64,000 bases of DNA from a bacterium (GTDB lineage Bacteria; Myxococcota; UBA727; JAUIJE01). The position numbers were made by a program, and so were the translations under genes. Below the pieces are notes generated by a model. It was not told where the DNA came from. It ran no database searches and saw only the letters and a program-made list of their open reading frames with translations. Of this stretch, positions 1 to 64,000 are shown piece by piece (positions within the stretch are counted from its first letter, which is position 1; each line of letters opens with the position of its first letter). The stretch covers positions 248,001 to 312,000 of the forward strand of contig JAUIJE010000004.1 of NCBI GenBank assembly GCA_030431455.1, read 5' to 3'.

Positions 1-952
1 GGTCCACGCTCTCAACATCCAGCAACATCCCGCGCTCGACCTCGCGGTGGTGGTCGACACCCGGCGGGAGTCGGCCGAGGCGGTGGCGGGCCCGGCGGGG
101 GCGGAGGTGGTGGACGACCCCGCCGACGCGGTGGCGCGCGACGACATCGACGCGGTGATGGTGTGCACGTCCACCGACACCCACGTGCAGATGATCGAGC
201 TCTGCGCGGCGCACAAAAAGCCGGTGTTTTGTGAAAAGCCGGTGGACCTCGACTTCGCCCGGGCCGAAGCGGGGGTGGCGGCGGCGAAAAAGGCGGGGGT
301 GCCGTTGATGATCGGGTTCAACCGGCGCTTCGACCCCCACTTCGACGCGCTCAAAGAGGCGTTGGCCCGGGGCGAGCTCGGTCAGCTCGAGACCCTGAAG
401 ATCGTGAGCCGGGACCCGACCCCGCCGCCGGCGGACTACGTCAAGGTCTCGGGGGGCATCTTCCGCGACATGATGATCCACGACCTCGACATGGCGCGGT
501 TTCTCCTCGGCGAAGAGCCGACCTCGGTGTACGCGGTGGGCTCTTGCCTCGTCGACGAAGCCATTGGCCAAGCCGGGGACGTGGACACCGCGATGGTGGT
601 GCTGACGACAAAAAGCGGCGTGCTCTGCCACATCGAGAACAGCCGCCGGGCGGTCTATGGCTACGACCAGCGCGTCGAGGCGTTCGGGCAGCAGGGCATG
701 TTGCGGGTGGAAAATCCGCGCCCCACCACCCTCGAGCGAAGCAATGACATGGTGGTGGCCACCGACCGGCCCCCCTACTTTTTTCTCGAGCGGTACCAAG
801 AGGCTTACCGCGAAGAGCTCGACCACTTTGTGCAGGCCCTGCGGGGCGAACACCGGCCGTCCCCCGACGGGGACGATGGGCTCTGGGCGCTCAAACTCGC
901 CGACGCCTGCCACCGTTCGCAACAGACCGGCCAGCGGGTGGACGTGGCGTGA
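1..952 (+). CDS. iolG: Inositol 2-dehydrogenase (Gfo/Idh/MocA family), 5' end missing
   Basis: NAD-dependent oxidation of myo-inositol to scyllo-inosose, the first step of inositol breakdown; cytoplasmic. The reading frame is already open at base 2, ahead of the first possible start at 47, so the gene begins outside the window and the N-terminal Rossmann glycine motif is not visible. What remains shows the family hallmarks: VFCEKPVDLD with the catalytic-site EKP lysine, IGFNRRFDPHF, GGIFRDMMIHDLDMARF carrying the conserved Asp/His pair, and the C-terminal NSRRAVYGYDQR stretch that is typical of IolG rather than of other Gfo/Idh/MocA enzymes. The next gene starts on a 4-base GTGA overlap with this stop. 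iolBCDE follow downstream on the same strand, which supports the inositol assignment. Confidence 0.88.
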   Translation, partial: VHALNIQQHPALDLAVVVDTRRESAEAVAGPAGAEVVDDPADAVARDDIDAVMVCTSTDTHVQMIELCAAHKKPVFCEKPVDLDFARAEAGVAAAKKAGVPLMIGFNRRFDPHFDALKEALARGELGQLETLKIVSRDPTPPPADYVKVSGGIFRDMMIHDLDMARFLLGEEPTSVYAVGSCLVDEAIGQAGDVDTAMVVLTTKSGVLCHIENSRRAVYGYDQRVEAFGQQGMLRVENPRPTTLERSNDMVVATDRPPYFFLERYQEAYREELDHFVQALRGEHRPSPDGDDGLWALKLADACHRSQQTGQRVDVA

Positions 953-1797
953 GGGGGGCCCGCGCAACCTTCGACTGGTTGCTGTTCGACCTTGACGGCA
1001 CCCTGCTCACCCCGTCGCGTGCGCTGCATGTCGACAATGTTGCTGTCCTGCGCGGGCTGATGGACGCCGGCCTCACCGTGAGCCTCGCCACCGGGCGGCC
1101 CCCGCGCGCGGCCTGGCCTTACGTCGAGGCGGTGGGCGCCAACGGGCCCATCATCTGTTTCAATGGGGGCGCGGTCTGTGACCCGGTGACCGAGGCGCGC
1201 CTTCACTCGGCCACCCTCGAGAAAGCCGCCGCCCTCGACGCGCTCACCCGCGCGGCCGCCCGCGGGCTGCACGCCAATGTGTATGTGGGGGACGACATCT
1301 GCGTGGCGGAATCGAACGCCATCGCGCGACAGAGCGAACAAAAAGACGGCGTGGCCCAGACCGTGGTCGGGCCGCTTGTCCCGTTTGTGCAAATGCTGGA
1401 ACCGGCGCTCACCAAGGTGCTGTTCATCGCGTCCCCCGACGAGGTGCGCGCGCTCGCGTCCGACATTCGACAAGGGCCGTACGGTGCGTCCGTGGGGCTG
1501 GTGCACTCCGAACCGGACTATCTCGAGCTGTTGCCGCCCGGGGTGCACAAGGCCGCGGGGGCGGCCGCGATCGAAGCGCGCACCGGGCTCTCTCTGTCCC
1601 GTGCGGTGGCGTTCGGCGACAACCTCAACGACCTCGAGCTTCTGCGCGCGGCCGGGCACGGGGTGGCGATGGGCAACGCCCACCAAGAGCTGCGCGCGGT
1701 GGCGGACGCGGTCATCGGCGCACACGATGGCCCGGCCATCGCTCACTATTTGAACACCGCGTTTGTCGTCGAGGACGGGGCGCTCAGATTCCGCTGA
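949..1797 (+). CDS. HAD-superfamily phosphatase, Cof type
   Basis: Cytoplasmic haloacid-dehalogenase-fold phosphatase of 282 residues, the usual size for Cof/YbiV-type sugar-phosphate phosphatases. Motif I is LLFDLDGTLLTP near residue 10 (nucleophile Asp plus general acid Asp), motif II is the LATGRPPR segment, and motif IV is FGDNLNDLELL near residue 224. The GTG start overlaps the stop of iolG by 4 bases (GTGA), so the two are translationally coupled and the substrate may be a phosphorylated inositol-pathway intermediate; that is inference. Its 3' end overlaps the 3' end of the opposite-strand inositol-monophosphatase-like gene by 14 bases. Confidence 0.85.
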   Translation: MRGARATFDWLLFDLDGTLLTPSRALHVDNVAVLRGLMDAGLTVSLATGRPPRAAWPYVEAVGANGPIICFNGGAVCDPVTEARLHSATLEKAAALDALTRAAARGLHANVYVGDDICVAESNAIARQSEQKDGVAQTVVGPLVPFVQMLEPALTKVLFIASPDEVRALASDIRQGPYGASVGLVHSEPDYLELLPPGVHKAAGAAAIEARTGLSLSRAVAFGDNLNDLELLRAAGHGVAMGNAHQELRAVADAVIGAHDGPAIAHYLNTAFVVEDGALRFR

Positions 1798-2581
1798 TGC
1801 CGCTCAGGGCGAGCAACGGACCGAACAAGTCCGGGGCCGCGGCGAGGAACGGGCCGCCGTCTTTGAGCACGGCCTCGTCAAAGCCGGTGTTCACCTTGCC
1901 CCCCGCTTCCTCGATGAGACACGCGACCGCGGCCATGTCCCAGGCGTTGAGGTGCATCTCGAGGTAGGCGTCGACGCGGCCGGCGGCGACATAGGTCGAG
2001 GCCAGCGCGGCCGAGCCCATCTTGCGAAACGCCGCGCCCTCGGTGGTGAGCCGGTCGAGGGCGCGCAAGATCGCCTCGTCGGGCACCCGGCGCGAACGGC
2101 CGATGGCCACCACCGCCTCGGTGAGCGACGTGGTGTGGCTGCAACGCATGCGGCGGGCGCCCACGAAGGCCCCCTGGCCGCGCACCGCGGTGAACAGCTC
2201 TTTGCCCACCGGGTCGTAGATCACGCCCAGGACCGTGCGGCCTTCTTCCCAGAGCGCAATGGAAATGCACCAGGCGGGCAGGCCGCGCAAGAAGTTGGTG
2301 GTGCCGTCGATGGGGTCGATGATCCACATCGGGTTCGACAGGTCGTCGGGCAGCGGGTGGGTCTCTTCGGCGAGAAAACCGAACGAACGGTCCTCCACCG
2401 CGAGGGTCTTGACCAGGTATTCCTCGACCTCGCGGTCGGCGCGGCTGACGAGGTCCTGCGGCCCCTTCTTCTCGATGGCGAGCTCTTCGCGCTTGGAAAA
2501 GAAGTCGAGCGCGATCTGGCCGGCGCTCTGGGCGGCGGCCTGTGCGGCTTGGGACAACGAGGCGAGGCGTGCGGGATCCAT
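1784..2581 (-). CDS. Inositol monophosphatase family protein
   Basis: Mg2+-dependent phosphatase of the inositol monophosphatase / SuhB family, 265 residues, cytoplasmic. Metal ligands are all visible: GFLAEET (about 68-74), DPIDGTTNF (89-97) and WDMAA (214-218). I chose the ATG at 2581, which has GAGGGG just upstream; a GTG at 2596 is in frame and would add five residues. It is the only minus-strand gene inside the inositol cluster, read toward the HAD gene. Sitting among inositol-degradation genes, inositol-1-phosphate is a plausible substrate, but fructose-1,6-bisphosphatase, histidinol-phosphatase or CysQ-like activity cannot be excluded from motifs alone. Confidence 0.88.
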   Translation of the reverse strand: MDPARLASLSQAAQAAAQSAGQIALDFFSKREELAIEKKGPQDLVSRADREVEEYLVKTLAVEDRSFGFLAEETHPLPDDLSNPMWIIDPIDGTTNFLRGLPAWCISIALWEEGRTVLGVIYDPVGKELFTAVRGQGAFVGARRMRCSHTTSLTEAVVAIGRSRRVPDEAILRALDRLTTEGAAFRKMGSAALASTYVAAGRVDAYLEMHLNAWDMAAVACLIEEAGGKVNTGFDEAVLKDGGPFLAAAPDLFGPLLALSGISGI

Positions 2582-2631
2582 AAGCCCCTCTAACACGCCC
2601 GCGGGCCGGGTTCGTCCCCCTCTGAGCCCCC

Positions 2632-2660
2632 TTGAGAAGGGCGCGGGGCGGGCCTAATCG
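2632..2660 (+). promoter_or_regulatory. Predicted leaderless promoter of iolB
   Basis: TTGAGA (2632-2637), 17-base spacer, TAATCG (2655-2660), then six bases to the ATG of iolB at 2667. The -35 matches TTGACA at five of six positions. There is no Shine-Dalgarno sequence between the -10-like box and the start, so transcription would begin at or next to the start codon. The layout recurs at several other genes in the window. Confidence 0.5.
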
Positions 2661-2666
2661 AGGCCC

Positions 2667-3479
2667 ATGACCCTGCACGACAAAGCCCACCGCGAGGGGT
2701 TCGGGCCTGGCCTGACCTGGATCACCACCCTGGACGACAAAGAACACCCCACGGGCATCGCCCTCGGGGTGCACAAGCTCGCCCCCGGCGAGAAGATCGA
2801 CGTGACCTGCGCGCGCGAGACCGCGTGGCTGCTCATGGACGGCACCGCCGAAGCGATGGTGGGCGAGCAGGGCGCGACCCTGCAGCGGGATTCGCTCTTC
2901 GACGACGGGCCGAGCGCGGTGCACGCCAGCGCGGGCCAGCGTGTGCACCTGCAGGCGGTGACCCCCGTGGAGTTCACGGTGTACGAGACCGCCAACGAGC
3001 GCGCGTTCGAATCGCGCCTCTACGCGCCCGACGACGTGGCCGACGAGCCCCGGGGCAAAGGCCAGGTGGGCGATGCGTGTTTGCGGTTTGTGCGCACGAT
3101 CTTTGACGGCCAAAACGCGCCCAAGGACGCCGACCTCGTGCTCGGGGAGGTGATCACGTTCCCGGGTCGGTGGTCGAGCTATCCACCCCACAGCCACAAC
3201 CAGCCCGAGCTGTACCATTACCGCTTCACCCACCCGCAGGGCTTCGGCCACGCCGAGCTCGGCGAGGACGTGCTCAAGGTGCGGCACGGGGACACGGTGA
3301 AAATCTTCCCGCCGCACACCCACGCGCAATGCGCGGCCCCGGGCTACGGCATGTACTACAGCTGGGTGATTCGCCACCTGCCCGGCGACCGCTACACCGT
3401 GCCCACCTTCGACGACGAGCACCTGTGGCTCACCGAGGACGGCGCGCTCTTTTGGCAGCCCGAACCGGGCAAAGTCTGA
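2667..3479 (+). CDS. iolB: 5-deoxy-glucuronate isomerase
   Basis: Isomerises 5-deoxy-D-glucuronate to 5-dehydro-2-deoxy-D-gluconate in the inositol pathway. At 270 residues it has the family length. It is a bicupin; the C-terminal cupin has the metal-binding set SSYPPHSHNQPELYHYRF with later IFPPHTHAQC and GYGMYYSWVIRHLP, which are characteristic of IolB. Its stop shares one base with the start of iolC (TGATG), so it opens the iolBCDE unit. The start at 2667 has no ribosome-binding site but is preceded at 2632-2660 by a promoter-like pair that would make the mRNA leaderless. Confidence 0.93.
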   Translation: MTLHDKAHREGFGPGLTWITTLDDKEHPTGIALGVHKLAPGEKIDVTCARETAWLLMDGTAEAMVGEQGATLQRDSLFDDGPSAVHASAGQRVHLQAVTPVEFTVYETANERAFESRLYAPDDVADEPRGKGQVGDACLRFVRTIFDGQNAPKDADLVLGEVITFPGRWSSYPPHSHNQPELYHYRFTHPQGFGHAELGEDVLKVRHGDTVKIFPPHTHAQCAAPGYGMYYSWVIRHLPGDRYTVPTFDDEHLWLTEDGALFWQPEPGKV

Positions 3480-5410
3480 TGGCCCGCGCCCTCGACGTCA
3501 TCTGTCTCGGCCGCGTCGCGGTCGACCTCTACGGGGCCCAGGTGGGCGGCCGTCTCGAAGAGATGCGCTCGTTCAACATGACCCTCGGGGGCAGCTCGGG
3601 CAACGTCGCGTTCGGCACCGCCCGGCTCGGGTTGCGCTCCAGTATGTTTGCCAAAGTCGGCGACGAGCACCTCGGGCGCTTTCTGCGCGAAGAGCTCGCG
3701 CGCGAAGGCTGCGACGTCAGCCACCTCGGCACCGACAAGGAAAGGCTCACCGCGTTGGTGGTGCTCGGCATCCGCGGGGACGGCACGTTCCCGCATATCT
3801 TTTACCGGCCGGACCCCGCGGACATGGCGCTCACCGCGGACGACGTCGACGACGACTACATCGGCTCGGCCACCGCGCTCGCCATCACCGGCACCCATTT
3901 GTCCAACCCACGCTGCGCCGAAGCGGTGCTGCACGCACTGACCGCCGCGCGCGACCGCGGGACCAAGACCATCCTCGACATCGATTACCGGCCGGTGCTC
4001 TGGGGCCTGACCCGACACGGCGACGGGGAAGACCGGTTCGTGGCCTCCGCGGCCGTCACCGAAAAGCTCGCCGCCACCCTCGAACGGTTCGACGTCATCG
4101 TGGGCACCGAAGAGGAGTTTTTCATCGCCGGCGGGAGCACAGACATTGTCACGGCGTTGCGCGCGGTGCGCGCCCGCTCATCCGCGGTGTTGGTGTGCAA
4201 ACGGGGGCCGCTCGGGTGCGTCATTTTTGACGGGCCGGTGCCCGACGACGTCGAGCAGGGCCTGGTGTGCGCAGGCTTTTCCGTGCCTGTGCTCAACACG
4301 TTGGGCGCAGGGGACGCGTTCATGAGCGGGTTTTTGCGCGGGCATCTGCGCGGCGAAGACCTGGCCACATCTGCTCGGTGGGGCAACGCCTGCGGCGCCC
4401 TCGTGGTCAGCCGCGAAGCCTGTGCCCCGGCCATGCCCACCTGGGACGAACTGCACGATTTCATGGATCGAAGCAGTGACATTGCGGAGCCGGCACACGA
4501 CGCGGTCTTGGCCCACCGCCACCGGCTCGCGTCGCGGCGGCGCCCGACCAAGGACACGTACATTCTGGCGTTCGACCACCGCACCCAGATGGAAGAACTC
4601 TGTGATGACCCGTCCCGCATCGCGCAGGCCAAGGGCCTTTTGCTACAGGCCGCGCGGGCCGCGAAGCTCGATGCCGTCGACGTCGACCAGGGGGTGATCA
4701 TCGACGGGCGCTACGGCGCGCGGGCCCTGGCCGAGGCCGCGGACACCGACCTGCTCATCATGCGCCCCATCGAGCTGCCCGGCTCGCGCCCGGTGGCGTT
4801 CGAAGCTTCGCCCAGCCTCGGGCTCGAACTGTCCCGCTGGCCCACCGCCCACACCGTGAAGTGCCTCGTGCGGTACCGTGCGGACGACGCTGCTGGCCTG
4901 CGCGCGGCCCAAGAGGGGGCGATGCGCACCCTGGCCGCCTGTTGTGCCGAGCTCGGGAACGAGCTGTTGCTCGAGATCATCCCCGGCGGGGATGATCGCA
5001 CCGACGCGCTGGTGGCCGCGCTCACCCGCCTGTACGACCTTGGGCTTTGTCCCGATTGGTGGAAGCTGCCGGCTTTGCCGTCCGCGGCCGACTACGCCCG
5101 GGTGGGGCAGGTCATTCAGGACCGCGACCCGGGTTGCCGCGGCGTGCTCGTGCTCGGCCTCGCGGCCCCGATGGACGAGCTCTGCGCCAGCCTGCGCGTG
5201 GCCGCCACCGCCGACGTCGTGCGCGGCTTCGCGGTCGGGCGCACCATCTTTGCCGCGCCTTTGGCCGGCTGGTTCGCGGGCGACAAAACCGACGCGCAGC
5301 TCACGGGCGAGGTCGCGGCGCGGTACCGCACGGTGCGGGACGCGTTCGCCACCGCCCGGGCCGCGCACCGGCAAAAGACCCCCCACGAGGTTCTCGGAGA
5401 CCGAGCATGA
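3479..5410 (+). CDS. iolC: 5-dehydro-2-deoxygluconokinase fused to DUF2090 aldolase-like domain
   Basis: 643 residues. Residues 1 to about 330 are a PfkB/ribokinase-fold kinase that phosphorylates 5-dehydro-2-deoxygluconate; LGGSSGNVAFGTARLG (37-52) is the substrate region and NTLGAGDAFMSGF (273-285) holds the catalytic Asp and anion hole. From about 359 to the end is a DUF2090 domain (starts YILAFDHRTQM), a class I aldolase-like TIM barrel seen fused to IolC in many proteobacteria and probably acting as the 2-deoxy-5-keto-gluconate-6-phosphate aldolase. No separate iolJ is present here, which fits. The reading frame is open further upstream, but the ATG at 3479 overlapping the iolB stop is the natural start. 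It overlaps iolD by 4 bases (ATGA). Confidence 0.92.
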   Translation: MARALDVICLGRVAVDLYGAQVGGRLEEMRSFNMTLGGSSGNVAFGTARLGLRSSMFAKVGDEHLGRFLREELAREGCDVSHLGTDKERLTALVVLGIRGDGTFPHIFYRPDPADMALTADDVDDDYIGSATALAITGTHLSNPRCAEAVLHALTAARDRGTKTILDIDYRPVLWGLTRHGDGEDRFVASAAVTEKLAATLERFDVIVGTEEEFFIAGGSTDIVTALRAVRARSSAVLVCKRGPLGCVIFDGPVPDDVEQGLVCAGFSVPVLNTLGAGDAFMSGFLRGHLRGEDLATSARWGNACGALVVSREACAPAMPTWDELHDFMDRSSDIAEPAHDAVLAHRHRLASRRRPTKDTYILAFDHRTQMEELCDDPSRIAQAKGLLLQAARAAKLDAVDVDQGVIIDGRYGARALAEAADTDLLIMRPIELPGSRPVAFEASPSLGLELSRWPTAHTVKCLVRYRADDAAGLRAAQEGAMRTLAACCAELGNELLLEIIPGGDDRTDALVAALTRLYDLGLCPDWWKLPALPSAADYARVGQVIQDRDPGCRGVLVLGLAAPMDELCASLRVAATADVVRGFAVGRTIFAAPLAGWFAGDKTDAQLTGEVAARYRTVRDAFATARAAHRQKTPHEVLGDRA

Positions 5411-7245
5411 GCACCGTGCGCTTGACCATGGCCCAGGCCTTGGTTCGATATTTGTGCAACCAACGAACTGTGGTCGACGGGACCGAGGTGAGCCTGTTCG
5501 CGGGCTGTTTCGCGATCTTTGGCCACGGCAATGTCTCTGGGCTCGGCGAAGCCCTGTACGCGGCCCGCGACCAGCTGCCCACCCACCGGCCGCACAACGA
5601 GCAGGGCATGGCCCACGCCGCGCTCGCCTACGCCAAACAGATGCGGCGGCGGCGCATGATGGTGTGCACCACGTCCATCGGCCCCGGTGCGCTCAACCTC
5701 GTCACCGCCGCGGGGGTGGGGCACGTGAACCGCCTGCCGGTGTTGCTCCTGCCGGGGGAGACCTTTGCCCACCGGCGGCCAGACCCCGTGCTCCAGCAGG
5801 TCGAGGACTTTGCCGACCCGACGGTGACGGCCAACGATTGTCTGCGCCCGGTGTCGCGCTTTTTTGACCGCATCATGCGTCCCGAACAGCTTGTGCAGTC
5901 CCTGCCCATGGCCTGCGAGGTGTTGCTCGACCCCGCCCGCACAGGGCCAGTGACATTGTGTCTGCCCCAGGACGTGCAGGCCGAGGCCTACGACTACCCC
6001 GCGGACTTCTTTGCGCCAAGAGTGCGGCACATCCGCCGGCCGGGCCTCGATGCGCGCGAGCTCGACGAGGCGGTCGCGGTCCTGCAAGCGGCCAAGCGGC
6101 CCCTGATCATCGCCGGCGGGGGCGTGCACTACGCGGGGGCGCACGCGGCCCTCGACGAGCTGGCGCGCAGCACGGGCATGCCCGTGGCCGAGACCCAGGC
6201 GGGCAAGGGCGCGTTGCTCGACGAACACCCGCAAGCGGTGGGCGCGGTGGGCGTGACCGGCACCGCCGCGGCCAACGCCTTGGCCGAAGAGGCCGACGTC
6301 GTGCTCGCGGTGGGCACACGGCTGCAAGACTTCACCACCGGGTCCTGGGCGCTGTTCGCGTCGTCGTCCCAGGTGCGCTTCATCGGGCTCAACGTCGCCG
6401 GCTTCGACGCGAGCAAACGCGACGCTTTGCCCGTGGTGGGCGATGCCGACATCGGCCTGCGCGCGCTCGCCGCCGCCCTCGACGGGCACAGGGTCGATGC
6501 CGCTTGGGGCCAAAAAGCGGCCGAACACAAAAAGGCCTGGGCCGCGACCTGCGCCGCGGTCACCGCCATGCCCGCGCAAGGACCCTTCTCCGACGCGCAC
6601 GTCATCGGCGCGGTCTGGCGCCAGACCACGGCCCAAGACACGGTGCTGTGCGCGGCCGGGGGCCTGCCCGGCGAGCTGCATAAGCTTTGGCAAAGCCGCG
6701 GCCCCGACGACTACCACCTCGAGTACGGCTTTTCGTGCATGGGCTACGAAATCGCCGGCGGGCTCGGCGCGCGCCTGGCCAAAAAGGACGGCGAGGTCAT
6801 CGTGTTCGTGGGCGACGGCAGCTACCTGATGCTCAACTCCGAGATCGTCACCGCCCAGCAGATGGGGCAGCGGCTGACCCTCGTGCTCGTCGACAACCGC
6901 GGCTACGGGTGCATCAACCGGCTGCAACAGTCCTGCGGCTCCGCCTCGTTCAACAACCTGCTCGACACCCTCGAGACCCCGGCCCCGCAGGTGGACTTCG
7001 CCGCCCACGCGCGCGCCCTCGGGGCCCACGCCACCGTGTGCAAAGACATTGCGGAGCTCGAGGCCGCGCTCCAGGACGCGCGCACCCGGCCCGGGGTCAA
7101 GGTGTGCCTGATCGAGACCGACGCGCGCCTGTCCACGTCGGAAGGCGGCGCGTGGTGGGACGTGCCCGTGCCTGAAGTCTCGACCCGCGCCGACGTGACC
7201 GCGGCGCGCCGGGCGTACGACACCGCCAAGGCGCGGCAATGGTGA
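5407..7245 (+). CDS. iolD: 3D-(3,5/4)-trihydroxycyclohexane-1,2-dione hydrolase
   Basis: Thiamine-diphosphate-dependent ring-opening hydrolase of the inositol pathway, 612 residues. The N-terminal TPP-pyrimidine domain begins LTMAQALVRYLCNQ and has FGHGNVSGLGEAL and the conserved Glu in PHNEQGMAHAA. The C-terminal TPP-binding domain has the VGDGSYLMLNSEIVTA motif (GDG...N) that binds the Mg-diphosphate. The ATG at 5407 lies on the iolC stop (ATGA overlap); an open frame runs further upstream but inside iolC. It overlaps iolE by 7 bases. Confidence 0.94.
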   Translation: MSTVRLTMAQALVRYLCNQRTVVDGTEVSLFAGCFAIFGHGNVSGLGEALYAARDQLPTHRPHNEQGMAHAALAYAKQMRRRRMMVCTTSIGPGALNLVTAAGVGHVNRLPVLLLPGETFAHRRPDPVLQQVEDFADPTVTANDCLRPVSRFFDRIMRPEQLVQSLPMACEVLLDPARTGPVTLCLPQDVQAEAYDYPADFFAPRVRHIRRPGLDARELDEAVAVLQAAKRPLIIAGGGVHYAGAHAALDELARSTGMPVAETQAGKGALLDEHPQAVGAVGVTGTAAANALAEEADVVLAVGTRLQDFTTGSWALFASSSQVRFIGLNVAGFDASKRDALPVVGDADIGLRALAAALDGHRVDAAWGQKAAEHKKAWAATCAAVTAMPAQGPFSDAHVIGAVWRQTTAQDTVLCAAGGLPGELHKLWQSRGPDDYHLEYGFSCMGYEIAGGLGARLAKKDGEVIVFVGDGSYLMLNSEIVTAQQMGQRLTLVLVDNRGYGCINRLQQSCGSASFNNLLDTLETPAPQVDFAAHARALGAHATVCKDIAELEAALQDARTRPGVKVCLIETDARLSTSEGGAWWDVPVPEVSTRADVTAARRAYDTAKARQW

Positions 7246-8135
7246 GCGCGCTCCCCCCCGTGAAGCTGGGCATCAACCCCATCGGCTGGTCCAACGACGA
7301 CCTGCGCACCCTGGGCCGCGACATCCCGCTCGCCCAATGTTTGCGCGAGGCGCGCGCGGCGGGGTTCGACGGGGTCGAGCTCGGGCACAAGTTCCCCCGG
7401 GACCCGGGCGCGCTGCGCGCGGTCCTGGCCGAACATGACCTGTCCTGTGTCAGCGGCTGGTACTCGAGCGACCTGCTCGTGCGCACCGTCGACGAGGAGA
7501 AGGCCGCGCTCGCCGATCACCTCGCGTTGCTCGTGGCCCAGGGCTGCTCGGTGCTGGTGTGGTGCGACACCGGCGGGGCCGTGCACGGCGATCTCGACAC
7601 CCCGCTGTCGGGCCGTCCGGTGCTCGACGACGCACAGTGGAAAAAACTGTGCCGCGGCCTCGACGAGATGGCCGCCCACGTCGCTGAGCACGGCCTGGCG
7701 CTCTGCTACCACCACCACATGGGCTGCAGCGTCCAGACCGCGGCGGACATCGCGCGCCTGATGGACGGCACCGCCGATGCGGTCCGGTTGTTGGTCGACA
7801 CCGGCCACGCCACGTTCGCGGGGGCGGACCCGATCGCCCTGGTCCGGACCTACGGGCCGCGGGTGGGGCACGTGCACTGCAAAGACGTGCGCCCGGCGGT
7901 GTTGGACGCGGCGCGACAAAATGACGCATCCTTTCTGCAGGTCGTGCTCGCGGGGGCGTTCACCGTGCCCGGCGACGGGGCCATCGATTACGCGGCCGTG
8001 CTCGGGGCGTTGGCCGACGTTGATTATGCGGGACCGTGGCTGGTGGTCGAGGCCGAGCAGGACCCCCAGCGCCACCCGCCGGCAAAAATGGCTGATATCG
8101 GCCACTCGACCTTGTCCAGGCTTCTCGAGGGGTAG
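7239..8135 (+). CDS. iolE: Myo-inosose-2 dehydratase
   Basis: Dehydrates scyllo-inosose (2-keto-myo-inositol) to the trihydroxycyclohexane-dione used by IolD. 298 residues, a xylose-isomerase-like TIM barrel. It opens with the IolE-typical KLGINPIGWSNDD, followed by GFDGVELGHKFPRD, then CYHHHMGCSVQT and LLVDTGHATFAG, which contain the metal-binding His, Glu and Asp residues. Its ATG overlaps the end of iolD by 7 bases, so iolBCDE form one translationally coupled unit. This is the last inositol gene in view; iolA and a transporter are not present downstream. Confidence 0.93.
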   Translation: MVSALPPVKLGINPIGWSNDDLRTLGRDIPLAQCLREARAAGFDGVELGHKFPRDPGALRAVLAEHDLSCVSGWYSSDLLVRTVDEEKAALADHLALLVAQGCSVLVWCDTGGAVHGDLDTPLSGRPVLDDAQWKKLCRGLDEMAAHVAEHGLALCYHHHMGCSVQTAADIARLMDGTADAVRLLVDTGHATFAGADPIALVRTYGPRVGHVHCKDVRPAVLDAARQNDASFLQVVLAGAFTVPGDGAIDYAAVLGALADVDYAGPWLVVEAEQDPQRHPPAKMADIGHSTLSRLLEG

Positions 8136-8186
8136 CGTCGGCGAAACGGGTCTTGTCCTCCGCGAACAATGCGCCAGGGTTGTTGC

Positions 8187-11108
8187 ATGCAAAACAATTC
8201 ATGGCTGGCCGCGACCCTGGTCGCACTCTTCCTCGCGCTCCCGGTGGGCGCGGCCACGTCGCCGGGCGGCGATCGTTTTGCCCCGCGGGCCTACCGGACC
8301 GCGCGCGGCGAGGTCCCGGTCCATGCCCGTCATGATGCACTGACATTGCGGTTGGTGGCCGGGGCCGACCCGCTGACCACCGGACCGACCCTGGTCGAAC
8401 AAGCGCTGGGCAAGTACGGCGTGTTCCCCATCGCCTCGGTGCAACCGCTGCAGCAGACCCGCGCGGTCATGGTCGCCTGGGACGGCGCGTTGGCCCGGGC
8501 CGACATCGTGGCCCTCGCCGCGCACCTGCAGTCGCTGCCCGCCATCGAGCGGGTGTGGCCGGTGGCGTCCCGGGGCGAAGGCTGGGTGGTCACCGACGAC
8601 CAACTCGTGGTGACCGCGAAGAAGGGGCGCCTCCCCGACGTGCTCGGTCGCCTCCAGAAGCCGGGCGGCCTGTCCCTGGTGCGCCTGTCCCGGGTGCCCG
8701 ACACCGCGCTGTTGGCGGTGGGCCCGGCCCACGGGTTTGACGCCATCGCCGCGTCCGCGGCGGTGCAGGACCCCGACGTGGTCGCGGCCGAGCCCCTGCT
8801 CTGGCGCCCCTACACCCCCCGGGCCACGGTCGACGATCCCCGCCACGACACCCAATGGCACTTGAACCGCAGCGACACCCAATCGGTGCCCGGCGACGCT
8901 CAGATTTTTGTTCACGCGGCCTGGGACATCACCAAGGGCAGCCCCGACGTGACCATCGCGGTGTTCGACTCGGGCATCGAAGTCGACCACGAAGACCTGT
9001 TCGACAACTTCGTCGGCGGCTTTGACGCGGTCAGCGGCGACAGCGACCCCAGCCCCGAGTGTGTGCCCAGCCCCGACGGCGCCGGCCCGGCCGCGACGTG
9101 TCCCGCCCAAGTCCCCTACCGCGACTCCCACGGCACCGCGGTGAGCGGGACCATCGCCGCGGTGGGCGACAATGGCATTGGGGTGGCGGGGGTGTGCCCC
9201 CAGTGTTCGCTCTACGGGGTGCGTTTCCTCGGGGGCGGGCTGGCGTCGAGCATGGGCTTCGCCGAGTCGTTCATCACCGCGGTCGACGATGGCGCGGACA
9301 TCATCAACAACAGCTGGGGCCCGGGCAGCTCACAGCTCGTGCCCCTGGCTCAGGTGGCGCGGGACGCCTATGTGTATGCCCGCACCCAAGGACGCGGGGG
9401 CCTCGGCACCGTCATCCTCTTCGCCGCGGGCAACGACACCGCCGACGTGGCCACCGACGCCTACGCCGCGCACCCCTACGCCATCGCGGTGGCGGCCTCG
9501 ACCAACCTCGACGACTGGGCCTACTACAGCAACTACGGCGCCCAGGTCGACATCGCGGCCCCGTCCCACGGCGGCCTGGTGCAAGAAGACGACTACGGCA
9601 TCAGCACCACCGACGTCACCGGGGGCGAAGGCTACGCCGACAGCGCCTACCACCTGGACTTCGGGGGGACGTCGGCGGCGTGCCCCGTGGCCTCCGGGGT
9701 CGCGGGCTTGATGCTCTCGGCCAACCCCAACCTCACCGCCGAGCAGGTCCGCCTCATCCTCGCCGCGTCCGCGGACAAGATCGTGGCCGACAAGATCGAC
9801 TGGGAGGTCGTGTTCGGCCAGAACCTCACCGAGACCTTCGCCTACGGCGAAGAGGGGCACTCCATCGCCTTCGGCTGGGGCCGGGTCAACGCGGCCGCGG
9901 CCCTGGTGATGGCCACCACCAATGTCCCTGTACAAGGGGGCGCGTGCACCGACGACTGCGCCTCCTGCGGCCCCGACGGCACCTGTCAAATGGCCTGCAC
10001 CGAACAGTCGGAGTGCTGGCCCGGCACCATCTGTGACGAGGACAGCGGCGCGTGCGTGTCGCCCGCCCCCGGGCCGGGGGACACCGGCGAGCCGTGCAGC
10101 GCCGAGTGCGACTACTGCACCCCGGCCATCGACACCAACATCATGGTCACCGACATCTGCACCAACACCTGCGAGACCGAAGCGGACTGTCCGGGTGGCT
10201 TCACCTGCCGCCTCATCGACGGGGACGGCACCCGCATCTGCGCGGTGGGCGGCGAGAACACCGGCGCGCGCAACTACTACCGAGACTGCCGCTTCGGCCA
10301 GGTGGTGCGCGACGAGGACGGCAAAGGTTACTGCAGTGAAGCGTGCTTCGGCTTTCAGGACGGGGACTGCCCCTACGGGTTCGAGTGCGGCACCGCCTCC
10401 TGCGAGTGTCTGCTCGAGAGCCCCTTTGGGTGCTTCATGTATGAGTGTTTCAACAACCCCTTCGGGGGCTGGGACACCGACGTGTGTTTTCCCGTCAACG
10501 GGTACGGCGTGACCTGCACCACCGACGTGGATTGCGGCCCCGGCGACTACTGTTCGCCGGACGGGACCTGCCAGGTCGACGACCGTGCCGGGTGCGACGA
10601 GTTCTGTCAGCCCTGCGAGAGCAGCGCGGACTGCGGCGTGGGGGGCCGGTGCATCCAGGGCGACGACGACCCGTTCCCCTGGTGCTCGCACGGGTGCGAG
10701 ACCGATCGAGACTGCCCCGGCAACACCGTGTGCGGCGAATACAAAGTCGGCAACAACCGCTACCGCGCGACCTGCCGGGCCCCGCAGGACGCGCCCGACA
10801 CCGTGGTGTGCGATCCCACGTTCAAGTGCGAGGTCGCGTGCCGCGAGGACGTGCCCTGCGCCGACGGCGAGACCTGCACCGACGGCGTGTGTGAGCCGGT
10901 CGACGAGCCCGAGCCCACCGCCGAGCCCGAGCCGGTGGCGGAGCCGGAGCCGACCCCCGAGGCCGAGCCCGAAGACCAACCGGTCGATCCATTTGCATTG
11001 CCGTGGGCGCCCGGCGGGAGCTGCGGCTGCACCAGCACCACCGACGCGGCCGGGGCGTTCGCGGGGGTCGCGTTGCTCGGGCTGTGGCGCCGCCGCCGTC
11101 GTCGCTGA
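8187..11108 (+). CDS. Secreted subtilisin-like (S8) serine protease with Cys-rich region and MYXO-CTERM-like tail
   Basis: 973 residues. A signal peptide (hydrophobic stretch at 6-23) leads into a propeptide-like region and an S8 catalytic domain with Asp261 (AVFDSGIEVDHEDL), His315 (SHGTAVSGT) and Ser496 (GGTSAACPVASG). Residues of about 590-900 are Cys-rich repeats resembling EGF or TNFR modules, followed by a Pro/Glu repeat (PEP-type) and a tail with a CGC motif, a hydrophobic helix and six arginines, the MYXO-CTERM arrangement for cell-surface anchoring or processing. I start at ATG 8187; an in-frame ATG at 8169 gives a poorer signal peptide. A TAGCGT box lies at 8134-8139 at the very end of iolE. 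Likely degrades external protein; substrate unknown. Confidence 0.9.
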   Translation: MQNNSWLAATLVALFLALPVGAATSPGGDRFAPRAYRTARGEVPVHARHDALTLRLVAGADPLTTGPTLVEQALGKYGVFPIASVQPLQQTRAVMVAWDGALARADIVALAAHLQSLPAIERVWPVASRGEGWVVTDDQLVVTAKKGRLPDVLGRLQKPGGLSLVRLSRVPDTALLAVGPAHGFDAIAASAAVQDPDVVAAEPLLWRPYTPRATVDDPRHDTQWHLNRSDTQSVPGDAQIFVHAAWDITKGSPDVTIAVFDSGIEVDHEDLFDNFVGGFDAVSGDSDPSPECVPSPDGAGPAATCPAQVPYRDSHGTAVSGTIAAVGDNGIGVAGVCPQCSLYGVRFLGGGLASSMGFAESFITAVDDGADIINNSWGPGSSQLVPLAQVARDAYVYARTQGRGGLGTVILFAAGNDTADVATDAYAAHPYAIAVAASTNLDDWAYYSNYGAQVDIAAPSHGGLVQEDDYGISTTDVTGGEGYADSAYHLDFGGTSAACPVASGVAGLMLSANPNLTAEQVRLILAASADKIVADKIDWEVVFGQNLTETFAYGEEGHSIAFGWGRVNAAAALVMATTNVPVQGGACTDDCASCGPDGTCQMACTEQSECWPGTICDEDSGACVSPAPGPGDTGEPCSAECDYCTPAIDTNIMVTDICTNTCETEADCPGGFTCRLIDGDGTRICAVGGENTGARNYYRDCRFGQVVRDEDGKGYCSEACFGFQDGDCPYGFECGTASCECLLESPFGCFMYECFNNPFGGWDTDVCFPVNGYGVTCTTDVDCGPGDYCSPDGTCQVDDRAGCDEFCQPCESSADCGVGGRCIQGDDDPFPWCSHGCETDRDCPGNTVCGEYKVGNNRYRATCRAPQDAPDTVVCDPTFKCEVACREDVPCADGETCTDGVCEPVDEPEPTAEPEPVAEPEPTPEAEPEDQPVDPFALPWAPGGSCGCTSTTDAAGAFAGVALLGLWRRRRRR

Positions 11109-11117
11109 CGGAGCGGC

Positions 11118-12335
11118 TCAGCCCCGGGTGAACAGGCACTTGAGGTAGGCGCCGTCGGCGAACCCCACCGGGTGGTCGATGGCGTGCCCGGTCTCCTCCT
11201 CGACGACGAGGGGGCGGCCGGCGTGCGCGGCCGCGTCGAGCATGGTGGCGCGGAAGGTGGGCGCGTCGATGCGGCTGCTGCAGGACGCGAGCACCAGCTG
11301 TCCCCCGGGGGCGAGCACCGCGAGGCCGAGGGTGCACAACCGGGCATAGCTGTGGAGGGCGCGTTCTTTTTCTTCGCGCCGTTTGGCGAACGAAGGCGGG
11401 TCGATCACGACGAGGTCGTAGCGCGGTTCTTGTTCCGCCAGCGCGCGCAAACCCGCGAACGCGTCCGCGCAGATCGTGCGGTGGACCGCGCCGCCGAGGG
11501 CGGGCCGGTTGAGGGCGAACTGCCGCTCGGCGTCGTCGAGGGCGGGCTTTGCGAGGTCGAGGCTGGTGACCTCCCGGGCGCCCCCGCGCGCGGCGTAAAG
11601 GGAAAAGCCGCCCGAGTACGAGAACACATTGAGCATGCGGGTGCCCGCCGCGCGTTGCTCCACCCGGCGGCGGTTGTCGCGTTGGTCGAGAAAAAAGCCG
11701 GTCTTTTGGCCCCGCAACGGGTCGGCGAGGAAGGCGAGGTTGTTCTCGGTGAACGCGACCCGGTCCGGCGGCGGGGGGCCGAACAGGGTCTGCCCATCGG
11801 TGAGGGCGGGGGAGGGCGCATGTTCCTGCAACACCCGGGCGAGGCGGAGCACGATGGTGCGCGGCGAGAGCTGGGCCACGAGAGCGTCGAGCACCGGCCC
11901 GAGCCGGGCAAACCACGCCGCGGTGTAGAGCTTGACCACCAAGGTGTCCCCGTAGCGGTCGACGACGAGACCGGGCAGGGCGTCGCCTTCGCCGTAGATG
12001 ACGCGGTAGCCGTCGGTGCCGTCCCGGAGCAGGGGTTCGCGCAGCTCGGCGGCTTCGTGGACCCGCTCGGCGAAGAGCGCGTCGTCGATGGCCCGCGGGC
12101 CCCCGCGGTGCAGGACCCGGACGACAATGGGGGAGAGCGGATCGTAGAGGCCAAGACCTATCTGCTTGCGCTTGTCGTCGTACAACGCCGCGAGTGTGCC
12201 CGGCCCGGCGTCGCGGTTTTGGTGGGTGACCATGTCTTGAAACACCCAAGGGTGACCGCGGCGAACATGGGCCGCGCCGCGTCGAGACAAACGCACCGCG
12301 ACGGTGCCACCAGGCGCAACGGGCAGACCAGACAT
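11118..12335 (-). CDS. Class I SAM-dependent rRNA methyltransferase, RlmI-like (PUA plus Rossmann)
   Basis: 405 residues. The N-terminus is a PUA-like RNA-binding domain (VRLSRRGAAHVRRGHPWVF), followed by an EEHD-type insert and a Rossmann methyltransferase domain with LNVFSYSGGFSLYAARGGA (SAM site) and VVIDPPSFAKR, the motif IV of 5-methylcytosine RNA methyltransferases of the RlmI/YccW family. The family methylates a 23S rRNA cytosine; the exact position is not readable here. The frame is open upstream, but ATG 12335 begins the PUA domain and is preceded by TACCCT seven bases away, fitting a leaderless start. It is divergent from the acetyltransferase gene with only 45 bases between starts. 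Confidence 0.87.
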   Translation of the reverse strand: MSGLPVAPGGTVAVRLSRRGAAHVRRGHPWVFQDMVTHQNRDAGPGTLAALYDDKRKQIGLGLYDPLSPIVVRVLHRGGPRAIDDALFAERVHEAAELREPLLRDGTDGYRVIYGEGDALPGLVVDRYGDTLVVKLYTAAWFARLGPVLDALVAQLSPRTIVLRLARVLQEHAPSPALTDGQTLFGPPPPDRVAFTENNLAFLADPLRGQKTGFFLDQRDNRRRVEQRAAGTRMLNVFSYSGGFSLYAARGGAREVTSLDLAKPALDDAERQFALNRPALGGAVHRTICADAFAGLRALAEQEPRYDLVVIDPPSFAKRREEKERALHSYARLCTLGLAVLAPGGQLVLASCSSRIDAPTFRATMLDAAAHAGRPLVVEEETGHAIDHPVGFADGAYLKCLFTRG

Positions 12336-12380
12336 CGGCGTGAGGGTAGCGGATGCCGCGGACGTTGTACGCTGTCGGCC
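12336..12380. promoter_or_regulatory. Divergent promoter region with two leaderless-type -10 boxes
   Basis: The 45 bases between two start codons hold TACCCT on the minus strand (12343-12348, seven bases before the methyltransferase ATG) and TACGCT on the plus strand (12368-12373, seven bases before the acetyltransferase ATG). No clear -35 box or ribosome-binding site is visible for either gene. The spacing leaves almost no room for a 5' leader. Confidence 0.4.
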
Positions 12381-12833
12381 ATGAGCGGCGTGGTGATCCT
12401 CAAAGAAACCGAGCTTCCGGTGGAGGCGATGACCGCGATGATCACCCGGTCCCAGGAAGAGGGATTTCACTTCGGGGGGCGGCTGCTCCGGGCGTGGAAA
12501 GACGAGCACCTGTTCTACCGGGCCGACGGGGAGAGCCTGTTTCTGGCGCATTTCCGCGGCGCGGTGATCGGGTGTTGCGGGTTGTTGCGCCAGGTCCGCA
12601 GCGATCCCAAAAGCCCGGGCCTGCTCGAGCCCATGTACGTGATGCCCGCGCACCGTCGACAAGGGGTGGGCAGCCAGCTCCTGGACCGCGCGCTGCGCTT
12701 TTCGCCGCGCTCGTTTGTGGCCGTCGACGCCAAGGCCGAGTCGCTGGCCGCTCGCGGCTTTTTGGCCGCGAACGGATTCGTCCCCTTGGTCGCCCCCAAG
12801 GTCACGCACCGGCGCGTGATGGGGCGGGACTGA
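12381..12833 (+). CDS. GNAT-family N-acetyltransferase
   Basis: 150 residues, cytoplasmic. The acetyl-CoA-binding motif A is clear: LEPMYVMPAHRRQGVGSQLL (Q/RxxGxG/A at about 95-102), preceded by the beta-strand FLAHFRGAVIGCCGLL and followed by the usual ARGFLAANGFVPL segment. Substrate unknown. The start is set by the ATG at 12381, preceded by TACGCT at seven bases, not by a ribosome-binding site; the frame is open upstream on the opposite strand of the methyltransferase gene. The following FKBP gene starts 46 bases downstream. Confidence 0.82.
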   Translation: MSGVVILKETELPVEAMTAMITRSQEEGFHFGGRLLRAWKDEHLFYRADGESLFLAHFRGAVIGCCGLLRQVRSDPKSPGLLEPMYVMPAHRRQGVGSQLLDRALRFSPRSFVAVDAKAESLAARGFLAANGFVPLVAPKVTHRRVMGRD

Positions 12834-12867
12834 GCCCGGGCGTGTGGGCTTTGCCCCCCAAACGCGC

Positions 12868-12873
12868 TATCGA
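12868..12873 (+). promoter_or_regulatory. -10-like box of the FKBP gene
   Basis: TATCGA six bases before the ATG at 12880, no ribosome-binding site in between. A matching -35 is not evident at the expected distance. It belongs to the leaderless-type group of starts in this window. Confidence 0.3.
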
Positions 12874-12879
12874 GCCCCC

Positions 12880-13365
12880 ATGAAACACATCACCTTGACC
12901 CTGCCCACCCTGTCCCTGTTTGTGATCGCCCTGTCTGTCGCCGGCTGCAGCAGCCAGGAGAAGGCGGGCGCGGAGACCAAGACCATGTCCGATCCCACCG
13001 CCGCCCCCGACGACGTCGCCGCGCCCCCCGCGGACGCGACCAAGACCGCCTCCGGCCTCGCCTACAAAACCGTCAAGCCGGGTGACGGCAAAACGCACCC
13101 CACCGCCGCCGACAAAGTGCGCGTGCACTACAGCGGCTGGAAGACCAACGGCGAGATGTTCGACTCGTCCTACAAGCGCAACGCGCCGGCGGAGTTTCCC
13201 CTGCGCGGCGTGATCAAGGGCTGGACCGAAGGGGTGCAGCTGATGACCGTGGGCGAAAAGGCCCGGTTCTGGATCCCGGCCGAGCTCGCCTACGGCGAAA
13301 ATCCCGGCGGCGGCCGTCCCGGCGGCATGCTCGTGTTCGACATCGAGCTGCTCGCGATCTTGTGA
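12880..13365 (+). CDS. FKBP-type peptidyl-prolyl isomerase lipoprotein
   Basis: 161 residues. A lipoprotein signal peptide ends at the lipobox VAGC (Cys23), giving a probable periplasmic-face lipoprotein. After an Ala/Asp/Pro-rich linker, the FKBP domain runs from about 60 to the end: KVRVHYSGWKTNGEMFDSS, GVIKGWTEGVQLM, GEKARFWIPAELAYG, GMLVFDIELL, all core FKBP elements including active-site Tyr, Asp, Val-Ile and Trp positions. It should assist folding of exported proteins, of which this window encodes many. I chose ATG 12880 because it begins the signal peptide; an upstream in-frame start would add 12 non-signal residues. A strong terminator follows. Confidence 0.9.
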   Translation: MKHITLTLPTLSLFVIALSVAGCSSQEKAGAETKTMSDPTAAPDDVAAPPADATKTASGLAYKTVKPGDGKTHPTAADKVRVHYSGWKTNGEMFDSSYKRNAPAEFPLRGVIKGWTEGVQLMTVGEKARFWIPAELAYGENPGGGRPGGMLVFDIELLAIL

Positions 13366-13380
13366 TCCGCCGCTTGGCAC

Positions 13381-13412
13381 AAAAAAGGCGCCCCGGGAGG
13401 GGCGCTTTTTTT
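13381..13412. terminator. Bidirectional intrinsic terminator
   Basis: A run of six A, then a GC-rich inverted repeat (GGCGCCCC / GGGGCGC, 4-base loop) and seven T. It has an A-tract on one side and a T-tract on the other, so it can stop transcription of both the FKBP gene (plus) and the convergent glycosidase gene (minus, ending at 13438). Confidence 0.8.
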
Positions 13413-13437
13413 GTGTCCGCTTTCCGCGCGGGGCGGG

Positions 13438-14976
13438 TCAGCGCCCCCGCCGTCGTCGTCTCAGGGCGAGCGCACACAGCAGCGCAACCCCCCCGAGCGA
13501 GGTCGATCCGCCGAGCGCGCTGCACCCATCGGTCACGCTGGGCGGGTAGTCGGGCTCGACCGGGTCCGGTTCTCCTGCGTCCGGCTCGTCGACCGCGCCG
13601 CCGTCGGGACCGGGCATCGAGACCTGGCCCCCGTCGCCGCCCGGCGGGGTGCCGATGTCGGGCATGCCCGCGTCCTCCTCGGGGGCGCCGGCGTCGGGTG
13701 CGTCGACGCCGGCGTCGGGTGCGTCGACGCCCGCGTCGGGCCCGTCGACGCCCGCGTCGGGCGCGTCGATGCCCGCGTCGGGCGCGTCGATGCCCGCGTC
13801 GGGCGCGTCGATGCCCGCGTCGATGCCCGCGTCGACGCCCGCGTCGGGGGGCGGCGGCGGGGGCGGATCGCAGGTGAAGGTCTTGGGCGACCCCGTCAGC
13901 TCGGGATTTTGGGCATAGCCGCCGAGGTTGATCGCGTAGGCGTGCGCGGTGTGGGGCTGGCCATCGCGGAACTCGTCCGGCACCGGGTAGACAAACCCGT
14001 GGTTGCACGAGCCAATGGCAGTGCACAGGTCCGCCCGGTAGGTGTCGGCGGTGAGCGCGAACCCGGGGGCGCCGCTCCCCGCCGGCCCATCGATGTAGAC
14101 GTGCACGTCGACGGGGGTGTCGGGTTGATCCTGGTCTTGGGCCCACCCCGCGAGGGTGCAGGTGGCGGAGTCGAGGTAGCCGCGGGGGGTGATGTCGGGG
14201 CAGTTGTGGGCGGTGGTGTCCGCGGCGTCGTAAAAAACGCCGAGGTGGTTGCCGACCACGCGCTCGGTGCCGTCGGACGGCACGTTGACCACGCCCAGGC
14301 CCTGGATCCACATCGCGCTCGAACCACCCCCGTCGACGTTCATCGCCCGGTCGACGCCGAAGCCGGCCATCAGCACCGCGAGCTCGTCGATGGTCATGCC
14401 CACGCTCTCGTCGCTGCGCCCGTCGACGACCACGCTGTACCAGTACCGGCGATCGGCGCTGTACCCGATGGCGGTGCGGGGGTGCTTGGCGTTGAAGCCG
14501 CAGCCCCCGCAGTCCACCGCCTGGCCGTTGAGCACGAGGGTGGCGTCGCCGTTGATCGCCTCCTCGGTCCACGGGGGCAGGTCCTCCACCACCGGGGCTT
14601 GCGAATGCGTCAGTTGGTGGGCGCCGATGGCGATGAACCCGCGGTAGTTGGTGTCGGTGCTGATCGGCCACACCTCGCCTGCGCCGGCGGCCGCGCCCCC
14701 GTCGGAGGTGAAGCCGGGGCCGAAGTACCCGCCGTTGGTGGCCGCGACCGCCCCGGCGGACGAGGCCCAGGCCGACGTGACCTGCCCTCGATCTTCGTAG
14801 GCGGTGGCGCCGAGCCGGACCCCGGGTTGGCAGAGGTCGATGCGCAGCGCGCGGATTTCGTTCGGGCCGGGATCGGTGCGGGACATGCGATCGATGCCGG
14901 GGGCGACGTTGATCCACTGTTGGGCCGTCGCGGGGGCGGCGGCGAAAAGAAGGGCGAAAAGGATGACCGTACGCAT
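13438..14976 (-). CDS. Exported phosphodiester glycosidase (NAGPA/DUF2233) with MYXO-CTERM-like tail
   Basis: 512 residues with a signal peptide (about 1-18, cleaved near ATAQQ). Residues of about 30-285 match the NAGPA/DUF2233 fold: GAVAATNGGYF, then TAIGYSADRRYWYSVVVDG and NVDGGGSSAMWIQG, the conserved catalytic-site segments of phosphodiester alpha-N-acetylglucosaminidase-type proteins, usually acting on exopolysaccharide or cell-wall linked sugars. A second domain of unknown identity follows, then a seven-residue tandem repeat (PDAGIDA type), and a tail with Cys, hydrophobic helix and RRRRRGR, the MYXO-CTERM arrangement. An open frame adds 21 residues upstream, but ATG 14976 begins the signal peptide. 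Confidence 0.85.
   Translation of the reverse strand: MRTVILFALLFAAAPATAQQWINVAPGIDRMSRTDPGPNEIRALRIDLCQPGVRLGATAYEDRGQVTSAWASSAGAVAATNGGYFGPGFTSDGGAAAGAGEVWPISTDTNYRGFIAIGAHQLTHSQAPVVEDLPPWTEEAINGDATLVLNGQAVDCGGCGFNAKHPRTAIGYSADRRYWYSVVVDGRSDESVGMTIDELAVLMAGFGVDRAMNVDGGGSSAMWIQGLGVVNVPSDGTERVVGNHLGVFYDAADTTAHNCPDITPRGYLDSATCTLAGWAQDQDQPDTPVDVHVYIDGPAGSGAPGFALTADTYRADLCTAIGSCNHGFVYPVPDEFRDGQPHTAHAYAINLGGYAQNPELTGSPKTFTCDPPPPPPPDAGVDAGIDAGIDAPDAGIDAPDAGIDAPDAGVDGPDAGVDAPDAGVDAPDAGAPEEDAGMPDIGTPPGGDGGQVSMPGPDGGAVDEPDAGEPDPVEPDYPPSVTDGCSALGGSTSLGGVALLCALALRRRRRGR
13690..13846. repeat. 21-bp tandem repeats coding a PDAGIDA linker
   Basis: Imperfect 21-base direct repeats inside the glycosidase gene, each coding seven residues (PDAG(I/V)DA). 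They make a flexible acidic spacer between the enzyme part and the membrane-anchoring tail. Copy number would be expected to vary between strains. Confidence 0.8.
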
Positions 14977-15167
14977 GGCGCCATCACATCGCGCCGCCGC
15001 CTGAAAGCGTACGAAAACGATCTGAACACCCCTCCGCAACCGGCTTGAGGCGCTCTAAGTCCACGTAAAGATTGGTGTATTGAAAAAGGGTGGGGTGGCG
15101 GAGGGGGGGCGGCCCGGGTCCCAATGGAACTGGACACGACGCCGGCGCTTATGCGCCACCCGGGGGC

Positions 15168-15189
15168 CGCCGGCGCAAAAGCGCCGGCG
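15168..15189. repeat. Perfect 9-bp inverted repeat with AAAA loop
   Basis: CGCCGGCGC - AAAA - GCGCCGGCG directly after the stop of the small minus-strand membrane-protein gene, with a related partial copy at about 15141-15156. It lacks a T-tract on either strand, so it may be a Rho-type or attenuator-like hairpin or a short interspersed palindrome rather than a classical intrinsic terminator. Confidence 0.5.
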
Positions 15190-15193
15190 CATC

Positions 15194-15415
15194 TCAGCGC
15201 TTGGGGCTGGCCAGTTCGCGCCGCAGCTCCAGGTTGGACCACGCGAGCAACACCATGGCCACGAACCAGCCGAGCACGGGCACACAGTTGACGGCGAGCA
15301 CGGTGAATTTTTGAGGATGTTGGCGCTCAAACGCCATCAGCGACGGCACCATGTGGGTGATGAACGCGGCAAACACCAACGAAAAGATGGCGAGCTGTTC
15401 AGCGATTTCAGTCAT
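15194..15415 (-). CDS. Small two-helix membrane protein, superinfection-immunity-like
   Basis: 73 residues with two membrane helices (about 8-28 and 38-60) and a short basic, charged C-terminus. The second helix region, FTVLAVNCVPVLGWFVAMVLLAW, echoes the N-x6-GW-x6-W pattern of the Imm_superinfect family (phage T4 Imm-like, PF14373), in which an Asn-Leu-Gly-Trp motif lies in the second helix. The similarity is short and by eye. The start is set by a GGAGG ribosome-binding site eight bases before ATG 15415. An open frame extends far upstream on the opposite strand of the next gene and is not real. Function unknown; it could equally be an unrelated small inner-membrane protein. Confidence 0.6.
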   Translation of the reverse strand: MTEIAEQLAIFSLVFAAFITHMVPSLMAFERQHPQKFTVLAVNCVPVLGWFVAMVLLAWSNLELRRELASPKR

Positions 15416-15576
15416 GAGCGCATTCCTCCAAGTCGAACACGAAACATCGCGGGAAGGTTGTGCAGCGCCTGTGCCAACGCCCGCGGGGCGATCCCTCGGC
15501 GGGACCGAACGCGACACCGCCGGGCGGGGGCACAACGTGCGGTCTCGACCCCGCACCGCCCCCGCGCCGGTCCGCG

Positions 15577-15604
15577 TTGCCGACCGTCGGTGACGGTCTA
15601 CACT
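15577..15604 (+). promoter_or_regulatory. Predicted leaderless promoter of the PhoD-like gene
   Basis: TTGCCG (15577-15582), 16-base spacer, TACACT (15599-15604), six bases to ATG 15611. No ribosome-binding site between -10 and start. Confidence 0.5.
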
Positions 15605-15610
15605 CGCTCC

Positions 15611-17014
15611 ATGAGCGGGCGCCGGGGGCTGCATTGGACGCGACGTGAAGCGTTGCAGGCCGGGCTGTGGGGAACCGCAGCGTGGGCCGCCGGGTGCGGC
15701 GACCACGTCGGGGCCCCGGTGGCGGGGGACATCGAGCGGGTGCGCGGGGTCGCGTCGCCGGCGGTCGGCCCGGCCACCGGCCGGCGCTTGCCCGGGCACG
15801 ACGCGTTTGTCCTCGGGGTGGCCTCGGGGCGGTGCCTCGACGACGCGATGCTGGTCTGGACGCGGTGGCGCGGGCCGGGGCGCGGCCGTCTGGAGGTCTG
15901 GCGCGCGGACGACGAGACCTTGGCCGCGGTGTTCCCCACGGCCTCGGCGGCCTCGGGCGGGTGCTTTGTGCACATCCGGGTCGAGGGTCTGGCCCCGTCC
16001 ACCGAGTACGCCTATGCATGGTTGGTGGAGGACGCCGGCGGGGAGGCGGTGGCGCGGTCCGAGATCGGCACCCTGCGGACACCCCCGGCCGCGGACAGTC
16101 TTTCTGCAGTGACATTTGGGGCGACCGCGTGCACCGAGGTGGGGGTGCCCTTCGACGCGGTGGCCCGGCTGGGCGACCGGGCTGACCTCGACGCGGTGAT
16201 CTTGTTGGGCGACACCGTGTACGCCGACGATGTCGAGGGGCGGGAAGGCTTCAACCGGATTTGGCAGGACACCTTCGGCACCGCCGCCTATCGCGCGGTG
16301 CGGGCGGGGCGCCCCCTGCTGGCGATCTGGGACGACCACGAGGTAGAGAACGGCTTCAATCCCGAGGACAGCACGCCGGGGCGCATCGCCGACGGGGTGG
16401 GCGCGTTTTACGACCACATGCCACTGGAGCGCTACCCGGCGGCCCCGGATCGGCTGTGGCGGCGGCACCGGTGGGGGCGGACGGTGGAGGTGTTCTTGCT
16501 CGACGCCCGGAGCGAACGGGCTCCGTCCACCCGCGACACCGACGACGAACAGTTGCTGGGCCCTGAGCAGATGGCCTGGCTCGAGGAGGGGCTGCGGGAC
16601 AGCCCCGCGGTGTTCAAGCTGGTGGTCACGGGCATGCCGGTGGGGGACATCCCGGTGCCGTTTGGGGACGATCGTTGGCCGGGTTACCGTCGCCAACGCG
16701 AACGGCTGTTGTCGTTCATCGAGGAGACCCCCGTCGAGGGGGTGGTGTTCCTCGCGGGCGATGTGCACATGCCCTGGACCGGCCGGGTCGCGGCCGAGGG
16801 CCTCGGGGCCGGCCTCTTGGAGGTGGGCGCGGGTTGTGGTGCAAAGGCATTGCCGACGCCGCTGGCCGCGCTGTTCGCGCCGCCGCAGTACGATTGGGCA
16901 GGCGGGGTCAACAACTACGCCGCGCTGCGGTTCGACGGCGAGGCCCGCACGCTCACCGTCACCCACCACGACGGGGACGACGGTCTTCTGCACGACATCA
17001 CCTATACGTTCTGA
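15611..17014 (+). CDS. PhoD-like alkaline phosphatase / phosphodiesterase, Tat-exported lipoprotein
   Basis: 467 residues. The N-terminus has a twin-arginine motif (TRREAL, 10-15) and a possible lipobox AAGC ending at Cys29, so export by Tat with lipidation is likely. After an Ig-like N-terminal domain (about 60-160) comes the metallophosphatase domain: FGATACTEVGVPF, LLGDTVYADD, AIWDDHEVENGFN, FLLDARSER, TGMPV and FLAGDVHMPW, the metal-binding series of the PhoD family (Fe/Ca enzymes cleaving phosphodiesters such as teichoic acid or phospholipid head groups). Substrate here is unknown. The start is supported by the leaderless-type promoter at 15577-15604. Confidence 0.88.
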   Translation: MSGRRGLHWTRREALQAGLWGTAAWAAGCGDHVGAPVAGDIERVRGVASPAVGPATGRRLPGHDAFVLGVASGRCLDDAMLVWTRWRGPGRGRLEVWRADDETLAAVFPTASAASGGCFVHIRVEGLAPSTEYAYAWLVEDAGGEAVARSEIGTLRTPPAADSLSAVTFGATACTEVGVPFDAVARLGDRADLDAVILLGDTVYADDVEGREGFNRIWQDTFGTAAYRAVRAGRPLLAIWDDHEVENGFNPEDSTPGRIADGVGAFYDHMPLERYPAAPDRLWRRHRWGRTVEVFLLDARSERAPSTRDTDDEQLLGPEQMAWLEEGLRDSPAVFKLVVTGMPVGDIPVPFGDDRWPGYRRQRERLLSFIEETPVEGVVFLAGDVHMPWTGRVAAEGLGAGLLEVGAGCGAKALPTPLAALFAPPQYDWAGGVNNYAALRFDGEARTLTVTHHDGDDGLLHDITYTF

Positions 17015-17089
17015 TCTTGGACGCGCGGTGGACCGTGCCGGTGAGGTGTGTACCTTCCAAGGGGCAAGCCGCCCCAGAATGGAGGACCC

Positions 17090-17605
17090 ATGAGCGACGA
17101 CAACGGATTTCGTGCCAAGGCGAGCCGCGCGGCGGAGACATTCGCGACCTGGCGAGACACGGTGAAGGTGCAGGCTCACCTCGCGGGCAAAGAAGCCGAG
17201 GACCTGATGATGGAGATGACCGAGCACCTCAGCACCATGGCGGACAGGTTGGACAAGCTGGCCCGCGAGGGCGGTCCCGAGACGGACGAGGCCCGGCTGA
17301 AGCTTCATTTGGCGTTGATGGAGGCCCGCGACCGCTGGGACAAGTTGCGCCCGACCTATGAGCGGTTGGTGCACGCGGCCAGGTCGGGGGGCAAAGCCAC
17401 CGCCGAGACCCTCGGCATCGACCGCGCCCAAGTCCAAGCCCACCTGGCGCGCATGGACGCGGAGGACGCCATCGAGGCCCGGGCCGAGGAGGCGCGCACT
17501 TGGCTCAACCAAGCCGGCGACAAAGCCGAGGACACGATCAACGCCGTGGTGGACCGGCTCAAAGCCCAAGCCGACGAGGTGTTCGGCCCCCTCAAGAAGG
17601 ACTGA
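17090..17605 (+). CDS. Hypothetical helical, highly charged protein
   Basis: 171 residues, no signal peptide or membrane segment. The sequence is almost entirely charged, Ala-rich amphipathic helix (repeats of Glu/Lys/Asp/Ala with regular Leu), resembling apolipoprotein-like or LEA-like helical bundles; I recognise no named family. Residues of about 14-75 and 95-165 look like two related helical halves, with KVQAHLAGKEAEDLMMEM and KVQAHLA-like QVQAHLARMDAEDAIEA suggesting an internal duplication. A GGAGG ribosome-binding site lies four bases before ATG 17090. A small GGGGC-AAGCC-GCCCC hairpin at 17061-17075 precedes it. Could be a stress or coat-associated protein; function not inferable. Confidence 0.75.
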   Translation: MSDDNGFRAKASRAAETFATWRDTVKVQAHLAGKEAEDLMMEMTEHLSTMADRLDKLAREGGPETDEARLKLHLALMEARDRWDKLRPTYERLVHAARSGGKATAETLGIDRAQVQAHLARMDAEDAIEARAEEARTWLNQAGDKAEDTINAVVDRLKAQADEVFGPLKKD

Positions 17606-17625
17606 TCACGGGCGGGGCACCCCCT

Positions 17626-17653
17626 TTGCGCGACCGAACCGGCCCGGTATCGA
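17626..17653 (+). promoter_or_regulatory. Predicted leaderless promoter of the deacetylase-like gene
   Basis: TTGCGC (17626-17631), 16-base spacer, TATCGA (17648-17653), six bases to ATG 17660. No ribosome-binding site is present. Confidence 0.5.
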
Positions 17654-17659
17654 CCGCGC

Positions 17660-19009
17660 ATGCGGACCTCTCTGTGCCTCGCCCTCGTTCTGTCCCTGAC
17701 CGGCCCCGTCCTCGTCGGAGGCTGCGCCGACACCGGCACCGGCCTCGAGCCCGAGGCCGAACCCGAAAGCCCCCCCGACATCCGGCCCGACCCCCCCGCG
17801 GTTCCCGACGCGAACGACGACGCCTTCACCGTGACCGGGCTGCCGGCGTGGTCGTTGGTCGGCAACGACCTGACCCCGGCGCCGCGCGGCTTCACCCTCA
17901 CCGTCGAGGGTGACGCGTCCTTCGTCGATGCTTGGATCGACGGCACCGGCGCGCGGCTTCTGCCGGCCGACGACGGAACCTTCACCCTCGCCTACGAAGG
18001 CCTCGACGGCCTCGCCCCCGGCGAGATCGAAGTGCTCCTGGCCGCGGATGGGGCCGACACCGCGTTTTTCCGCGGCACCATCACCCGCACCCACCCGCTG
18101 TACGTGGTCCTGGGCACCGACTGGGACGACCCGGACAACATGGCGAATACCTACACGCTGCAAGAGGAGCTGCACGACCTTCACCCCGAATTGCGCATCA
18201 CGCATTTTGTTGGTCCCTACACCTGGACCGACACCGCGGTGAGCCCCGACCGGGTCGAGGTCAACGAAATGTGGCTGCATTCTATGGTGGATGGCTACGC
18301 CGACGAGATCGCGGTCCACATCCACCCCTACTGCAACTTCGTCGACACCACCCACGTCCCCTGTCGGATCGAACCTTCCGTGGTCTACGCGTCGGACACC
18401 ACCGGCTATACCGTGGAGAGCGCGGCCTACACCGAAGAGGAGTACACCGCGCTCTTGTTGGCCGCCGACGAGCTGTTCATGGCCGCGGGATTTGACAAGC
18501 CGGTGTCTTTCCGCGCCGGGGCCTGGACCGCGGACATGAGCACCCTGCTCGCGGTGAAGAACGCCGGCTACACCGTCGACAGCAACGCCTACAACTGGGC
18601 GCGGATGGAGGAGTGGATCGGCCTCGGCAACGGCGGCTTTTACAACTGGGTGTCCACCCACTGGTCGGAGATGGGCGACCTGTCACAGCCCTACTACCCG
18701 TCCGAAGCCGACATCCAAGCCGCGGGGGAGCCCGCGGTGCCCGTGCTCGAGGTCCCGCTCAACGGGGTGATGGCCGATTACGTCACCGGCGAGGAGATGA
18801 TCGAGATCTTCGACGCCAACTGGCCGGGGGGCGCCCTGTCCGCTCCGCTCACCTATGCCATTGGGTACCACCCGCCCAACTTTGGCACCGACTACCAGGA
18901 GCGCATCCTCACCGCCCTCGATCACGTGGGCCAACACCTGTTCAGCGACGACGAGGGCCCGGTGGTGTACGCCACCTTCCAGGAGCTGACCTTGGTCTAC
19001 CCCCGCTGA
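17660..19009 (+). CDS. Polysaccharide-deacetylase-like lipoprotein
   Basis: 449 residues. Lipoprotein signal peptide with lipobox VGGC (Cys22), then an acidic Pro/Glu/Asp linker and a small beta domain (about 50-145). The C-terminal domain (about 150-445) looks like the NodB-fold polysaccharide deacetylase group: VVLGTDWDDP (motif 1 Asp-Asp), VHIHPYCNF around 219-226 (motif 2 His-x-His), SFRAGAWTADMSTLLAVKNAGY (motif 3 Arg plus the usual helix), and AIGYHPPNF (motif 5 His). The metal and catalytic residues therefore seem complete. Natural substrate, probably an acetylated exopolysaccharide or peptidoglycan, is not readable. Convergent with the next gene, 6 bases apart. Confidence 0.8.
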   Translation: MRTSLCLALVLSLTGPVLVGGCADTGTGLEPEAEPESPPDIRPDPPAVPDANDDAFTVTGLPAWSLVGNDLTPAPRGFTLTVEGDASFVDAWIDGTGARLLPADDGTFTLAYEGLDGLAPGEIEVLLAADGADTAFFRGTITRTHPLYVVLGTDWDDPDNMANTYTLQEELHDLHPELRITHFVGPYTWTDTAVSPDRVEVNEMWLHSMVDGYADEIAVHIHPYCNFVDTTHVPCRIEPSVVYASDTTGYTVESAAYTEEEYTALLLAADELFMAAGFDKPVSFRAGAWTADMSTLLAVKNAGYTVDSNAYNWARMEEWIGLGNGGFYNWVSTHWSEMGDLSQPYYPSEADIQAAGEPAVPVLEVPLNGVMADYVTGEEMIEIFDANWPGGALSAPLTYAIGYHPPNFGTDYQERILTALDHVGQHLFSDDEGPVVYATFQELTLVYPR

Positions 19010-19015
19010 TCTTCG

Positions 19016-19606
19016 CTATTCACCATCTGCCAGGACCGCGTAGGCGCCCCCCGCCACGAACGGCACCGCGAACGCGCCCGCCACCGGCAAGCCGAACACC
19101 AGCGCGGTGTTGACCAACGACAGCACCACCACCCCGGTGAAGATCGGGCCGGTGCTGGGGAAGCCGCCGGGCCAGCGTTCGAAGGCGGTCCCCACCAGCA
19201 CCAAGGTGGCCACCGCCCACACCAAGACCGCGGCGTTGGCCGCAATGTAACTGCCCGCGGCCACCACCGCCGCCCCCACCGCGGCCCCGGTGTCCGCGGC
19301 GGGGAAGGTGGTGGGCCCAACGAGCGCGCCGATGATCACCCCGATGGGCATGCCCGCAGCGCCAAACAACGTGATGACCACGGCCCACACCGTGGTCCAA
19401 ATCAAGGTCGTGCCCACGATGCCGAGCGCATCGGACCACACCTGGCCGTCGGGGGCCGCGGCATCGGCCGCCGGGGGGGCCGCGGGGGCCGGCGCCGGCG
19501 CCTCGGCCTCGGTGCGGTCCGCGGGCGCGGGGGTGGGGGCGGCCAGCGCGCCGGGCGCGAGCAGACCGATGCCAAGGGCGAACAGGAGCGTGGTGGTGGG
19601 GTTCAT
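19016..19606 (-). CDS. Hypothetical exported membrane protein with Ala/Pro-rich N-terminus
   Basis: 196 residues. N-terminal signal-like helix (about 5-22), an Ala/Pro/Glu/Asp-rich stretch (23-52), then four hydrophobic helices (about 60-90, 100-122, 128-145, 155-190) that are Gly/Ala/Val-rich. I recognise no family. ATG 19606 was chosen as the start of the signal helix; in-frame starts at 19618 and 19636 exist. Just upstream on the same strand TGGCACG-N4-CTGCT (19620-19635) matches the sigma-54 pattern, but it would place the transcript start only about three bases before the ATG, so I do not rely on it. Confidence 0.65.
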   Translation of the reverse strand: MNPTTTLLFALGIGLLAPGALAAPTPAPADRTEAEAPAPAPAAPPAADAAAPDGQVWSDALGIVGTTLIWTTVWAVVITLFGAAGMPIGVIIGALVGPTTFPAADTGAAVGAAVVAAGSYIAANAAVLVWAVATLVLVGTAFERWPGGFPSTGPIFTGVVVLSLVNTALVFGLPVAGAFAVPFVAGGAYAVLADGE

Positions 19607-19754
19607 GCCCCACACCATGAGCAGCGGGCGTGCCACGGGGGCCCTCTGCGCTAAAAAGCTATATAAAACGGGATCTTAGTGCGCCTCGAGCGGCGGCGCC
19701 GGGGGCCCGCCGGGACCCGATTTGCGCAAACTTTGGCGTCAACTTGTGGGGCTG

Positions 19755-21176
19755 TCATGCCGGGGGCGGTCGTCGTCGTCGCCGGGCGCCCAGGAGGAGC
19801 AGCAGCCCCGCGGCCAGCGGGACGAGGGCCGGCCCGGTGGCGTCACAGCCGCCGCAGTCGTTCATCACCACAATGTCGTTGAGTTCGGGCTCGGGCTCGG
19901 GGGGCGCGGTGCGCTCGATGACCGCCTCGGCGGGGGCCTCGGTGGTGGGGTCGAAATGGAGGGTCAGGGCGCCGTCGCCATCGACGCCGGTGACCTCGAC
20001 GCTGCCGAGGAAGGTCCCGTCCGGGAGACGGATGTTGCGCTGTCTTCCGTCGTCGAGAAGTTCACACGGCAGGCCGGTCTCGCCGAGGTCTTGGCCGCGC
20101 AGACAGTCGAGCGGGAGGTTGACGTTGAGGTAGGGCGGGGTCTTGTTGGGGTAGTAGAGCTCGCCTTCGAGCAGCCGGAGAAAGCCAAGTTCGCCCTCGG
20201 GCAGTTGGTCTTCGTCGATGGCGTAGATGTACAGCCCGGGAAACTCGCTGTCCCATTCCGCGTGTTGGGGCCCGGCGCGGTTCTCCAACAGGGCATAGCG
20301 AGGGGGCGCGCCCACCCGCAGGATCTCGCCCGAGGGCATCACGGGGGCGAGCTCGACATCGCCGGCTTCGGAGAGGTCTTGCACGGTGCCCCAGCCGATG
20401 ACCATTCGTGAATAGGCGCTCAGGGTGGGGCCTTGGTTGTGGCCCATCAGGCCGGTGATGGTGGGGCGGCCGTCGCCCCCTTGGCCGTCGTAGTGGTCGA
20501 TGAAGCCAAAGAGGTGCGCGTATTCGTGTTGGTCGGGGGGCACGAAGGCCACGATGCCGACGTCGATGGGGGCGCCTTGTCCCGCGGCGGCGTCGGCGGT
20601 GGTGCGCAGGACGCTCACCCCTTGCGAGAACGCGGCCAGGGGCAGGGCGATGCCGCCGTAGAGATCGGTGTCGATCACCACCGCGTCGAAATAGCCGTCG
20701 GGGGCTTGGTCCTTGCCGTTGATGTCGAACTGACCGAGGTCGAGTCCCTGTTCGTCCCGCACCGCGACCAGCATCTGCCGGACCACGTCGGCGATGTTGC
20801 CGCTGATGAGCAGGCCGAGGTCCTCGAGGGTCACGCGGCAGTCGTCTTCGGGGCGATCCTCGAGGGGGCAGCTGTCGAACACCACGGTGTCGGCGAGCAC
20901 GGGGTGGGGCACATACGCGCCGCGCGAGACGTCGGTCCAATAGCGTTGGAAAGGCCCGTCGGGCGCGTAATGGGTCTGCAGGTGGGTGCGCTCGTCGTCG
21001 GTGAGGTCGCGGCCGACCCGCGAGGGGATGATCAACACCTGGCTGTCGCCGAGGTGGGGGATCTTGTTGGGGCCGATGTCGTCCAGGCTCTGCAGCTGGT
21101 CGATGGGCGCGCTGAAGGCGGCGGGGGCGGCGAGCCACAGGAGTGCGCAGAGGGCGCGAGGGAGGTGGGCGTTCAT
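19755..21176 (-). CDS. Secreted M6-like metalloprotease with MYXO-CTERM-like tail
   Basis: 473 residues with a signal peptide (1-23). The HExxH zinc motif is HEYAH at 217-221, followed at the right distance by GFIDHYDG, the third-ligand Asp segment found in immune-inhibitor-A type (M6) peptidases (HExGHxxGxxDLYD); the usual Gly of HExGH is Ala here. Upstream GYFDAVVIDTDLYGG and downstream SAYSRMVIGWG also fit M6 proteins. The C-terminus has CGGC, a hydrophobic helix and RRRRR, a MYXO-CTERM-like tail. A TAGGCT box sits seven bases before the ATG (21184-21189), with no ribosome-binding site. The end of the maltose-type operon lies upstream (21206). Confidence 0.82.
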   Translation of the reverse strand: MNAHLPRALCALLWLAAPAAFSAPIDQLQSLDDIGPNKIPHLGDSQVLIIPSRVGRDLTDDERTHLQTHYAPDGPFQRYWTDVSRGAYVPHPVLADTVVFDSCPLEDRPEDDCRVTLEDLGLLISGNIADVVRQMLVAVRDEQGLDLGQFDINGKDQAPDGYFDAVVIDTDLYGGIALPLAAFSQGVSVLRTTADAAAGQGAPIDVGIVAFVPPDQHEYAHLFGFIDHYDGQGGDGRPTITGLMGHNQGPTLSAYSRMVIGWGTVQDLSEAGDVELAPVMPSGEILRVGAPPRYALLENRAGPQHAEWDSEFPGLYIYAIDEDQLPEGELGFLRLLEGELYYPNKTPPYLNVNLPLDCLRGQDLGETGLPCELLDDGRQRNIRLPDGTFLGSVEVTGVDGDGALTLHFDPTTEAPAEAVIERTAPPEPEPELNDIVVMNDCGGCDATGPALVPLAAGLLLLLGARRRRRPPPA

Positions 21177-21183
21177 GCCCCAA

Positions 21184-21189
21184 AGCCTA
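21184..21189 (-). promoter_or_regulatory. -10-like box of the M6-like gene
   Basis: TAGGCT seven bases before the start codon at 21176, without a clear -35. Part of the leaderless-type group. Confidence 0.3.
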
Positions 21190-21205
21190 CCAGGGGTCGG
21201 AAGGT

Positions 21206-22045
21206 TCAGCCCTTGACGCTGCCGGCGGTGAGGCCGCCGACGAGGTGTTTTTGCAGGGCGTAGAACAGCGCCATCACCGGGATGCTCACGATGATCGCGC
21301 CGGCGGCGAAGCTGCCCCAGTCGGTGCGAAACTCGCCGACGTAGCGTTGCAGGGCCACCGGCAGGGTGAACTTGCCCTCGTCGGAGAGCAGGGTGGCGGC
21401 GAGCACAAACTCGTTCCAGGCGGTCATGAACGAAAAGAGCGCGGTCACCGCGATGGCGGGGCGGGCCAGGGGCAGGGCGATGCGGAAGAAGATCGTGAGC
21501 CGGGACGCGCCGTCGAGCAGGGCGGCTTCGTCGAGGTCTTTGGGCACGGTGTCGAAATAGCCCTTGAGCATGTAGGTCGAAAACGGGATCGCCGTCGTCG
21601 AGTAGAGCATCACCAGGCCGGTGAGGGTGTTGAGCAGGTGGAGCTTGCCGAGCAGCACGTAGAGCGGGATGAGCATGACCACCCCGGGCAAAATCTGCGT
21701 GAGCAAAAAGATGGAGAGCCCCGCGTTTTTGAACACGAACGTGAACCGCGAAAACGCGTAGGCGGCCGAGCAGGCGAGCAACACCCCGATGACGGTGGTG
21801 GCGCTGGAGACGACCAGCGAGTTGAACAGCTGGGTGTAGAAGGTGTTTTCGGGCCCAAAAGACAGAAGCTGGGCGAAGTGTTCGCCGCTCGGTTCGCTCG
21901 GCCAGGGCACGTAGGTGGGGTCAAAGCGTTGCCCGGTGGAGAGCGCCATCTTGAGCACCCAGAGCACGGGGTAGAGCGCGATGGCGGAGGCGAACATGAG
22001 CACCGCGTGCACGCCCACCGACGAGAGCTGTTGGCGCCAACTCAT
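21206..22045 (-). CDS. malG: Maltodextrin ABC transporter permease, MalG-like
   Basis: 279 residues, inner-membrane permease of the CUT1 sugar importer family with about six helices. The EAA loop that docks on the ATPase is EAALLDGASRLTIFFRIALPLARP (about 180-203), the diagnostic feature. The helix-rich start ALYPVLWVLKMALS and the helix QILPGVVMLIPLYVLLGKL are MalG-like. It overlaps the upstream malEF fusion by 4 bases (ATGA), the last gene of the malK-malEF-malG series. An open frame extends upstream of ATG 22045 inside the fusion gene and is not used. The sugar is inferred from neighbouring amylases. Confidence 0.9.
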   Translation of the reverse strand: MSWRQQLSSVGVHAVLMFASAIALYPVLWVLKMALSTGQRFDPTYVPWPSEPSGEHFAQLLSFGPENTFYTQLFNSLVVSSATTVIGVLLACSAAYAFSRFTFVFKNAGLSIFLLTQILPGVVMLIPLYVLLGKLHLLNTLTGLVMLYSTTAIPFSTYMLKGYFDTVPKDLDEAALLDGASRLTIFFRIALPLARPAIAVTALFSFMTAWNEFVLAATLLSDEGKFTLPVALQRYVGEFRTDWGSFAAGAIIVSIPVMALFYALQKHLVGGLTAGSVKG

Positions 22046-24209
22046 CGCGCCCCCTTGTCCGCGGTGAGCCGCGACGAAAACGCGCTCCAGGCGAGCAGCA
22101 ACAAAAAGATGAGCGCGCCGTAGGCGGCGGCGTAGCCGTACTGTTCGCGCCGGGCAAACCCCCAGCGCCAAGCTTCGCTGATCAGGATGTCAGTGGCATT
22201 GTCGGGCTCGCCGCCGGACACCAGGTACACAATGTTGAACTGGTTGAACGTCCAGACCGTGCCGAGGATGACCGCGGGCAACATCGCGGGGCGGAGCAGA
22301 GGAAGCGTGATGCGCCAGAACTGCTGCCACTTGCTCGCCCCGTCGAGGTCGGCGGCCTCGTAGAGGTCCTGCGGAATCGATTGCAGCGCGCCCAGGGCCA
22401 CGATCATCATGAACGGAAAACCGAGCCAAGCGTTGGCGCAGAGGTTGGCGAAAAACGCGGTGGGGAACGAGGAAAACCAGCTCACCGCGTCGAAGCCGAG
22501 GGCGGTCAAGATGCCGTTGATGGCCCCGAGCTGTTTGTGAAACATGCTCTTCCAGATGAGGGCGGTGATGTAGTTGGGGACCGCCCAGGGGATGATCAAC
22601 AGTGTGCGGTAGACGCCCCGCCACTTGCGGGTCTTGGGGTGGAGCAGCACCGCCAAGAACAGCCCGATGCCGACGTGGAGCAGAAGGTTGGCCGCGGTCC
22701 AGACGATGGTGACCAATAGGGCATAGTAAAACGACAGGGGCTCGAGCACCGCGTAGGAGCGCGCGCTCAGAATCTCGATGAAGTTGCCGAAGCCCACGAA
22801 CTGGTAGTCGCCGGCTCGATGCGAAAAGAAGCTCAAGCCGAGCGCGAACAAAAACGGCACGATCACCAACGCCAAGGTCCCGCCCATGGCCGGGGCCACC
22901 CAGAGCCAAGCGCGGAGAGAGCCGGTGAGGGTGCCGTCGGTCTTGGCCCGGAGCACCCCGCGCGCGACCACGAGCAACAGAAGGCCCGCCGCGGCGATGA
23001 GCAAAATGATGAACAGCCCCGGGTCGCGCGGGGGCGGCGGGGGCTTGGTCGTCGACACGTACCGGCGGTGGGCGGCCTCGGCCGCTTGCGCGGGCGTGGC
23101 CCCCTGGCGCACACCTTTTTTGAGGCCCACGTCGGCCGGTTCCCACACGTCGCGCATCTCGGGGCGCGGGTCGGTGACCACCCCGCGCTCGGCCTGGGCG
23201 GCAAACGCGCGCAGGCGGGGGTCGTCGTCGCCGGTCCAGAGACTTTGTACGGGCACGATCTGTTTGCCCATCTCCTTGCGCACCCGCGCGCCGTCCGGGC
23301 CCGCGAGATAGGCCGCGAACCGCTGGGCCGTGACATTGTCCTGGCTCGGCTTGCCCACGTACACCAGCTCCACGGTGACGAAGGGGCGCATGGGCCGGCC
23401 GGTGATGCTCACCTCGGGCAGGGGCGCGACGACATAGGGCACGTCGTCGTCGATGTCGCTCATGAACCACGGTCCGCTCATGACCATGGCCGCGCCACCT
23501 TCGTCAAACAGCCGCGCCACCATCGCCCCGTTGGGCTCGTCGGGGATGTAGCCCTTTTGTTGCAGCGACTGCAGGTATTGGACGAAGCCGGAGAACGCGG
23601 GCTGGCGGAAATCGACCCGGCCGGTCTCGTCGAGCAGCGTGCCCCCGAAGCCAAAAAAGAACGGGGCCGCGTAATAAAAAAGGTCGGTCTGGACCGCGAG
23701 CCCGAGCACGCCTTTTTGTTTGAGCCCCGCCGAGAGCTGTTCGAGCTCTTGCGTCGTCGTGGGCGGGGTCTGCACCAAATCCGTGCGCACGTAGAGGGCC
23801 ACACACTTGGTGGCCAGGGGCAGGCCATATTGGCGGCCCTCGACCTGGCCCGCCTTCATCGCGTTTTCGTCGAGGCCGGACAGGTCCGCGACGCCCTCGA
23901 GCGCGACGTTTTGTGTGGCCAGCAAATCGTACTGCACCCAGCCCCCGATGCGTTCGTGGGCGAAGATGAACACGTCGGGGCCGTCGTTCTGGGTGAGCGC
24001 GGTGGTGACCTTGCTGGCCATGATCTCGTTGGGCAGGGCCAGGGCCTCGACCGAGGCCGAACGGCCCTCGCGCGCCTCGTGGGCCAAGAACTGTTCGATG
24101 ACTTTTTCGAGCGCGGCCTGCTCGTCGCCGCGGTAGGCGTGCCAGAGCACCACGTTGTCCGCCTGGGCGGCGAGGCTGAACAAGAGACAGGCCGCGACCA
24201 GCGCGGCTC

Positions 24210-24213
<4 letters not shown>
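22042..24213 (-). CDS. Fused maltodextrin-binding protein and permease (MalE-MalF)
   Basis: 723 residues. Residues 1-17 are a signal peptide, about 18-385 a family 1 extracellular solute-binding protein (VVLWHAYRGDEQAALEKVIEQF start, GGAAMVMSGPWFMSDI typical of MalE-like proteins), then a Pro-rich linker (390-398), a membrane helix (399-420), a short basic cytoplasmic turn, and a MalF-type permease (436-723) with the EAA loop EAADLDGASKWQQFWRITLP (619-638). Normally the two are separate genes. The extra helix at 399-420 lets the binding domain sit in the periplasm while the permease keeps its N-in orientation. The GTG start at 24213 overlaps the malK stop by four bases; a longer GTG start at 24258 lies inside malK. 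Because MalG is separate, the assembled importer would carry one tethered binding domain. Confidence 0.88.
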
Positions 24214-25283
<1,070 letters not shown>

Positions 25284-25284
25284 G

Positions 25285-27429
25285 TCAGCGGTTCCACTTG
25301 AGGGGGGAGATGAGTTCGCCGGGGCCGTCGCCGGGCACGAACAGCGTGCGGTTGTCCCCGTCTTGCCAGACCATGGCCCCCACCTCGTCCTGGAGCACGA
25401 GCTTGTATTCGAACACCTCGCCGCAGGGCAGGTCGACGAACACTTCCTCTTGCCCTTCGGTGAGCGAGAGCGAGGGGGCGCGGCCCGGGTCCCACCCGCC
25501 GAGCTCGGGGGCGGAGCCGACGAGCAACACGTCGCGATCGCTGGGCGCGCCCTCGACGGAGAACTTCACCGGGCGGGTGATGCACTGGGCCTCTTCGGTG
25601 GGCAGCCCAAACACACAGACCTCGTGTTGGGCCAAGGCCACGAGCCCGTCGGTGACGGTGCAGTCGTCGGTGCCGAACAGAAGCTCGGCGTCCTTCGGCA
25701 CCTGCACCTGGTGGGGCTTATCCCCCGCGGCGAAGATGCGCAGGGTGCGGTCTTTGACCTCGCGGTCGACGACGAGCAGGGTCTTCTTCGCGGTCCGCAC
25801 CTTGGTGGGGCCGGTGGCGAGCTCTGGGTATTTCGCGCGCAGGGCGAGCAGGGCCTTGATGTGCTCCTCGAGGGTGCGCTTATCGAAGTCCATGTCCGCG
25901 CGGTTGTCGGGCTCCTGTTCGCCGGTGAGCGGGACCTCGGTGCCCCAGCTGATCACGGGCGTGCCGCGGGCGAGCAGGGTCTCGGCGAGGGCGAGCTTGG
26001 TCTTCGAAAGGTCCTCGCCGCACACGGAGTGGATGCGGGGCAGGTCGTGGTTGTCGGCGAACACGAGGAGCGAGCGGGCTTGGCGCGGGTAGATGCGGGC
26101 CAGGGTCAGGGCCGCGCCGTAGCGGGAGAGGTCGGGGGACGGCCCGCACACCGATTGGGTCAACGCGTAGTAGAGCGGGAAGTCGAACACCTGGTCAAAG
26201 CCCGCGGCCTGGGTCTTTTCCGCCAATGCATCGGCATTGCCGTCCCAGTATTCGCCCACCACGTCGAGCGGGCCGGTGCTCACCTCGCGCATGGCGTCGG
26301 TGAACTCTTTCAAAAAGAGCGTGTCGATGTGTTTGGCCGCGTCGATGCGGATGCGGCGCGGTTGGTACTCGCGGACCCATTTTTGGTGGGTCTCGATCAA
26401 AAAGCGTGAGGTCTCTTCACGCTCCTGGGCGAAGTCGGGCAGGCCGTGCACGTCGTAGGTGACGATTTGCAGCGGGTCGTTCCAGTCTTGGATGTCGCCG
26501 TTTTGGTGGAACAGCTCGGGGCGCTTTTTCACAATCGGCGCCTCGTACCCGGCGTGGTTGACCACGAAGTCGAGCATGAGGTCCATGTCGCGCTTTTTGA
26601 GCTCGGCGGCCAAGGTCTTGAGCGCGATTTCGCCGCCAAAGCGGGGCTCGACCTTGTCGAAGTCGGTGACCCAATACCCGTGGAACGCGCCGTGTTCGCC
26701 AACCTTGTCGGTGCGCATGGCGTAGACGGGGGAGAGCCACACCGACGAGACGTGCAGGGCCTTGAGCCGCTCGAGGTCTTGCACCACCCCGATGAGGTCG
26801 CCGCCGTGGAACGCGGCTGGGTCGGCCGGGTCCACTTGCCCGTCGTTTGTCGGGTCTCCGTTTTTGAAGCGGTCGACGAGGGCGAAGTAGATGCCGTCGG
26901 ATGCGCCCTCGTCGGGGGCGGCGTCCTTTTTGAGCAGCCCGCGCAGGTACCCGTCGACCACGCTCACCACCGCCCCGGTCACCGACTCCTGCGCTTGCAG
27001 CAGGGCATCGTCCGCGTCTTGGTTGATGCGACGGAGGAACACCGGGCGGTCAAAGCTGGCGTCGAAGATTTCGCCGGTCTTGGTGCGCAATGAGACTTTG
27101 CCCGAGACCACCCAGCGCATCAGGCCGTTGAGCTGTGAATAGTAGACCGCTTGGGCCTCGACGAGCAGCGCGTCGGTCTCGGTGTCGGTGAGCACCGCGA
27201 GCCGATTTTGGGACAAGCGGGTGGCGGGGTCGAGCTCGACCCGCACCGGGGTGAGGTTGCGGGCCTTGAGGATGTCGTCCACCGCGGTGATGACCTCGGC
27301 GGGGAACGGCACGTCGTTCTCGAGGAGGAACGAGACGTTGATGGCCTGCGGGGCCTCAAGCCGCACGGGCTCCGCGGTGACGCAGGCGGTGAGCAACAAC
27401 AGGGCCGAGGCGAGGCGAAGGGCGCGCAT
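25285..27429 (-). CDS. Alpha-amylase lipoprotein (GH13) with CBM20 starch-binding domain
   Basis: 714 residues. Lipobox LTAC at about 13-16 gives a lipoprotein. An N-terminal domain of about 190 residues of unknown type is followed by a GH13 catalytic barrel: GIYFALVDRFKNGDP, DFVVNHAG, RRIRIDAAKH (nucleophile Asp), VVGEYWDGN (acid/base Glu), FADNHDLPRI (third Asp). The C-terminal ~95 residues are a CBM20: VKFSVEGAPSDRDVLLVG, LGGWDPG, EYKLVLQD and a conserved Trp-Gln region. It should cut starch-like alpha-1,4-glucans outside the cell. ATG 27429 starts two bases after the channel-protein stop; an in-frame TTG at 27435 is less likely. Coupled to malK downstream. Confidence 0.92.
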   Translation of the reverse strand: MRALRLASALLLLTACVTAEPVRLEAPQAINVSFLLENDVPFPAEVITAVDDILKARNLTPVRVELDPATRLSQNRLAVLTDTETDALLVEAQAVYYSQLNGLMRWVVSGKVSLRTKTGEIFDASFDRPVFLRRINQDADDALLQAQESVTGAVVSVVDGYLRGLLKKDAAPDEGASDGIYFALVDRFKNGDPTNDGQVDPADPAAFHGGDLIGVVQDLERLKALHVSSVWLSPVYAMRTDKVGEHGAFHGYWVTDFDKVEPRFGGEIALKTLAAELKKRDMDLMLDFVVNHAGYEAPIVKKRPELFHQNGDIQDWNDPLQIVTYDVHGLPDFAQEREETSRFLIETHQKWVREYQPRRIRIDAAKHIDTLFLKEFTDAMREVSTGPLDVVGEYWDGNADALAEKTQAAGFDQVFDFPLYYALTQSVCGPSPDLSRYGAALTLARIYPRQARSLLVFADNHDLPRIHSVCGEDLSKTKLALAETLLARGTPVISWGTEVPLTGEQEPDNRADMDFDKRTLEEHIKALLALRAKYPELATGPTKVRTAKKTLLVVDREVKDRTLRIFAAGDKPHQVQVPKDAELLFGTDDCTVTDGLVALAQHEVCVFGLPTEEAQCITRPVKFSVEGAPSDRDVLLVGSAPELGGWDPGRAPSLSLTEGQEEVFVDLPCGEVFEYKLVLQDEVGAMVWQDGDNRTLFVPGDGPGELISPLKWNR

Positions 27430-27431
27430 GA

Positions 27432-28976
27432 TCAAAACCAGGCCTCCGCTTCCACCGCGATGATGTGGTGCCAGTGCACTTCTTGGCCCCCGAACACGTT
27501 GAACTGGTCGAGGGAGTCGATGAAGTTGTTGCCGTAGGCGCGGTTTTGGTTGGAGTACTGCACCCCGTACAAAAAGCGCAGCGAGGGGCGCAGGTAGATG
27601 CCGCGCCCGAGGGGGTTGATGACCACGCCGCCTTTGCCTTGCCAGGTGTAGCGGGTGTTGGCATCGCCGAACTCGAGGCCGCGCACGTCGGAGGTGCCCT
27701 CGGCGCTCTTGAAGATCGAGTCCTGGCGCAGGCGGAACCGGTTGCCCTGCTTCGAGTACTCGTAGGCGAAGCTGGTCTCGGCGAGCAGGTGGATCGCGTC
27801 GGTGATGTAGAGCTGCCCGCGGCCCACGCTCGAGAGGTTGCGCATGTCAAAGTCGGACGGTGCAAGCACATTGTCGAAATCGAACGTCTCCTGGTAGAGC
27901 AGCGCGATGGTCACGTCGATGAGCTTGGGCCAGATGGTGAACTGGGTCTCGTCGCCGACCACGATCTCGTAGCGGTCGTCGGTGAGGGCGGCGATGTAAA
28001 TGTCCTGCATGCCCCCGGCGTAGGCTTCGGCGGTCTTTTGTTGCGCGTGCACCCGGGTCGCGGACATGAAGAGGTTGGACCACAAAAGGGGGCCGAGGTT
28101 GCCAAAGCCGATGTAGCCGATGGCCTTGCCGGAGAAGAGGGCTTGGGCCTGGGGGTTGGGGAAGTCTTGGATGCGGCCAGGGTTGTTCTCGAGGAAGTTC
28201 TCCACGATCTCGCCGCGCAGAAACTCTTCGTAGTCGATGCCGGGGGTGGTGTGGGGGGCGTTGGGGTTGCCGTCGACGCGGGGCTCGTAGAGGAACTGCC
28301 CGCCGCCGCCGACTTCAAAGTAGCGGGAGAAGGACAGGCGCAGGCTGCCGCCCACGGTGGGAATCGGGGAATAGGAAAAGCCGCGCAAGAAATAGCCGCT
28401 GTCCCCAAATCCAAACAGCCCGTCGACGCCGAGCAGGCCGTCGAAGAACCGCTTGCGGTACCGCGCGGACGCCCCCGCGGTCTCGAAGAAAATCTGGGCC
28501 GGGCGCCGATCGTACAGACCGAGGTCGCCGAAGTAGCTGTCCAGGGTCCCGAGCTGGAAGGTCACGTCGGGCATGAACACCGGCCAGAGGTCGCCCACGA
28601 GCACGTAGGCTTGGCTCAGGCGCATGTCCGCGAACCGGCCCTGCGAGGGGGTGACGTTCTGCAGGGCGCCGCCTTCGACCTTGAAGTGCAGCGACGTCCA
28701 CGGGCGCGAGTGGTCCGGCACCGGCTTGAGCAGGTTGAGGCGCAGCTCGAGGGCGGCGTAGGGCCGCTCGTTGAGCAGCCGGCCGTAGAGGTTGGAGTAG
28801 CCGAGGGTGCCGTCGCCGCCTTGCAGGTCGGGGCGCGCCATGATGCGGAAATAGCCGCCGAAGTTGAACGTCGGCAGGTCCACCTCGGCGGAGGCGGGAC
28901 CGGCGCACAGCGCGCCGTAGGCGAGAGCGAGCCCGAGCACCATGACCCGGACCCGAGGGGCGTTGTGTCCGATCAT
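27432..28976 (-). CDS. Outer-membrane channel-like protein, maltoporin analogue by context
   Basis: 514 residues, signal peptide (about 1-31, cleaved near ASA-E), then beta-strand-rich sequence with alternating aromatics and a terminal Phe, the outer-membrane beta-barrel signature. It does not look like LamB in sequence, and I cannot name the family. Lying between an isoamylase-like lipoprotein and an amylase-transporter operon, the most likely role is passage of alpha-glucans across the outer membrane. Several in-frame starts exist; I chose ATG 28976 because a -35/-10 pair lies directly before it (28985-29012). An alternative ATG at 28943 would shorten the signal peptide's n-region. Confidence 0.75.
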   Translation of the reverse strand: MIGHNAPRVRVMVLGLALAYGALCAGPASAEVDLPTFNFGGYFRIMARPDLQGGDGTLGYSNLYGRLLNERPYAALELRLNLLKPVPDHSRPWTSLHFKVEGGALQNVTPSQGRFADMRLSQAYVLVGDLWPVFMPDVTFQLGTLDSYFGDLGLYDRRPAQIFFETAGASARYRKRFFDGLLGVDGLFGFGDSGYFLRGFSYSPIPTVGGSLRLSFSRYFEVGGGGQFLYEPRVDGNPNAPHTTPGIDYEEFLRGEIVENFLENNPGRIQDFPNPQAQALFSGKAIGYIGFGNLGPLLWSNLFMSATRVHAQQKTAEAYAGGMQDIYIAALTDDRYEIVVGDETQFTIWPKLIDVTIALLYQETFDFDNVLAPSDFDMRNLSSVGRGQLYITDAIHLLAETSFAYEYSKQGNRFRLRQDSIFKSAEGTSDVRGLEFGDANTRYTWQGKGGVVINPLGRGIYLRPSLRFLYGVQYSNQNRAYGNNFIDSLDQFNVFGGQEVHWHHIIAVEAEAWF

Positions 28977-28984
28977 CTGGAACG

Positions 28985-29012
28985 CCTGTAGCACGACCAC
29001 GGACGCCGCCAA
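28985..29012 (-). promoter_or_regulatory. Predicted leaderless promoter of the channel gene / glucan operon
   Basis: On the minus strand TTGGCG (29012-29007), 16-base spacer, TACAGG (28990-28985), then eight bases to ATG 28976. It would drive the channel, amylase, malK, malEF, malG series. Confidence 0.45.
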
Positions 29013-29153
29013 TAGGATGTGGCCGGCGGCGAAGCTGGGGTTGGGCCGGCACACGCGTCACCGGGTTGGTGGTGATCGCCCCACGCGGACAGGCCAGGGA
29101 CAGAGCGCCCCCGGCCGCGTTCGCTTCGATTTTCTCGTCTGCGCCGGGGCCGG

Positions 29154-31559
29154 CTACTCGGCGCGCAGCACCACGATGGTGGTGCCGGGCACCCCATAGG
29201 TGGGGCCGAGGGGGTCTTCGCCGGGATAGCCAATGTTATAGGAGATGTTGTCTTGCTCTTGTTGGGACAAAAACTCGGTGTTGTCGAAGTAGGCCTGGGT
29301 GTCGATCACCCGGGTCCAGGTCCGCCCCTCGGGGAGGGTGAAGTCCACCGGCCCGCGCTCGAAGTTGTACAGCACGAGCAGCTCGGGGCCGGCGCTCTCG
29401 TCGTAGTAGTGCTGCATCACGTGGCGGCTTTGCCAGTTGGGGCCGTCGGTGTTCTGCGCGGTCTTCCACGCGAAGGGCGCGCCTTGGAAGTACTCCATGG
29501 GCGCCACCGCGTATTTGTGGTCCTTGCGGAACTGGATGAGCTTCTTCACGAAGTCGAACATCCGGGTGCGGTCTTTGTCCGCCCGCCACTCGCCCCAGCG
29601 GAACCAGTTCCATTCGTTGTCTGAGCCCGTGGTGTACGTGTTGTTGTTGCCGAGCTTGGTGCGCATCCATTCGTCACCGCCGAGCATCATCGGGGTGCCG
29701 TGCCCGAGCATCATCAGGGCAAAGGCATTGCGGATCATCTGGCGCTTGGTGGGCTCGTCGCCCCAGTCGCGCGAGCGGTTGTGGTCCTCGCCGGACACGG
29801 TGTCGCACCACGCCGAGGCGGGGTCGTCGCAACACACCGGGTTGAGCGGGCCACAACCGTTGACCTTCTCGGGATAGGTGAAGAGGTCGTACAGGGTGAA
29901 GCCGTCATGGGCGGTCATGAAGTTGACCGCGTGGTAGGGCTTGCGCGCATTCCATGAATAGAGGCGCGGGGTGCCGACCATGACCTCTTCGAACTCGATG
30001 GCGCGCACGTCGTCGTTGAGCACGACCTCGTCGCTGTTGAGCAGGTCGCGCATCGAGTCGCGGAACCGGGCGTTCCATTCGCCCCATCCCATGTCGTCGC
30101 GCTGGGCCGACCGGGGATAGGCGCCGAGCAACGAGCCGTAGTTGCCGCCCGCGCTCCAGGGCTCGGCGATGATGCGCACGTTGTTTTCTTGGATGAGCGG
30201 GTCGTCGATGATCTCCTGCAGCACGGTGTTCGACGGGTCGTCCCAGTTGTTGTAGTCGCCGTCGATCTGCCCGAGGATGGCCGCGAGGTCGAAGCGGAAC
30301 CCGTCGACGTGCATTTCCTCGACGTAGTAGCGCAGGCTGTCGAGGATCATGCGGCGCATGGGCGCGTGGTTGGCGCGGGTGTCGTTGCCCACCCCGGTGT
30401 TCTGCCAGTAGGTCTGGTTGTCGGGAGAGAGCGCGTAGTACGCCTGGTTGTCGAAGCCACGGAAGCTCAACACCGAGGCGACCTCTTTGCTGTCGAGGTT
30501 GTAGCTCTGGGCGTCGGCCCCGGGGTCCACCGAGCCATGGCCGGCGTAGATGCGCTCCCGCCACAGGCCGCCTTCGCCGGTGTGGTTGTAGACGACGTCG
30601 AGGATGACCTCGATGTCGCGTTTGTGCAGCTCGTCCACCATCCACTTGAACTCGTCGACGATCTCCAGCGGATCGGTGGTGAACGCATAGGACTGCTCGG
30701 GGGCGAAGAAGTTGAGCGTCCAGTAGCCCCAATAGCCCCCGTCGAGGGGCTTTTCGTGCACGGGCAAAAACTCCACCGCGGTGATGCCGAGCTCGGCGAT
30801 GTAGTCGGCGAACTCCCCGATGCCCCGGTAGGTCCCGGGGTGATCGACGCCGGAGGCGGCGTTTTTGGTCAGGCCCTTGGGGTGCACCTCGTAGACGATG
30901 AGGTCGTTCCATTCGTGGCCTTCGGCGTGCTCGTCTTTGCGCTTCTCGCGGTAGGCGGTCTCCTCGTCGCTCCACTCGTATTGGCTGCGAAACAAGACCG
31001 CCTTGCTCGCCGCGGCCCAGGTGCTCTCCGCCCGCGAGGTGCCCGAGGCGGCCGAGCCTTTGAGCCAGTCGTGTTCGCGGTGGAGCACCTTGGCGTAGGG
31101 GTCGATCAGCAGCTTGTTGGGATTGAAGCGGTTGCCGTCCTCGTCGACATCGGCCTTGAACCCATCGACGCTGCCGGGGAAAAAGCTCTCCACGTATTCC
31201 CAGTTGGGGCCCCACGCGATGTAGCCGTAGTGCTGGCCGTAGCCGATGCCCTCGACGTACAAGCTCCACACGTTGCCAAACCGCTCCATGGGGAACTGCT
31301 GGGTGGGGAGGTCCGCCTCGGGGTCGTCGAACAGCAAGACCTCGACCCGGGTGGCGTTCTCGGAATAGACCGCGAAGTTCGCCCCCTGGTCGATGATGAT
31401 GCCGCCCATGTGGTCGAGGTCGGCGATGCCCTCCTCGGTGAGCGACGGCGCGTGGGGCGCGGTCTCGTACAAAGATGGCGTGTCCGGGTTACAGCCCAGC
31501 TGTTCGCAAGCGGTCAGACCCAGCACGAGTGCGGTGGCGCTCAAAACGACTCGTAGCAT
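29154..31559 (-). CDS. Isoamylase / glycogen-debranching-type GH13 lipoprotein
   Basis: 801 residues, lipobox LTAC near residue 17. A CBM48 domain (GANFAVYSENATRVEVLLFDD) precedes the GH13 barrel, as in isoamylases, pullulanases and GlgX. Catalytic parts: YEVHPKGLTK, VVYNHTGEGG, DGFRFDLAAIL (nucleophile Asp), RIIAEPWSAGG (acid/base Glu), NFMTAHDGFTL (third Asp). An insert with several Cys (NGCGPLNPVCCDDP) is unusual. As a surface or periplasmic lipoprotein it probably hydrolyses alpha-1,6 branches of starch or glycogen, complementing the CBM20 amylase of the next operon. The ATG at 31559 is backed by a leaderless-type promoter. A 177-base gap separates it from the channel gene. Confidence 0.9.
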   Translation of the reverse strand: MLRVVLSATALVLGLTACEQLGCNPDTPSLYETAPHAPSLTEEGIADLDHMGGIIIDQGANFAVYSENATRVEVLLFDDPEADLPTQQFPMERFGNVWSLYVEGIGYGQHYGYIAWGPNWEYVESFFPGSVDGFKADVDEDGNRFNPNKLLIDPYAKVLHREHDWLKGSAASGTSRAESTWAAASKAVLFRSQYEWSDEETAYREKRKDEHAEGHEWNDLIVYEVHPKGLTKNAASGVDHPGTYRGIGEFADYIAELGITAVEFLPVHEKPLDGGYWGYWTLNFFAPEQSYAFTTDPLEIVDEFKWMVDELHKRDIEVILDVVYNHTGEGGLWRERIYAGHGSVDPGADAQSYNLDSKEVASVLSFRGFDNQAYYALSPDNQTYWQNTGVGNDTRANHAPMRRMILDSLRYYVEEMHVDGFRFDLAAILGQIDGDYNNWDDPSNTVLQEIIDDPLIQENNVRIIAEPWSAGGNYGSLLGAYPRSAQRDDMGWGEWNARFRDSMRDLLNSDEVVLNDDVRAIEFEEVMVGTPRLYSWNARKPYHAVNFMTAHDGFTLYDLFTYPEKVNGCGPLNPVCCDDPASAWCDTVSGEDHNRSRDWGDEPTKRQMIRNAFALMMLGHGTPMMLGGDEWMRTKLGNNNTYTTGSDNEWNWFRWGEWRADKDRTRMFDFVKKLIQFRKDHKYAVAPMEYFQGAPFAWKTAQNTDGPNWQSRHVMQHYYDESAGPELLVLYNFERGPVDFTLPEGRTWTRVIDTQAYFDNTEFLSQQEQDNISYNIGYPGEDPLGPTYGVPGTTIVVLRAE

Positions 31560-31565
31560 TCCGGT

Positions 31566-31593
31566 GGTGTAGCGGTCTTTGGCCAGAGCGCAA
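31566..31593 (-). promoter_or_regulatory. Predicted leaderless promoter of the isoamylase gene
   Basis: On the minus strand TTGCGC (31593-31588), 16-base spacer, TACACC (31571-31566), six bases to ATG 31559. No ribosome-binding site between. Confidence 0.5.
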
Positions 31594-31682
31594 ACGGGGG
31601 TCGACCGGGGCCGGGCGCGCCACCTCATCATGCGCTGGCGCAGGCGGGTCGGTCGGCTGACCGAGGGGCAAGGCGCACCAGG

Positions 31683-33779
31683 TCAGGGCCCGCACACGAA
31701 CGGACCGCGCGCGGGCAGCGGGCAAAACCGCGTGCTGTACACGCCGCCATCGGCCTCGACGCGCCCGTCGCGGACCCGGACGTCTTGGACCGGCGCGTCC
31801 AGCTTGATGTCGTCGCGCAATACCTGGACGCCTTTTCCCGGTTCGAGCACCGCGACCTGGGCCGCGAGATTGGTCGCCTCGAGCCGGATCGGGGCGGCGG
31901 CTTGTCCCGCCACCGCGCGCCGGGCGGCCGGAGACACCAGGCGCAGCCGCATTTGGGCGGCGGCATCCCGCAAGCAGGCCTCGACCGGGCCGAAGTCCTG
32001 CCCCGCGTCGTCGTCGAGCACAAGCCGCGCGCCGGTGACCGCGCCGCTGGCCGCGACGTCGACGACGAGGGTGCCCTGGCCCGTGAGCGCGGGGTGGGCG
32101 GTGACCGCGGCCTCGTAACAAGGCAGGGCCCGGGCCTCGAACACCGGGGCCGCCCCGTGGGAGCGGAGCGTCGCGTCCGCGGGCGCCCGCGGCGCCAGAC
32201 CCCCGAGGCGGAGCTTGATCGAACCCGCGATGGCGCGGGGGGCGGGGCCCATGGCCAGCGCACGGCCGCGGGGCAGGGGGCGGTACAGCGCCGCCTGGGG
32301 CAGGCTGACCCGGGCCCACGCGCCCTCGCCCGGGGCCCGGGGGGCGCGCACGTAGGCGGCCAAATCCCCGTCCGGCGCGCGCACCGCGAACAAGGTCGTG
32401 CCGTCGTCGGCTTGGGCCAGGTACCGCACCCTCCCGTCGAGCCGGCCCTCGCGCACAAACCCGTGCGGGCCGAGGCTGTACACCTCTTGTCCCCCGGTCT
32501 GGCCGCACAACAGCAACGACAGGCCGGCGGCGCCGAAGGCCCGCGTCGGCGTACACCCCGCGGGCACCTTCACCGGGACCGGGGCCTGGTCGGCTTGCAG
32601 GGTCCACGCGGTGGGGACCTGGTCGAGGCTGGTCGCGCCGCAGCGGGCCTCTGGCGGGGGGCGAACGAACCAGCGCCGGCGCGAGAGGGACATCCGTTGC
32701 CACGGGGCCAGCCGCACGGCGTCGACCCCGGCGGTGGGTTCGACGCAGCCCGCGTCACCCAGGAACACAATCTCGCGCGGGCTCGACGGGGGCGGGGGCG
32801 CGCGCAAGCACGCAAAGCCACTGCATCGGTCCGCGCCGGTGCCGATCCTGCCGATGCCGCCGCCGCCGCTTCGTTCGGCGTCGGCGCGGCATTGGGCCAC
32901 CGCGGCCACCGCCCGCGGACCCTGCGCCGAGGGGGGGCCGGGGGTGCGGCTGGTGGCCCAACCGCGCTCGCCTTGGCCGTGGGGCGAGGCGCGGGCATCG
33001 AACACCGCTTGCCACGATTGCACCGACGGGGGGCCTTGGCCGTAGACCACGAAGGTGTGGCCGTCGTCCGCGAGCGCCCCCTGTTCACAGTTTCGGCCGC
33101 CGGGGTTGTAGTCCGATTTGTCCTCGCCGATGAACGCCCCGGTGCGGCGGGCGTCGTCGAGCTCCAGGTCCGTGACCCGCCAGCTCGCGCCCCCGTCGGT
33201 GCTGGTGTGCGCGCCGCGGCCGAACGCGACCACCACGTCGTCAAACCGCGCGAACACCCGCCGGATGGGGTCGCCGAAGCCGTGGGTGCTGAAGGTTCGG
33301 CCTTGGTCGACCGACACGTGCACGGTCTCCCCGTCGGCGCCGAGGGCGATCACCGCCTGCCCGGCCGCGTCGCTGGCGGTGAGCGGGCCGAGGTCCTCCA
33401 GCCGGGTGGCGGTTCCGCGCAAAAAGCCGTCGAGGGTGCCGCGGTACAGGGCGCCGTCTGCGGTCCGGGCGTACAGCACGTCGTCTTTGCCGACGCCCAT
33501 CCACGCCGCGGGCGCGGGGCCGGGCACGCGCAATGGCCCGCGGACATGACCGCCCTTTTGGTGGGCGTACCAGCCCGACCAGGTGCCGACGTGCACGCGG
33601 GCCACGGCGAGGTGGTCGCCCACCGCGAGCCCGTCGGCGTGGGCCTTTGGCGAGGGGCCGGTGCGCATCCAGGACGCGGGGCGCGCCGCCGACCCGGGCA
33701 CCGACAATGCGGTTGTGTCCGCGGGGGCGCCGGCGGCCGCGGCGTGAAGGGCCAAGCCCACGAGCCAGGGCATCACCAT
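31683..33779 (-). CDS. Exported BNR/beta-propeller-like protein with AgmX/PglI-like C-terminal domain
   Basis: 698 residues with a signal peptide (1-17). About 60-230 has sialidase-like repeats with the BNR Asp box S-x-D-x-G-x-x-W/F: SVDQGRTFS and STDGGASW. A middle part carries a Cys-rich segment and a GGGGIGRIGTG stretch. The last ~150 residues contain a TonB/AgmX-like unit (CYEAAV..., GTLVVDVAASGAVTGARLV, CLRDAAAQMRLRL), a pattern common in myxobacterial exported proteins. GGAGG lies seven bases before ATG 33779, which overlaps the upstream HEAT-repeat gene by 7 bases; the long open frame continuing upstream is not coding. Third member of a three-gene exported set; function unknown. Confidence 0.72.
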   Translation of the reverse strand: MVMPWLVGLALHAAAAGAPADTTALSVPGSAARPASWMRTGPSPKAHADGLAVGDHLAVARVHVGTWSGWYAHQKGGHVRGPLRVPGPAPAAWMGVGKDDVLYARTADGALYRGTLDGFLRGTATRLEDLGPLTASDAAGQAVIALGADGETVHVSVDQGRTFSTHGFGDPIRRVFARFDDVVVAFGRGAHTSTDGGASWRVTDLELDDARRTGAFIGEDKSDYNPGGRNCEQGALADDGHTFVVYGQGPPSVQSWQAVFDARASPHGQGERGWATSRTPGPPSAQGPRAVAAVAQCRADAERSGGGGIGRIGTGADRCSGFACLRAPPPPSSPREIVFLGDAGCVEPTAGVDAVRLAPWQRMSLSRRRWFVRPPPEARCGATSLDQVPTAWTLQADQAPVPVKVPAGCTPTRAFGAAGLSLLLCGQTGGQEVYSLGPHGFVREGRLDGRVRYLAQADDGTTLFAVRAPDGDLAAYVRAPRAPGEGAWARVSLPQAALYRPLPRGRALAMGPAPRAIAGSIKLRLGGLAPRAPADATLRSHGAAPVFEARALPCYEAAVTAHPALTGQGTLVVDVAASGAVTGARLVLDDDAGQDFGPVEACLRDAAAQMRLRLVSPAARRAVAGQAAAPIRLEATNLAAQVAVLEPGKGVQVLRDDIKLDAPVQDVRVRDGRVEADGGVYSTRFCPLPARGPFVCGP

Positions 33780-35899
33780 TCCGGGACCTCCACCGTCATC
33801 AGCCGGAGCGGTTCGTGCTTGCGCTTTTCGATCACCACCAAGGCCCGCACGCGGTCCTCGCGCCCGCCCACCCGCAACAGGGCTTGGGCCGCGGCCCCGC
33901 GCACCCCGCTCTTGTCGTCGTCGAGGGCCCCGCGCAGGGCGGCCCGCACCGCCGGGGTCGGGGCGGGCAGCTGCCCGAGCGCCCGCGCCGCGGCCGCGCG
34001 CACCCGGTCGTCGTCGTCGCCGAGCGCCTGCAGCAACAGAGGGCGCGCCTGTTCCGGGGGGAGCACCGGGAGCGCGGCCACCGCCCAGTCGGGCACCCGC
34101 TTGCCTTGGACCCGTTTTTGGACCCAAGCGCCAAACCGGGCCTGGAGCGCGTCGTCTTCGTGACCGTGGACGAACAGCCGGTGCAGGGTCTCGGCCGCGA
34201 GCTGGGGGAGCATGTAATCGTCGCTGCGCAGGGCTTGCTCGAGGTCGAGCGCGGCGGGCCCGGCGTGTTCGGCCAGGCCGCGCAAGGTCAGCGCGGCCGC
34301 GAAGCGCACGTCGCGATCGCCGTCGAGCAAGGCGGCGCCGAGGTCGGCCACGTGCGGCGCCGCGGCCTGGTCCTGGGCCCGGCCGAGTCCCCGGGCGGCG
34401 GCGGCCCGGACCTTGGCATGGTTGTCGTACAGCCCTCCGGCGAGGGCCGACAGGCCGCGCGGACCCAGCTTGGCCAAGGCTTTGCCCACCTCGTCGTGGC
34501 GGCCGAGGGCGGCGGCGAGGTCGGGCACCGCGGCGCCGGCGACGCCGGGGCCGAGCTCGCCGAGCAGGTAGGCGGCGGTGGAGACGTCGAGGGGCTCTTG
34601 CAGTCGACGGCGGAGCGTGGGCACCGCGGCCTCGCCGCGCGCGGCCAGCGCCCGCAGGAGGCTGGCCCGGGCGTGGGGGTGCGACTCTCGGCCGACGGCG
34701 GCGGCGAGGTGACGCGCGATGACCTCGTCGGTGCGGGCGAGCACGTCGGCGGCGGCCCCGCGGACCCCCGGGTCTTTGTCGGTGCGGGCCAGGCGGCAGA
34801 GCAGCGGCGCCCACGACGCGGGCAGGGGGTGGGCCCGGGATGCGGTGCCGAGGGCGCCGAGCGCTTCGGTCCGCACGCTGCGGTCGGGCGCGTCGAGGGC
34901 CCGGCGCAGGGCGTCTTGACCGGGCGTCCCGAGGGCGAGCAGGGTCAGGCCCGCGGTGTAGCCGAGGCCGGTGGACAGCTGACCGGCCACCTTCGGGGCG
35001 AGGGCGGGGTGCTGCTCTTTGGGGGCGATGTGGGCGAGGGCGGACAGCGCCAAGCGACGATGGCCGTCGTCGGGGTCGTCCAGGCGCTGGACCAGGAACG
35101 CGGAGAGGTCGGCATCGGGCCCGATGTCGGCCTGGTGTTTGTCGAGGAGCCGGAGACACCGGTAGCGGTCCCATGAGCTTTTTTGGGCATAGCCGGCCCG
35201 GCATTGGGCCACGCGTTCTTCGAGGCCGGCGCCGGACAAGCCGGGCAGCAGCTCGCTCAGCTGGGCTTTGACCTGGCCGGTGGCCCGGGCCTGGGCGACG
35301 CGGAACGCGGGGAGCAGGGGGGTGGCGTCGGCCTTGGCCTCGAGGAGGGCCTCGGCGATGACCAGGGCAAAGATGGGCTCGAGCTCCTCGTGGGTGAGGA
35401 TGTGTTCGAACAATGGATAGGCGCGGGGGCCGAGCTCGCCCAGGCCTTGCAGACCGCCGGCCCGGGCCCAGTCGCTGTCCCGGCCCGGGGGCCGGGGCAT
35501 GGCGCGTTCGATGAGCTTGTACACCGCGGTCTTGAGCGGCGGCTCGCTCCGGGCGTAGCAGACCGCGGCGTAGGCGCCGGCCTCGCCGCGTGTCGCGTCG
35601 AGGATGCGCGACAATGTGTCTGACTTGGCCTTGGCCGCCGCGGGCCAGTCTTGGCCCTTGAGCGACAAAAGCACGCGAAGCAAATGGGTGCGCTCTTCGC
35701 CGCGGGCGCGGTCCGCGCGGTCGATGAGGGCGGCGGCGTGGGCCTGCAAAAAACCCGTCGAGGCACTGCCGAGGGCCTGCACCACCACGTCGCGGTCTTC
35801 GCCGCGGGCGGTGTCCAAGCTCTCGAACAGGGCGCGGGCCACGTCGTCGTCGAGGGCCGCTGGCGCCAGGGTGAGCGCGAGGAAAAGCAGGCTGTTCAT
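33773..35899 (-). CDS. Exported HEAT-repeat protein
   Basis: 708 residues, short signal peptide (MNSLLFLALTLAPAA). From about 30 to 690 the protein is a succession of two-helix HEAT/PBS-lyase-type repeats (DDDKSGVRGAAAQALLRV, DDDDRVRAAAARALGQL, DGDRDVRFAAALTLRGLA and others), roughly 15 or more copies by eye, making an extended solenoid likely to bind other proteins. No catalytic motif seen. Its ATG overlaps the stop of the upstream lipoprotein gene by one base (TAATG) and it overlaps the downstream gene, so the three are one operon. Confidence 0.82.
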   Translation of the reverse strand: MNSLLFLALTLAPAALDDDVARALFESLDTARGEDRDVVVQALGSASTGFLQAHAAALIDRADRARGEERTHLLRVLLSLKGQDWPAAAKAKSDTLSRILDATRGEAGAYAAVCYARSEPPLKTAVYKLIERAMPRPPGRDSDWARAGGLQGLGELGPRAYPLFEHILTHEELEPIFALVIAEALLEAKADATPLLPAFRVAQARATGQVKAQLSELLPGLSGAGLEERVAQCRAGYAQKSSWDRYRCLRLLDKHQADIGPDADLSAFLVQRLDDPDDGHRRLALSALAHIAPKEQHPALAPKVAGQLSTGLGYTAGLTLLALGTPGQDALRRALDAPDRSVRTEALGALGTASRAHPLPASWAPLLCRLARTDKDPGVRGAAADVLARTDEVIARHLAAAVGRESHPHARASLLRALAARGEAAVPTLRRRLQEPLDVSTAAYLLGELGPGVAGAAVPDLAAALGRHDEVGKALAKLGPRGLSALAGGLYDNHAKVRAAAARGLGRAQDQAAAPHVADLGAALLDGDRDVRFAAALTLRGLAEHAGPAALDLEQALRSDDYMLPQLAAETLHRLFVHGHEDDALQARFGAWVQKRVQGKRVPDWAVAALPVLPPEQARPLLLQALGDDDDRVRAAAARALGQLPAPTPAVRAALRGALDDDKSGVRGAAAQALLRVGGREDRVRALVVIEKRKHEPLRLMTVEVPEW

Positions 35900-37119
35900 T
35901 ATTGTTCCGGGGTGAAGCTCACGTCCAGCACCCCGGCCCCGGGTTTGATCCCCTTGGCCCCGGCGAGCGCCTGCTCGACGCACCGGCGCAGGGGGGCCGG
36001 CCCGCCGGTGACCTTCTTCACCGCCACCTGGCGGTCGTCGTCCACGCTGAGCGTGGCCTGCACGGTGGCCGCGGCGGAGACGTTGTCGCCGCAGGTCCGC
36101 AACGCGCCCAGCGCCAACCGACCCACCGCGCGCACCACCGCGGTGTTGCCGTTGACCCCCACCCGCGCGCGAGAGGCCGGCGGGGGCGGGCGGACCCGGC
36201 CGGTGCCGAGGGTGCCGATGCCGCCGCCCCCCATGCCACTGCCGCGGCTGCCGAGGCCGCCCGCACCGGACGCCTCGCCGATGCTGACGCCTTTCATGCC
36301 GGACAGGACATCACCAATGTCAGTGCCCAGCCCGCCACTGCCGAACACATCCTTGATTTCGCCCCCGCCCGCGCCTTTGGCGCCGAGCAAGGCGAGCAGG
36401 CCGCCCTCCGCCCCGAGTGTGCCCAGCACTTTGAACCGCCGGGTGCGCTCGCGTTGGTCGGTGAGCACCGCGCGGGTGCAGTTGCCCGCGGCGTCGCAGA
36501 CCTCGGCGGAGAGCTTGGCGTTGGTGTTGGCCCAGGCGGCTTCGTGGCCGGTGGTGTCGATGACCCGGGGCGTCTTCTCGTCGGTCCCCTGCGCCGGCGC
36601 GGTCAGGGTGGCCACCCGCTCGTCGTCGATGAACACCCGGACCTCGCCGAGGGGGGCGTCGTCCTCGATGGTGGGCCATCGCAATGCGACTTGATCGCTC
36701 GGGTCGCGGGCCGCGGGGGTGCCGGCCACCGCGGGGGGGTGGTGATCGACCAACGCTGGGCCGGTCACCACCTGGGGCGGTTGGTCATCGAGGGTGCGCG
36801 CGGTGGTGGTCAAGGCGGCGGCGGTGGTCCCCCCGGCGTTGGCCGCGGTCACCGACACGGTGACGTCCTGCCACCGCGACAAGCCGGTCAGCGAGAAGGC
36901 GGGCTCGGTGACGGGGTGGGGCGTGCCCCCCGCGGTCACGGTGTAGCGGATCGGCCCCTCCCCGGTGGCCGCGGGCCAGGTCAGGGCCAGGCTCGTGGGC
37001 TGCGCCTCTGCGTGCACCGCGGCGCCATCGGGCCACGCGGGGGGCGCGGGCGTGCACCCCGCGGCGAGGGGCAAACAAATGGTGAACAGCGCACCGGCGC
37101 GACCGAGCCAACGTGTCAT
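35899..37119 (-). CDS. Lipoprotein with fibronectin-III-like domains and AgmX/PglI-like C-terminus
   Basis: 406 residues. Lipobox AAGC with Cys22; residues of about 33-115 and 130-240 look like Fn3/Ig-type beta sandwiches (AQPTSLALTWPAATGEGPIRYTV start). A Gly-rich run from about 285-325 (GGLGSRGSGMGGGGIGTLGTG) followed by a ~75-residue domain (RVGVNGNTAVV, TVQATLSVDDDRQVAVKKV, CVEQAL) matches the AgmX/PglI arrangement of myxobacterial proteins linked to gliding-motility genes. GGAGG lies four bases before ATG 37119. First gene of the three-gene exported set; probably an envelope scaffold or assembly factor, inferred only from architecture. Confidence 0.75.
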   Translation of the reverse strand: MTRWLGRAGALFTICLPLAAGCTPAPPAWPDGAAVHAEAQPTSLALTWPAATGEGPIRYTVTAGGTPHPVTEPAFSLTGLSRWQDVTVSVTAANAGGTTAAALTTTARTLDDQPPQVVTGPALVDHHPPAVAGTPAARDPSDQVALRWPTIEDDAPLGEVRVFIDDERVATLTAPAQGTDEKTPRVIDTTGHEAAWANTNAKLSAEVCDAAGNCTRAVLTDQRERTRRFKVLGTLGAEGGLLALLGAKGAGGGEIKDVFGSGGLGTDIGDVLSGMKGVSIGEASGAGGLGSRGSGMGGGGIGTLGTGRVRPPPPASRARVGVNGNTAVVRAVGRLALGALRTCGDNVSAAATVQATLSVDDDRQVAVKKVTGGPAPLRRCVEQALAGAKGIKPGAGVLDVSFTPEQ

Positions 37120-37228
37120 GTGACCTCCAGCGGCGCTCTTCCCCGACGCGCGCGGGGTTGCCAACCGGGGCCGCGGTGACCGCGCCCAAATCGTGACCTG
37201 CGCCGCGCCGGCGCGGCCCGCGATGCGA

Positions 37229-39292
37229 TCAGAAGCTCACGCCGTACATCTTTTCGTTGTACTGCGAGACCATGCGGTCGCTCGAGAACTGCCACAGCGA
37301 CGTGGCCATCGCCCGGCGCGCCATCGCGCGGAAAGCCTGGCCCCCGTCGTCGTAGAAGGCCGGGATGACCTTCTGTTCGAGGATGTCGTAGAGGGCCCCC
37401 GCGTCTTGGGCGTCGCCCTCTTCGCCCGCGGCTGGGTCCTGGTGTTCGCCGATGGCCCATCCATTGGTCGCGTCGAACCCTTCGTCCCACCACCCGTCGA
37501 GGATCGACAGGTTGGGCGCGCCGTTCATCGCGGCCTTCATGCCCGAGGTGCCGCTCGCTTCGCGCGGCCGGCGCGGGTTGTTGAGCCACACGTCGACCCC
37601 CTGGGTGAGGGCTTGGCCCAGCGGCATGTTGTAGCCCTCGATGTAGGCCACGCGGCCGCACAGGGCGGGGTTTTGGCTGTGCTCGAGCACCTCCTTGATC
37701 AACCCTTGGCCCATCGCGTCGGCGGGGTGGGCTTTGCCCGCGAACAAGAACTGCACCGGGCGCTCCTCGTGCGACACCATGCGAATGAGCCGGTCGAGGT
37801 CGCGGAAGATGAGCGTGGCGCGCTTGTAGGTCGCAAACCGCCGCGCGAACCCGATGGTGAGCGCGTCGGGGTCGAGGCGCAGCTGGCGCTTTTGGTGTTC
37901 GCTCGGGCCGTGGCCGTGCCGGGTGAGCATCTCGTTGTGCCGGTGCCGGGCGATGTGGAACAGGCGGCGCTTTTGCGGCAGGTGGGCCTGCCAGATCACG
38001 TCGTCGCCGATTTTGCGCAGCGCGGCGTCGGCCTCGTCGATGGTGGTCGCGGGCACGCGCAGCCGGCCGGTGGCGTCGCGCGACGCCAGCCCGGCCTCGA
38101 CGTACAGGCTGCCCATTTCCGGCCCCACCCACGTCGGCGGGTGCACCCCGTTGGTCAGGCCGAACAGCGGGCTGGCGGAGATGCCCTTCCAGGTGTCGTG
38201 CGCGACCTGACCGTGCAGTTGGCTCACGCCGTTTTGCACATGAGCGTGACGCAGCCCGAACGCGGTCATGTCGAAGTGTGCATGATCATTGTCCGCCCCC
38301 GCCCCCCAGGCGTGCACGTCTTCGAGGGAGAGCCCGGCTTGCTCGAGGTAGGGCCCGAGCAAGCGGTCGAACAGACCCCGCTCGAACCGCTCGTTGCCCG
38401 CGGGCACCGGGGTGTGGATGGTGAAGCCGGTGGCGGCGGTGAGTTGGCGGCGGGCGTCGTCGATGGCCACGCCTTTTTCCTTGGCCAAACGCAGCCGCTC
38501 GAGGAGCAGCAGCGCGCTGTGGCCCTCGTTGAGGTGGTAGAGGTCGGGCTCGATGCCGAGCGCGGTCAACGCCCGGACCCCGCCGATGCCGAGCACGATC
38601 TCTTGGCACAGGCGCGCCTCGCGCGAGCCCACGTACAGCGAGTGGGTGATGCCGCGGAACTCCTCGGGGTTGTCGTCGCGATCGGTGTCGAGCAACAAAC
38701 ACGAGGTCCGGCCCACTTGGGCAAGCCACACCGACGCGCGGAGCGAGCGTTCGCCCAGGGGGACCTCGACGACGAGGGCGCCCTTGCCGCCGGGGTCTTT
38801 GACCGGCCGGACGGGGGTGCGGGACAGATCGATGCGCTCTTGGTTGTGTTGTTGCTCGTTGTGCGGCCCCACCGTCTGGTGGAAGTACGCGCGGCGGTAC
38901 AGAAGGCCCACCCCGAGCAAGGGCAGGTCGAGGTCGGAGGCGCTCTTGAGGTGGTCGCCGGCGAGGATGCCGAGGCCCCCCGAGTAAATGGGCAGGGCCG
39001 GGTCGACGCCGAACTCCGCGCAGAAGTAGGCCACGGTCGGGGTCTTGTGGGGGGTGACCTCGGGCAGGACCGCGAGGGCGGCTTTGACGTCGGCGTGATC
39101 GCGGCGGGCTTCGAGGGTGGCGGCGGCGGTGGTGGGGAGCGCGCGGAGGGCCGCGTAGGTGTCGTCGGCTTCGGTCAAGGCGCACAGGCCGCGCTTGAGT
39201 TTGGGGTGCCAGGACCAGGCGAGGTTGTAGACCAGCGCCTCGAGGTCTTCGGGCAGGTGCAGGGCGGCCGATTCGGTGGCGATATTCGTCAT
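37229..39292 (-). CDS. glgP: Alpha-glucan (glycogen) phosphorylase, short bacterial type
   Basis: Phosphorolysis of alpha-1,4-glucans to glucose 1-phosphate; cytoplasmic, PLP-dependent GT35. 687 residues, on the short side for the bacterial/archaeal alpha-glucan phosphorylases that begin with a DUF3417-like N-terminus (ALVYNLAWSWHPK). Seen: YFCAEFGVDPALPIYSGGLGILAGDHLKSASDLDLP, FTIHTPVPAGNERF, TNGVHPPTW, and the PLP-lysine region EASGTSGMKAAMNGAPNLS near 595. Together with the imported maltodextrins from the neighbouring mal operon it would feed glycolysis. It is divergent from the esterase gene; ATG 39292 has a weak GGAGA ribosome-binding site. It is followed by 109 bases before the AgmX-like lipoprotein gene. 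Confidence 0.92.
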   Translation of the reverse strand: MTNIATESAALHLPEDLEALVYNLAWSWHPKLKRGLCALTEADDTYAALRALPTTAAATLEARRDHADVKAALAVLPEVTPHKTPTVAYFCAEFGVDPALPIYSGGLGILAGDHLKSASDLDLPLLGVGLLYRRAYFHQTVGPHNEQQHNQERIDLSRTPVRPVKDPGGKGALVVEVPLGERSLRASVWLAQVGRTSCLLLDTDRDDNPEEFRGITHSLYVGSREARLCQEIVLGIGGVRALTALGIEPDLYHLNEGHSALLLLERLRLAKEKGVAIDDARRQLTAATGFTIHTPVPAGNERFERGLFDRLLGPYLEQAGLSLEDVHAWGAGADNDHAHFDMTAFGLRHAHVQNGVSQLHGQVAHDTWKGISASPLFGLTNGVHPPTWVGPEMGSLYVEAGLASRDATGRLRVPATTIDEADAALRKIGDDVIWQAHLPQKRRLFHIARHRHNEMLTRHGHGPSEHQKRQLRLDPDALTIGFARRFATYKRATLIFRDLDRLIRMVSHEERPVQFLFAGKAHPADAMGQGLIKEVLEHSQNPALCGRVAYIEGYNMPLGQALTQGVDVWLNNPRRPREASGTSGMKAAMNGAPNLSILDGWWDEGFDATNGWAIGEHQDPAAGEEGDAQDAGALYDILEQKVIPAFYDDGGQAFRAMARRAMATSLWQFSSDRMVSQYNEKMYGVSF

Positions 39293-39367
39293 GGGAGCGT
39301 CTCCAGGCGATCGAAGCGGCAGGGGTCGCGCAGATCTGGGGCTTTTGCAATCGGCGTGCGAACCCCG

Positions 39368-39395
39368 TTGTCGGCCGGGTCGGGGGTGCTACCGA
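39368..39395 (+). promoter_or_regulatory. Predicted leaderless promoter of the esterase gene
   Basis: TTGTCG (39368-39373), 16-base spacer, TACCGA (39390-39395), six bases to ATG 39402. No ribosome-binding site present. Confidence 0.5.
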
Positions 39396-39401
39396 TCGAG
39401 C

Positions 39402-41024
39402 ATGCGCCTGACACCTGTTTTCTTGTTGTTGTGGGGAATCCTTGGGCTGGCCGCGTGCCCGACCACCGCGCCCGGCGTCGATGCCGGGCCCGGTGACGGC
39501 GATGGGGACGGCGACGGCGACGGCGACGGGGACGGTGACGGGGACGGTGACGGCGACGGTGACGGCGACGGGGATGGTGACGGCGACGGCGACGGTGACG
39601 GGGACGGTGACGGCGACGGCGACGGCGACTGCGGGACCCTCGACCCGGGCATCGCGCCCGAGGTGTTTTATGATGGTCGGTTCGCGTACGTGCCGGGCTT
39701 CCCGATGGGCAACGGGCTCGAGGACCGGGAGCTTCGCGTGTTTTTGCCCGCGAACTACGACGGCACCGACGAGCGCTACCGGGTGATGTACCTGCACGAC
39801 GGGCAGAATCTGTTCGACGCGGCCACCGCCAGCTTCGGGGTGGAGTGGAGCGTCGACGAGAACTTGGACTTCATCACCGACGAAGGCCGGGTCCCGCCCA
39901 CCATCGTGGTCGGCATCGACAACACCGCCGCGCGCATGGAGGACTACACCCCCGACGTGGACGCTGCGTTCGGCGGGGGCAACGGCGACGCCTACCTCGA
40001 GGCGGTGCGCGACCGGATCCGGCCCTTCATCAACGCGACCTTCCGCACCAAGTGCGGCCGGGCCGACACCGGGATGGGGGGCTCCAGCCTGGGCGGCCTC
40101 ATCACCCTGCGGGCGATGGAACTGCACGGCGACGTCTATGGTCGGTTCGCCGCGGTCTCGCCCTCTCTGTGGTGGAACAATGCGTCTGCATTGGGCCGGC
40201 TGCAGGCCAGCGGTCTCGCCGTGCTCCCCGACCGGGTGTGGCTCGACGCGGGCAGCGACGAAGGGGACGTGCTCCCCTCGGGGCTCTCGAGCACAATCCA
40301 AGACGTGCGCGACTACGCCAACGCCTTGCGGGGCCTGGGCCTGGTCGACGGGGCCGACCTCGGGGTGCTCGAGGACATCGGGGGCCAGCACAACGAGACC
40401 TCGTGGGCTTCGCGGGTGGGGCACATCCTGCGGTTCACCGCGGGCGACGAGGTGTTCGACATGGCGCCGGATGCGCTCACGGTGTGGGCGCCGTCCGCCG
40501 AGACCGGCGCGGGGGGGACCATCGCCCTGTCGTTGGAGGCCCCGCGCAACTTTCAACGCCTGAGCCCGCCGCTGTCCGCGTCCAGCGTCGACGTGAACCC
40601 TGCGGGGGTGTTCGATGTGGGGGCGGGGGAGGTCACGGCGTTGTCCGCGGGGGCGGCGATCGTGACCGTGACCCTCGACGGGCTGACCCATCGCGTGGTG
40701 TTGCAAAATGACCTGCCCGACGACGTCGGCGTGGTGTTCGACGTGACCGTGCCCGCGGGGGCGAGCCCGGTGCACGTCAGCGGCAACGCCGCCTCGCTGG
40801 GGGCGTTCGACGGGGTGGGCATCATGCTCGACGACCTCGGGGGCGACCACTTCCTGGGCCTGACCACGGTGCCGCGCAACCAACTGCTCGAATACAAGTA
40901 CACCCAGGGCTCGTGGCTCACCGTCGAGAAAGGCCCGGGGGGCGAAGAGCTCGGGAACCGGGCGTTGACCCCCGCGGGGCCGGCGTGGCTCGTCGATGCC
41001 GTGGGCAGCTTCGCCGTGCCCTGA
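39402..41024 (+). CDS. Esterase lipoprotein with (Gly-Asp)23 linker and CBM20-like tail
   Basis: 540 residues. Lipobox LAAC (Cys19), then a Gly-Asp dipeptide repeated 23 times (residues 31-76), then an esterase-D / enterochelin-esterase-type alpha/beta hydrolase (about 85-340): [14 protein letters not shown], nucleophile elbow [14 protein letters not shown], and a late His in [10 protein letters not shown]. After that come an Ig-like Big_2-type segment (about 370-440) and a CBM20-like domain ([37 protein letters not shown]). The starch-binding-like tail and its place next to glgP suggest an enzyme acting on substituted alpha-glucan, which is inference. No ribosome-binding site; leaderless-type promoter at 39368-39395. 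Confidence 0.82.
39492..39629. repeat. Hexanucleotide microsatellite coding (Gly-Asp)23
   Basis: 138 bases of GG(C/T/G)GA(C/T) units, 23 copies. Third-base differences among copies keep the reading frame but show that the tract is not freshly expanded. It sits between the lipobox and the esterase domain as a long acidic flexible spacer. On the opposite strand it produces a meaningless Ser-Pro repeat frame. Confidence 0.95.
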
Positions 41025-41063
41025 GCGATCGGCCCCGCAACCACATTTGTGACCAAATCTTTC

Positions 41064-41092
41064 TTGTCGGCACCGTTCGCGGGGCCTACATA
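41064..41092 (+). promoter_or_regulatory. Predicted promoter of the dihaem peroxidase gene
   Basis: TTGTCG (41064-41069), 17-base spacer, TACATA (41087-41092). The expected transcript start is near 41099, giving a leader of about 78 bases with an AGGAGAAGG ribosome-binding site before ATG 41177. Confidence 0.45.
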
Positions 41093-41176
41093 CGCGGTGT
41101 GGGGGACGTCACCGGGTCCGCGCAAGCCGCGGATCGCGGGCGAGGTCGACGACGTCGTCCGCAACAGGAGAAGGCC

Positions 41177-42301
41177 ATGTCATCGTCATCCGTTCCCTTT
41201 GCGCTCGCCGCGTTCGCGGTGGCCCTCACCGGCTGTTCCCCGAAGACCGAGCCGTCCCCCCCCGTCGACAAGCCCGCGCCCGCCGCGGCCGGCGGGGAAG
41301 CCGCCGCGGCCGGCGGGGAAGCCGCCGCGGCCGGCGGGGAAGCCATCGATCGCGCCGCGTTTGCCGCGTTCACCCCGCTGGCCGCGCCCGCGGCCGCGAC
41401 CGACGAGGCCACCCAAGCCCGGATCAAGCTCGGCCAAACGCTCTACTGGGACACGCGCTTGTCGAAGAACCACGACGTGAGCTGCAACTCGTGCCACGAC
41501 CTGTCGACCTTTGGCGTAGACAACAAAAAGACCTCCAGCGGCCACAAGGGCCAGCTCGGGGGCCGCAACTCGCCGACCACGTTCAACGCCGCCCTGCACT
41601 TCGCCCAGTTCTGGGACGGGCGCGCCCAGGACGTCGAGGAACAAGCCCTCGGGCCCGTGCTCAACCCGGTGGAGATGGCGATGCCGGACGAGGCTTCGGT
41701 GTTGCGCGTGCTCACCTCCATCCCCGGCTATGCCCCATTGTTCAAAAAGGCGTTCCCTGAGGACAAAGACCCGATCACCTTCGTCAACATGGGCCGCGCC
41801 ATCGGGGCGTTCGAGCGCCAGCTGATCACCCCGTCGGCGTGGGACAGGTTCCTCGCGGGGGACGACGCGGCGGTGTCCGCCGACGTCCGCGCCGGGGCCA
41901 AGGCGTATCTCGCCGCGGGCTGCACCGCGTGCCACATGGGGGCGACCTACGGCGGCTCGATGTACCAGAAGCTCGGCTTGGTGAAGCCGTGGCCCCAGCT
42001 CGCCGACAACGGGCGGTCGGACATCACCAAGAACGACGCGGAGAAGTTCTTTTTTAAGGTGCCCTCGCTGCGCAACGTGACCAAGACCGGTCCCTACCTG
42101 CACGACGGGTCGGAGACAGACCTCACCACCGTGGTGAAAAAGATGGGCGAGCACCAACTCGGGCGCACGCTGTCCGACGACGACGCCCAACAGATCGTGA
42201 CCTTCTTGGGGGCCCTTGAAGCCGCCCCCGACCCGACGCTCCTCGCGGAGCCGACGCTTCCGCCGTCGGGACCGAAAACGCCGGCGCCCGACCCCAGCTG
42301 A
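41177..42301 (+). CDS. Dihaem cytochrome c peroxidase-like lipoprotein
   Basis: 374 residues. Lipobox LTGC (Cys20), a 21-base tandem repeat coding an Ala/Gly/Glu linker (about 36-56), then a bacterial cytochrome c peroxidase (MauG/CcpA family) domain: first haem site CNSCH (103-107), TFNAALHFAQFWDGRAQDVEEQA typical of the family, second haem site CTACH (249-253), and a C-terminal SLRNVTKTGPYLHDGS. It reduces hydrogen peroxide with electrons from small cytochromes on the periplasmic side. Start is set by the AGGAGAAGG ribosome-binding site. 27 bases separate it from the PilZ gene. Confidence 0.92.
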   Translation: MSSSSVPFALAAFAVALTGCSPKTEPSPPVDKPAPAAAGGEAAAAGGEAAAAGGEAIDRAAFAAFTPLAAPAAATDEATQARIKLGQTLYWDTRLSKNHDVSCNSCHDLSTFGVDNKKTSSGHKGQLGGRNSPTTFNAALHFAQFWDGRAQDVEEQALGPVLNPVEMAMPDEASVLRVLTSIPGYAPLFKKAFPEDKDPITFVNMGRAIGAFERQLITPSAWDRFLAGDDAAVSADVRAGAKAYLAAGCTACHMGATYGGSMYQKLGLVKPWPQLADNGRSDITKNDAEKFFFKVPSLRNVTKTGPYLHDGSETDLTTVVKKMGEHQLGRTLSDDDAQQIVTFLGALEAAPDPTLLAEPTLPPSGPKTPAPDPS

Positions 42302-42328
42302 GTCGGGACCGCTGGGTCGAGCCACGCC

Positions 42329-43648
42329 ATGAACGACCCATTCCTTCCGTTGGCGCCCCCCGTCGCCGACAACCGACGCCGCGCCCACCGCGTGTTCATC
42401 CCCGCGCGGGTGGTGCTGGTGGGGCCGCAGGGCCGCGTCGAAGGGCGCGTGCTCGACGCGTCGGCGTCCGGCCTGCGCCTGGAGCTCGCCGGCGACGTCG
42501 GCCCCGACCAGTGGCGCGCCCAGCTCGAGGGTTGGGTGGCGCGCGACCGCGACCTCACCGTGCGCGCGCGCTGGGTGGACCGGGCGGGGGGCGATCGGGT
42601 CTTGGTCGGGGTCGAAGCCGAAGGCGACCTGTCCCAGGTCATCGACCGCGAACGCGCGGCCTACGGGGACCTGGACCGGGTGCTCGCCCGCCCCGCGGTC
42701 GACGTCACCGCGCTCGGCGCGTTGGCCGCCCGCAGCTTGGCCGAGGCCGACGGGCCGGTCTCGGCGTTCATCGCCCGGTACAACGAGGAGGTGTCCACCC
42801 CCCGGGCGGAATACCTCTGGGGGTGGGTGCTCGCCGCCCTCGACCTGACCGCGCTCCCCGGGGGGCGGCCGGACCTCGCCGACGACGCGCGCGCGGCCAA
42901 GTTCCTCGGGGTCCTGCTCGACGTGGTGCTCGACGACATCGCCGACGGCGGGGCCAGCCCCGAGGAGGTGGCGCAGGCCTGTGACGTGGTGTTCCGGGGG
43001 GCGGCCCCGTCGGCGTTCGACCCCTGGCGGGCCCGCGCGCTGCGGCTCGGCCGGGACACCTGGCGGGAGATTTTGCACATCTGCGGCCGCTTTCCACAGT
43101 TCGAGCGGCTGCAGGGATTTCTCGCCTTCGACTACCGGCAGCTGGAATCGGCCATGCACTACGCGGCGCTGCTCAATCGATTCCCGTTCGCGGCCAACAC
43201 CATCGAGAACACCGCCTACCAATGTCACAACATGCACATGGTGGCGTCCGGGACCATCGACTTGATGACCCAACCGCGGCTGGCCGAGGAGGACATGGGG
43301 CCGGTGCGCGAGCTGCTCTACTATGCCCAGTTGATGGGCCGGGTGGGCAATGCGGTGACCACCTGGCCGCGCGAGATTGTGCAGCGGGATTTCACGAGTT
43401 CATTTTTTGCCGCCCTGTCCGAGCTGAGCGGCGTGGCCATGGACCGCCTGGTCACCCTCAGCGTCGACGATTTGCGGGGCTTGGAGCACAAGGTCCAAGC
43501 CGAGCGGGCGCTGCTGCAGCGGTGGTTGCAGTACCGCGACCACGCCCGTCAGGTGGCGGGGCGGGTGCGGTCGCTGGCCGCGCACGCCTACGTCGACGGG
43601 CTGGAGCAGCTGCTCTTTTTCCACCTCGCCTCGCGCGGCCAGAAGTAG
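42329..43648 (+). CDS. PilZ domain fused to a class I terpene synthase-like domain
   Basis: 439 residues, no signal peptide. Residues 15-100 form a PilZ domain, a cyclic-di-GMP sensor: RRRAHR at 16-21 and DASASG at 43-48 are the two ligand-binding motifs (RxxxR and D/NxSxxG). The remaining ~330 residues are all-helical. They contain VVLDDIADG with a DDxxD motif at 202-206 preceded by a hydrophobic helix, and 139 residues later GNAVTTWPREIVQRD, which matches the NSE/DTE metal motif (N341-x3-T345-x3-E349); both motifs and their spacing are those of class I terpenoid synthases. The region after the second motif (RDFTSSFFAALSEL) also looks like the loop after it in terpene cyclases. This identification is by eye. 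PilZ is certain; the second part could also be an inactive isoprenoid-synthase-fold relative. Neighbours offer no isoprenoid genes. Confidence 0.72.
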   Translation: MNDPFLPLAPPVADNRRRAHRVFIPARVVLVGPQGRVEGRVLDASASGLRLELAGDVGPDQWRAQLEGWVARDRDLTVRARWVDRAGGDRVLVGVEAEGDLSQVIDRERAAYGDLDRVLARPAVDVTALGALAARSLAEADGPVSAFIARYNEEVSTPRAEYLWGWVLAALDLTALPGGRPDLADDARAAKFLGVLLDVVLDDIADGGASPEEVAQACDVVFRGAAPSAFDPWRARALRLGRDTWREILHICGRFPQFERLQGFLAFDYRQLESAMHYAALLNRFPFAANTIENTAYQCHNMHMVASGTIDLMTQPRLAEEDMGPVRELLYYAQLMGRVGNAVTTWPREIVQRDFTSSFFAALSELSGVAMDRLVTLSVDDLRGLEHKVQAERALLQRWLQYRDHARQVAGRVRSLAAHAYVDGLEQLLFFHLASRGQK

Positions 43649-43651
43649 CGG

Positions 43652-44314
43652 TCAGCCCGGCGGCGCGCTCGAGGGGGCGGCGGGGGCGGGGCCGGACCCG
43701 GCGTCTTCCTGTTCGCGGAACCGGCGAATCAGGGAACGGTCGATCTCTACCTCGATGCGGGTCTTGACGTCGGAGAGGCGGTAGCAGCGCACCGACCCAT
43801 CCATGCCAAGCTTGCGCAACACACCCTCCCAGGTGCCGAGCTGCAGAGACTCGTTGAAGGTCCACACGTTGTCGAAGGTGACCTCGATGAGCTCGTCGGA
43901 GATGTCGACGTGCACGCTGCCGGGGGACACCACCATGGAGTAGCAGCGCGGGGCGAGGCGGATGATCGACAAGGGGCTCAACGCCCCGGCGAAGACGGAC
44001 TTGCCCACCATCGTCTGCGAGAAGTTCTCGTAGATGTAGTGGCCATGCCGGCGAAAACCCTCCTGGGGGGGCAGGTGCGGGAACACCCGGTGCATCGCCC
44101 GGGTCAGCAGCTCGAGGTAGTCGGGCAGCGGGACCCACCGAAAACCGCTCCAACCCGACGCCCCGGTGCGGGTGAGCCCGTCGGCGGGGTGGCCGGCGCG
44201 TTCGACATGGTCGAGCACCCAGTTGAGGAACATGCCGCGGATCTGCGCGCCTTCCGGCACGCTTTGGATGTACGCCCGGACCTCCGCCGGCAGATCACCG
44301 CCAAACCCGCTCAC
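43652..44314 (-). CDS. DUF2378 family protein (myxobacterial)
   Basis: 220 residues, cytoplasmic. The sequence matches the DUF2378/TIGR02265 group known mainly from Myxococcales, of unknown function: start EIRGMFLNWVL-like QIRGMFLNWVLDHV, PLPDYLELLTRAMHRVFP, FRRHGHYIYENFSQTMVGK, and the C-terminal beta-rich TFDNVWTFNESLQLGTWEG segment. The GTG at 44314 is the only start in frame and has TAACAT six bases before it, so the mRNA is probably leaderless. Convergent with the PilZ gene, three bases apart. Confidence 0.8.
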   Translation of the reverse strand: MSGFGGDLPAEVRAYIQSVPEGAQIRGMFLNWVLDHVERAGHPADGLTRTGASGWSGFRWVPLPDYLELLTRAMHRVFPHLPPQEGFRRHGHYIYENFSQTMVGKSVFAGALSPLSIIRLAPRCYSMVVSPGSVHVDISDELIEVTFDNVWTFNESLQLGTWEGVLRKLGMDGSVRCYRLSDVKTRIEVEIDRSLIRRFREQEDAGSGPAPAAPSSAPPG

Positions 44315-44320
44315 GCGGCC

Positions 44321-44326
44321 ATGTTA
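44321..44326 (-). promoter_or_regulatory. -10-like box of the DUF2378 gene
   Basis: TAACAT six bases before the GTG start at 44314. A nearby ATG (44322-44324) is out of use because it stops after three codons. No clear -35. Confidence 0.35.
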
Positions 44327-44399
44327 GCCGCCTCGGCCACAGCTCCGCCATTTTGGCCCCGGCCCGCGCCGGCCGGGGGTCGAGTTGTCTCGATCCGAT

Positions 44400-45284
44400 T
44401 CAGGACCCGGCGTCTGGCGCGAACGCCGGCCGCGCGAAGAGCCACAGCAACAGGTTCAAGCCGACCGCCACCGCGATGCCCACCGCGCCGGTGGCGCCGA
44501 CCTCGAGGTCGCTCCCGCCGCGCAAGAACATCATGCCGAACCCCGCGCTCGCGTTGAGGGTCCCGTGCATCATCGCCGCCGCGATCACCGAGCCGGACCG
44601 CAGCCGCACATACTGGAACAGCGGCGCGAGGGCGACGCACCAGGCCGTCATCCAGACCACCCCGAGCACCGGGTGCGCGGGGTAGTTGTGCCCCTGCAGA
44701 ATCAGCGGCGCGTGCCACACGCCCCAGACCGCGCCGATCGCGAACGCGCTTTTCCAAAAGCCGAGCCCCCGCCAGCGTTCGTACAAAAAGCCGCGCCACC
44801 CGAGTTCCTCCCCGAAGCCGGCCACCGCGTTGATCGTCACCCCCGCGACCAGCGCTTGCGCGCTCATCAGCACCGGCAAAAGGCCGCCGGGCATCGTCTC
44901 CAACTCGGCTTTCGCCTCGGCGAGGGCGTCGGGCGGCAACGTGCCGCTCAGCCGCTCGAACAACCCGCTCATGTCGCCCGACCACGTGACGTCCGGCCAC
45001 AACAGGCCCGCCCCGAGGCACAGCCAGGCGTACCCGAACATCCCCAACACCCCGACCAGCCACCACCGGTTGGGCGCGGCCAGGGCCCCGAGCGGACGCA
45101 GCACCTTTTCGCCGGCCGCACGCTGCGCCACCACCGCCCCCACCAACGGGCCAAACATGTAGGCGGCCCCGATCAAGGTGGTCACAATTTGGCGGCCAGC
45201 GCCCTCGTCGGGGACGACCAAGTACTGCAGGCCGGCCAACGCCCAACTCACCGCAAACGCCGTCACCACATATCGCCTGGTCAT
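44400..45284 (-). CDS. CPBP-family intramembrane metalloprotease
   Basis: 294 residues, about eight membrane helices. Motif 1 is GEELGWRGFL with the Glu-Glu pair at 159-160 and Arg164, motif 2 is WGVWHAPLILQG with the His, motif 3 is MMHGTLNAS. These are the catalytic residues of the Abi/CAAX-processing (CPBP, Rce1-like) family. Substrates are usually unknown; some members process prenylated proteins or bacteriocins. GGAG lies shortly before ATG 45284. It is not obviously linked to the genes around it, although its link to prenylation makes the neighbouring terpene-synthase-like protein worth noting. Confidence 0.88.
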   Translation of the reverse strand: MTRRYVVTAFAVSWALAGLQYLVVPDEGAGRQIVTTLIGAAYMFGPLVGAVVAQRAAGEKVLRPLGALAAPNRWWLVGVLGMFGYAWLCLGAGLLWPDVTWSGDMSGLFERLSGTLPPDALAEAKAELETMPGGLLPVLMSAQALVAGVTINAVAGFGEELGWRGFLYERWRGLGFWKSAFAIGAVWGVWHAPLILQGHNYPAHPVLGVVWMTAWCVALAPLFQYVRLRSGSVIAAAMMHGTLNASAGFGMMFLRGGSDLEVGATGAVGIAVAVGLNLLLWLFARPAFAPDAGS

Positions 45285-45389
45285 CTCCGCTCCTCGGCAG
45301 GGTTTCTCAGGGTACGGGGGACGGGGGGCAATATTCGCGGTGGATCTGACCGGCGGGCGCAGGGGGCGCGCGTCGCGTCAAGAACACGC

Positions 45390-46130
45390 TCAACGCCGCT
45401 CGGGGTCGTCGTGGGCGGCCTCGAGCAGCTCTTTGAACCGGCCGAGCAACGACGAGGCGTGCGGGGTCTCGCGGGAGGTGGCGAGGGCGGCGTCGGACTC
45501 TTGCTGGTACCGATCCCGGTACCGCTCGATGCGCTGGCGGTTGTCGGACGCGGTCATCTCGGCGTGAAACTGCGTGGCCCACACCAGATGGTCACGGTAC
45601 CGAAATGCTTGGTGGGGCGAGCGCGACGACCGGGCCAGCCACGTGGCCCCCGCGGGGAGCCGGTCGACGTGGTCTTTGTGCCCTTGTTGCGCGTGCAGGT
45701 GGGCGGGCAGGTGACCGAACAAGGGGTCGGTCTGGGCCTCGTCGCACAGGGCGATTTCGAACGTGCCGACCTCGGCCCGGGTGGCGTCGTGGCTCACCTC
45801 GCCCCCGAGGGCCACGCTCATGGCCTGAAAACCAAAGCAGCTCGCGAACGTCGGGTGCCCGGCGTCGGCGGCCTGGCCCAAAAAGTCGATGAAGCGATGG
45901 AGCCGGGGATCGTCGTCGAGCACCGAGTATTCGCCGGACCCCCCGACGAGCAGGGCGTCGCATTGCTCGAACAGCTCTGGGCCCAAAGGCGCGCTGAGCA
46001 CGTCCACCGCCTGCACTTGGGTGGGTGCGACGTCGAGCTGCCGCACAAAACAGGCGAGCTCTTCGGCCCGGACCAAGTCGCCGGGGTTGCGTGCTTGCAG
46101 CAGCACGAAGCGGAGGGGGCGCGGGGCCAT
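45390..46130 (-). CDS. Class I glutamine amidotransferase-like protein
   Basis: 246 residues, cytoplasmic. The triad is visible: nucleophile Cys98 in FASCFGFQAMS, and a His in WATQFHAEM followed by the Glu two residues on. It resembles the GMP-synthase-like glutamine amidotransferase group that acts alone on gamma-glutamyl compounds (YfeJ/PuuD-like) rather than the GuaA or CarA subunits; no synthetase partner is adjacent. TAACGT lies nine bases before ATG 46130 (46140-46145) with no ribosome-binding site, so its start may also be leaderless. Confidence 0.82.
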   Translation of the reverse strand: MAPRPLRFVLLQARNPGDLVRAEELACFVRQLDVAPTQVQAVDVLSAPLGPELFEQCDALLVGGSGEYSVLDDDPRLHRFIDFLGQAADAGHPTFASCFGFQAMSVALGGEVSHDATRAEVGTFEIALCDEAQTDPLFGHLPAHLHAQQGHKDHVDRLPAGATWLARSSRSPHQAFRYRDHLVWATQFHAEMTASDNRQRIERYRDRYQQESDAALATSRETPHASSLLGRFKELLEAAHDDPERR

Positions 46131-46139
46131 GGTGGGGCG

Positions 46140-46145
46140 ACGTTA
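46140..46145 (-). promoter_or_regulatory. -10-like box of the amidotransferase gene
   Basis: TAACGT nine bases before ATG 46130, one or two bases further than at other leaderless-type starts; no convincing -35. Confidence 0.28.
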
Positions 46146-46262
46146 GCGCCGCGAACGGGGCAGATCGACCCGGTTGGGTGAATTGACACAAGTCCCCGGG
46201 TGGGGGTTGGGCCACCCCGCCCACGCCGACGACCAAGGGGGCACGCCCATGCGGTGGCGTCC

Positions 46263-46278
46263 TGGCACGGAGAATGCG
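46263..46278 (+). promoter_or_regulatory. Candidate sigma-54 promoter of the CBS gene
   Basis: TGGCACG-N4-ATGCG: all seven -24 bases match, and GG and GC are 10 bases apart as sigma-54 requires. The transcript would start near 46289, leaving about 29 bases of leader that contains a GAAGGAGG ribosome-binding site before ATG 46318. It implies activation by an enhancer-binding protein; no binding site was identified. Confidence 0.45.
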
Positions 46279-46317
46279 TACTTGTCCGGTGACAACCCTG
46301 AGAAGGAGGAGACCTCG

Positions 46318-46713
46318 ATGTCCAAAATGCACAAGACCATCGCCGACTACATGACCCCTGGCCCGCACGCCACCAATGTCAATGACAACCTGCACGCGGC
46401 CCGGGAGAAGATGATGAAGATCGGCGCCCGCCACCTCCCCGTCCTCGACGACGGCAAGCTCGTGGGGGTCGTGTCGGACCGCGACATCCAGCTCGCCCTG
46501 GGGTTCAAACACGGCAACATCAAGACCATGACCGTGTCTGACGTGTTCGCCGATGAGCCCTACGTGACCCATCCCGACACCAACCTGCGCACGGTGGCGA
46601 TGGAGATGGCGGAGCGCAAAATCGGCTCCGCGGTGGTGATGGACAATGAGGAGGTGGTCGGCATCTTCACCACCACCGACGCCTGCCGCGCGTTGCACGA
46701 CGTGCTCGGCTGA
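46318..46713 (+). CDS. Tandem CBS-domain protein
   Basis: 131 residues, a stand-alone pair of CBS motifs (about 10-65 and 75-130), cytoplasmic. First: ADYMTPGPHATNVNDNL with RHLPVLDDGKLVGVVSDRD; second: VSDVFADEPYVTHPDTNL with SAVVMDNEEVVGIFTTTD. Such proteins sense AMP/ATP or SAM-type ligands and regulate other proteins. The start is set by a strong GAAGGAGG site seven bases upstream; the ORF open upstream is not needed. Preceded by a sigma-54-like promoter and followed by an intrinsic terminator, so it is a one-gene unit. Confidence 0.9.
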   Translation: MSKMHKTIADYMTPGPHATNVNDNLHAAREKMMKIGARHLPVLDDGKLVGVVSDRDIQLALGFKHGNIKTMTVSDVFADEPYVTHPDTNLRTVAMEMAERKIGSAVVMDNEEVVGIFTTTDACRALHDVLG

Positions 46714-46736
46714 CCGCGTTGCCCGGCCCACGAAGA

Positions 46737-46767
46737 ACGGACGCCCTCGAGCGTCCGTTTCTTTTTT
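46737..46767 (+). terminator. Intrinsic terminator of the CBS gene
   Basis: Stem ACGGACGC / GCGTCCGT with a six-base loop, then TTTCTTTTTT. 24 bases after the CBS stop. Confidence 0.85.
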
Positions 46768-46804
46768 GGGGGGGGGCCGCGGGGTGGGAGGGCGGCGGGC
46801 GCGG

Positions 46805-47875
46805 CTACGGGGTCTGGGGCGCGGGGGCGGCGAGGGCCTCGCGAATGCGCGTGCGGACGTCCTCGACCGCCTTCTTGTCGTCGAAGGAGGCCTCCAAGCT
46901 CTCGGTCTGGGCCACGAGGGCCGGGGTCTGGTCGACGGCGAGCTTTTCCATCTCGGGGGCCAGGTCGAACGCACCGGGGGCCACCTTCGTGGCGATGTCG
47001 GACAAGCGCACGGTCAGGGCCCAGGTCCCGGGCGCGGGCCCGACGTCCCAGCCCCGGAGCCAGCCTTGGTCGTCGACAAGAACGCGCACATGGCGTTCGG
47101 CCGCGAACGCGCGGGCGAGGGTCTTGACCTGAAAGTCGAGCATCGCGTCGCGCATCTGGGGATTGTCCAGCGCCTGGATCAGGGTGCCCAGCGACGGGGA
47201 CCGCTCGGCGACGAGGGCATCGAGGGCGCGGGTGTCGTCGAGCTCGCCGAGGTGGGCGGTGAGCTGTTCGCCGTCTTCGTCGACGCGGACGGTGCGGCTG
47301 AAGGTGACCACGGCGGCGAGCTTTTCGACCACGTCGGCCACGTCGCCTTGTCCGAGCGGGGTGCCGGTGAGGTGGGTGCGGACCACGAAGGGCGCGCCGG
47401 CTTTGAACAGCTTGTCGGTGACCCGGATGACCTGTGGGGTCGCGGGCACGCGCGCGGTGCTCGTGCTCACCATGGTGAGCACGCGGTCTTTGTAGAGCAC
47501 GTCGATGGTCGCCGACTGCTCGAGGCCCGGTCGCGCCGCTTTTCCGGTGAAGGACATGGTCTGGGTCCCCCGCGTGCGCAGGGCGCGCTGGCCCTCGCGG
47601 GCGTAGGTGCCCTCGTGCACGTTGAGCATCGTGCCCTTGTCCCCCCGGGGCACGCGCCCCATCGCCGCGGTGGTGTCGCGCACCGATCGGTATTGGGCGC
47701 TGAGCGCGGGGGCCGCGCGCCACTTGTCGACCGCGTGCTGCAAGCCTGCGGGGAGCGCGCCCGGGGCCGATACCGCCGCCGGCTGGGCGGGGCCGGGCGG
47801 GGTCTTGTCGTCTTGGGGGCAGGCCGCGGCGGCGAGGGCGAAGGCGCCCAGGAGGAAGAACAAACGAACGGGCAT
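46805..47875 (-). CDS. Hypothetical lipoprotein
   Basis: 356 residues, lipobox AAAC at about 16-19, then a Pro/Ala-rich linker. The rest looks like an alternating alpha/beta protein resembling periplasmic LolA/LppX-like sheets (long beta stretches such as QSATIDVLYKDRVLTMVST), but I cannot assign a family. A GGAGA site precedes ATG 47875. The long open frames that run through this region from the opposite strand are not coding. It is divergent from recQ with 53 bases between starts. Confidence 0.75.
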   Translation of the reverse strand: MPVRLFFLLGAFALAAAACPQDDKTPPGPAQPAAVSAPGALPAGLQHAVDKWRAAPALSAQYRSVRDTTAAMGRVPRGDKGTMLNVHEGTYAREGQRALRTRGTQTMSFTGKAARPGLEQSATIDVLYKDRVLTMVSTSTARVPATPQVIRVTDKLFKAGAPFVVRTHLTGTPLGQGDVADVVEKLAAVVTFSRTVRVDEDGEQLTAHLGELDDTRALDALVAERSPSLGTLIQALDNPQMRDAMLDFQVKTLARAFAAERHVRVLVDDQGWLRGWDVGPAPGTWALTVRLSDIATKVAPGAFDLAPEMEKLAVDQTPALVAQTESLEASFDDKKAVEDVRTRIREALAAPAPQTP

Positions 47876-47928
47876 GGCGTCTCCGGGGCCGGGTTGTCAC
47901 CGCCACCGTGGCGGGGGATGGGCCGGGC

Positions 47929-49716
<1,788 letters not shown>

Positions 49717-49728
49717 GCCACACCCGCC

Positions 49729-49756
49729 TTGCGCCGGCCCTTGGCGCTGGTAGCCT
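49729..49756 (+). promoter_or_regulatory. Predicted promoter of the glycosyltransferase gene
   Basis: TTGCGC (49729-49734), 16-base spacer, TAGCCT (49751-49756). The mRNA would begin near 49763 with GGAGG (49768-49772) ahead of the GTG start at 49777. Confidence 0.42.
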
Positions 49757-49776
49757 CGACCCACTTCGGAGGTCCT

Positions 49777-50835
49777 GTGTCCGACCCGGACAACAAAAGC
49801 GCCCGGCCCCACCTCAGTGTGGTCATCCCCCTGCTCAACGAGGAGGGGGCGCTGCGCGAGCTGCACGAGAAGCTCACCGCGGTGTTGGTGCGGCTCGGCC
49901 ACACCTACGAGATTCTGTTCGTCGACGACGGGAGCCGGGACAACAGCGCGGCCATCCTCGACGAGCTCGTGGCCGCGGACGAGCACATCGGGTGCGTGCG
50001 CTTCCGCCGCAACTTCGGCAAGGCCGCGGCCCTCGACGCCGGGTTCAAGCGGGTGCGGGGCGACATTGTCGTCACCATGGACGCCGACCTCCAGGACGAC
50101 CCCGAAGAGATTCCGCGCATGCTGGCCAAGCTCGACGAGGGCTGGGACGTGGTCAGCGGCTGGAAAGAAAAGCGGCACGACCCGTTGGGCAAGACCCTGC
50201 CGTCCAAGTTCTTCAACTTCACCGTGAGCCGGGTGAGCGGGGTGAAGCTCAAAGACTTCAACTGCGGGTTCAAGGCCTACCGGCGCGAGGCCATCGACGG
50301 GCTGCGCCTGTACGGCGAGCTGCACCGATACGTGCCGGTGCTGGTGCATTGGCGGGGGTTTTCCGTGACCCAGATTTCGGTCACCCACCACCCGCGCACC
50401 ACCGGGGTGAGCAAGTACGGCGTCGAGCGCATGCTCAAGGGGGCGTTTGACCTGCTCACGGTGTTGCTCATCACGCGGTACCGCACGCGGCCGCTGCACA
50501 TGTTTGGCCTCATCGGCGCGTTGCTCAGCGTGCTCGGCTTTGTGTGCTTGTCCTATTTGACCGTGTTGTGGTTCCAGGGCGTGCGCCCCATCGGCACCCG
50601 GCCGCTGTTTTTCCTCGGGCTGTTGCTGATCATGGTCGGGGTGCAGCTGGTGAGCACGGGATTGCTCGGGGAGATGTTGGCGTCGAGCCAACAGACCCGG
50701 GGAGAGAGCTATGTCATCAAGCAGTTCAGCGAGCCTCGCAGCCGACACCTCGAACTACGCCAAGTACCAGACCAAAAACCCGGTGGTGCAGAAGCTGATC
50801 CAGTCGTTCCTGGATCGGGTGCGACGGCGGGTTGA
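49777..50835 (+). CDS. Membrane-anchored family 2 glycosyltransferase (polyprenyl-phosphate sugar transferase type)
   Basis: 352 residues. GT-A fold glycosyltransferase 2: SVVIPLLNEEGAL, VDDGSRDNS, DADLQDDPEEI (metal Asp), and the HPRTTGVSKYG region. Two C-terminal membrane helices (about 245-275 and 282-310) after HMFGLIGALLSVLG resemble ArnC/DPM1-type enzymes that place a sugar on polyprenyl phosphate. The GTG start at 49777 follows GGAGG by four bases. The conserved part ends near ESYVIKQF; about 42 more residues run on in this frame through the start of the methyltransferase gene. Confidence 0.88.
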   Translation: MSDPDNKSARPHLSVVIPLLNEEGALRELHEKLTAVLVRLGHTYEILFVDDGSRDNSAAILDELVAADEHIGCVRFRRNFGKAAALDAGFKRVRGDIVVTMDADLQDDPEEIPRMLAKLDEGWDVVSGWKEKRHDPLGKTLPSKFFNFTVSRVSGVKLKDFNCGFKAYRREAIDGLRLYGELHRYVPVLVHWRGFSVTQISVTHHPRTTGVSKYGVERMLKGAFDLLTVLLITRYRTRPLHMFGLIGALLSVLGFVCLSYLTVLWFQGVRPIGTRPLFFLGLLLIMVGVQLVSTGLLGEMLASSQQTRGESYVIKQFSEPRSRHLELRQVPDQKPGGAEADPVVPGSGATAG

Positions 50836-51340
50836 GGCGTTTTCGCCCGCGAAGGTCGCCGACCTCGGCTGCGGCGAAGGCATCGTCGCGGCCGAGCTCA
50901 AACAGATGGCGAAGCCCTTCGCGTTCATCGGGGTGGAGCTGAACCCCGAGGCCGCGGCCGCGGCGAAAGCCCGGCACCCCGACGACGAGATTCGGGTGGG
51001 CAACATCCTCACCGAAGAGCCCCCCGAGGAGGGCTGGGCCGATGTGGCCTTGTGCCTCGAGGTGCTCGAGCACCTCGACGACCCCGCGGCCGCGGTGGGC
51101 CAGATCGCCCGGTGGACGGGCCACGCCGCGGTGATCAGCGTGCCGTGGGAACCCTACTTCCGCACCGGCAATCTTCTGCGCGGCAAATACCTCGGGCAGC
51201 TTGGCAATCATCCCGAGCACATTCAGCAGTTCACCCCGCGGTCGTTGCGCCGGTTGTTGCGGCGGACCTTTCCGGTGGTGGAAATCGAACGACGGTTTCC
51301 GTGGTTGATCGCGGTGTGTGCCAAAGGGCCCACCCCCTGA
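50711..51340 (+). CDS. Class I SAM-dependent methyltransferase
   Basis: 209 residues, cytoplasmic. Motif I VADLGCGEGIVAAEL (49-63), acidic strand FIGVELNPEAA, and the CLEVLEHLDDP motif characteristic of Methyltransf_11/UbiE-like enzymes; FTPRSLRRLLRR follows. Substrate unknown. The start at ATG 50711 has GGAGAG four bases upstream and begins a conserved NYAKYQTKNPVVQKLI segment, so it is secure; it therefore overlaps the preceding glycosyltransferase gene by 125 bases in another frame. The pairing suggests a shared lipid- or glycan-linked pathway. Confidence 0.87.
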   Translation: MSSSSSASLAADTSNYAKYQTKNPVVQKLIQSFLDRVRRRVEAFSPAKVADLGCGEGIVAAELKQMAKPFAFIGVELNPEAAAAAKARHPDDEIRVGNILTEEPPEEGWADVALCLEVLEHLDDPAAAVGQIARWTGHAAVISVPWEPYFRTGNLLRGKYLGQLGNHPEHIQQFTPRSLRRLLRRTFPVVEIERRFPWLIAVCAKGPTP

Positions 51341-51459
51341 CGCACGATCACGATCCGCAGACCTGACGTGTCCATTCGCATTTGATCAATCCGTGCCGGT
51401 TGCGGTTGTTGGCCACTCCTTGGTGCCTACCTCAAAGAGGGGACAGGCGAGGAGGCGAG

Positions 51460-53268
51460 ATGCGGACGCAACGGTCTGTTCTGTTTGTGTGGAGTGTTCT
51501 TTCTTTGACCCTGGCGGTGTCGTCGTGTCGCGGCAACATGCCCTTCGCGCCCACGCCCGGGGGGGATGGCGGAGACGTCGAGGGCGTGGACGCGGGGAGC
51601 GCGCACCCCGACGCGGGGGCCGCGGCAGTCGACGCGGGCACGACCGGATATCCACCTCCGACGGGGACGGTGGGCGCCGCGCTGCCCCCTGCGGTGGACT
51701 TCGAGACCGCGCGTTTTGTGGGGCCGCCCACCTGCGCGACCTGTCACCAGGCCGAGGCTGGCAACACCGCGCTGCGCGCGCCCGATGGCAGTGACATTTC
51801 GCCGGTGACGCGCTGGGGCCGCTCGATGATGGCGTACTCGGCCCGCGACCCGTACTGGTTGGCGACCTTCGATCACGAGCTCGCCTCGCTCCCCGTGGCC
51901 GCGGCTTCGACGGTGAAGAGCACTTGTACCCGGTGTCACGCGCCGGTCGCCCACGAACAGAACGGCCCCGGGGCGGCCCTGTCCCCCGACGAGATCGTCA
52001 GCGACAGCAGCCTGTCCGGCACCTTGGCCCGGGCGGGGGTGAGCTGCACCGTATGTCACCAAATTGAGCCCACCGGCCTGGGCACCGCGCAGAGCTTCAC
52101 CGGGGGGTACGTGCTCGGCGGGGGCGACACCATCTACGGGCCGCACCAAGACCCGTTCCCCAACCCCATGCAGATGCATACCGGGTACACCCCCACCGCG
52201 GCCAGCCACATCACCGAGAGCGCGATGTGCGCCACCTGCCACACCGTGATCACCCGCGCCCTCGACGACGACGGCGCGCCGGTGGGGCCCGACTTCGCCG
52301 AACAGGCGCCTTACCTGGAGTGGCGCAACTCCGCGTTCAACACCGAGGGCACGACCCCGGGTCCGGCCGCGGCCACGTGCCAGGACTGTCACGTCCGAAC
52401 TCAGAACGCCGCCGGGCAACCCTACGTGACCAAGATCTCGACCCGGCCCCCGTGGCTGGACGCACGCAGTCCCATTGGCGACCACGGCGTGGTCGGCGGC
52501 AACGCTTATATGCTGGGGGTGCTCGCCACCTTCGCGGATTGGGCCCAAGGCCCGAGCGGGACCGACGCGCTCCAGGCCGCCCAAGCCGCCGCCGAGCAGA
52601 ACCTGCGCACCGCCGCGGCCCTGGACGTGGTGCGCGCCGACGACGAGACCGGGCTCGGGGTCGACGTGACGGTGGCGAACCTCGCCGGCCACAAGTTTCC
52701 CACCAGCTATCCCGGGCGCCGGGCGTTTGTTCGGGTCACGGTGCGGGACGCTGACGACGCCGTGCTGTGGCAGTCCGGCCGGCTCGACGCGTTGGGCTCG
52801 TTGGTGGGGCCAAGCGGCGCGCGCCTCGACGAGGTTGACCACGTGATGCCCCACCTCGATGAGATCCGGACCGAACACGACGTGCAGGTGTACGAGTCGG
52901 TGATGGCCGACGCCGCGGGGGCGCCCACCCACGTGCTGTTGCGGGCCACCGGCTACGCCAAGGACAACCGTCTGCTCCCCGCGGGCGACGACCCCGGCCA
53001 CCCCGACGCGCTCTTGACCCGGCCGGTGGGCACGGACGGGGACCCGGACTTCGTGCCCGGCAGCGACATTGTGCGGTACCGCATGGGCGCGTGGCCGGAC
53101 GCGGCCCGGGTCGACGTCGACTTGGTGTTCCAGACCGTGCCCCGGCGCAACGTCGAGGGGTTGCTGTCCCCCGCCACCACCGCGGGCGGCCGGCTCGACG
53201 CGATGACCCAAGCCCAGCCTGACCGCGGGGTGGTGGTGGCCTCGGCGTCGCTGGCCCTCACCGACTAG
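51460..53268 (+). CDS. Pentahaem cytochrome c-type lipoprotein
   Basis: 602 residues. Lipobox VSSC near residue 22, an acidic Gly/Asp/Ala linker, then haem sites CATCH, CTRCH, CTVCH, CATCH and CQDCH, all of CxxCH type, spread between about 95 and 315. The N-terminal half resembles the multihaem cytochromes of the tetrathionate/octahaem type in spacing, but I cannot name the family. The C-terminal ~250 residues are haem-free, with GHKFPTSYPGRRAFVRVTV, found in cytochromes that end in an Ig-like cap. Located outside the membrane, it likely passes electrons; acceptor unknown. GGAGG lies four bases before ATG 51460. It overlaps the opposite ATPase gene by 11 bases at the 3' end. Confidence 0.85.
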   Translation: MRTQRSVLFVWSVLSLTLAVSSCRGNMPFAPTPGGDGGDVEGVDAGSAHPDAGAAAVDAGTTGYPPPTGTVGAALPPAVDFETARFVGPPTCATCHQAEAGNTALRAPDGSDISPVTRWGRSMMAYSARDPYWLATFDHELASLPVAAASTVKSTCTRCHAPVAHEQNGPGAALSPDEIVSDSSLSGTLARAGVSCTVCHQIEPTGLGTAQSFTGGYVLGGGDTIYGPHQDPFPNPMQMHTGYTPTAASHITESAMCATCHTVITRALDDDGAPVGPDFAEQAPYLEWRNSAFNTEGTTPGPAAATCQDCHVRTQNAAGQPYVTKISTRPPWLDARSPIGDHGVVGGNAYMLGVLATFADWAQGPSGTDALQAAQAAAEQNLRTAAALDVVRADDETGLGVDVTVANLAGHKFPTSYPGRRAFVRVTVRDADDAVLWQSGRLDALGSLVGPSGARLDEVDHVMPHLDEIRTEHDVQVYESVMADAAGAPTHVLLRATGYAKDNRLLPAGDDPGHPDALLTRPVGTDGDPDFVPGSDIVRYRMGAWPDAARVDVDLVFQTVPRRNVEGLLSPATTAGGRLDAMTQAQPDRGVVVASASLALTD

Positions 53269-55822
53269 GGGCGAGGGGGGGGAGGCCCTGGGTGTGATCG
53301 ACCACGCCCAGGGCCATCAGCGATTGGCCCACCAACAGCGGGGCCCCGGACGTGCCGAGGGCCAGGGCCCACAGGGTCGGGTCGAGGGGGGCCAAGCCGA
53401 GCACGGCCGCGGCGGGGGGCACGAGGACCGCGAGCAGCACCGAGCCCGCGCTGACCAAGAGCGCGGCCCACACGTAGGGGTTGGTGGTGACCTCATTGCG
53501 GAGCCAGGGCGAGGATGGCGCGCGCACGTTGCCCACGTGCCAGAGCTGGGCGAGGGCGAGGGCGACAAAGGTGACGGTCTGGCCCTCGGCCACGGAGCGC
53601 TGCAAAGGACCCAATGTGGCGTAGTAGGCGGCGAGCACCGACGCGGTGATCACCGCCCCATGAATCGCCACCGCCCGGAGCTGCGGGGGGCCCAGGATCT
53701 GCTCGGCCCGCGGCCGGGGGCGGCGGTTCATGACGTCGTCGCGGCCTTCACCCACGCCGAGGGCGAGAGCGGGGAACACATCGGTGACGAGGTTGAGAAA
53801 CAAGATCTGCAAGGGGAGCAGCGGCACCGCCGCGCCCACCACCGCGGCCAGGCCCACGATGAGGACCTCTGCGATGTTGCACGACAGCAGGTAGAACACG
53901 AAGTTGCGGAGGTTGTCGAAAATGATGCGGCCCTCGCGCACCGCCACGAGCACGGTGGCGAGCCGGTCGTCCTTGAGCACGAGGTCGGCGGCCTCGCGCG
54001 CGACCTCGGTGCCGCGGCCCCCCATGGCCACCCCGATGTCGGCGTGTTTGAGCGCGGGGGCGTCGTTGACCCCGTCGCCGGTCATGGCCACGATCGCGCC
54101 CTGCCGCTGGTGGGCCTCGATGATGCGCAGCTTCTCCTCGGGGCTGACCCGGCTGACCACCCGCCGCTCGAACCGCGGCCGGTGCTGGTCCTCGTCGTGC
54201 TCGGCCGCGGTGAGCAGGCCCACCTCCTGGGCGATGGCCGCGGCGGTGACCTGGTGGTCGCCGGTGAGCATCACCACCCGCATGCCCGCGGCGCGACACC
54301 CGGCCATCACCTCCTGGGCCTCGGGGCGCGGGGGGTCGAGAAGGCCCACCAAGCCGGCAAGGGTCGCTCCTGCATAGACATTGTCAGGCCGGGCCGGGCC
54401 CTGCCGCTCGGCCACCGCCAGCACCCGCTGGCCCCCTTCCGCCATCCGGGACGCACACGCCCGCCAGGCCGCGCGTCGGTCGTCGTCGAGGTCGCAGACG
54501 TCGAGCACCCGCTCGGGCGCGCCCTTGATCGCCACCAGATCCCCTTCGGGGCTCTGGTGGGCGGTGGCCATCATCATGGTCTCGGAATCGAACGCGACCT
54601 CAAACTGTTGGGGCCACGTCTCCGCGAGCTCGTCGAGGTCGAGGCCGGCGTCGCGGGCCGCGCGCAAAAGGGCGACCTCCATGGGGTCGCCCACCGCCTC
54701 CCCGGTCGCGGCCAGCTCGGCACTGTTGCACAGCGCGGCGAGGCGGAGCACGCGGCGGGCAGGGGGCGCGTCCAGCGGCGCGGGGGTGTCCGCGTCGGGG
54801 TCGACGAACACCCCGCGCACGGCCATGCGATTCTGGGTCAGGGTCCCGGTCTTGTCGGTGAACAGCACCGAGGTCGCGCCCAGGGTCTCCACCGCGCTGA
54901 GCCGGCGCACCACCGCGTTTTGCCGGGCCATGCGGTACACCCCGCGGGCCAGGGCGATGGTGGCGATCACCGGCAGGCCTTCGGGCACGGTGGCCACCGC
55001 CAACGCGATGACCGTGCGCACCAGCAGCCAGATGTCGGTGCCGGTGAGCAGGCCGGACGCGAGCACCAGGACGCTGAGCGCGACGGTGATCCAGACAAAA
55101 CCCTGGCCGAGCTTGTTCAGGCGTTGCTCGAGGGGGGTCTCCCCCGCGGCGGTCTCGTCGACCAGGCGCGAGATGTGACCGAGCTCGGTGTCCATGCCGG
55201 TGTGCACCACCACCGCGGCGGCGTGGCCCCGGGTCACGGCCGAGCCCTTGAACAACATGTCACTGCGTTCGGCCAGGGGGGCGTCCTGGGGCGCGGTCTG
55301 CGGGGTCTTCGTCACCGGGAGCGATTCACCCGTGAGCGACGACTCGTCCAGCTCGAGCTTGGAGCTGTGCAGCACCCGGGCGTCGGCCCCGATGACGTCC
55401 CCGGCCTCGACGAGCATCACGTCACCCGGGACCAGGGCGGCGGTGTCCACGAGCTGGTCGTGGCCGTCCCGCCGCACCCGGGTGCGGGGCTGGCCAAGGG
55501 CGCGCAGGGCTTCGACCCGGCGGACCGCGCGCCACTCGATGACGAACCCGAGGGCCCCGTTGAGCACCAGCACCGCGATCACCGCCGCGGCCTCGACCGC
55601 TTGGCCCGCGAGCAGGGACACCAACGCGGCGAGGGCGAGCAGGGCCACGAGCACACTTTTGAACTGCGCCAAGAGGATGTCCCAGCCCGAGCGGGCCCGG
55701 GCCACGGCCAGCGCGTTGGGCCCATATTGGGTCCCACGGGCGAGGGCGGTCGTCGACAACAGCCCCTGTTCGGCATCGGTCTCGAGCCGGGCCAAGACGT
55801 CGGCGGCGGGCTCGGCCCACAC
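53258..55822 (-). CDS. Type II cation-transporting P-type ATPase
   Basis: 854 residues. Landmarks: LDESSLTGESLPV (TGES, 164-167), VPEGLP (M4, 280-284), phosphorylation site DKTGTLT (323-329), KGAPERVL, MLTGDH and TGDGVNDAPALKHADIGVAMG. PEGLP and NLVTDVFPALALGVG in M6 place it with Ca2+/Na+/K+-type (PII) pumps rather than heavy-metal pumps; the ion cannot be fixed. The start is uncertain: the frame is open to 55984 through the upstream gene. I chose GTG 55822 because VWAEPAADVLARLETD fits the family N-terminus and leaves a 32-base gap. Confidence 0.85.
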   Translation of the reverse strand: MWAEPAADVLARLETDAEQGLLSTTALARGTQYGPNALAVARARSGWDILLAQFKSVLVALLALAALVSLLAGQAVEAAAVIAVLVLNGALGFVIEWRAVRRVEALRALGQPRTRVRRDGHDQLVDTAALVPGDVMLVEAGDVIGADARVLHSSKLELDESSLTGESLPVTKTPQTAPQDAPLAERSDMLFKGSAVTRGHAAAVVVHTGMDTELGHISRLVDETAAGETPLEQRLNKLGQGFVWITVALSVLVLASGLLTGTDIWLLVRTVIALAVATVPEGLPVIATIALARGVYRMARQNAVVRRLSAVETLGATSVLFTDKTGTLTQNRMAVRGVFVDPDADTPAPLDAPPARRVLRLAALCNSAELAATGEAVGDPMEVALLRAARDAGLDLDELAETWPQQFEVAFDSETMMMATAHQSPEGDLVAIKGAPERVLDVCDLDDDRRAAWRACASRMAEGGQRVLAVAERQGPARPDNVYAGATLAGLVGLLDPPRPEAQEVMAGCRAAGMRVVMLTGDHQVTAAAIAQEVGLLTAAEHDEDQHRPRFERRVVSRVSPEEKLRIIEAHQRQGAIVAMTGDGVNDAPALKHADIGVAMGGRGTEVAREAADLVLKDDRLATVLVAVREGRIIFDNLRNFVFYLLSCNIAEVLIVGLAAVVGAAVPLLPLQILFLNLVTDVFPALALGVGEGRDDVMNRRPRPRAEQILGPPQLRAVAIHGAVITASVLAAYYATLGPLQRSVAEGQTVTFVALALAQLWHVGNVRAPSSPWLRNEVTTNPYVWAALLVSAGSVLLAVLVPPAAAVLGLAPLDPTLWALALGTSGAPLLVGQSLMALGVVDHTQGLPPLAPSR

Positions 55823-55854
55823 CGGAACGGCCCCCGGACCCGGCGCGGCGGCGG

Positions 55855-56985
55855 TCAGGGGGTCTTCCCCTGGCGCAGGGCCAGGACCTCGAGGAGGTCC
55901 TTGAGGGCGAGCATGCCCACCGGGCGCCGCTCGGGGTCGACCACCACGAGGCGGCCGACGCGGGATTGGTTCATTTTTGCCCACGCGACGCTGACGTCGT
56001 CGTCCGGCGCCACCACCTGGTGGGGCTCGAGGGCGGCGTAGATGTCATCGATGCGGGTCGCGGCCCGGGCGGTGGCGGGTACAGTGGCAAGCTCCCGGAG
56101 ATGAACCGTGCCAAGCAGGCGGCGCTCAGCGTCGACCACGGGATAGAGCTTGTGGTGGAGCTTGACCACGTACTCGTCGATGGCCTGCTGCACGGTGAGG
56201 TCGGGGGTGAGGGTCTTGACCGGTCGCCGCATCACCTCCGCCACCGCGACGTCGGCGAGCACGCTGCGGGCGACGACGGCCTCGACCTGCTGCCGGGCCG
56301 CGCTCCGCAAGAAGAGCCCGAGGACGCCGATCCACACGCCGCCCATCACGTCGCCGCCGATGGCGTCGAGCACCCCGAGGGCGATGAACCCCGCGCCGAA
56401 CCAGCCCCCGATCTGACCGGTCACGCGGGTGGCCCACACCAGGTCATCCCGCCACGCCCAGAGCGCGGCCCGGGCCACGCGGCCCCCGTCGAGGGGAAAG
56501 GCGGGCAACAGGTTGAACCCGGCGAGCACCAGGTTGATGGTGCCGAGATAGCCCACCACCGTGATCAGCCCTTGTGGCCCGATGTCCAACAGCATTGTCT
56601 CGACGCCCCACAGCGCCGCGCCCAAGGCCACGCTCATCACCGGTCCGGCCACGGCGATGAAAAACTCCGCCCGCGCCGACGGGGGCTCGCGGTCCATCTC
56701 CGCCACCCCCCCGAACAGCCACAGCCGAATGCCCCGGATGCCCACCCCGTACCGCTTGGCCACCACCGAGTGGGCCACCTCGTGCAGCAACACCGACGCG
56801 AAAAAGCCGAGGGTGGCCAGGCCGCCGAGGGCCCACAGGGCGGCGGTCGAGGCCTGAGGGAGCGCGGCGGGGAACACCCCCGTGGCCAGCGACCAGGTGA
56901 TCAACGCGGCCACGAACAGCCAGCTCGGATCGACGCTGACGGGAAAGCCGACGAGGGAGAACAGGGGGCGCGGGCCGTCGCTCAC
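55855..56985 (-). CDS. Site-2 protease-type M50 peptidase with tandem CBS domains
   Basis: 376 residues, about five helices. Zinc motif HEVAH (68-72), second-ligand motif NLLPAFPLDGGR with Asp166, as in SpoIVFB-type intramembrane proteases. Residues of about 245-375 are two CBS domains (VAEVMRRPVKTLTPDLTVQQAI, YPVVDAERRLLGTVH, GRLVVVDPERRPVGML), thought to sense ATP in this group. It overlaps the upstream MBL-hydrolase gene by four bases (56982-56985), and the ATPase follows by 32 bases, so three genes probably share one mRNA. Confidence 0.9.
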   Translation of the reverse strand: MSDGPRPLFSLVGFPVSVDPSWLFVAALITWSLATGVFPAALPQASTAALWALGGLATLGFFASVLLHEVAHSVVAKRYGVGIRGIRLWLFGGVAEMDREPPSARAEFFIAVAGPVMSVALGAALWGVETMLLDIGPQGLITVVGYLGTINLVLAGFNLLPAFPLDGGRVARAALWAWRDDLVWATRVTGQIGGWFGAGFIALGVLDAIGGDVMGGVWIGVLGLFLRSAARQQVEAVVARSVLADVAVAEVMRRPVKTLTPDLTVQQAIDEYVVKLHHKLYPVVDAERRLLGTVHLRELATVPATARAATRIDDIYAALEPHQVVAPDDDVSVAWAKMNQSRVGRLVVVDPERRPVGMLALKDLLEVLALRQGKTP

Positions 56986-58337
56986 CCGCCCACCTCGATG
57001 GCCTCGCCGGTCTCGGCCACGAAAGCGGACAACCCCAAGCTGTCCGCCAGGTGCGCGCGGAACGCGTCGGCGGCCTGGGGCTCACCGTGCACGATCATCA
57101 CCCGGCCCGGGGGCGCGGCCGCGCTCGCGACCCAAGCGGTGAGCTCGTCGCGGTCGGCGTGGGCGCTCAGGCCTCCGACCTGCTCGACGCGGGCGCGGAT
57201 GGGGACTTGGTGTCCGTGGATCTTGATCGTGCGTTCGCCCGCGAGCAGGCGGGCGCCCCGGGTGCCCGCGGCTTGGTAGCCGCACAGCAGGATGGTGTGC
57301 TGGGGATCGGGGCCGAGGGCTTTGAGATGGTGCAGCACCCGGCCCCCGGTGAGCATCCCGCTGGCGGACACGATCACCATCGGGCCCCGCCGTCGAGACA
57401 GAGCCTTGCTGTCGTCGACGGTGCCCACGAACACCGCCTCGCCAAACGCGGCGCGGCAGGCATCGGGGTCGAGCCGGTGGGCCTCGGGATGGCGCAGGAA
57501 AATTTCCGTGGCCGAGGTGGCCATGGGGCTGTTGACGTACACCGGGATGCGCAGGCCCCCGCGTTGGTTGTTGATCTGGTGCAGGTGGTACAACAATGTT
57601 TGTGCACGACCGACCGCGAACGAGGGGATGAGGAGCACCCCGCCCCGGGCCATGGTCTCGTCGACGATGCCGCGGAGGACCGCGGCGGGGTCCTCGGGGT
57701 GGAGGCGGTCGCCGTAGGTCGATTCGCACACCAGGACGTCCGCCGGCGGCGGCGGCGCGGGCGGGGGCAGGAGGGGATCGTGGGGGCGGCCGACGTCCCC
57801 CGAGAAGTACGCGCTCTTTCCGTCGGCCACGACGTGCACCCCCGCGGCGCCGATGATGTGGCCGGCTGTGTGCAGAGACATTGTGATGTCGCCCACCGCG
57901 ATGTCCTCCCCGAGGCGCACGGGCCGCAGCCGCTCCAGCGCGAACACCGCGTCCTCCTCGGTGTACAGCGGCTCGGCGGGGTGATGGCGTGAATACCCTT
58001 TGCGGTTGGCGTAGGCCGCGTCCTCCTCTTGGATGCGGCCGGCGTCCCGGAGCAGGATGTGCAACAGGTCGCGGGTGGGGGGCGTGCAGTACACCGGTCC
58101 TTTGAAGCCGGCTTTGACCAGGGCGGGGAGCATGCCGCTGTGGTCGAGATGCGCGTGGGTGAGCACCACCGCGTCGAGGTCGGCGGGCCCGACGGGGAAG
58201 GGGGCGCGGTTTTTGAGGCGCAGGGCTTTGACCCCCTGGAACATCCCGCAGTCGATGAGCACCCGACGACGATCGGTGCGCACCAAGTACTTCGAACCCG
58301 TCACCGTGGACGTGGCCCCCCAAAACTCGATGTGCAT
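56982..58337 (-). CDS. Metallo-beta-lactamase / beta-CASP hydrolase, RNase type
   Basis: 451 residues, cytoplasmic. Zinc motif THAHLDHSG (60-68), later HTAGHIIGA and SGDVGRP, beta-CASP region with CESTYGDRLHP and IPSFAVGRAQTLLY, and the C-terminal VQVGGLSAHADRDEL RMMBL domain with the last His. This is the CPSF-73/Ysh1-like RNA-processing exonuclease group present in many bacteria. GGAGG four bases before ATG 58337. In the same unit as an S2P protease and a P-type ATPase. Confidence 0.9.
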   Translation of the reverse strand: MHIEFWGATSTVTGSKYLVRTDRRRVLIDCGMFQGVKALRLKNRAPFPVGPADLDAVVLTHAHLDHSGMLPALVKAGFKGPVYCTPPTRDLLHILLRDAGRIQEEDAAYANRKGYSRHHPAEPLYTEEDAVFALERLRPVRLGEDIAVGDITMSLHTAGHIIGAAGVHVVADGKSAYFSGDVGRPHDPLLPPPAPPPPADVLVCESTYGDRLHPEDPAAVLRGIVDETMARGGVLLIPSFAVGRAQTLLYHLHQINNQRGGLRIPVYVNSPMATSATEIFLRHPEAHRLDPDACRAAFGEAVFVGTVDDSKALSRRRGPMVIVSASGMLTGGRVLHHLKALGPDPQHTILLCGYQAAGTRGARLLAGERTIKIHGHQVPIRARVEQVGGLSAHADRDELTAWVASAAAPPGRVMIVHGEPQAADAFRAHLADSLGLSAFVAETGEAIEVGG

Positions 58338-58465
58338 GTAACCTCCGTGCGCGGGTGGGCCCGGCATAGGCGATTCCGACGAGGGATTGAACACCCGGGC
58401 AGACCGCGTTGCGTTGCGCGCGGCCAGAGGGCAGACCGCGGCGCAGAACGCGGCGAGGAGGGCCC

Positions 58466-60724
58466 ATGGCGCGACGAGCACAAATGGTGTTGTGGTGTGC
58501 AGCGATGATCGGTGCCTCCTCGGGCTGGGCGGACGAGGGCCAATGGATGCCCGAGCAGGTCCGCACCCTCGCGCCCCAGCTGAAAAAGGCCGGGTTTGCC
58601 CTCGCCCCCGACGCGTTGTGGTCGTCGTCGCCGGACGCGTTGATGCGCGCGGTGATCAACCTCCGGGGCTGTTCGGGCGCGTTCATCACCGGCGACGGTT
58701 TGGTCGCGACCAATCACCACTGTGCCTACCGGGCGCTGCAGGAGGCCTCGACCGTTCGCGAGGATTTGCTCACCAACGGGTTTTATGCCGCCACCCGCGC
58801 CGACGAGCGCCCCGCGCCGGGGCTCACGGTCAAGATGGTGCAGAACATCGCCGAGGTGACCGACGAGTTGCGCGCGATCATCGAGCAGGAACAGGACCCC
58901 CTGGCCCGGGCCGAGAAGGTCACCCGACGACAAAAAGAGCTCGTGGCCGCGTGCGAAGCAAAAGGCGACGTCAAATGTGAGGTCGCGCCGTTTTACCGGG
59001 GGGCGCGCTACCAGCTGATCACGTACACGGAGTTTCGCGACATCCGGCTGGTGTACGCCCCCCCCACCCGGGTGGGGAACTTCGGGGGCGAGGTCGACAA
59101 CTGGATGTGGCCCCGTCACAGCGCGGACTTCACCCTGGTGCGGGCGTATGTGACCCCCGACGGCAGCCCGGCCGCGTTTGACAATGCCAATGTGCCCCAC
59201 CACCCGCGGGTGTTCTTGACCCCGAGCCGCGAGGGCGTGACCAAAGGCGACTTCGTCGCGACCATGGGCTACCCCGGCCAGACCAACCGCTACTTGTCCG
59301 CGGTCGAGGTCGAGCGGCACCTGACCCAGGTGTTCCCCTACATCATCGAGCTGTACCAGGAGTGGATCCGCATCCAGGAAGCGGCCGCGGCGGGGGACAA
59401 AGCCCGCGAGCTGAAGATCGCGGGCCGGGTGCGCAGCCTCGCCAACCGGGAAAAGAACAGCCGCGGCATGGTCGACGGCATCGTGCGCATGGGCCTGCTC
59501 GACAAACGCAAGCTGGAGGACGCGGCCCTCGCGGCCTTGGCGTCGAAAAAGGGCGGGGACCTCGCGGGCGTGCCCGCGGCGCTGCAAAGCTGGAGCGACC
59601 AGAACCGCGCCGCGTTCAAGCGCGACCTGCTCTTGCGCATGGTGCGCTATGGCGCGGATGCACTGGCATTGGCAGTTCACCTCGTGCGCTGGGCCCACGA
59701 GGCGAAAAAACCGGACGTGGAGCGGGCCGAGGGGTACCAAGACCGTGACCGCGATGACCTGTGGTCGACGCTGGAGCGACACCTCAAGACCTACGACCCG
59801 GCGGTGGACACCGCGCTGCTCGCGTCGTGGCAAAAACACGTCCAGACCGTGGCCGGCGCCCCCGAGGCGGCCCAGGCGTTCGCCCCCGGGCGCATCGCGA
59901 AGAGCCCGCTCATGGTGGAGGCCACCGTGCGCGCGCTGTTCGAGGCCCGGGACGAAGACGCCCTGCGCGCGTCCAAGGTGCGCGCCCTCGCGTTGGCCTT
60001 CGCCCTGGTGCCCTGGATCGAACAGGCCGAGGCCGAACAACGCGCGCGCGACGGGGTCGAGCTGCAGGTCGGGCCCGCCTATTTCCAGTTGTTGCAAGAG
60101 GTGCGGGACGGGCCGGTGTATCCCGACGCCAACGGGACGCTGCGGTTTTCGTACGCCACGGTGCGGGGCTATTCCCCCAAGGACGGGCTGTACGCGACCC
60201 CGCAGACGACGCTGCGGGGCATGTTGGCCAAGCACACCGGACAAGACCCGTTCGACCTGCCCGCGAAGTTGCGCAAGAAGGCGCCGCTGGGGCCGACCAC
60301 GTTCTGGGCCGACCCGCGCCTCGGCGACGTGCCGGTGTGTTTCTTGTCGAGCTCGGACACCACCGGGGGCAACTCGGGCAGCCCCGTGATCAACCGGCGG
60401 GGCGAGTTGGTGGGCTTCAACTTTGACCGGGTGTGGGAAAACATCGCCGGCGACTTCGGCTACGACATCTCCCGGTCGCGCAACATCTCCGTCGACGTGC
60501 GGTACATGTACTGGTTGCTCGACGAGGTGCAGGGTGACACGCGGTTGCTGGAAGAGATGGGGCTTTTGTCGTTCGCCGACAAGCCGGCGCGCCAGGACCG
60601 GCCGCGGGACGACGCGGGCGCCCCGGTGAAAGCAGGGTGTCGCCAAGCCGACCCTGTGTGGGTTTGTGGCGGCTTGGCGCTCGGGGCGTTGCTCACGTGG
60701 CGCCGTCGCAGGAGAACATCATGA
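58466..60724 (+). CDS. S46-family dipeptidyl-peptidase with MYXO-CTERM-like tail
   Basis: 752 residues. Signal peptide (about 1-22), then a chymotrypsin-double-barrel S46 peptidase (DPP7/DPP11 type): His85 in ATNHHCAYRAL, Asp211 in FGGEVDNWMWPRH, Ser637 in TGGNSGSPVIN, with the large helical insertion between the barrels (about 270-540). These enzymes cut dipeptides from N-termini of extracellular peptides. The last ~25 residues have Cys, a hydrophobic helix and RRRRR, a MYXO-CTERM-like anchor. Start chosen at ATG 58466, which has a GAGGAGGG site. It overlaps the rhodanese gene by four bases (ATGA). Confidence 0.92.
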   Translation: MARRAQMVLWCAAMIGASSGWADEGQWMPEQVRTLAPQLKKAGFALAPDALWSSSPDALMRAVINLRGCSGAFITGDGLVATNHHCAYRALQEASTVREDLLTNGFYAATRADERPAPGLTVKMVQNIAEVTDELRAIIEQEQDPLARAEKVTRRQKELVAACEAKGDVKCEVAPFYRGARYQLITYTEFRDIRLVYAPPTRVGNFGGEVDNWMWPRHSADFTLVRAYVTPDGSPAAFDNANVPHHPRVFLTPSREGVTKGDFVATMGYPGQTNRYLSAVEVERHLTQVFPYIIELYQEWIRIQEAAAAGDKARELKIAGRVRSLANREKNSRGMVDGIVRMGLLDKRKLEDAALAALASKKGGDLAGVPAALQSWSDQNRAAFKRDLLLRMVRYGADALALAVHLVRWAHEAKKPDVERAEGYQDRDRDDLWSTLERHLKTYDPAVDTALLASWQKHVQTVAGAPEAAQAFAPGRIAKSPLMVEATVRALFEARDEDALRASKVRALALAFALVPWIEQAEAEQRARDGVELQVGPAYFQLLQEVRDGPVYPDANGTLRFSYATVRGYSPKDGLYATPQTTLRGMLAKHTGQDPFDLPAKLRKKAPLGPTTFWADPRLGDVPVCFLSSSDTTGGNSGSPVINRRGELVGFNFDRVWENIAGDFGYDISRSRNISVDVRYMYWLLDEVQGDTRLLEEMGLLSFADKPARQDRPRDDAGAPVKAGCRQADPVWVCGGLALGALLTWRRRRRTS

Positions 60725-61074
60725 ACACCAATGTGATCATTCTTGTCGTCGTCGTCGTGGCGGTGGGCCTTTGGGTGTGGAGCAAAGGCCGCGCCGCCCA
60801 GGCCGCGCGGGGCCACATCGAGGCGGGGGCGTTGGTGATCGACGTGCGCTCGAAAGGGGAGTTCGACGGGGGGCACCTGGCGTCGGCCAAGCACGTGCCC
60901 GTCGAGACCGTGGCCCAAAAGGCCAAACAGATCGAGAAGTGGGCAGGGGGCAAAGACAAGCCCATCGTCGTCTACTGCGCCTCGGGGGCGCGCTCGGGCC
61001 GGGCCTTGCGGGTGTTGCACGCGGCGGGCTTCACCAACGTGCACAACGGCGGAGGCTATGCCCAGCTCCGCTGA
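60721..61074 (+). CDS. Membrane-anchored rhodanese-domain protein
   Basis: 117 residues, one N-terminal membrane helix (about 4-21) and a single rhodanese domain with active-site Cys86 in VYCASGARSGRA, preceded by VIDVRSKGEFDGGHL. The loop CASGAR(S) is the sulfur-transfer type. It begins on the S46 stop (ATGA), and its end is overlapped by the next gene by 17 bases. Sulfur donor and acceptor unknown. Confidence 0.92.
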   Translation: MNTNVIILVVVVVAVGLWVWSKGRAAQAARGHIEAGALVIDVRSKGEFDGGHLASAKHVPVETVAQKAKQIEKWAGGKDKPIVVYCASGARSGRALRVLHAAGFTNVHNGGGYAQLR

Positions 61075-62725
61075 CCCCCACCCGCCCGGTCACCTGTTCA
61101 TCGTGCGCGCGGACATCACGTCCATCGCCTGCGACGGCTGGCTGGTGCCCGGCGACGAGGACGGCCCCGGCCAATCCTGGCGCGCGCGGTACGCGTTCGG
61201 GCCCCAGGACCCCCCGGGGGAAGAGCTCAAGGTGCGCCGGGCGGTGCGCTGGACCGCGGCCCCCGGGGACGCCCGGGTCCCGTGGCTGGTGCACCTCGGG
61301 GGCGACGAAGCGCACCCCATCGAGTGGTACCTCGAGGGGGTGGCGGCGTTTTTGGCCCGAGCGACCCAAGACCCGACCCGCGCGACCAAGCGCCACGTGC
61401 CGCTGTATGCATTGCCATTGGTGGGCACCGGCGGCGGGGGGGCCAAGACCCGCAGCGGCGAGCTCACCGCCATGCTCGTCCCCGCCCTGGTCGAGCTCGC
61501 GCGCACCTTCGAGGTCGACCTCGCCCTGTGCCTGTGGACCAAAGCGCAGTATGCGGCGGCCCAAGAAGCGCGCAGCCGGGCCGCGGCCCAAGACCCGCGG
61601 GTGTGGGCCGCCCTCGGCGACCGCCTGCTCCCCGACGCGGCCCGGGTGGGCGAGGAAGCACAAGGCCGTTTGGTGTTGTTCCTCGGCGGGGGCGTGAGCC
61701 AGAACGCGGGGTTGCCGAGTTGGGACGGGCTGCTCGACGGCTTGGCCCGTGACCTCGGCATCCCCGACGACCAGATCAAAGACCTCGCCGAGATCCGCGA
61801 CCCCTTGGCCCGGGCCGAAGCGATCCGGGCGGTGGCCGGCGCCGACGAGGCCGCGCTCAAGCGCGCCATCGCCGAACGCATCGAGCGCCACGCGCACCCT
61901 TCGCTGTGTCACTGCATCCTCGCCTCGCTCCCCGTGGAGGAGGCGATCACCACCAACTACGACCGGCTGTTCGAACGGGCCTGGACCCCGCACCGCACCG
62001 AGCTGCGGGTGTTGCCCTACCAGTCGGTGGCCCACGGCAAGCCTTGGCTGCTCAAGCTGCACGGCACCACCGTGCGCCCCGGGCCCACGGCCGGGGAACA
62101 GGCCGCGCCCCGGGGCGACGACATCGTGGTCACCCGCACCGACTATGCACAGTTTGATCTGCGCTGGCGGGCCCTGGCCAGCATCGTCGAGACCCTGTTG
62201 GTGACCCGGCACATGTTGTTCGTGGGCTTTTCCCTCGCCGACCCCAACTTCCAGCGCATGGTCGACACCGTGAGCCGCGCGGTGCGCGCGGGCGAGACCG
62301 GCCTGTCCAGTGACGAGCACACCGGCACCATCCTCGAGGTCAACCCCACCCCCTACCTGGCCCAGGTGTGGGGCGGGGAGTTTCATGTGGTGAGCATGGC
62401 CACCGCCCGGGGAGACGACATCCTGCGCCAGGCCCGCCTCCTCGAGGTCTTTCTCGACCGGGTCGCGGCCGACGCCTACCCCCGGTCGGCCTACCTGCTG
62501 GACCCCACCGCGGTGGGCCTGCTCGACGACGATGAGCACGCGCTGCAGCAACATTTGCTCACCTTCGTCGACGCCCTGGAGCGAGACCCCCGCTTCGCCG
62601 GGGCCCTGGGCCGCCCCGACGTGGCCCGTCGGTCCCCTGCGCTGGCCCACATCCGTGAGTTGCTCGCCACCCTCGGCTGGCGCGGCGCCCGCAAACCCAC
62701 CAAACCGGACCCCGAGGGAACCTGA
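61058..62725 (+). CDS. SIR2-family (SIR2_2) protein with macro-like N-terminal domain
   Basis: 555 residues, no signal peptide. Residues of about 12-170 look like a macro / ADP-ribose-binding fold: FIVRADITSIACDGWLVP (GDIT-like strand), LPLVGTGGGGAK at 119-130 and LCLWTKAQYAAAQ. Residues of about 203-470 are a SIR2-like NAD-binding core: FLGGGVSQNAGLPSW (208-222), TTNYDRLF (298-305), LKLHG with His335, FVGFSLADPNF (388-398). This clade (SIR2_2) is best known as NADase effectors of antiphage systems, although function is untested here. It starts at ATG 61058, overlapping rhodanese by 17 bases; no partner gene of a known defence system adjoins. Confidence 0.78.
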   Translation: MPSSADPHPPGHLFIVRADITSIACDGWLVPGDEDGPGQSWRARYAFGPQDPPGEELKVRRAVRWTAAPGDARVPWLVHLGGDEAHPIEWYLEGVAAFLARATQDPTRATKRHVPLYALPLVGTGGGGAKTRSGELTAMLVPALVELARTFEVDLALCLWTKAQYAAAQEARSRAAAQDPRVWAALGDRLLPDAARVGEEAQGRLVLFLGGGVSQNAGLPSWDGLLDGLARDLGIPDDQIKDLAEIRDPLARAEAIRAVAGADEAALKRAIAERIERHAHPSLCHCILASLPVEEAITTNYDRLFERAWTPHRTELRVLPYQSVAHGKPWLLKLHGTTVRPGPTAGEQAAPRGDDIVVTRTDYAQFDLRWRALASIVETLLVTRHMLFVGFSLADPNFQRMVDTVSRAVRAGETGLSSDEHTGTILEVNPTPYLAQVWGGEFHVVSMATARGDDILRQARLLEVFLDRVAADAYPRSAYLLDPTAVGLLDDDEHALQQHLLTFVDALERDPRFAGALGRPDVARRSPALAHIRELLATLGWRGARKPTKPDPEGT

Positions 62726-62728
62726 AGC

Positions 62729-63562
62729 ATGACCCTGCGCATCGGCGGCGTCCCCGAGCACTTCAATCTCCCGTTCCGCGTGGCCGCCCGCTGTGGCTAC
62801 TGGACCGCCCGCGGGCTCGACGTCCACTGGGCCGAACAGTCCGGCGGCACCGGCCAGATGTTGGCCCGCCTGGAAAACGGCAGCCTCGACGCGGCCGCGA
62901 TCCTCACCGAGGGCATCGTCACCGCCATCGCCCGGGGCCTGCCCGCCCGCATCGTGGCCCAGTACATCGACAGCCCGCTGCCCTGGGGGCTACACGTGGC
63001 CGCGTCGTCGCGGTTCGAGCGGCCCCGCCAGCTCGCCACCGCGCGGTTCGCGATGACCCGGCCGGGGTCGGGCTCGCACCTGATGGCCTACGTGCTCGCC
63101 GACCGGCTCGGGTTTTCGCTCCGGCCCGACCAGTTTGTCGAGGTCGGCACCCTCGATGGCGCCCGGCGCGCCTTGGCCCGCGGGCGCGCGGACGTGTTGA
63201 TGTGGGATCACTTCATGCTCGCGGGCTTGGTCCAAGCCGGCGAGCTGCGGCGCATCGGGGTGCAGCCCACCCCCTGGCCGAGCTTTGTCATCGCCGCGCG
63301 CCGGGGGGCGACGCTGTCCAGGGTCCGGCAGGCCGCGCGCGCCATCGCCGAACTGGCCGCCTCGCTCAAGGCCAGCGGCGAACTGGGCCGGCTCGCGGTG
63401 GACCTCTACGGGGTGTTGCCCGACCAGGTCGCGGCCTGGGAACGCGGGGTGCGCTGGACCGCGGGCCCGTTGCCGGCGGCCACCGTGGTCGACGTGCAAC
63501 GCCAGCTGCGCGACGTGGGCCTGCTGCCGCGGACCTACGCCCCGAGCCGGTTTTTGGCCTGA
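62729..63562 (+). CDS. Cytosolic periplasmic-binding-protein-fold protein, Ca3427-like
   Basis: 277 residues. The NMT1/SsuA-type fold is clear: IGGVPEHFNLPF, GGTGQMLARLENGSLDAAAIL, LTEGIV, and SPLPWGLHVAA. This set is the signature of the Ca3427-like group, whose members, in fungi and bacteria, have no signal peptide and no transporter. Here too the N-terminus starts straight at the beta-strand and no permease or ATPase gene adjoins. It begins three bases after the SIR2 gene, thus in one operon. Ligand unknown. Confidence 0.85.
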   Translation: MTLRIGGVPEHFNLPFRVAARCGYWTARGLDVHWAEQSGGTGQMLARLENGSLDAAAILTEGIVTAIARGLPARIVAQYIDSPLPWGLHVAASSRFERPRQLATARFAMTRPGSGSHLMAYVLADRLGFSLRPDQFVEVGTLDGARRALARGRADVLMWDHFMLAGLVQAGELRRIGVQPTPWPSFVIAARRGATLSRVRQAARAIAELAASLKASGELGRLAVDLYGVLPDQVAAWERGVRWTAGPLPAATVVDVQRQLRDVGLLPRTYAPSRFLA

Positions 63563-63731
63563 CGCGCGCGCCCCGGTCCGGGCCGGTGGCGGTCTGGGCC
63601 GCGGGCCCGGCGGGACCCCAATGGCACTGCTTTTCAGTCCGGTGACTCAGATGTGACCAGTGGCACCGGCGCCGCCCCCGCCCCGGGCGCGCTTGGGGTA
63701 AAATCCCGAACCTCAACCCCGTTGATCGCCC

Positions 63732-64000
63732 ATGCACGCCGCTGTCGTCACCGCTCTGCTCAGCCCCTTCTTGGCCGCTGCCCCCGCCGAACCCGAGGCG
63801 GAGAGCGAGGGCAAAAAGTCGACCCACGCCGCGCCCCCGTCGGCGTCGCTGTCCGACCGCTTCACCTTCGACACCTGGGACGAGTGGGCCGCCTTGCGCA
63901 CCGAGGGCCCGCACCTCACCGTGGACCTGACCCCGGCGGTGGATCGGTTCTTTCCCGACGAGGACCACCCGCCCCCCCACCTGCCGGTGGAGGGCACCGA
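63732..64000 (+). CDS. Start of an exported protein, cut by the window end
   Basis: Open frame from ATG 63732 to the end of the window (about 89 codons, no stop). A signal-peptide-like start with a hydrophobic run (4-17) ends near LAAAPAE, then an acidic/Ser/Pro-rich stretch and FTFDTWDEWAALRTEGP. I do not recognise the family. TAAAAT at 63699-63704 upstream may be its -10 box, with no clear -35. Confidence 0.6.
   Translation, partial: MHAAVVTALLSPFLAAAPAEPEAESEGKKSTHAAPPSASLSDRFTFDTWDEWAALRTEGPHLTVDLTPAVDRFFPDEDHPPPHLPVEGT

Follow-up and report, generated by a model that had tools for sequence, protein, structure and literature searches.

Can a terpene synthase carry the receptor for a second messenger in its own polypeptide chain? 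The question is raised by one gene in the window, the 64,000-nucleotide stretch of a Myxococcota contig analyzed here, which an initial annotation described as a PilZ domain fused to a class I terpene synthase or a relic of one. Bacterial terpene synthases are usually regarded as controlled at transcription or through substrate supply. If the fusion is what it appears to be, a synthase whose chain includes a receptor for a second messenger would be, as far as we have found, the first that is allosterically signaled.

The fusion gene, its PilZ domain and its surroundings

The fusion gene, its parts and its immediate neighbors are as follows (window coordinates, with strand).

40913-42301 (+): di-haem cytochrome c peroxidase, MauG-like (PF03150, E 1.6e-52)
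42329-43648 (+): PilZ–class I terpene-synthase-like fusion protein, 439 amino acids (open frame and translation)
42371-42616 (+): PilZ domain, residues 15-96 (Pfam PF07238, E 4.5e-6)
42377-42391 (+): RxxxR c-di-GMP motif, R17-R21, within RRRAHR 16-21 (sequence)
42455-42472 (+): DxSxxG c-di-GMP motif, DASASG 43-48 (sequence)
42656-43645 (+): predicted domain with the class I terpene synthase fold, residues ~110-439, of which ~134-439 are confidently modeled (AlphaFold2; Foldseek and VIA-align against the PDB; hhalign)
42932-42946 (+): DDIAD (residues 202-206), the first metal motif, where helix 181-206 ends in the model; D202, D203, A205 and D206 invariant
43211-43213 (+): Thr295, at about the place of the canonical pyrophosphate-sensor Arg, 46 residues before N341 (alignment)
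43349-43375 (+): second metal motif, NAVTTWPRE 341-349, in the late part of helix 320-352; N341, T345, R348 and E349 invariant
43388-43390 (+): invariant residue Asp354, which follows N341 by 13 residues, the arrangement of canonical NSE regions (E-x4-D) (alignments)
43652-44314 (-): DUF2378/TIGR02265 protein, convergent (PF09536, E 3.5e-13; TIGR02265 above cut-off)

The fusion gene is a single intact open frame of 439 codons with an ATG start, and the opposite strand contains a stop when read in frame. GC content by codon position (0.76/0.47/0.92) is alike in the PilZ part and the remainder and is typical of coding DNA in a genome of 70% GC, so the frame is coding-like. The frame, the motif positions and their spacing were all confirmed from the sequence, and the motif pair on which the initial annotation rested is therefore real.

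The PilZ assignment was upheld by the Pfam search, in which PF07238 scored 27.4 bits against a cut-off of 22.5, and both c-di-GMP motifs, RxxxR and (D/N)xSxxG, are present where they had been placed. The domain presumably binds c-di-GMP, as its motifs suggest. The PilZ part of the AlphaFold2 model has a pLDDT of <50, and the model gives no PilZ–enzyme interface. The host genome encodes 14 GGDEF domains and two prenyl synthases, so messenger and substrate can both be present. No canonical class I synthase above cut-off was found in the host genome; its sole PF19086 match (E 0.12, with an internal stop) lies elsewhere in the genome and was dismissed as noise.

No isoprenoid gene lies beside the fusion gene. 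The MauG-like gene ends 27 bp before it and is possibly cotranscribed with it; this pairing was not seen at other loci. Nothing indicates that the DUF2378 neighbor belongs to the same system, and a DUF2378 neighbor shared between the window and an Archangium relative (L004) was rejected, as the two genes have no mutual tblastn match and differ in orientation. PADLOC detected no defense family. Farther out, a putative esterase gene (39276-41024, +) has a long (Gly-Asp)n linker near its N terminus, the repeat of which opens a long spurious frame on the opposite strand, and an Rce1-like (CPBP) membrane protease gene (44400-45284, -) lies 0.75 kb from the fusion gene with no sign of a functional link.

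Predicted fold and metal motifs of the C-terminal domain

Residues ~110-439 on their own have no match in Pfam, in NCBIfam (above cut-off) or among PDB sequences. In the Pfam search, the fusion protein matched neither PF00348 (trans-isoprenyl diphosphate synthase) nor PF19086 (Terpene_syn_C_2), the latter judged by the gathering cut-off. Two relatives match PF19086 over nearly the whole model but below threshold (E 0.0023 and 0.026; the better at 18.2 bits versus the required 23.7). When a 15-member profile of the family was compared with PDB sequences, the top two hits were terpene synthases and were not significant (E 0.35 and 0.76).

The predicted structure is more informative. AlphaFold2, supplied with the family alignment, returned an all-helical model with pLDDT mostly >90 over residues ~134-439. 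Foldseek found 52 PDB matches at E ≤ 1e-3 (best, 2.3e-5), consisting of class I terpene synthases and a few trans-prenyl synthases (3nf2 and 3lmd). With VIA-align, terpene synthases from bacteria, fungi and plants scored Z 19.5-21.6 over ~250-300 aligned residues, on a scale where unrelated helical bundles score ~13-14. A separate model of a Patescibacteria-type relative (L014; pLDDT 92, pTM 0.91) reached Z 20-21.8 to class I terpene synthases. An hhalign comparison of the family with 25 canonical Myxococcota synthases gave P 3.9e-5 over 237 columns, with reversed and column-shuffled controls at P 0.2 or worse; the NSE motif was aligned and the Asp-rich motif was off by ~2 residues. The models thus contain the isoprenoid-synthase alpha-bundle of the class I terpene synthase superfamily, and the fold proposed in the initial annotation is borne out: structural matches are almost all terpene synthases, and Foldseek and VIA-align did not point to a fold unrelated to the isoprenoid synthases. 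The profile search that it had proposed for residues 110-439 recovered no family above cut-off, while the structure prediction proposed alongside gave the expected bundle. Because the family falls below the PF19086 cut-off and differs at characteristic residues, we place it in the fold superfamily and not in PF19086.

Conservation within the family peaks at the metal motifs. DDIAD and N-x3-T-x3-E lie 139 residues apart in the fusion protein, as first described, and at the canonical places on the predicted helices, with DDxxD/E at the end of helix D and (N/D)xxx(S/T)xxxE ~140 residues later. A DDxxD followed by N-x3-[ST]-x3-E at 120-160 residues arose in 0.04% of 200,000 shuffles of the same protein. 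Invariant positions in an alignment of 15 members are R159, K191, D202, D203, A205, D206, M302, D311, M313, Q334, N341, T345, R348, E349 and D354. Both motifs are kept in 29 of 31 sequences, the two exceptions being degenerate second copies. This conservation, together with the invariance in the 15 members, excludes chance occurrence. Since the window copy retains every family-invariant residue, it is unlikely to be the relic that the initial annotation had allowed for.

Canonical bacterial class I synthases (PF19086; for example epi-isozizaene, selinadiene and 10-epi-cubebol synthases) share with the new family the alpha-bundle (VIA-align Z ~20-22) and a DDxxD followed by an NSE-type motif on the same helices at similar spacing. 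The family nevertheless shows only ~6-14% identity to them over structural alignments, has invariant R159 and K191, and is fused or linked to signaling proteins. The NSE position that is usually D in canonical enzymes is A, M, L, V, S or W in the family; the fusion protein has the Ala remarked on in the initial annotation. By canonical spacing, Thr295 stands at about the position of the pyrophosphate-sensor Arg. The column holds Thr in the fusion protein, Arg in several relatives and Asp, Gln, Lys or Trp elsewhere; a sensor Arg ~46 residues before the NSE motif is thus not conserved. To our knowledge, this Arg is not universal in the superfamily, and its absence therefore weakens the claim of a canonical mechanism and not that of the fold. 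At the C terminus, the RY pair varies or is missing across the family.

Distribution, signaling partners and isoprenoid genes of the family

As judged from protein and profile searches, the domain family is wide and unannotated, occurring in Myxococcota, Planctomycetota, Bdellovibrionota, Patescibacteria and haloarchaea. When the proteins of 195 Myxococcota genomes were searched, four other genomes proved to carry the C-terminal domain, and a five-sequence profile scan of GTDB contigs returned 14 loci. These were in two Polyangium genomes, SKYG55 (an uncultured member of the Myxococcota), Archangium lansinium, the deltaproteobacterial metagenome-assembled genome (MAG) SJ496, a Pirellulales MAG, Candidatus Uabimicrobium, Bdellovibrio-like bacteria, Patescibacteria and the archaeon Halogeometricum. 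Sampled frequencies were 6/195 genomes in Myxococcota (one a short gene remnant), 13/241 in the phylum of Bdellovibrio, 7/372 in that of the Pirellulales MAG, 5/362 in the Patescibacteria sample and 34/375 in the phylum of Halogeometricum, fragments included. Six annotated haloarchaeal plasmids carry the domain as "hypothetical protein," the label in every annotated record seen. No relative was found on viral contigs.

The initial annotation suggested a search for further PilZ proteins that share this C-terminal region, and such proteins exist: besides the window protein, PilZ fusions occur in two Polyangium species and, twice, in SKYG55, where one of the copies has lost its NSE motif. The fusion with canonical PilZ motifs was confined to the window's genome among those searched. 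The PilZ domains of the Polyangium relatives and SKYG55 L010 (L009-L011) lack the N-terminal RxxxR, so c-di-GMP control cannot be general for the PilZ-bearing members; the TIGR02266 matches of the SKYG55 PilZ domains fall below cut-off. The Archangium relative instead carries a fused cNMP domain (PF00027, E 1.1e-16), the sole Pfam domain matched in that protein. PilZ-fused, cNMP-fused and part of the kinase-linked members form one group in the tree (support 96/92), and the Bdellovibrionota clade with P450 clusters is separate (100/100). The window protein sits on a long branch, its exact sister being unsure. The difference in PilZ type, canonical RxxxR in the window protein versus none in Polyangium and L010, suggests independent origins of the fusions; the tree can accommodate a single origin.

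Several degenerate or altered copies were also seen. The second PilZ–synthase copy in SKYG55 (L095:103-2448, +) has lost its NSE motif (N, T and E replaced by Y, N and Q, respectively) and is likely a pseudoenzyme; the genome also encodes an intact paralogue. In Candidatus Uabimicrobium, a tandem degenerate synthase copy (L016:4464-5534, +) directly precedes an intact one. A third Archangium-type genome has a synthase without the cNMP domain, apparently through in-frame loss (L005:1336-2400, +), and another related genome retains only a short gene fragment (L056:1501-1608).

One clade of the family is recurrently coupled to signaling proteins. A histidine kinase is the next same-strand gene in 13/13 of the bacterial clade members examined that have no PilZ or cNMP fusion (L007, L012, L013, L014, L108, L112 and L165-L171), as assigned from Pfam matches and gene positions, with gaps ranging from overlap to 279 bp. 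These loci are not phylogenetically independent; they span Planctomycetota and several Patescibacteria lineages. The same arrangement was found for 1 of 274 background genes (19 stretches elsewhere, mostly in the same genomes) and for none of the 12 canonical synthase loci scored. The archaeal loci are mixed: PAS kinases adjoin the gene at L172, L174, L176 and L177, a divergent PAS-GAF-BAT-HTH_10 regulator adjoins L018, and many others have no kinase. PAS/BAT/HTH regulators stand beside the synthase in five of the six haloarchaeal plasmids (RefSeq records).

The gene partners of the relatives point to real isoprenoid chemistry. Two kinds of enzyme-fused relative are involved, one of them also occurring as adjacent genes.

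L108:6076-9024 (-): DXS-like–synthase fusion, Planctomycetota
L168:2198-4192 (+): DXS-like–synthase fusion, Planctomycetota
L165:1618-3846 (+): DXS-like–synthase fusion, Planctomycetota
L109:5892-7760 (+): synthase and SAM methyltransferase with a weak GPPMT match, Uabimicrobium
L110:5999-7816 (+): synthase and SAM methyltransferase with a weak GPPMT match, Uabimicrobium

In the Planctomycetota fusions, the synthase follows a DXS-like C-terminal half (TIGR00204, E 4e-25 for L108/L092, 4e-14 for L168 and weak for L165). The N-terminal TPP-binding half was not recognized in them, and a complete DXS was rejected, as the confident match covers the C-terminal half only. A geranylgeranyl-reductase-like gene lies upstream of the fusion at L108 and downstream of the synthase in SJ496. 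The methyltransferase of Candidatus Uabimicrobium is fused to the synthase (L096/L109) or encoded 9 bp downstream (L110). The pairing resembles the methyltransferase plus terpene synthase pathways for 2-methylisoborneol and sodorifen. Unlike in those pathways, the methyltransferase scores far below the GPPMT cut-off and the synthase belongs to the new family.

Patescibacteria, hosts with very small genomes, carry operons of prenyl synthase, IPP isomerase or a YjbQ-like gene, synthase and kinase. L014 (1458-5348) encodes a polyprenyl synthase (PF00348, E 2.1e-59), a type 1 IPP isomerase (above the NCBIfam cut-off), the synthase and a HisKA_7TM histidine kinase; the order at L171 (1632-6501) is the same, and L169 (90-3751) has a prenyl synthase, a YjbQ-like gene, the synthase and the kinase. 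In Bdellovibrionota (L015, L114 and L115), LysR, P450 and synthase genes are followed by those for FAD oxidoreductase, GST and Rieske oxygenase, confirmed by Pfam for L015 and assigned by similarity for the others. The P450 and synthase genes directly adjoin or overlap, and shorter versions of the cluster occur at other loci.

Candidate functions of the fusion protein

We consider, with moderate confidence, that the fusion protein is a second-messenger-controlled class I terpene synthase of an undescribed, signaling-coupled family. c-di-GMP would bind the N-terminal PilZ domain, and the bound domain would alter how active or accessible the C-terminal alpha-bundle is, or where it is located. 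Within the bundle, DDIAD and N-x3-T-x3-E would hold Mg2+ and ionize a prenyl diphosphate (candidates are GPP, FPP and GGPP), and a terpene hydrocarbon or alcohol would be released. Such a product could serve as a secreted metabolite, a terpenoid of the membrane or a signal. That PilZ gates the synthase is the simplest reading; catalysis, product and direction of c-di-GMP control in the fusion protein are what we infer on it. Counting against this explanation are the poorly modeled PilZ part, the lack of an isoprenoid gene beside the fusion gene, the missing sensor Arg and RY pair, the Polyangium and SKYG55 (L010) PilZ domains that have no N-terminal RxxxR, and the PilZ-fused SKYG55 copy with its lost NSE motif.

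The same fold and motifs perform prenyl transfer in DabA (6vkz, Z 19.7), and the unusual sensor region with invariant R159 and K191 could reflect a different second substrate. A PilZ-controlled enzyme that passes a prenyl group to a small-molecule or protein acceptor without cyclization is nevertheless unlikely, as the clusters of relatives resemble terpenoid tailoring (P450, Rieske, FAD and GST) and contain GPPMT-like methyltransferases, both typical of cyclase pathways, and no conserved acceptor gene accompanies them. Chain elongation by a trans-isoprenyl diphosphate synthase has 3nf2 and 3lmd among the structural matches to commend it and is extremely improbable: N-x3-T-x3-E takes the place of the second Asp-rich DDxxD of such enzymes, PF00348 does not match, terpene synthases dominate the structural matches and some operons have a separate PF00348 enzyme.

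The domain could instead be a noncatalytic ligand sensor, its fold binding prenyl diphosphates or terpenoids and relaying isoprenoid status to the signaling module. Such a role would fit the close association of the family with histidine kinases, PilZ and cNMP domains, and also the degenerate paralogues (L095 and L016b). We hold it to be quite unlikely, since mere binding would not need both metal motifs, which are invariant in nearly all members, and the partners (IPPS, IDI, DXS-like protein, methyltransferase and P450) suggest flux through an enzyme. An accidental fusion, in which PilZ and enzyme are not functionally coupled, would fit the finding of the exact architecture in one genome and has little probability: two Polyangium species and SKYG55 have PilZ of a different type attached to this domain, Archangium has a cNMP domain in that place, and unfused bacterial clade members have a histidine kinase next.

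Kinase linkage in the relatives also leads us to propose, tentatively, a wider role that is possible for the clade as a whole. Its synthase may make a dedicated terpenoid that the adjacent histidine kinase, or the archaeal PAS/BAT regulator, perceives as a signal or uses as a cofactor. In Patescibacteria, the operon's own prenyl synthase and IPP isomerase would supply the pathway, and in myxobacteria c-di-GMP or a cyclic nucleotide would gate the synthase directly instead.

Among known systems, PilZ effector proteins are alike in having an N-terminal PilZ domain with RxxxR and DxSxxG that controls a C-terminal domain of the same chain, but no terpene-synthase output for PilZ was found described in the open-access literature. 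In family 2 encapsulin systems, the operon of a cNMP-domain-bearing encapsulin encodes a separate terpene cyclase cargo, so a cyclic-nucleotide-binding domain and a terpene cyclase are encoded together as in the new family, and a C-methyltransferase and an IPP isomerase are sometimes included (PMC8346489). The new family differs from these systems (PMC8346489) in that the PilZ or cNMP domain is part of the synthase chain and no capsid domain was detected in the proteins searched. Searches of open PMC text turned up neither a PilZ- or cNMP-fused terpene synthase nor one that is paired with a histidine kinase, in agreement with the initial annotation, which knew of no such synthase; novelty of the signaling-coupled family is accordingly provisional.

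The family spans bacteria and archaea, and the strong association in its genomes of terpene chemistry with signaling of the two-component or second-messenger kind suggests an undescribed connection between terpene chemistry and cell signaling. Its profile also provides a new genome-mining handle on cryptic terpenoid clusters, e.g., the P450/Rieske clusters of Bdellovibrionota. The conserved cryptic cluster in that phylum occurs at L015:3248-8445, L019, L020 and L113-L122, with a GFA-family protein as an alternative to the Rieske oxygenase.
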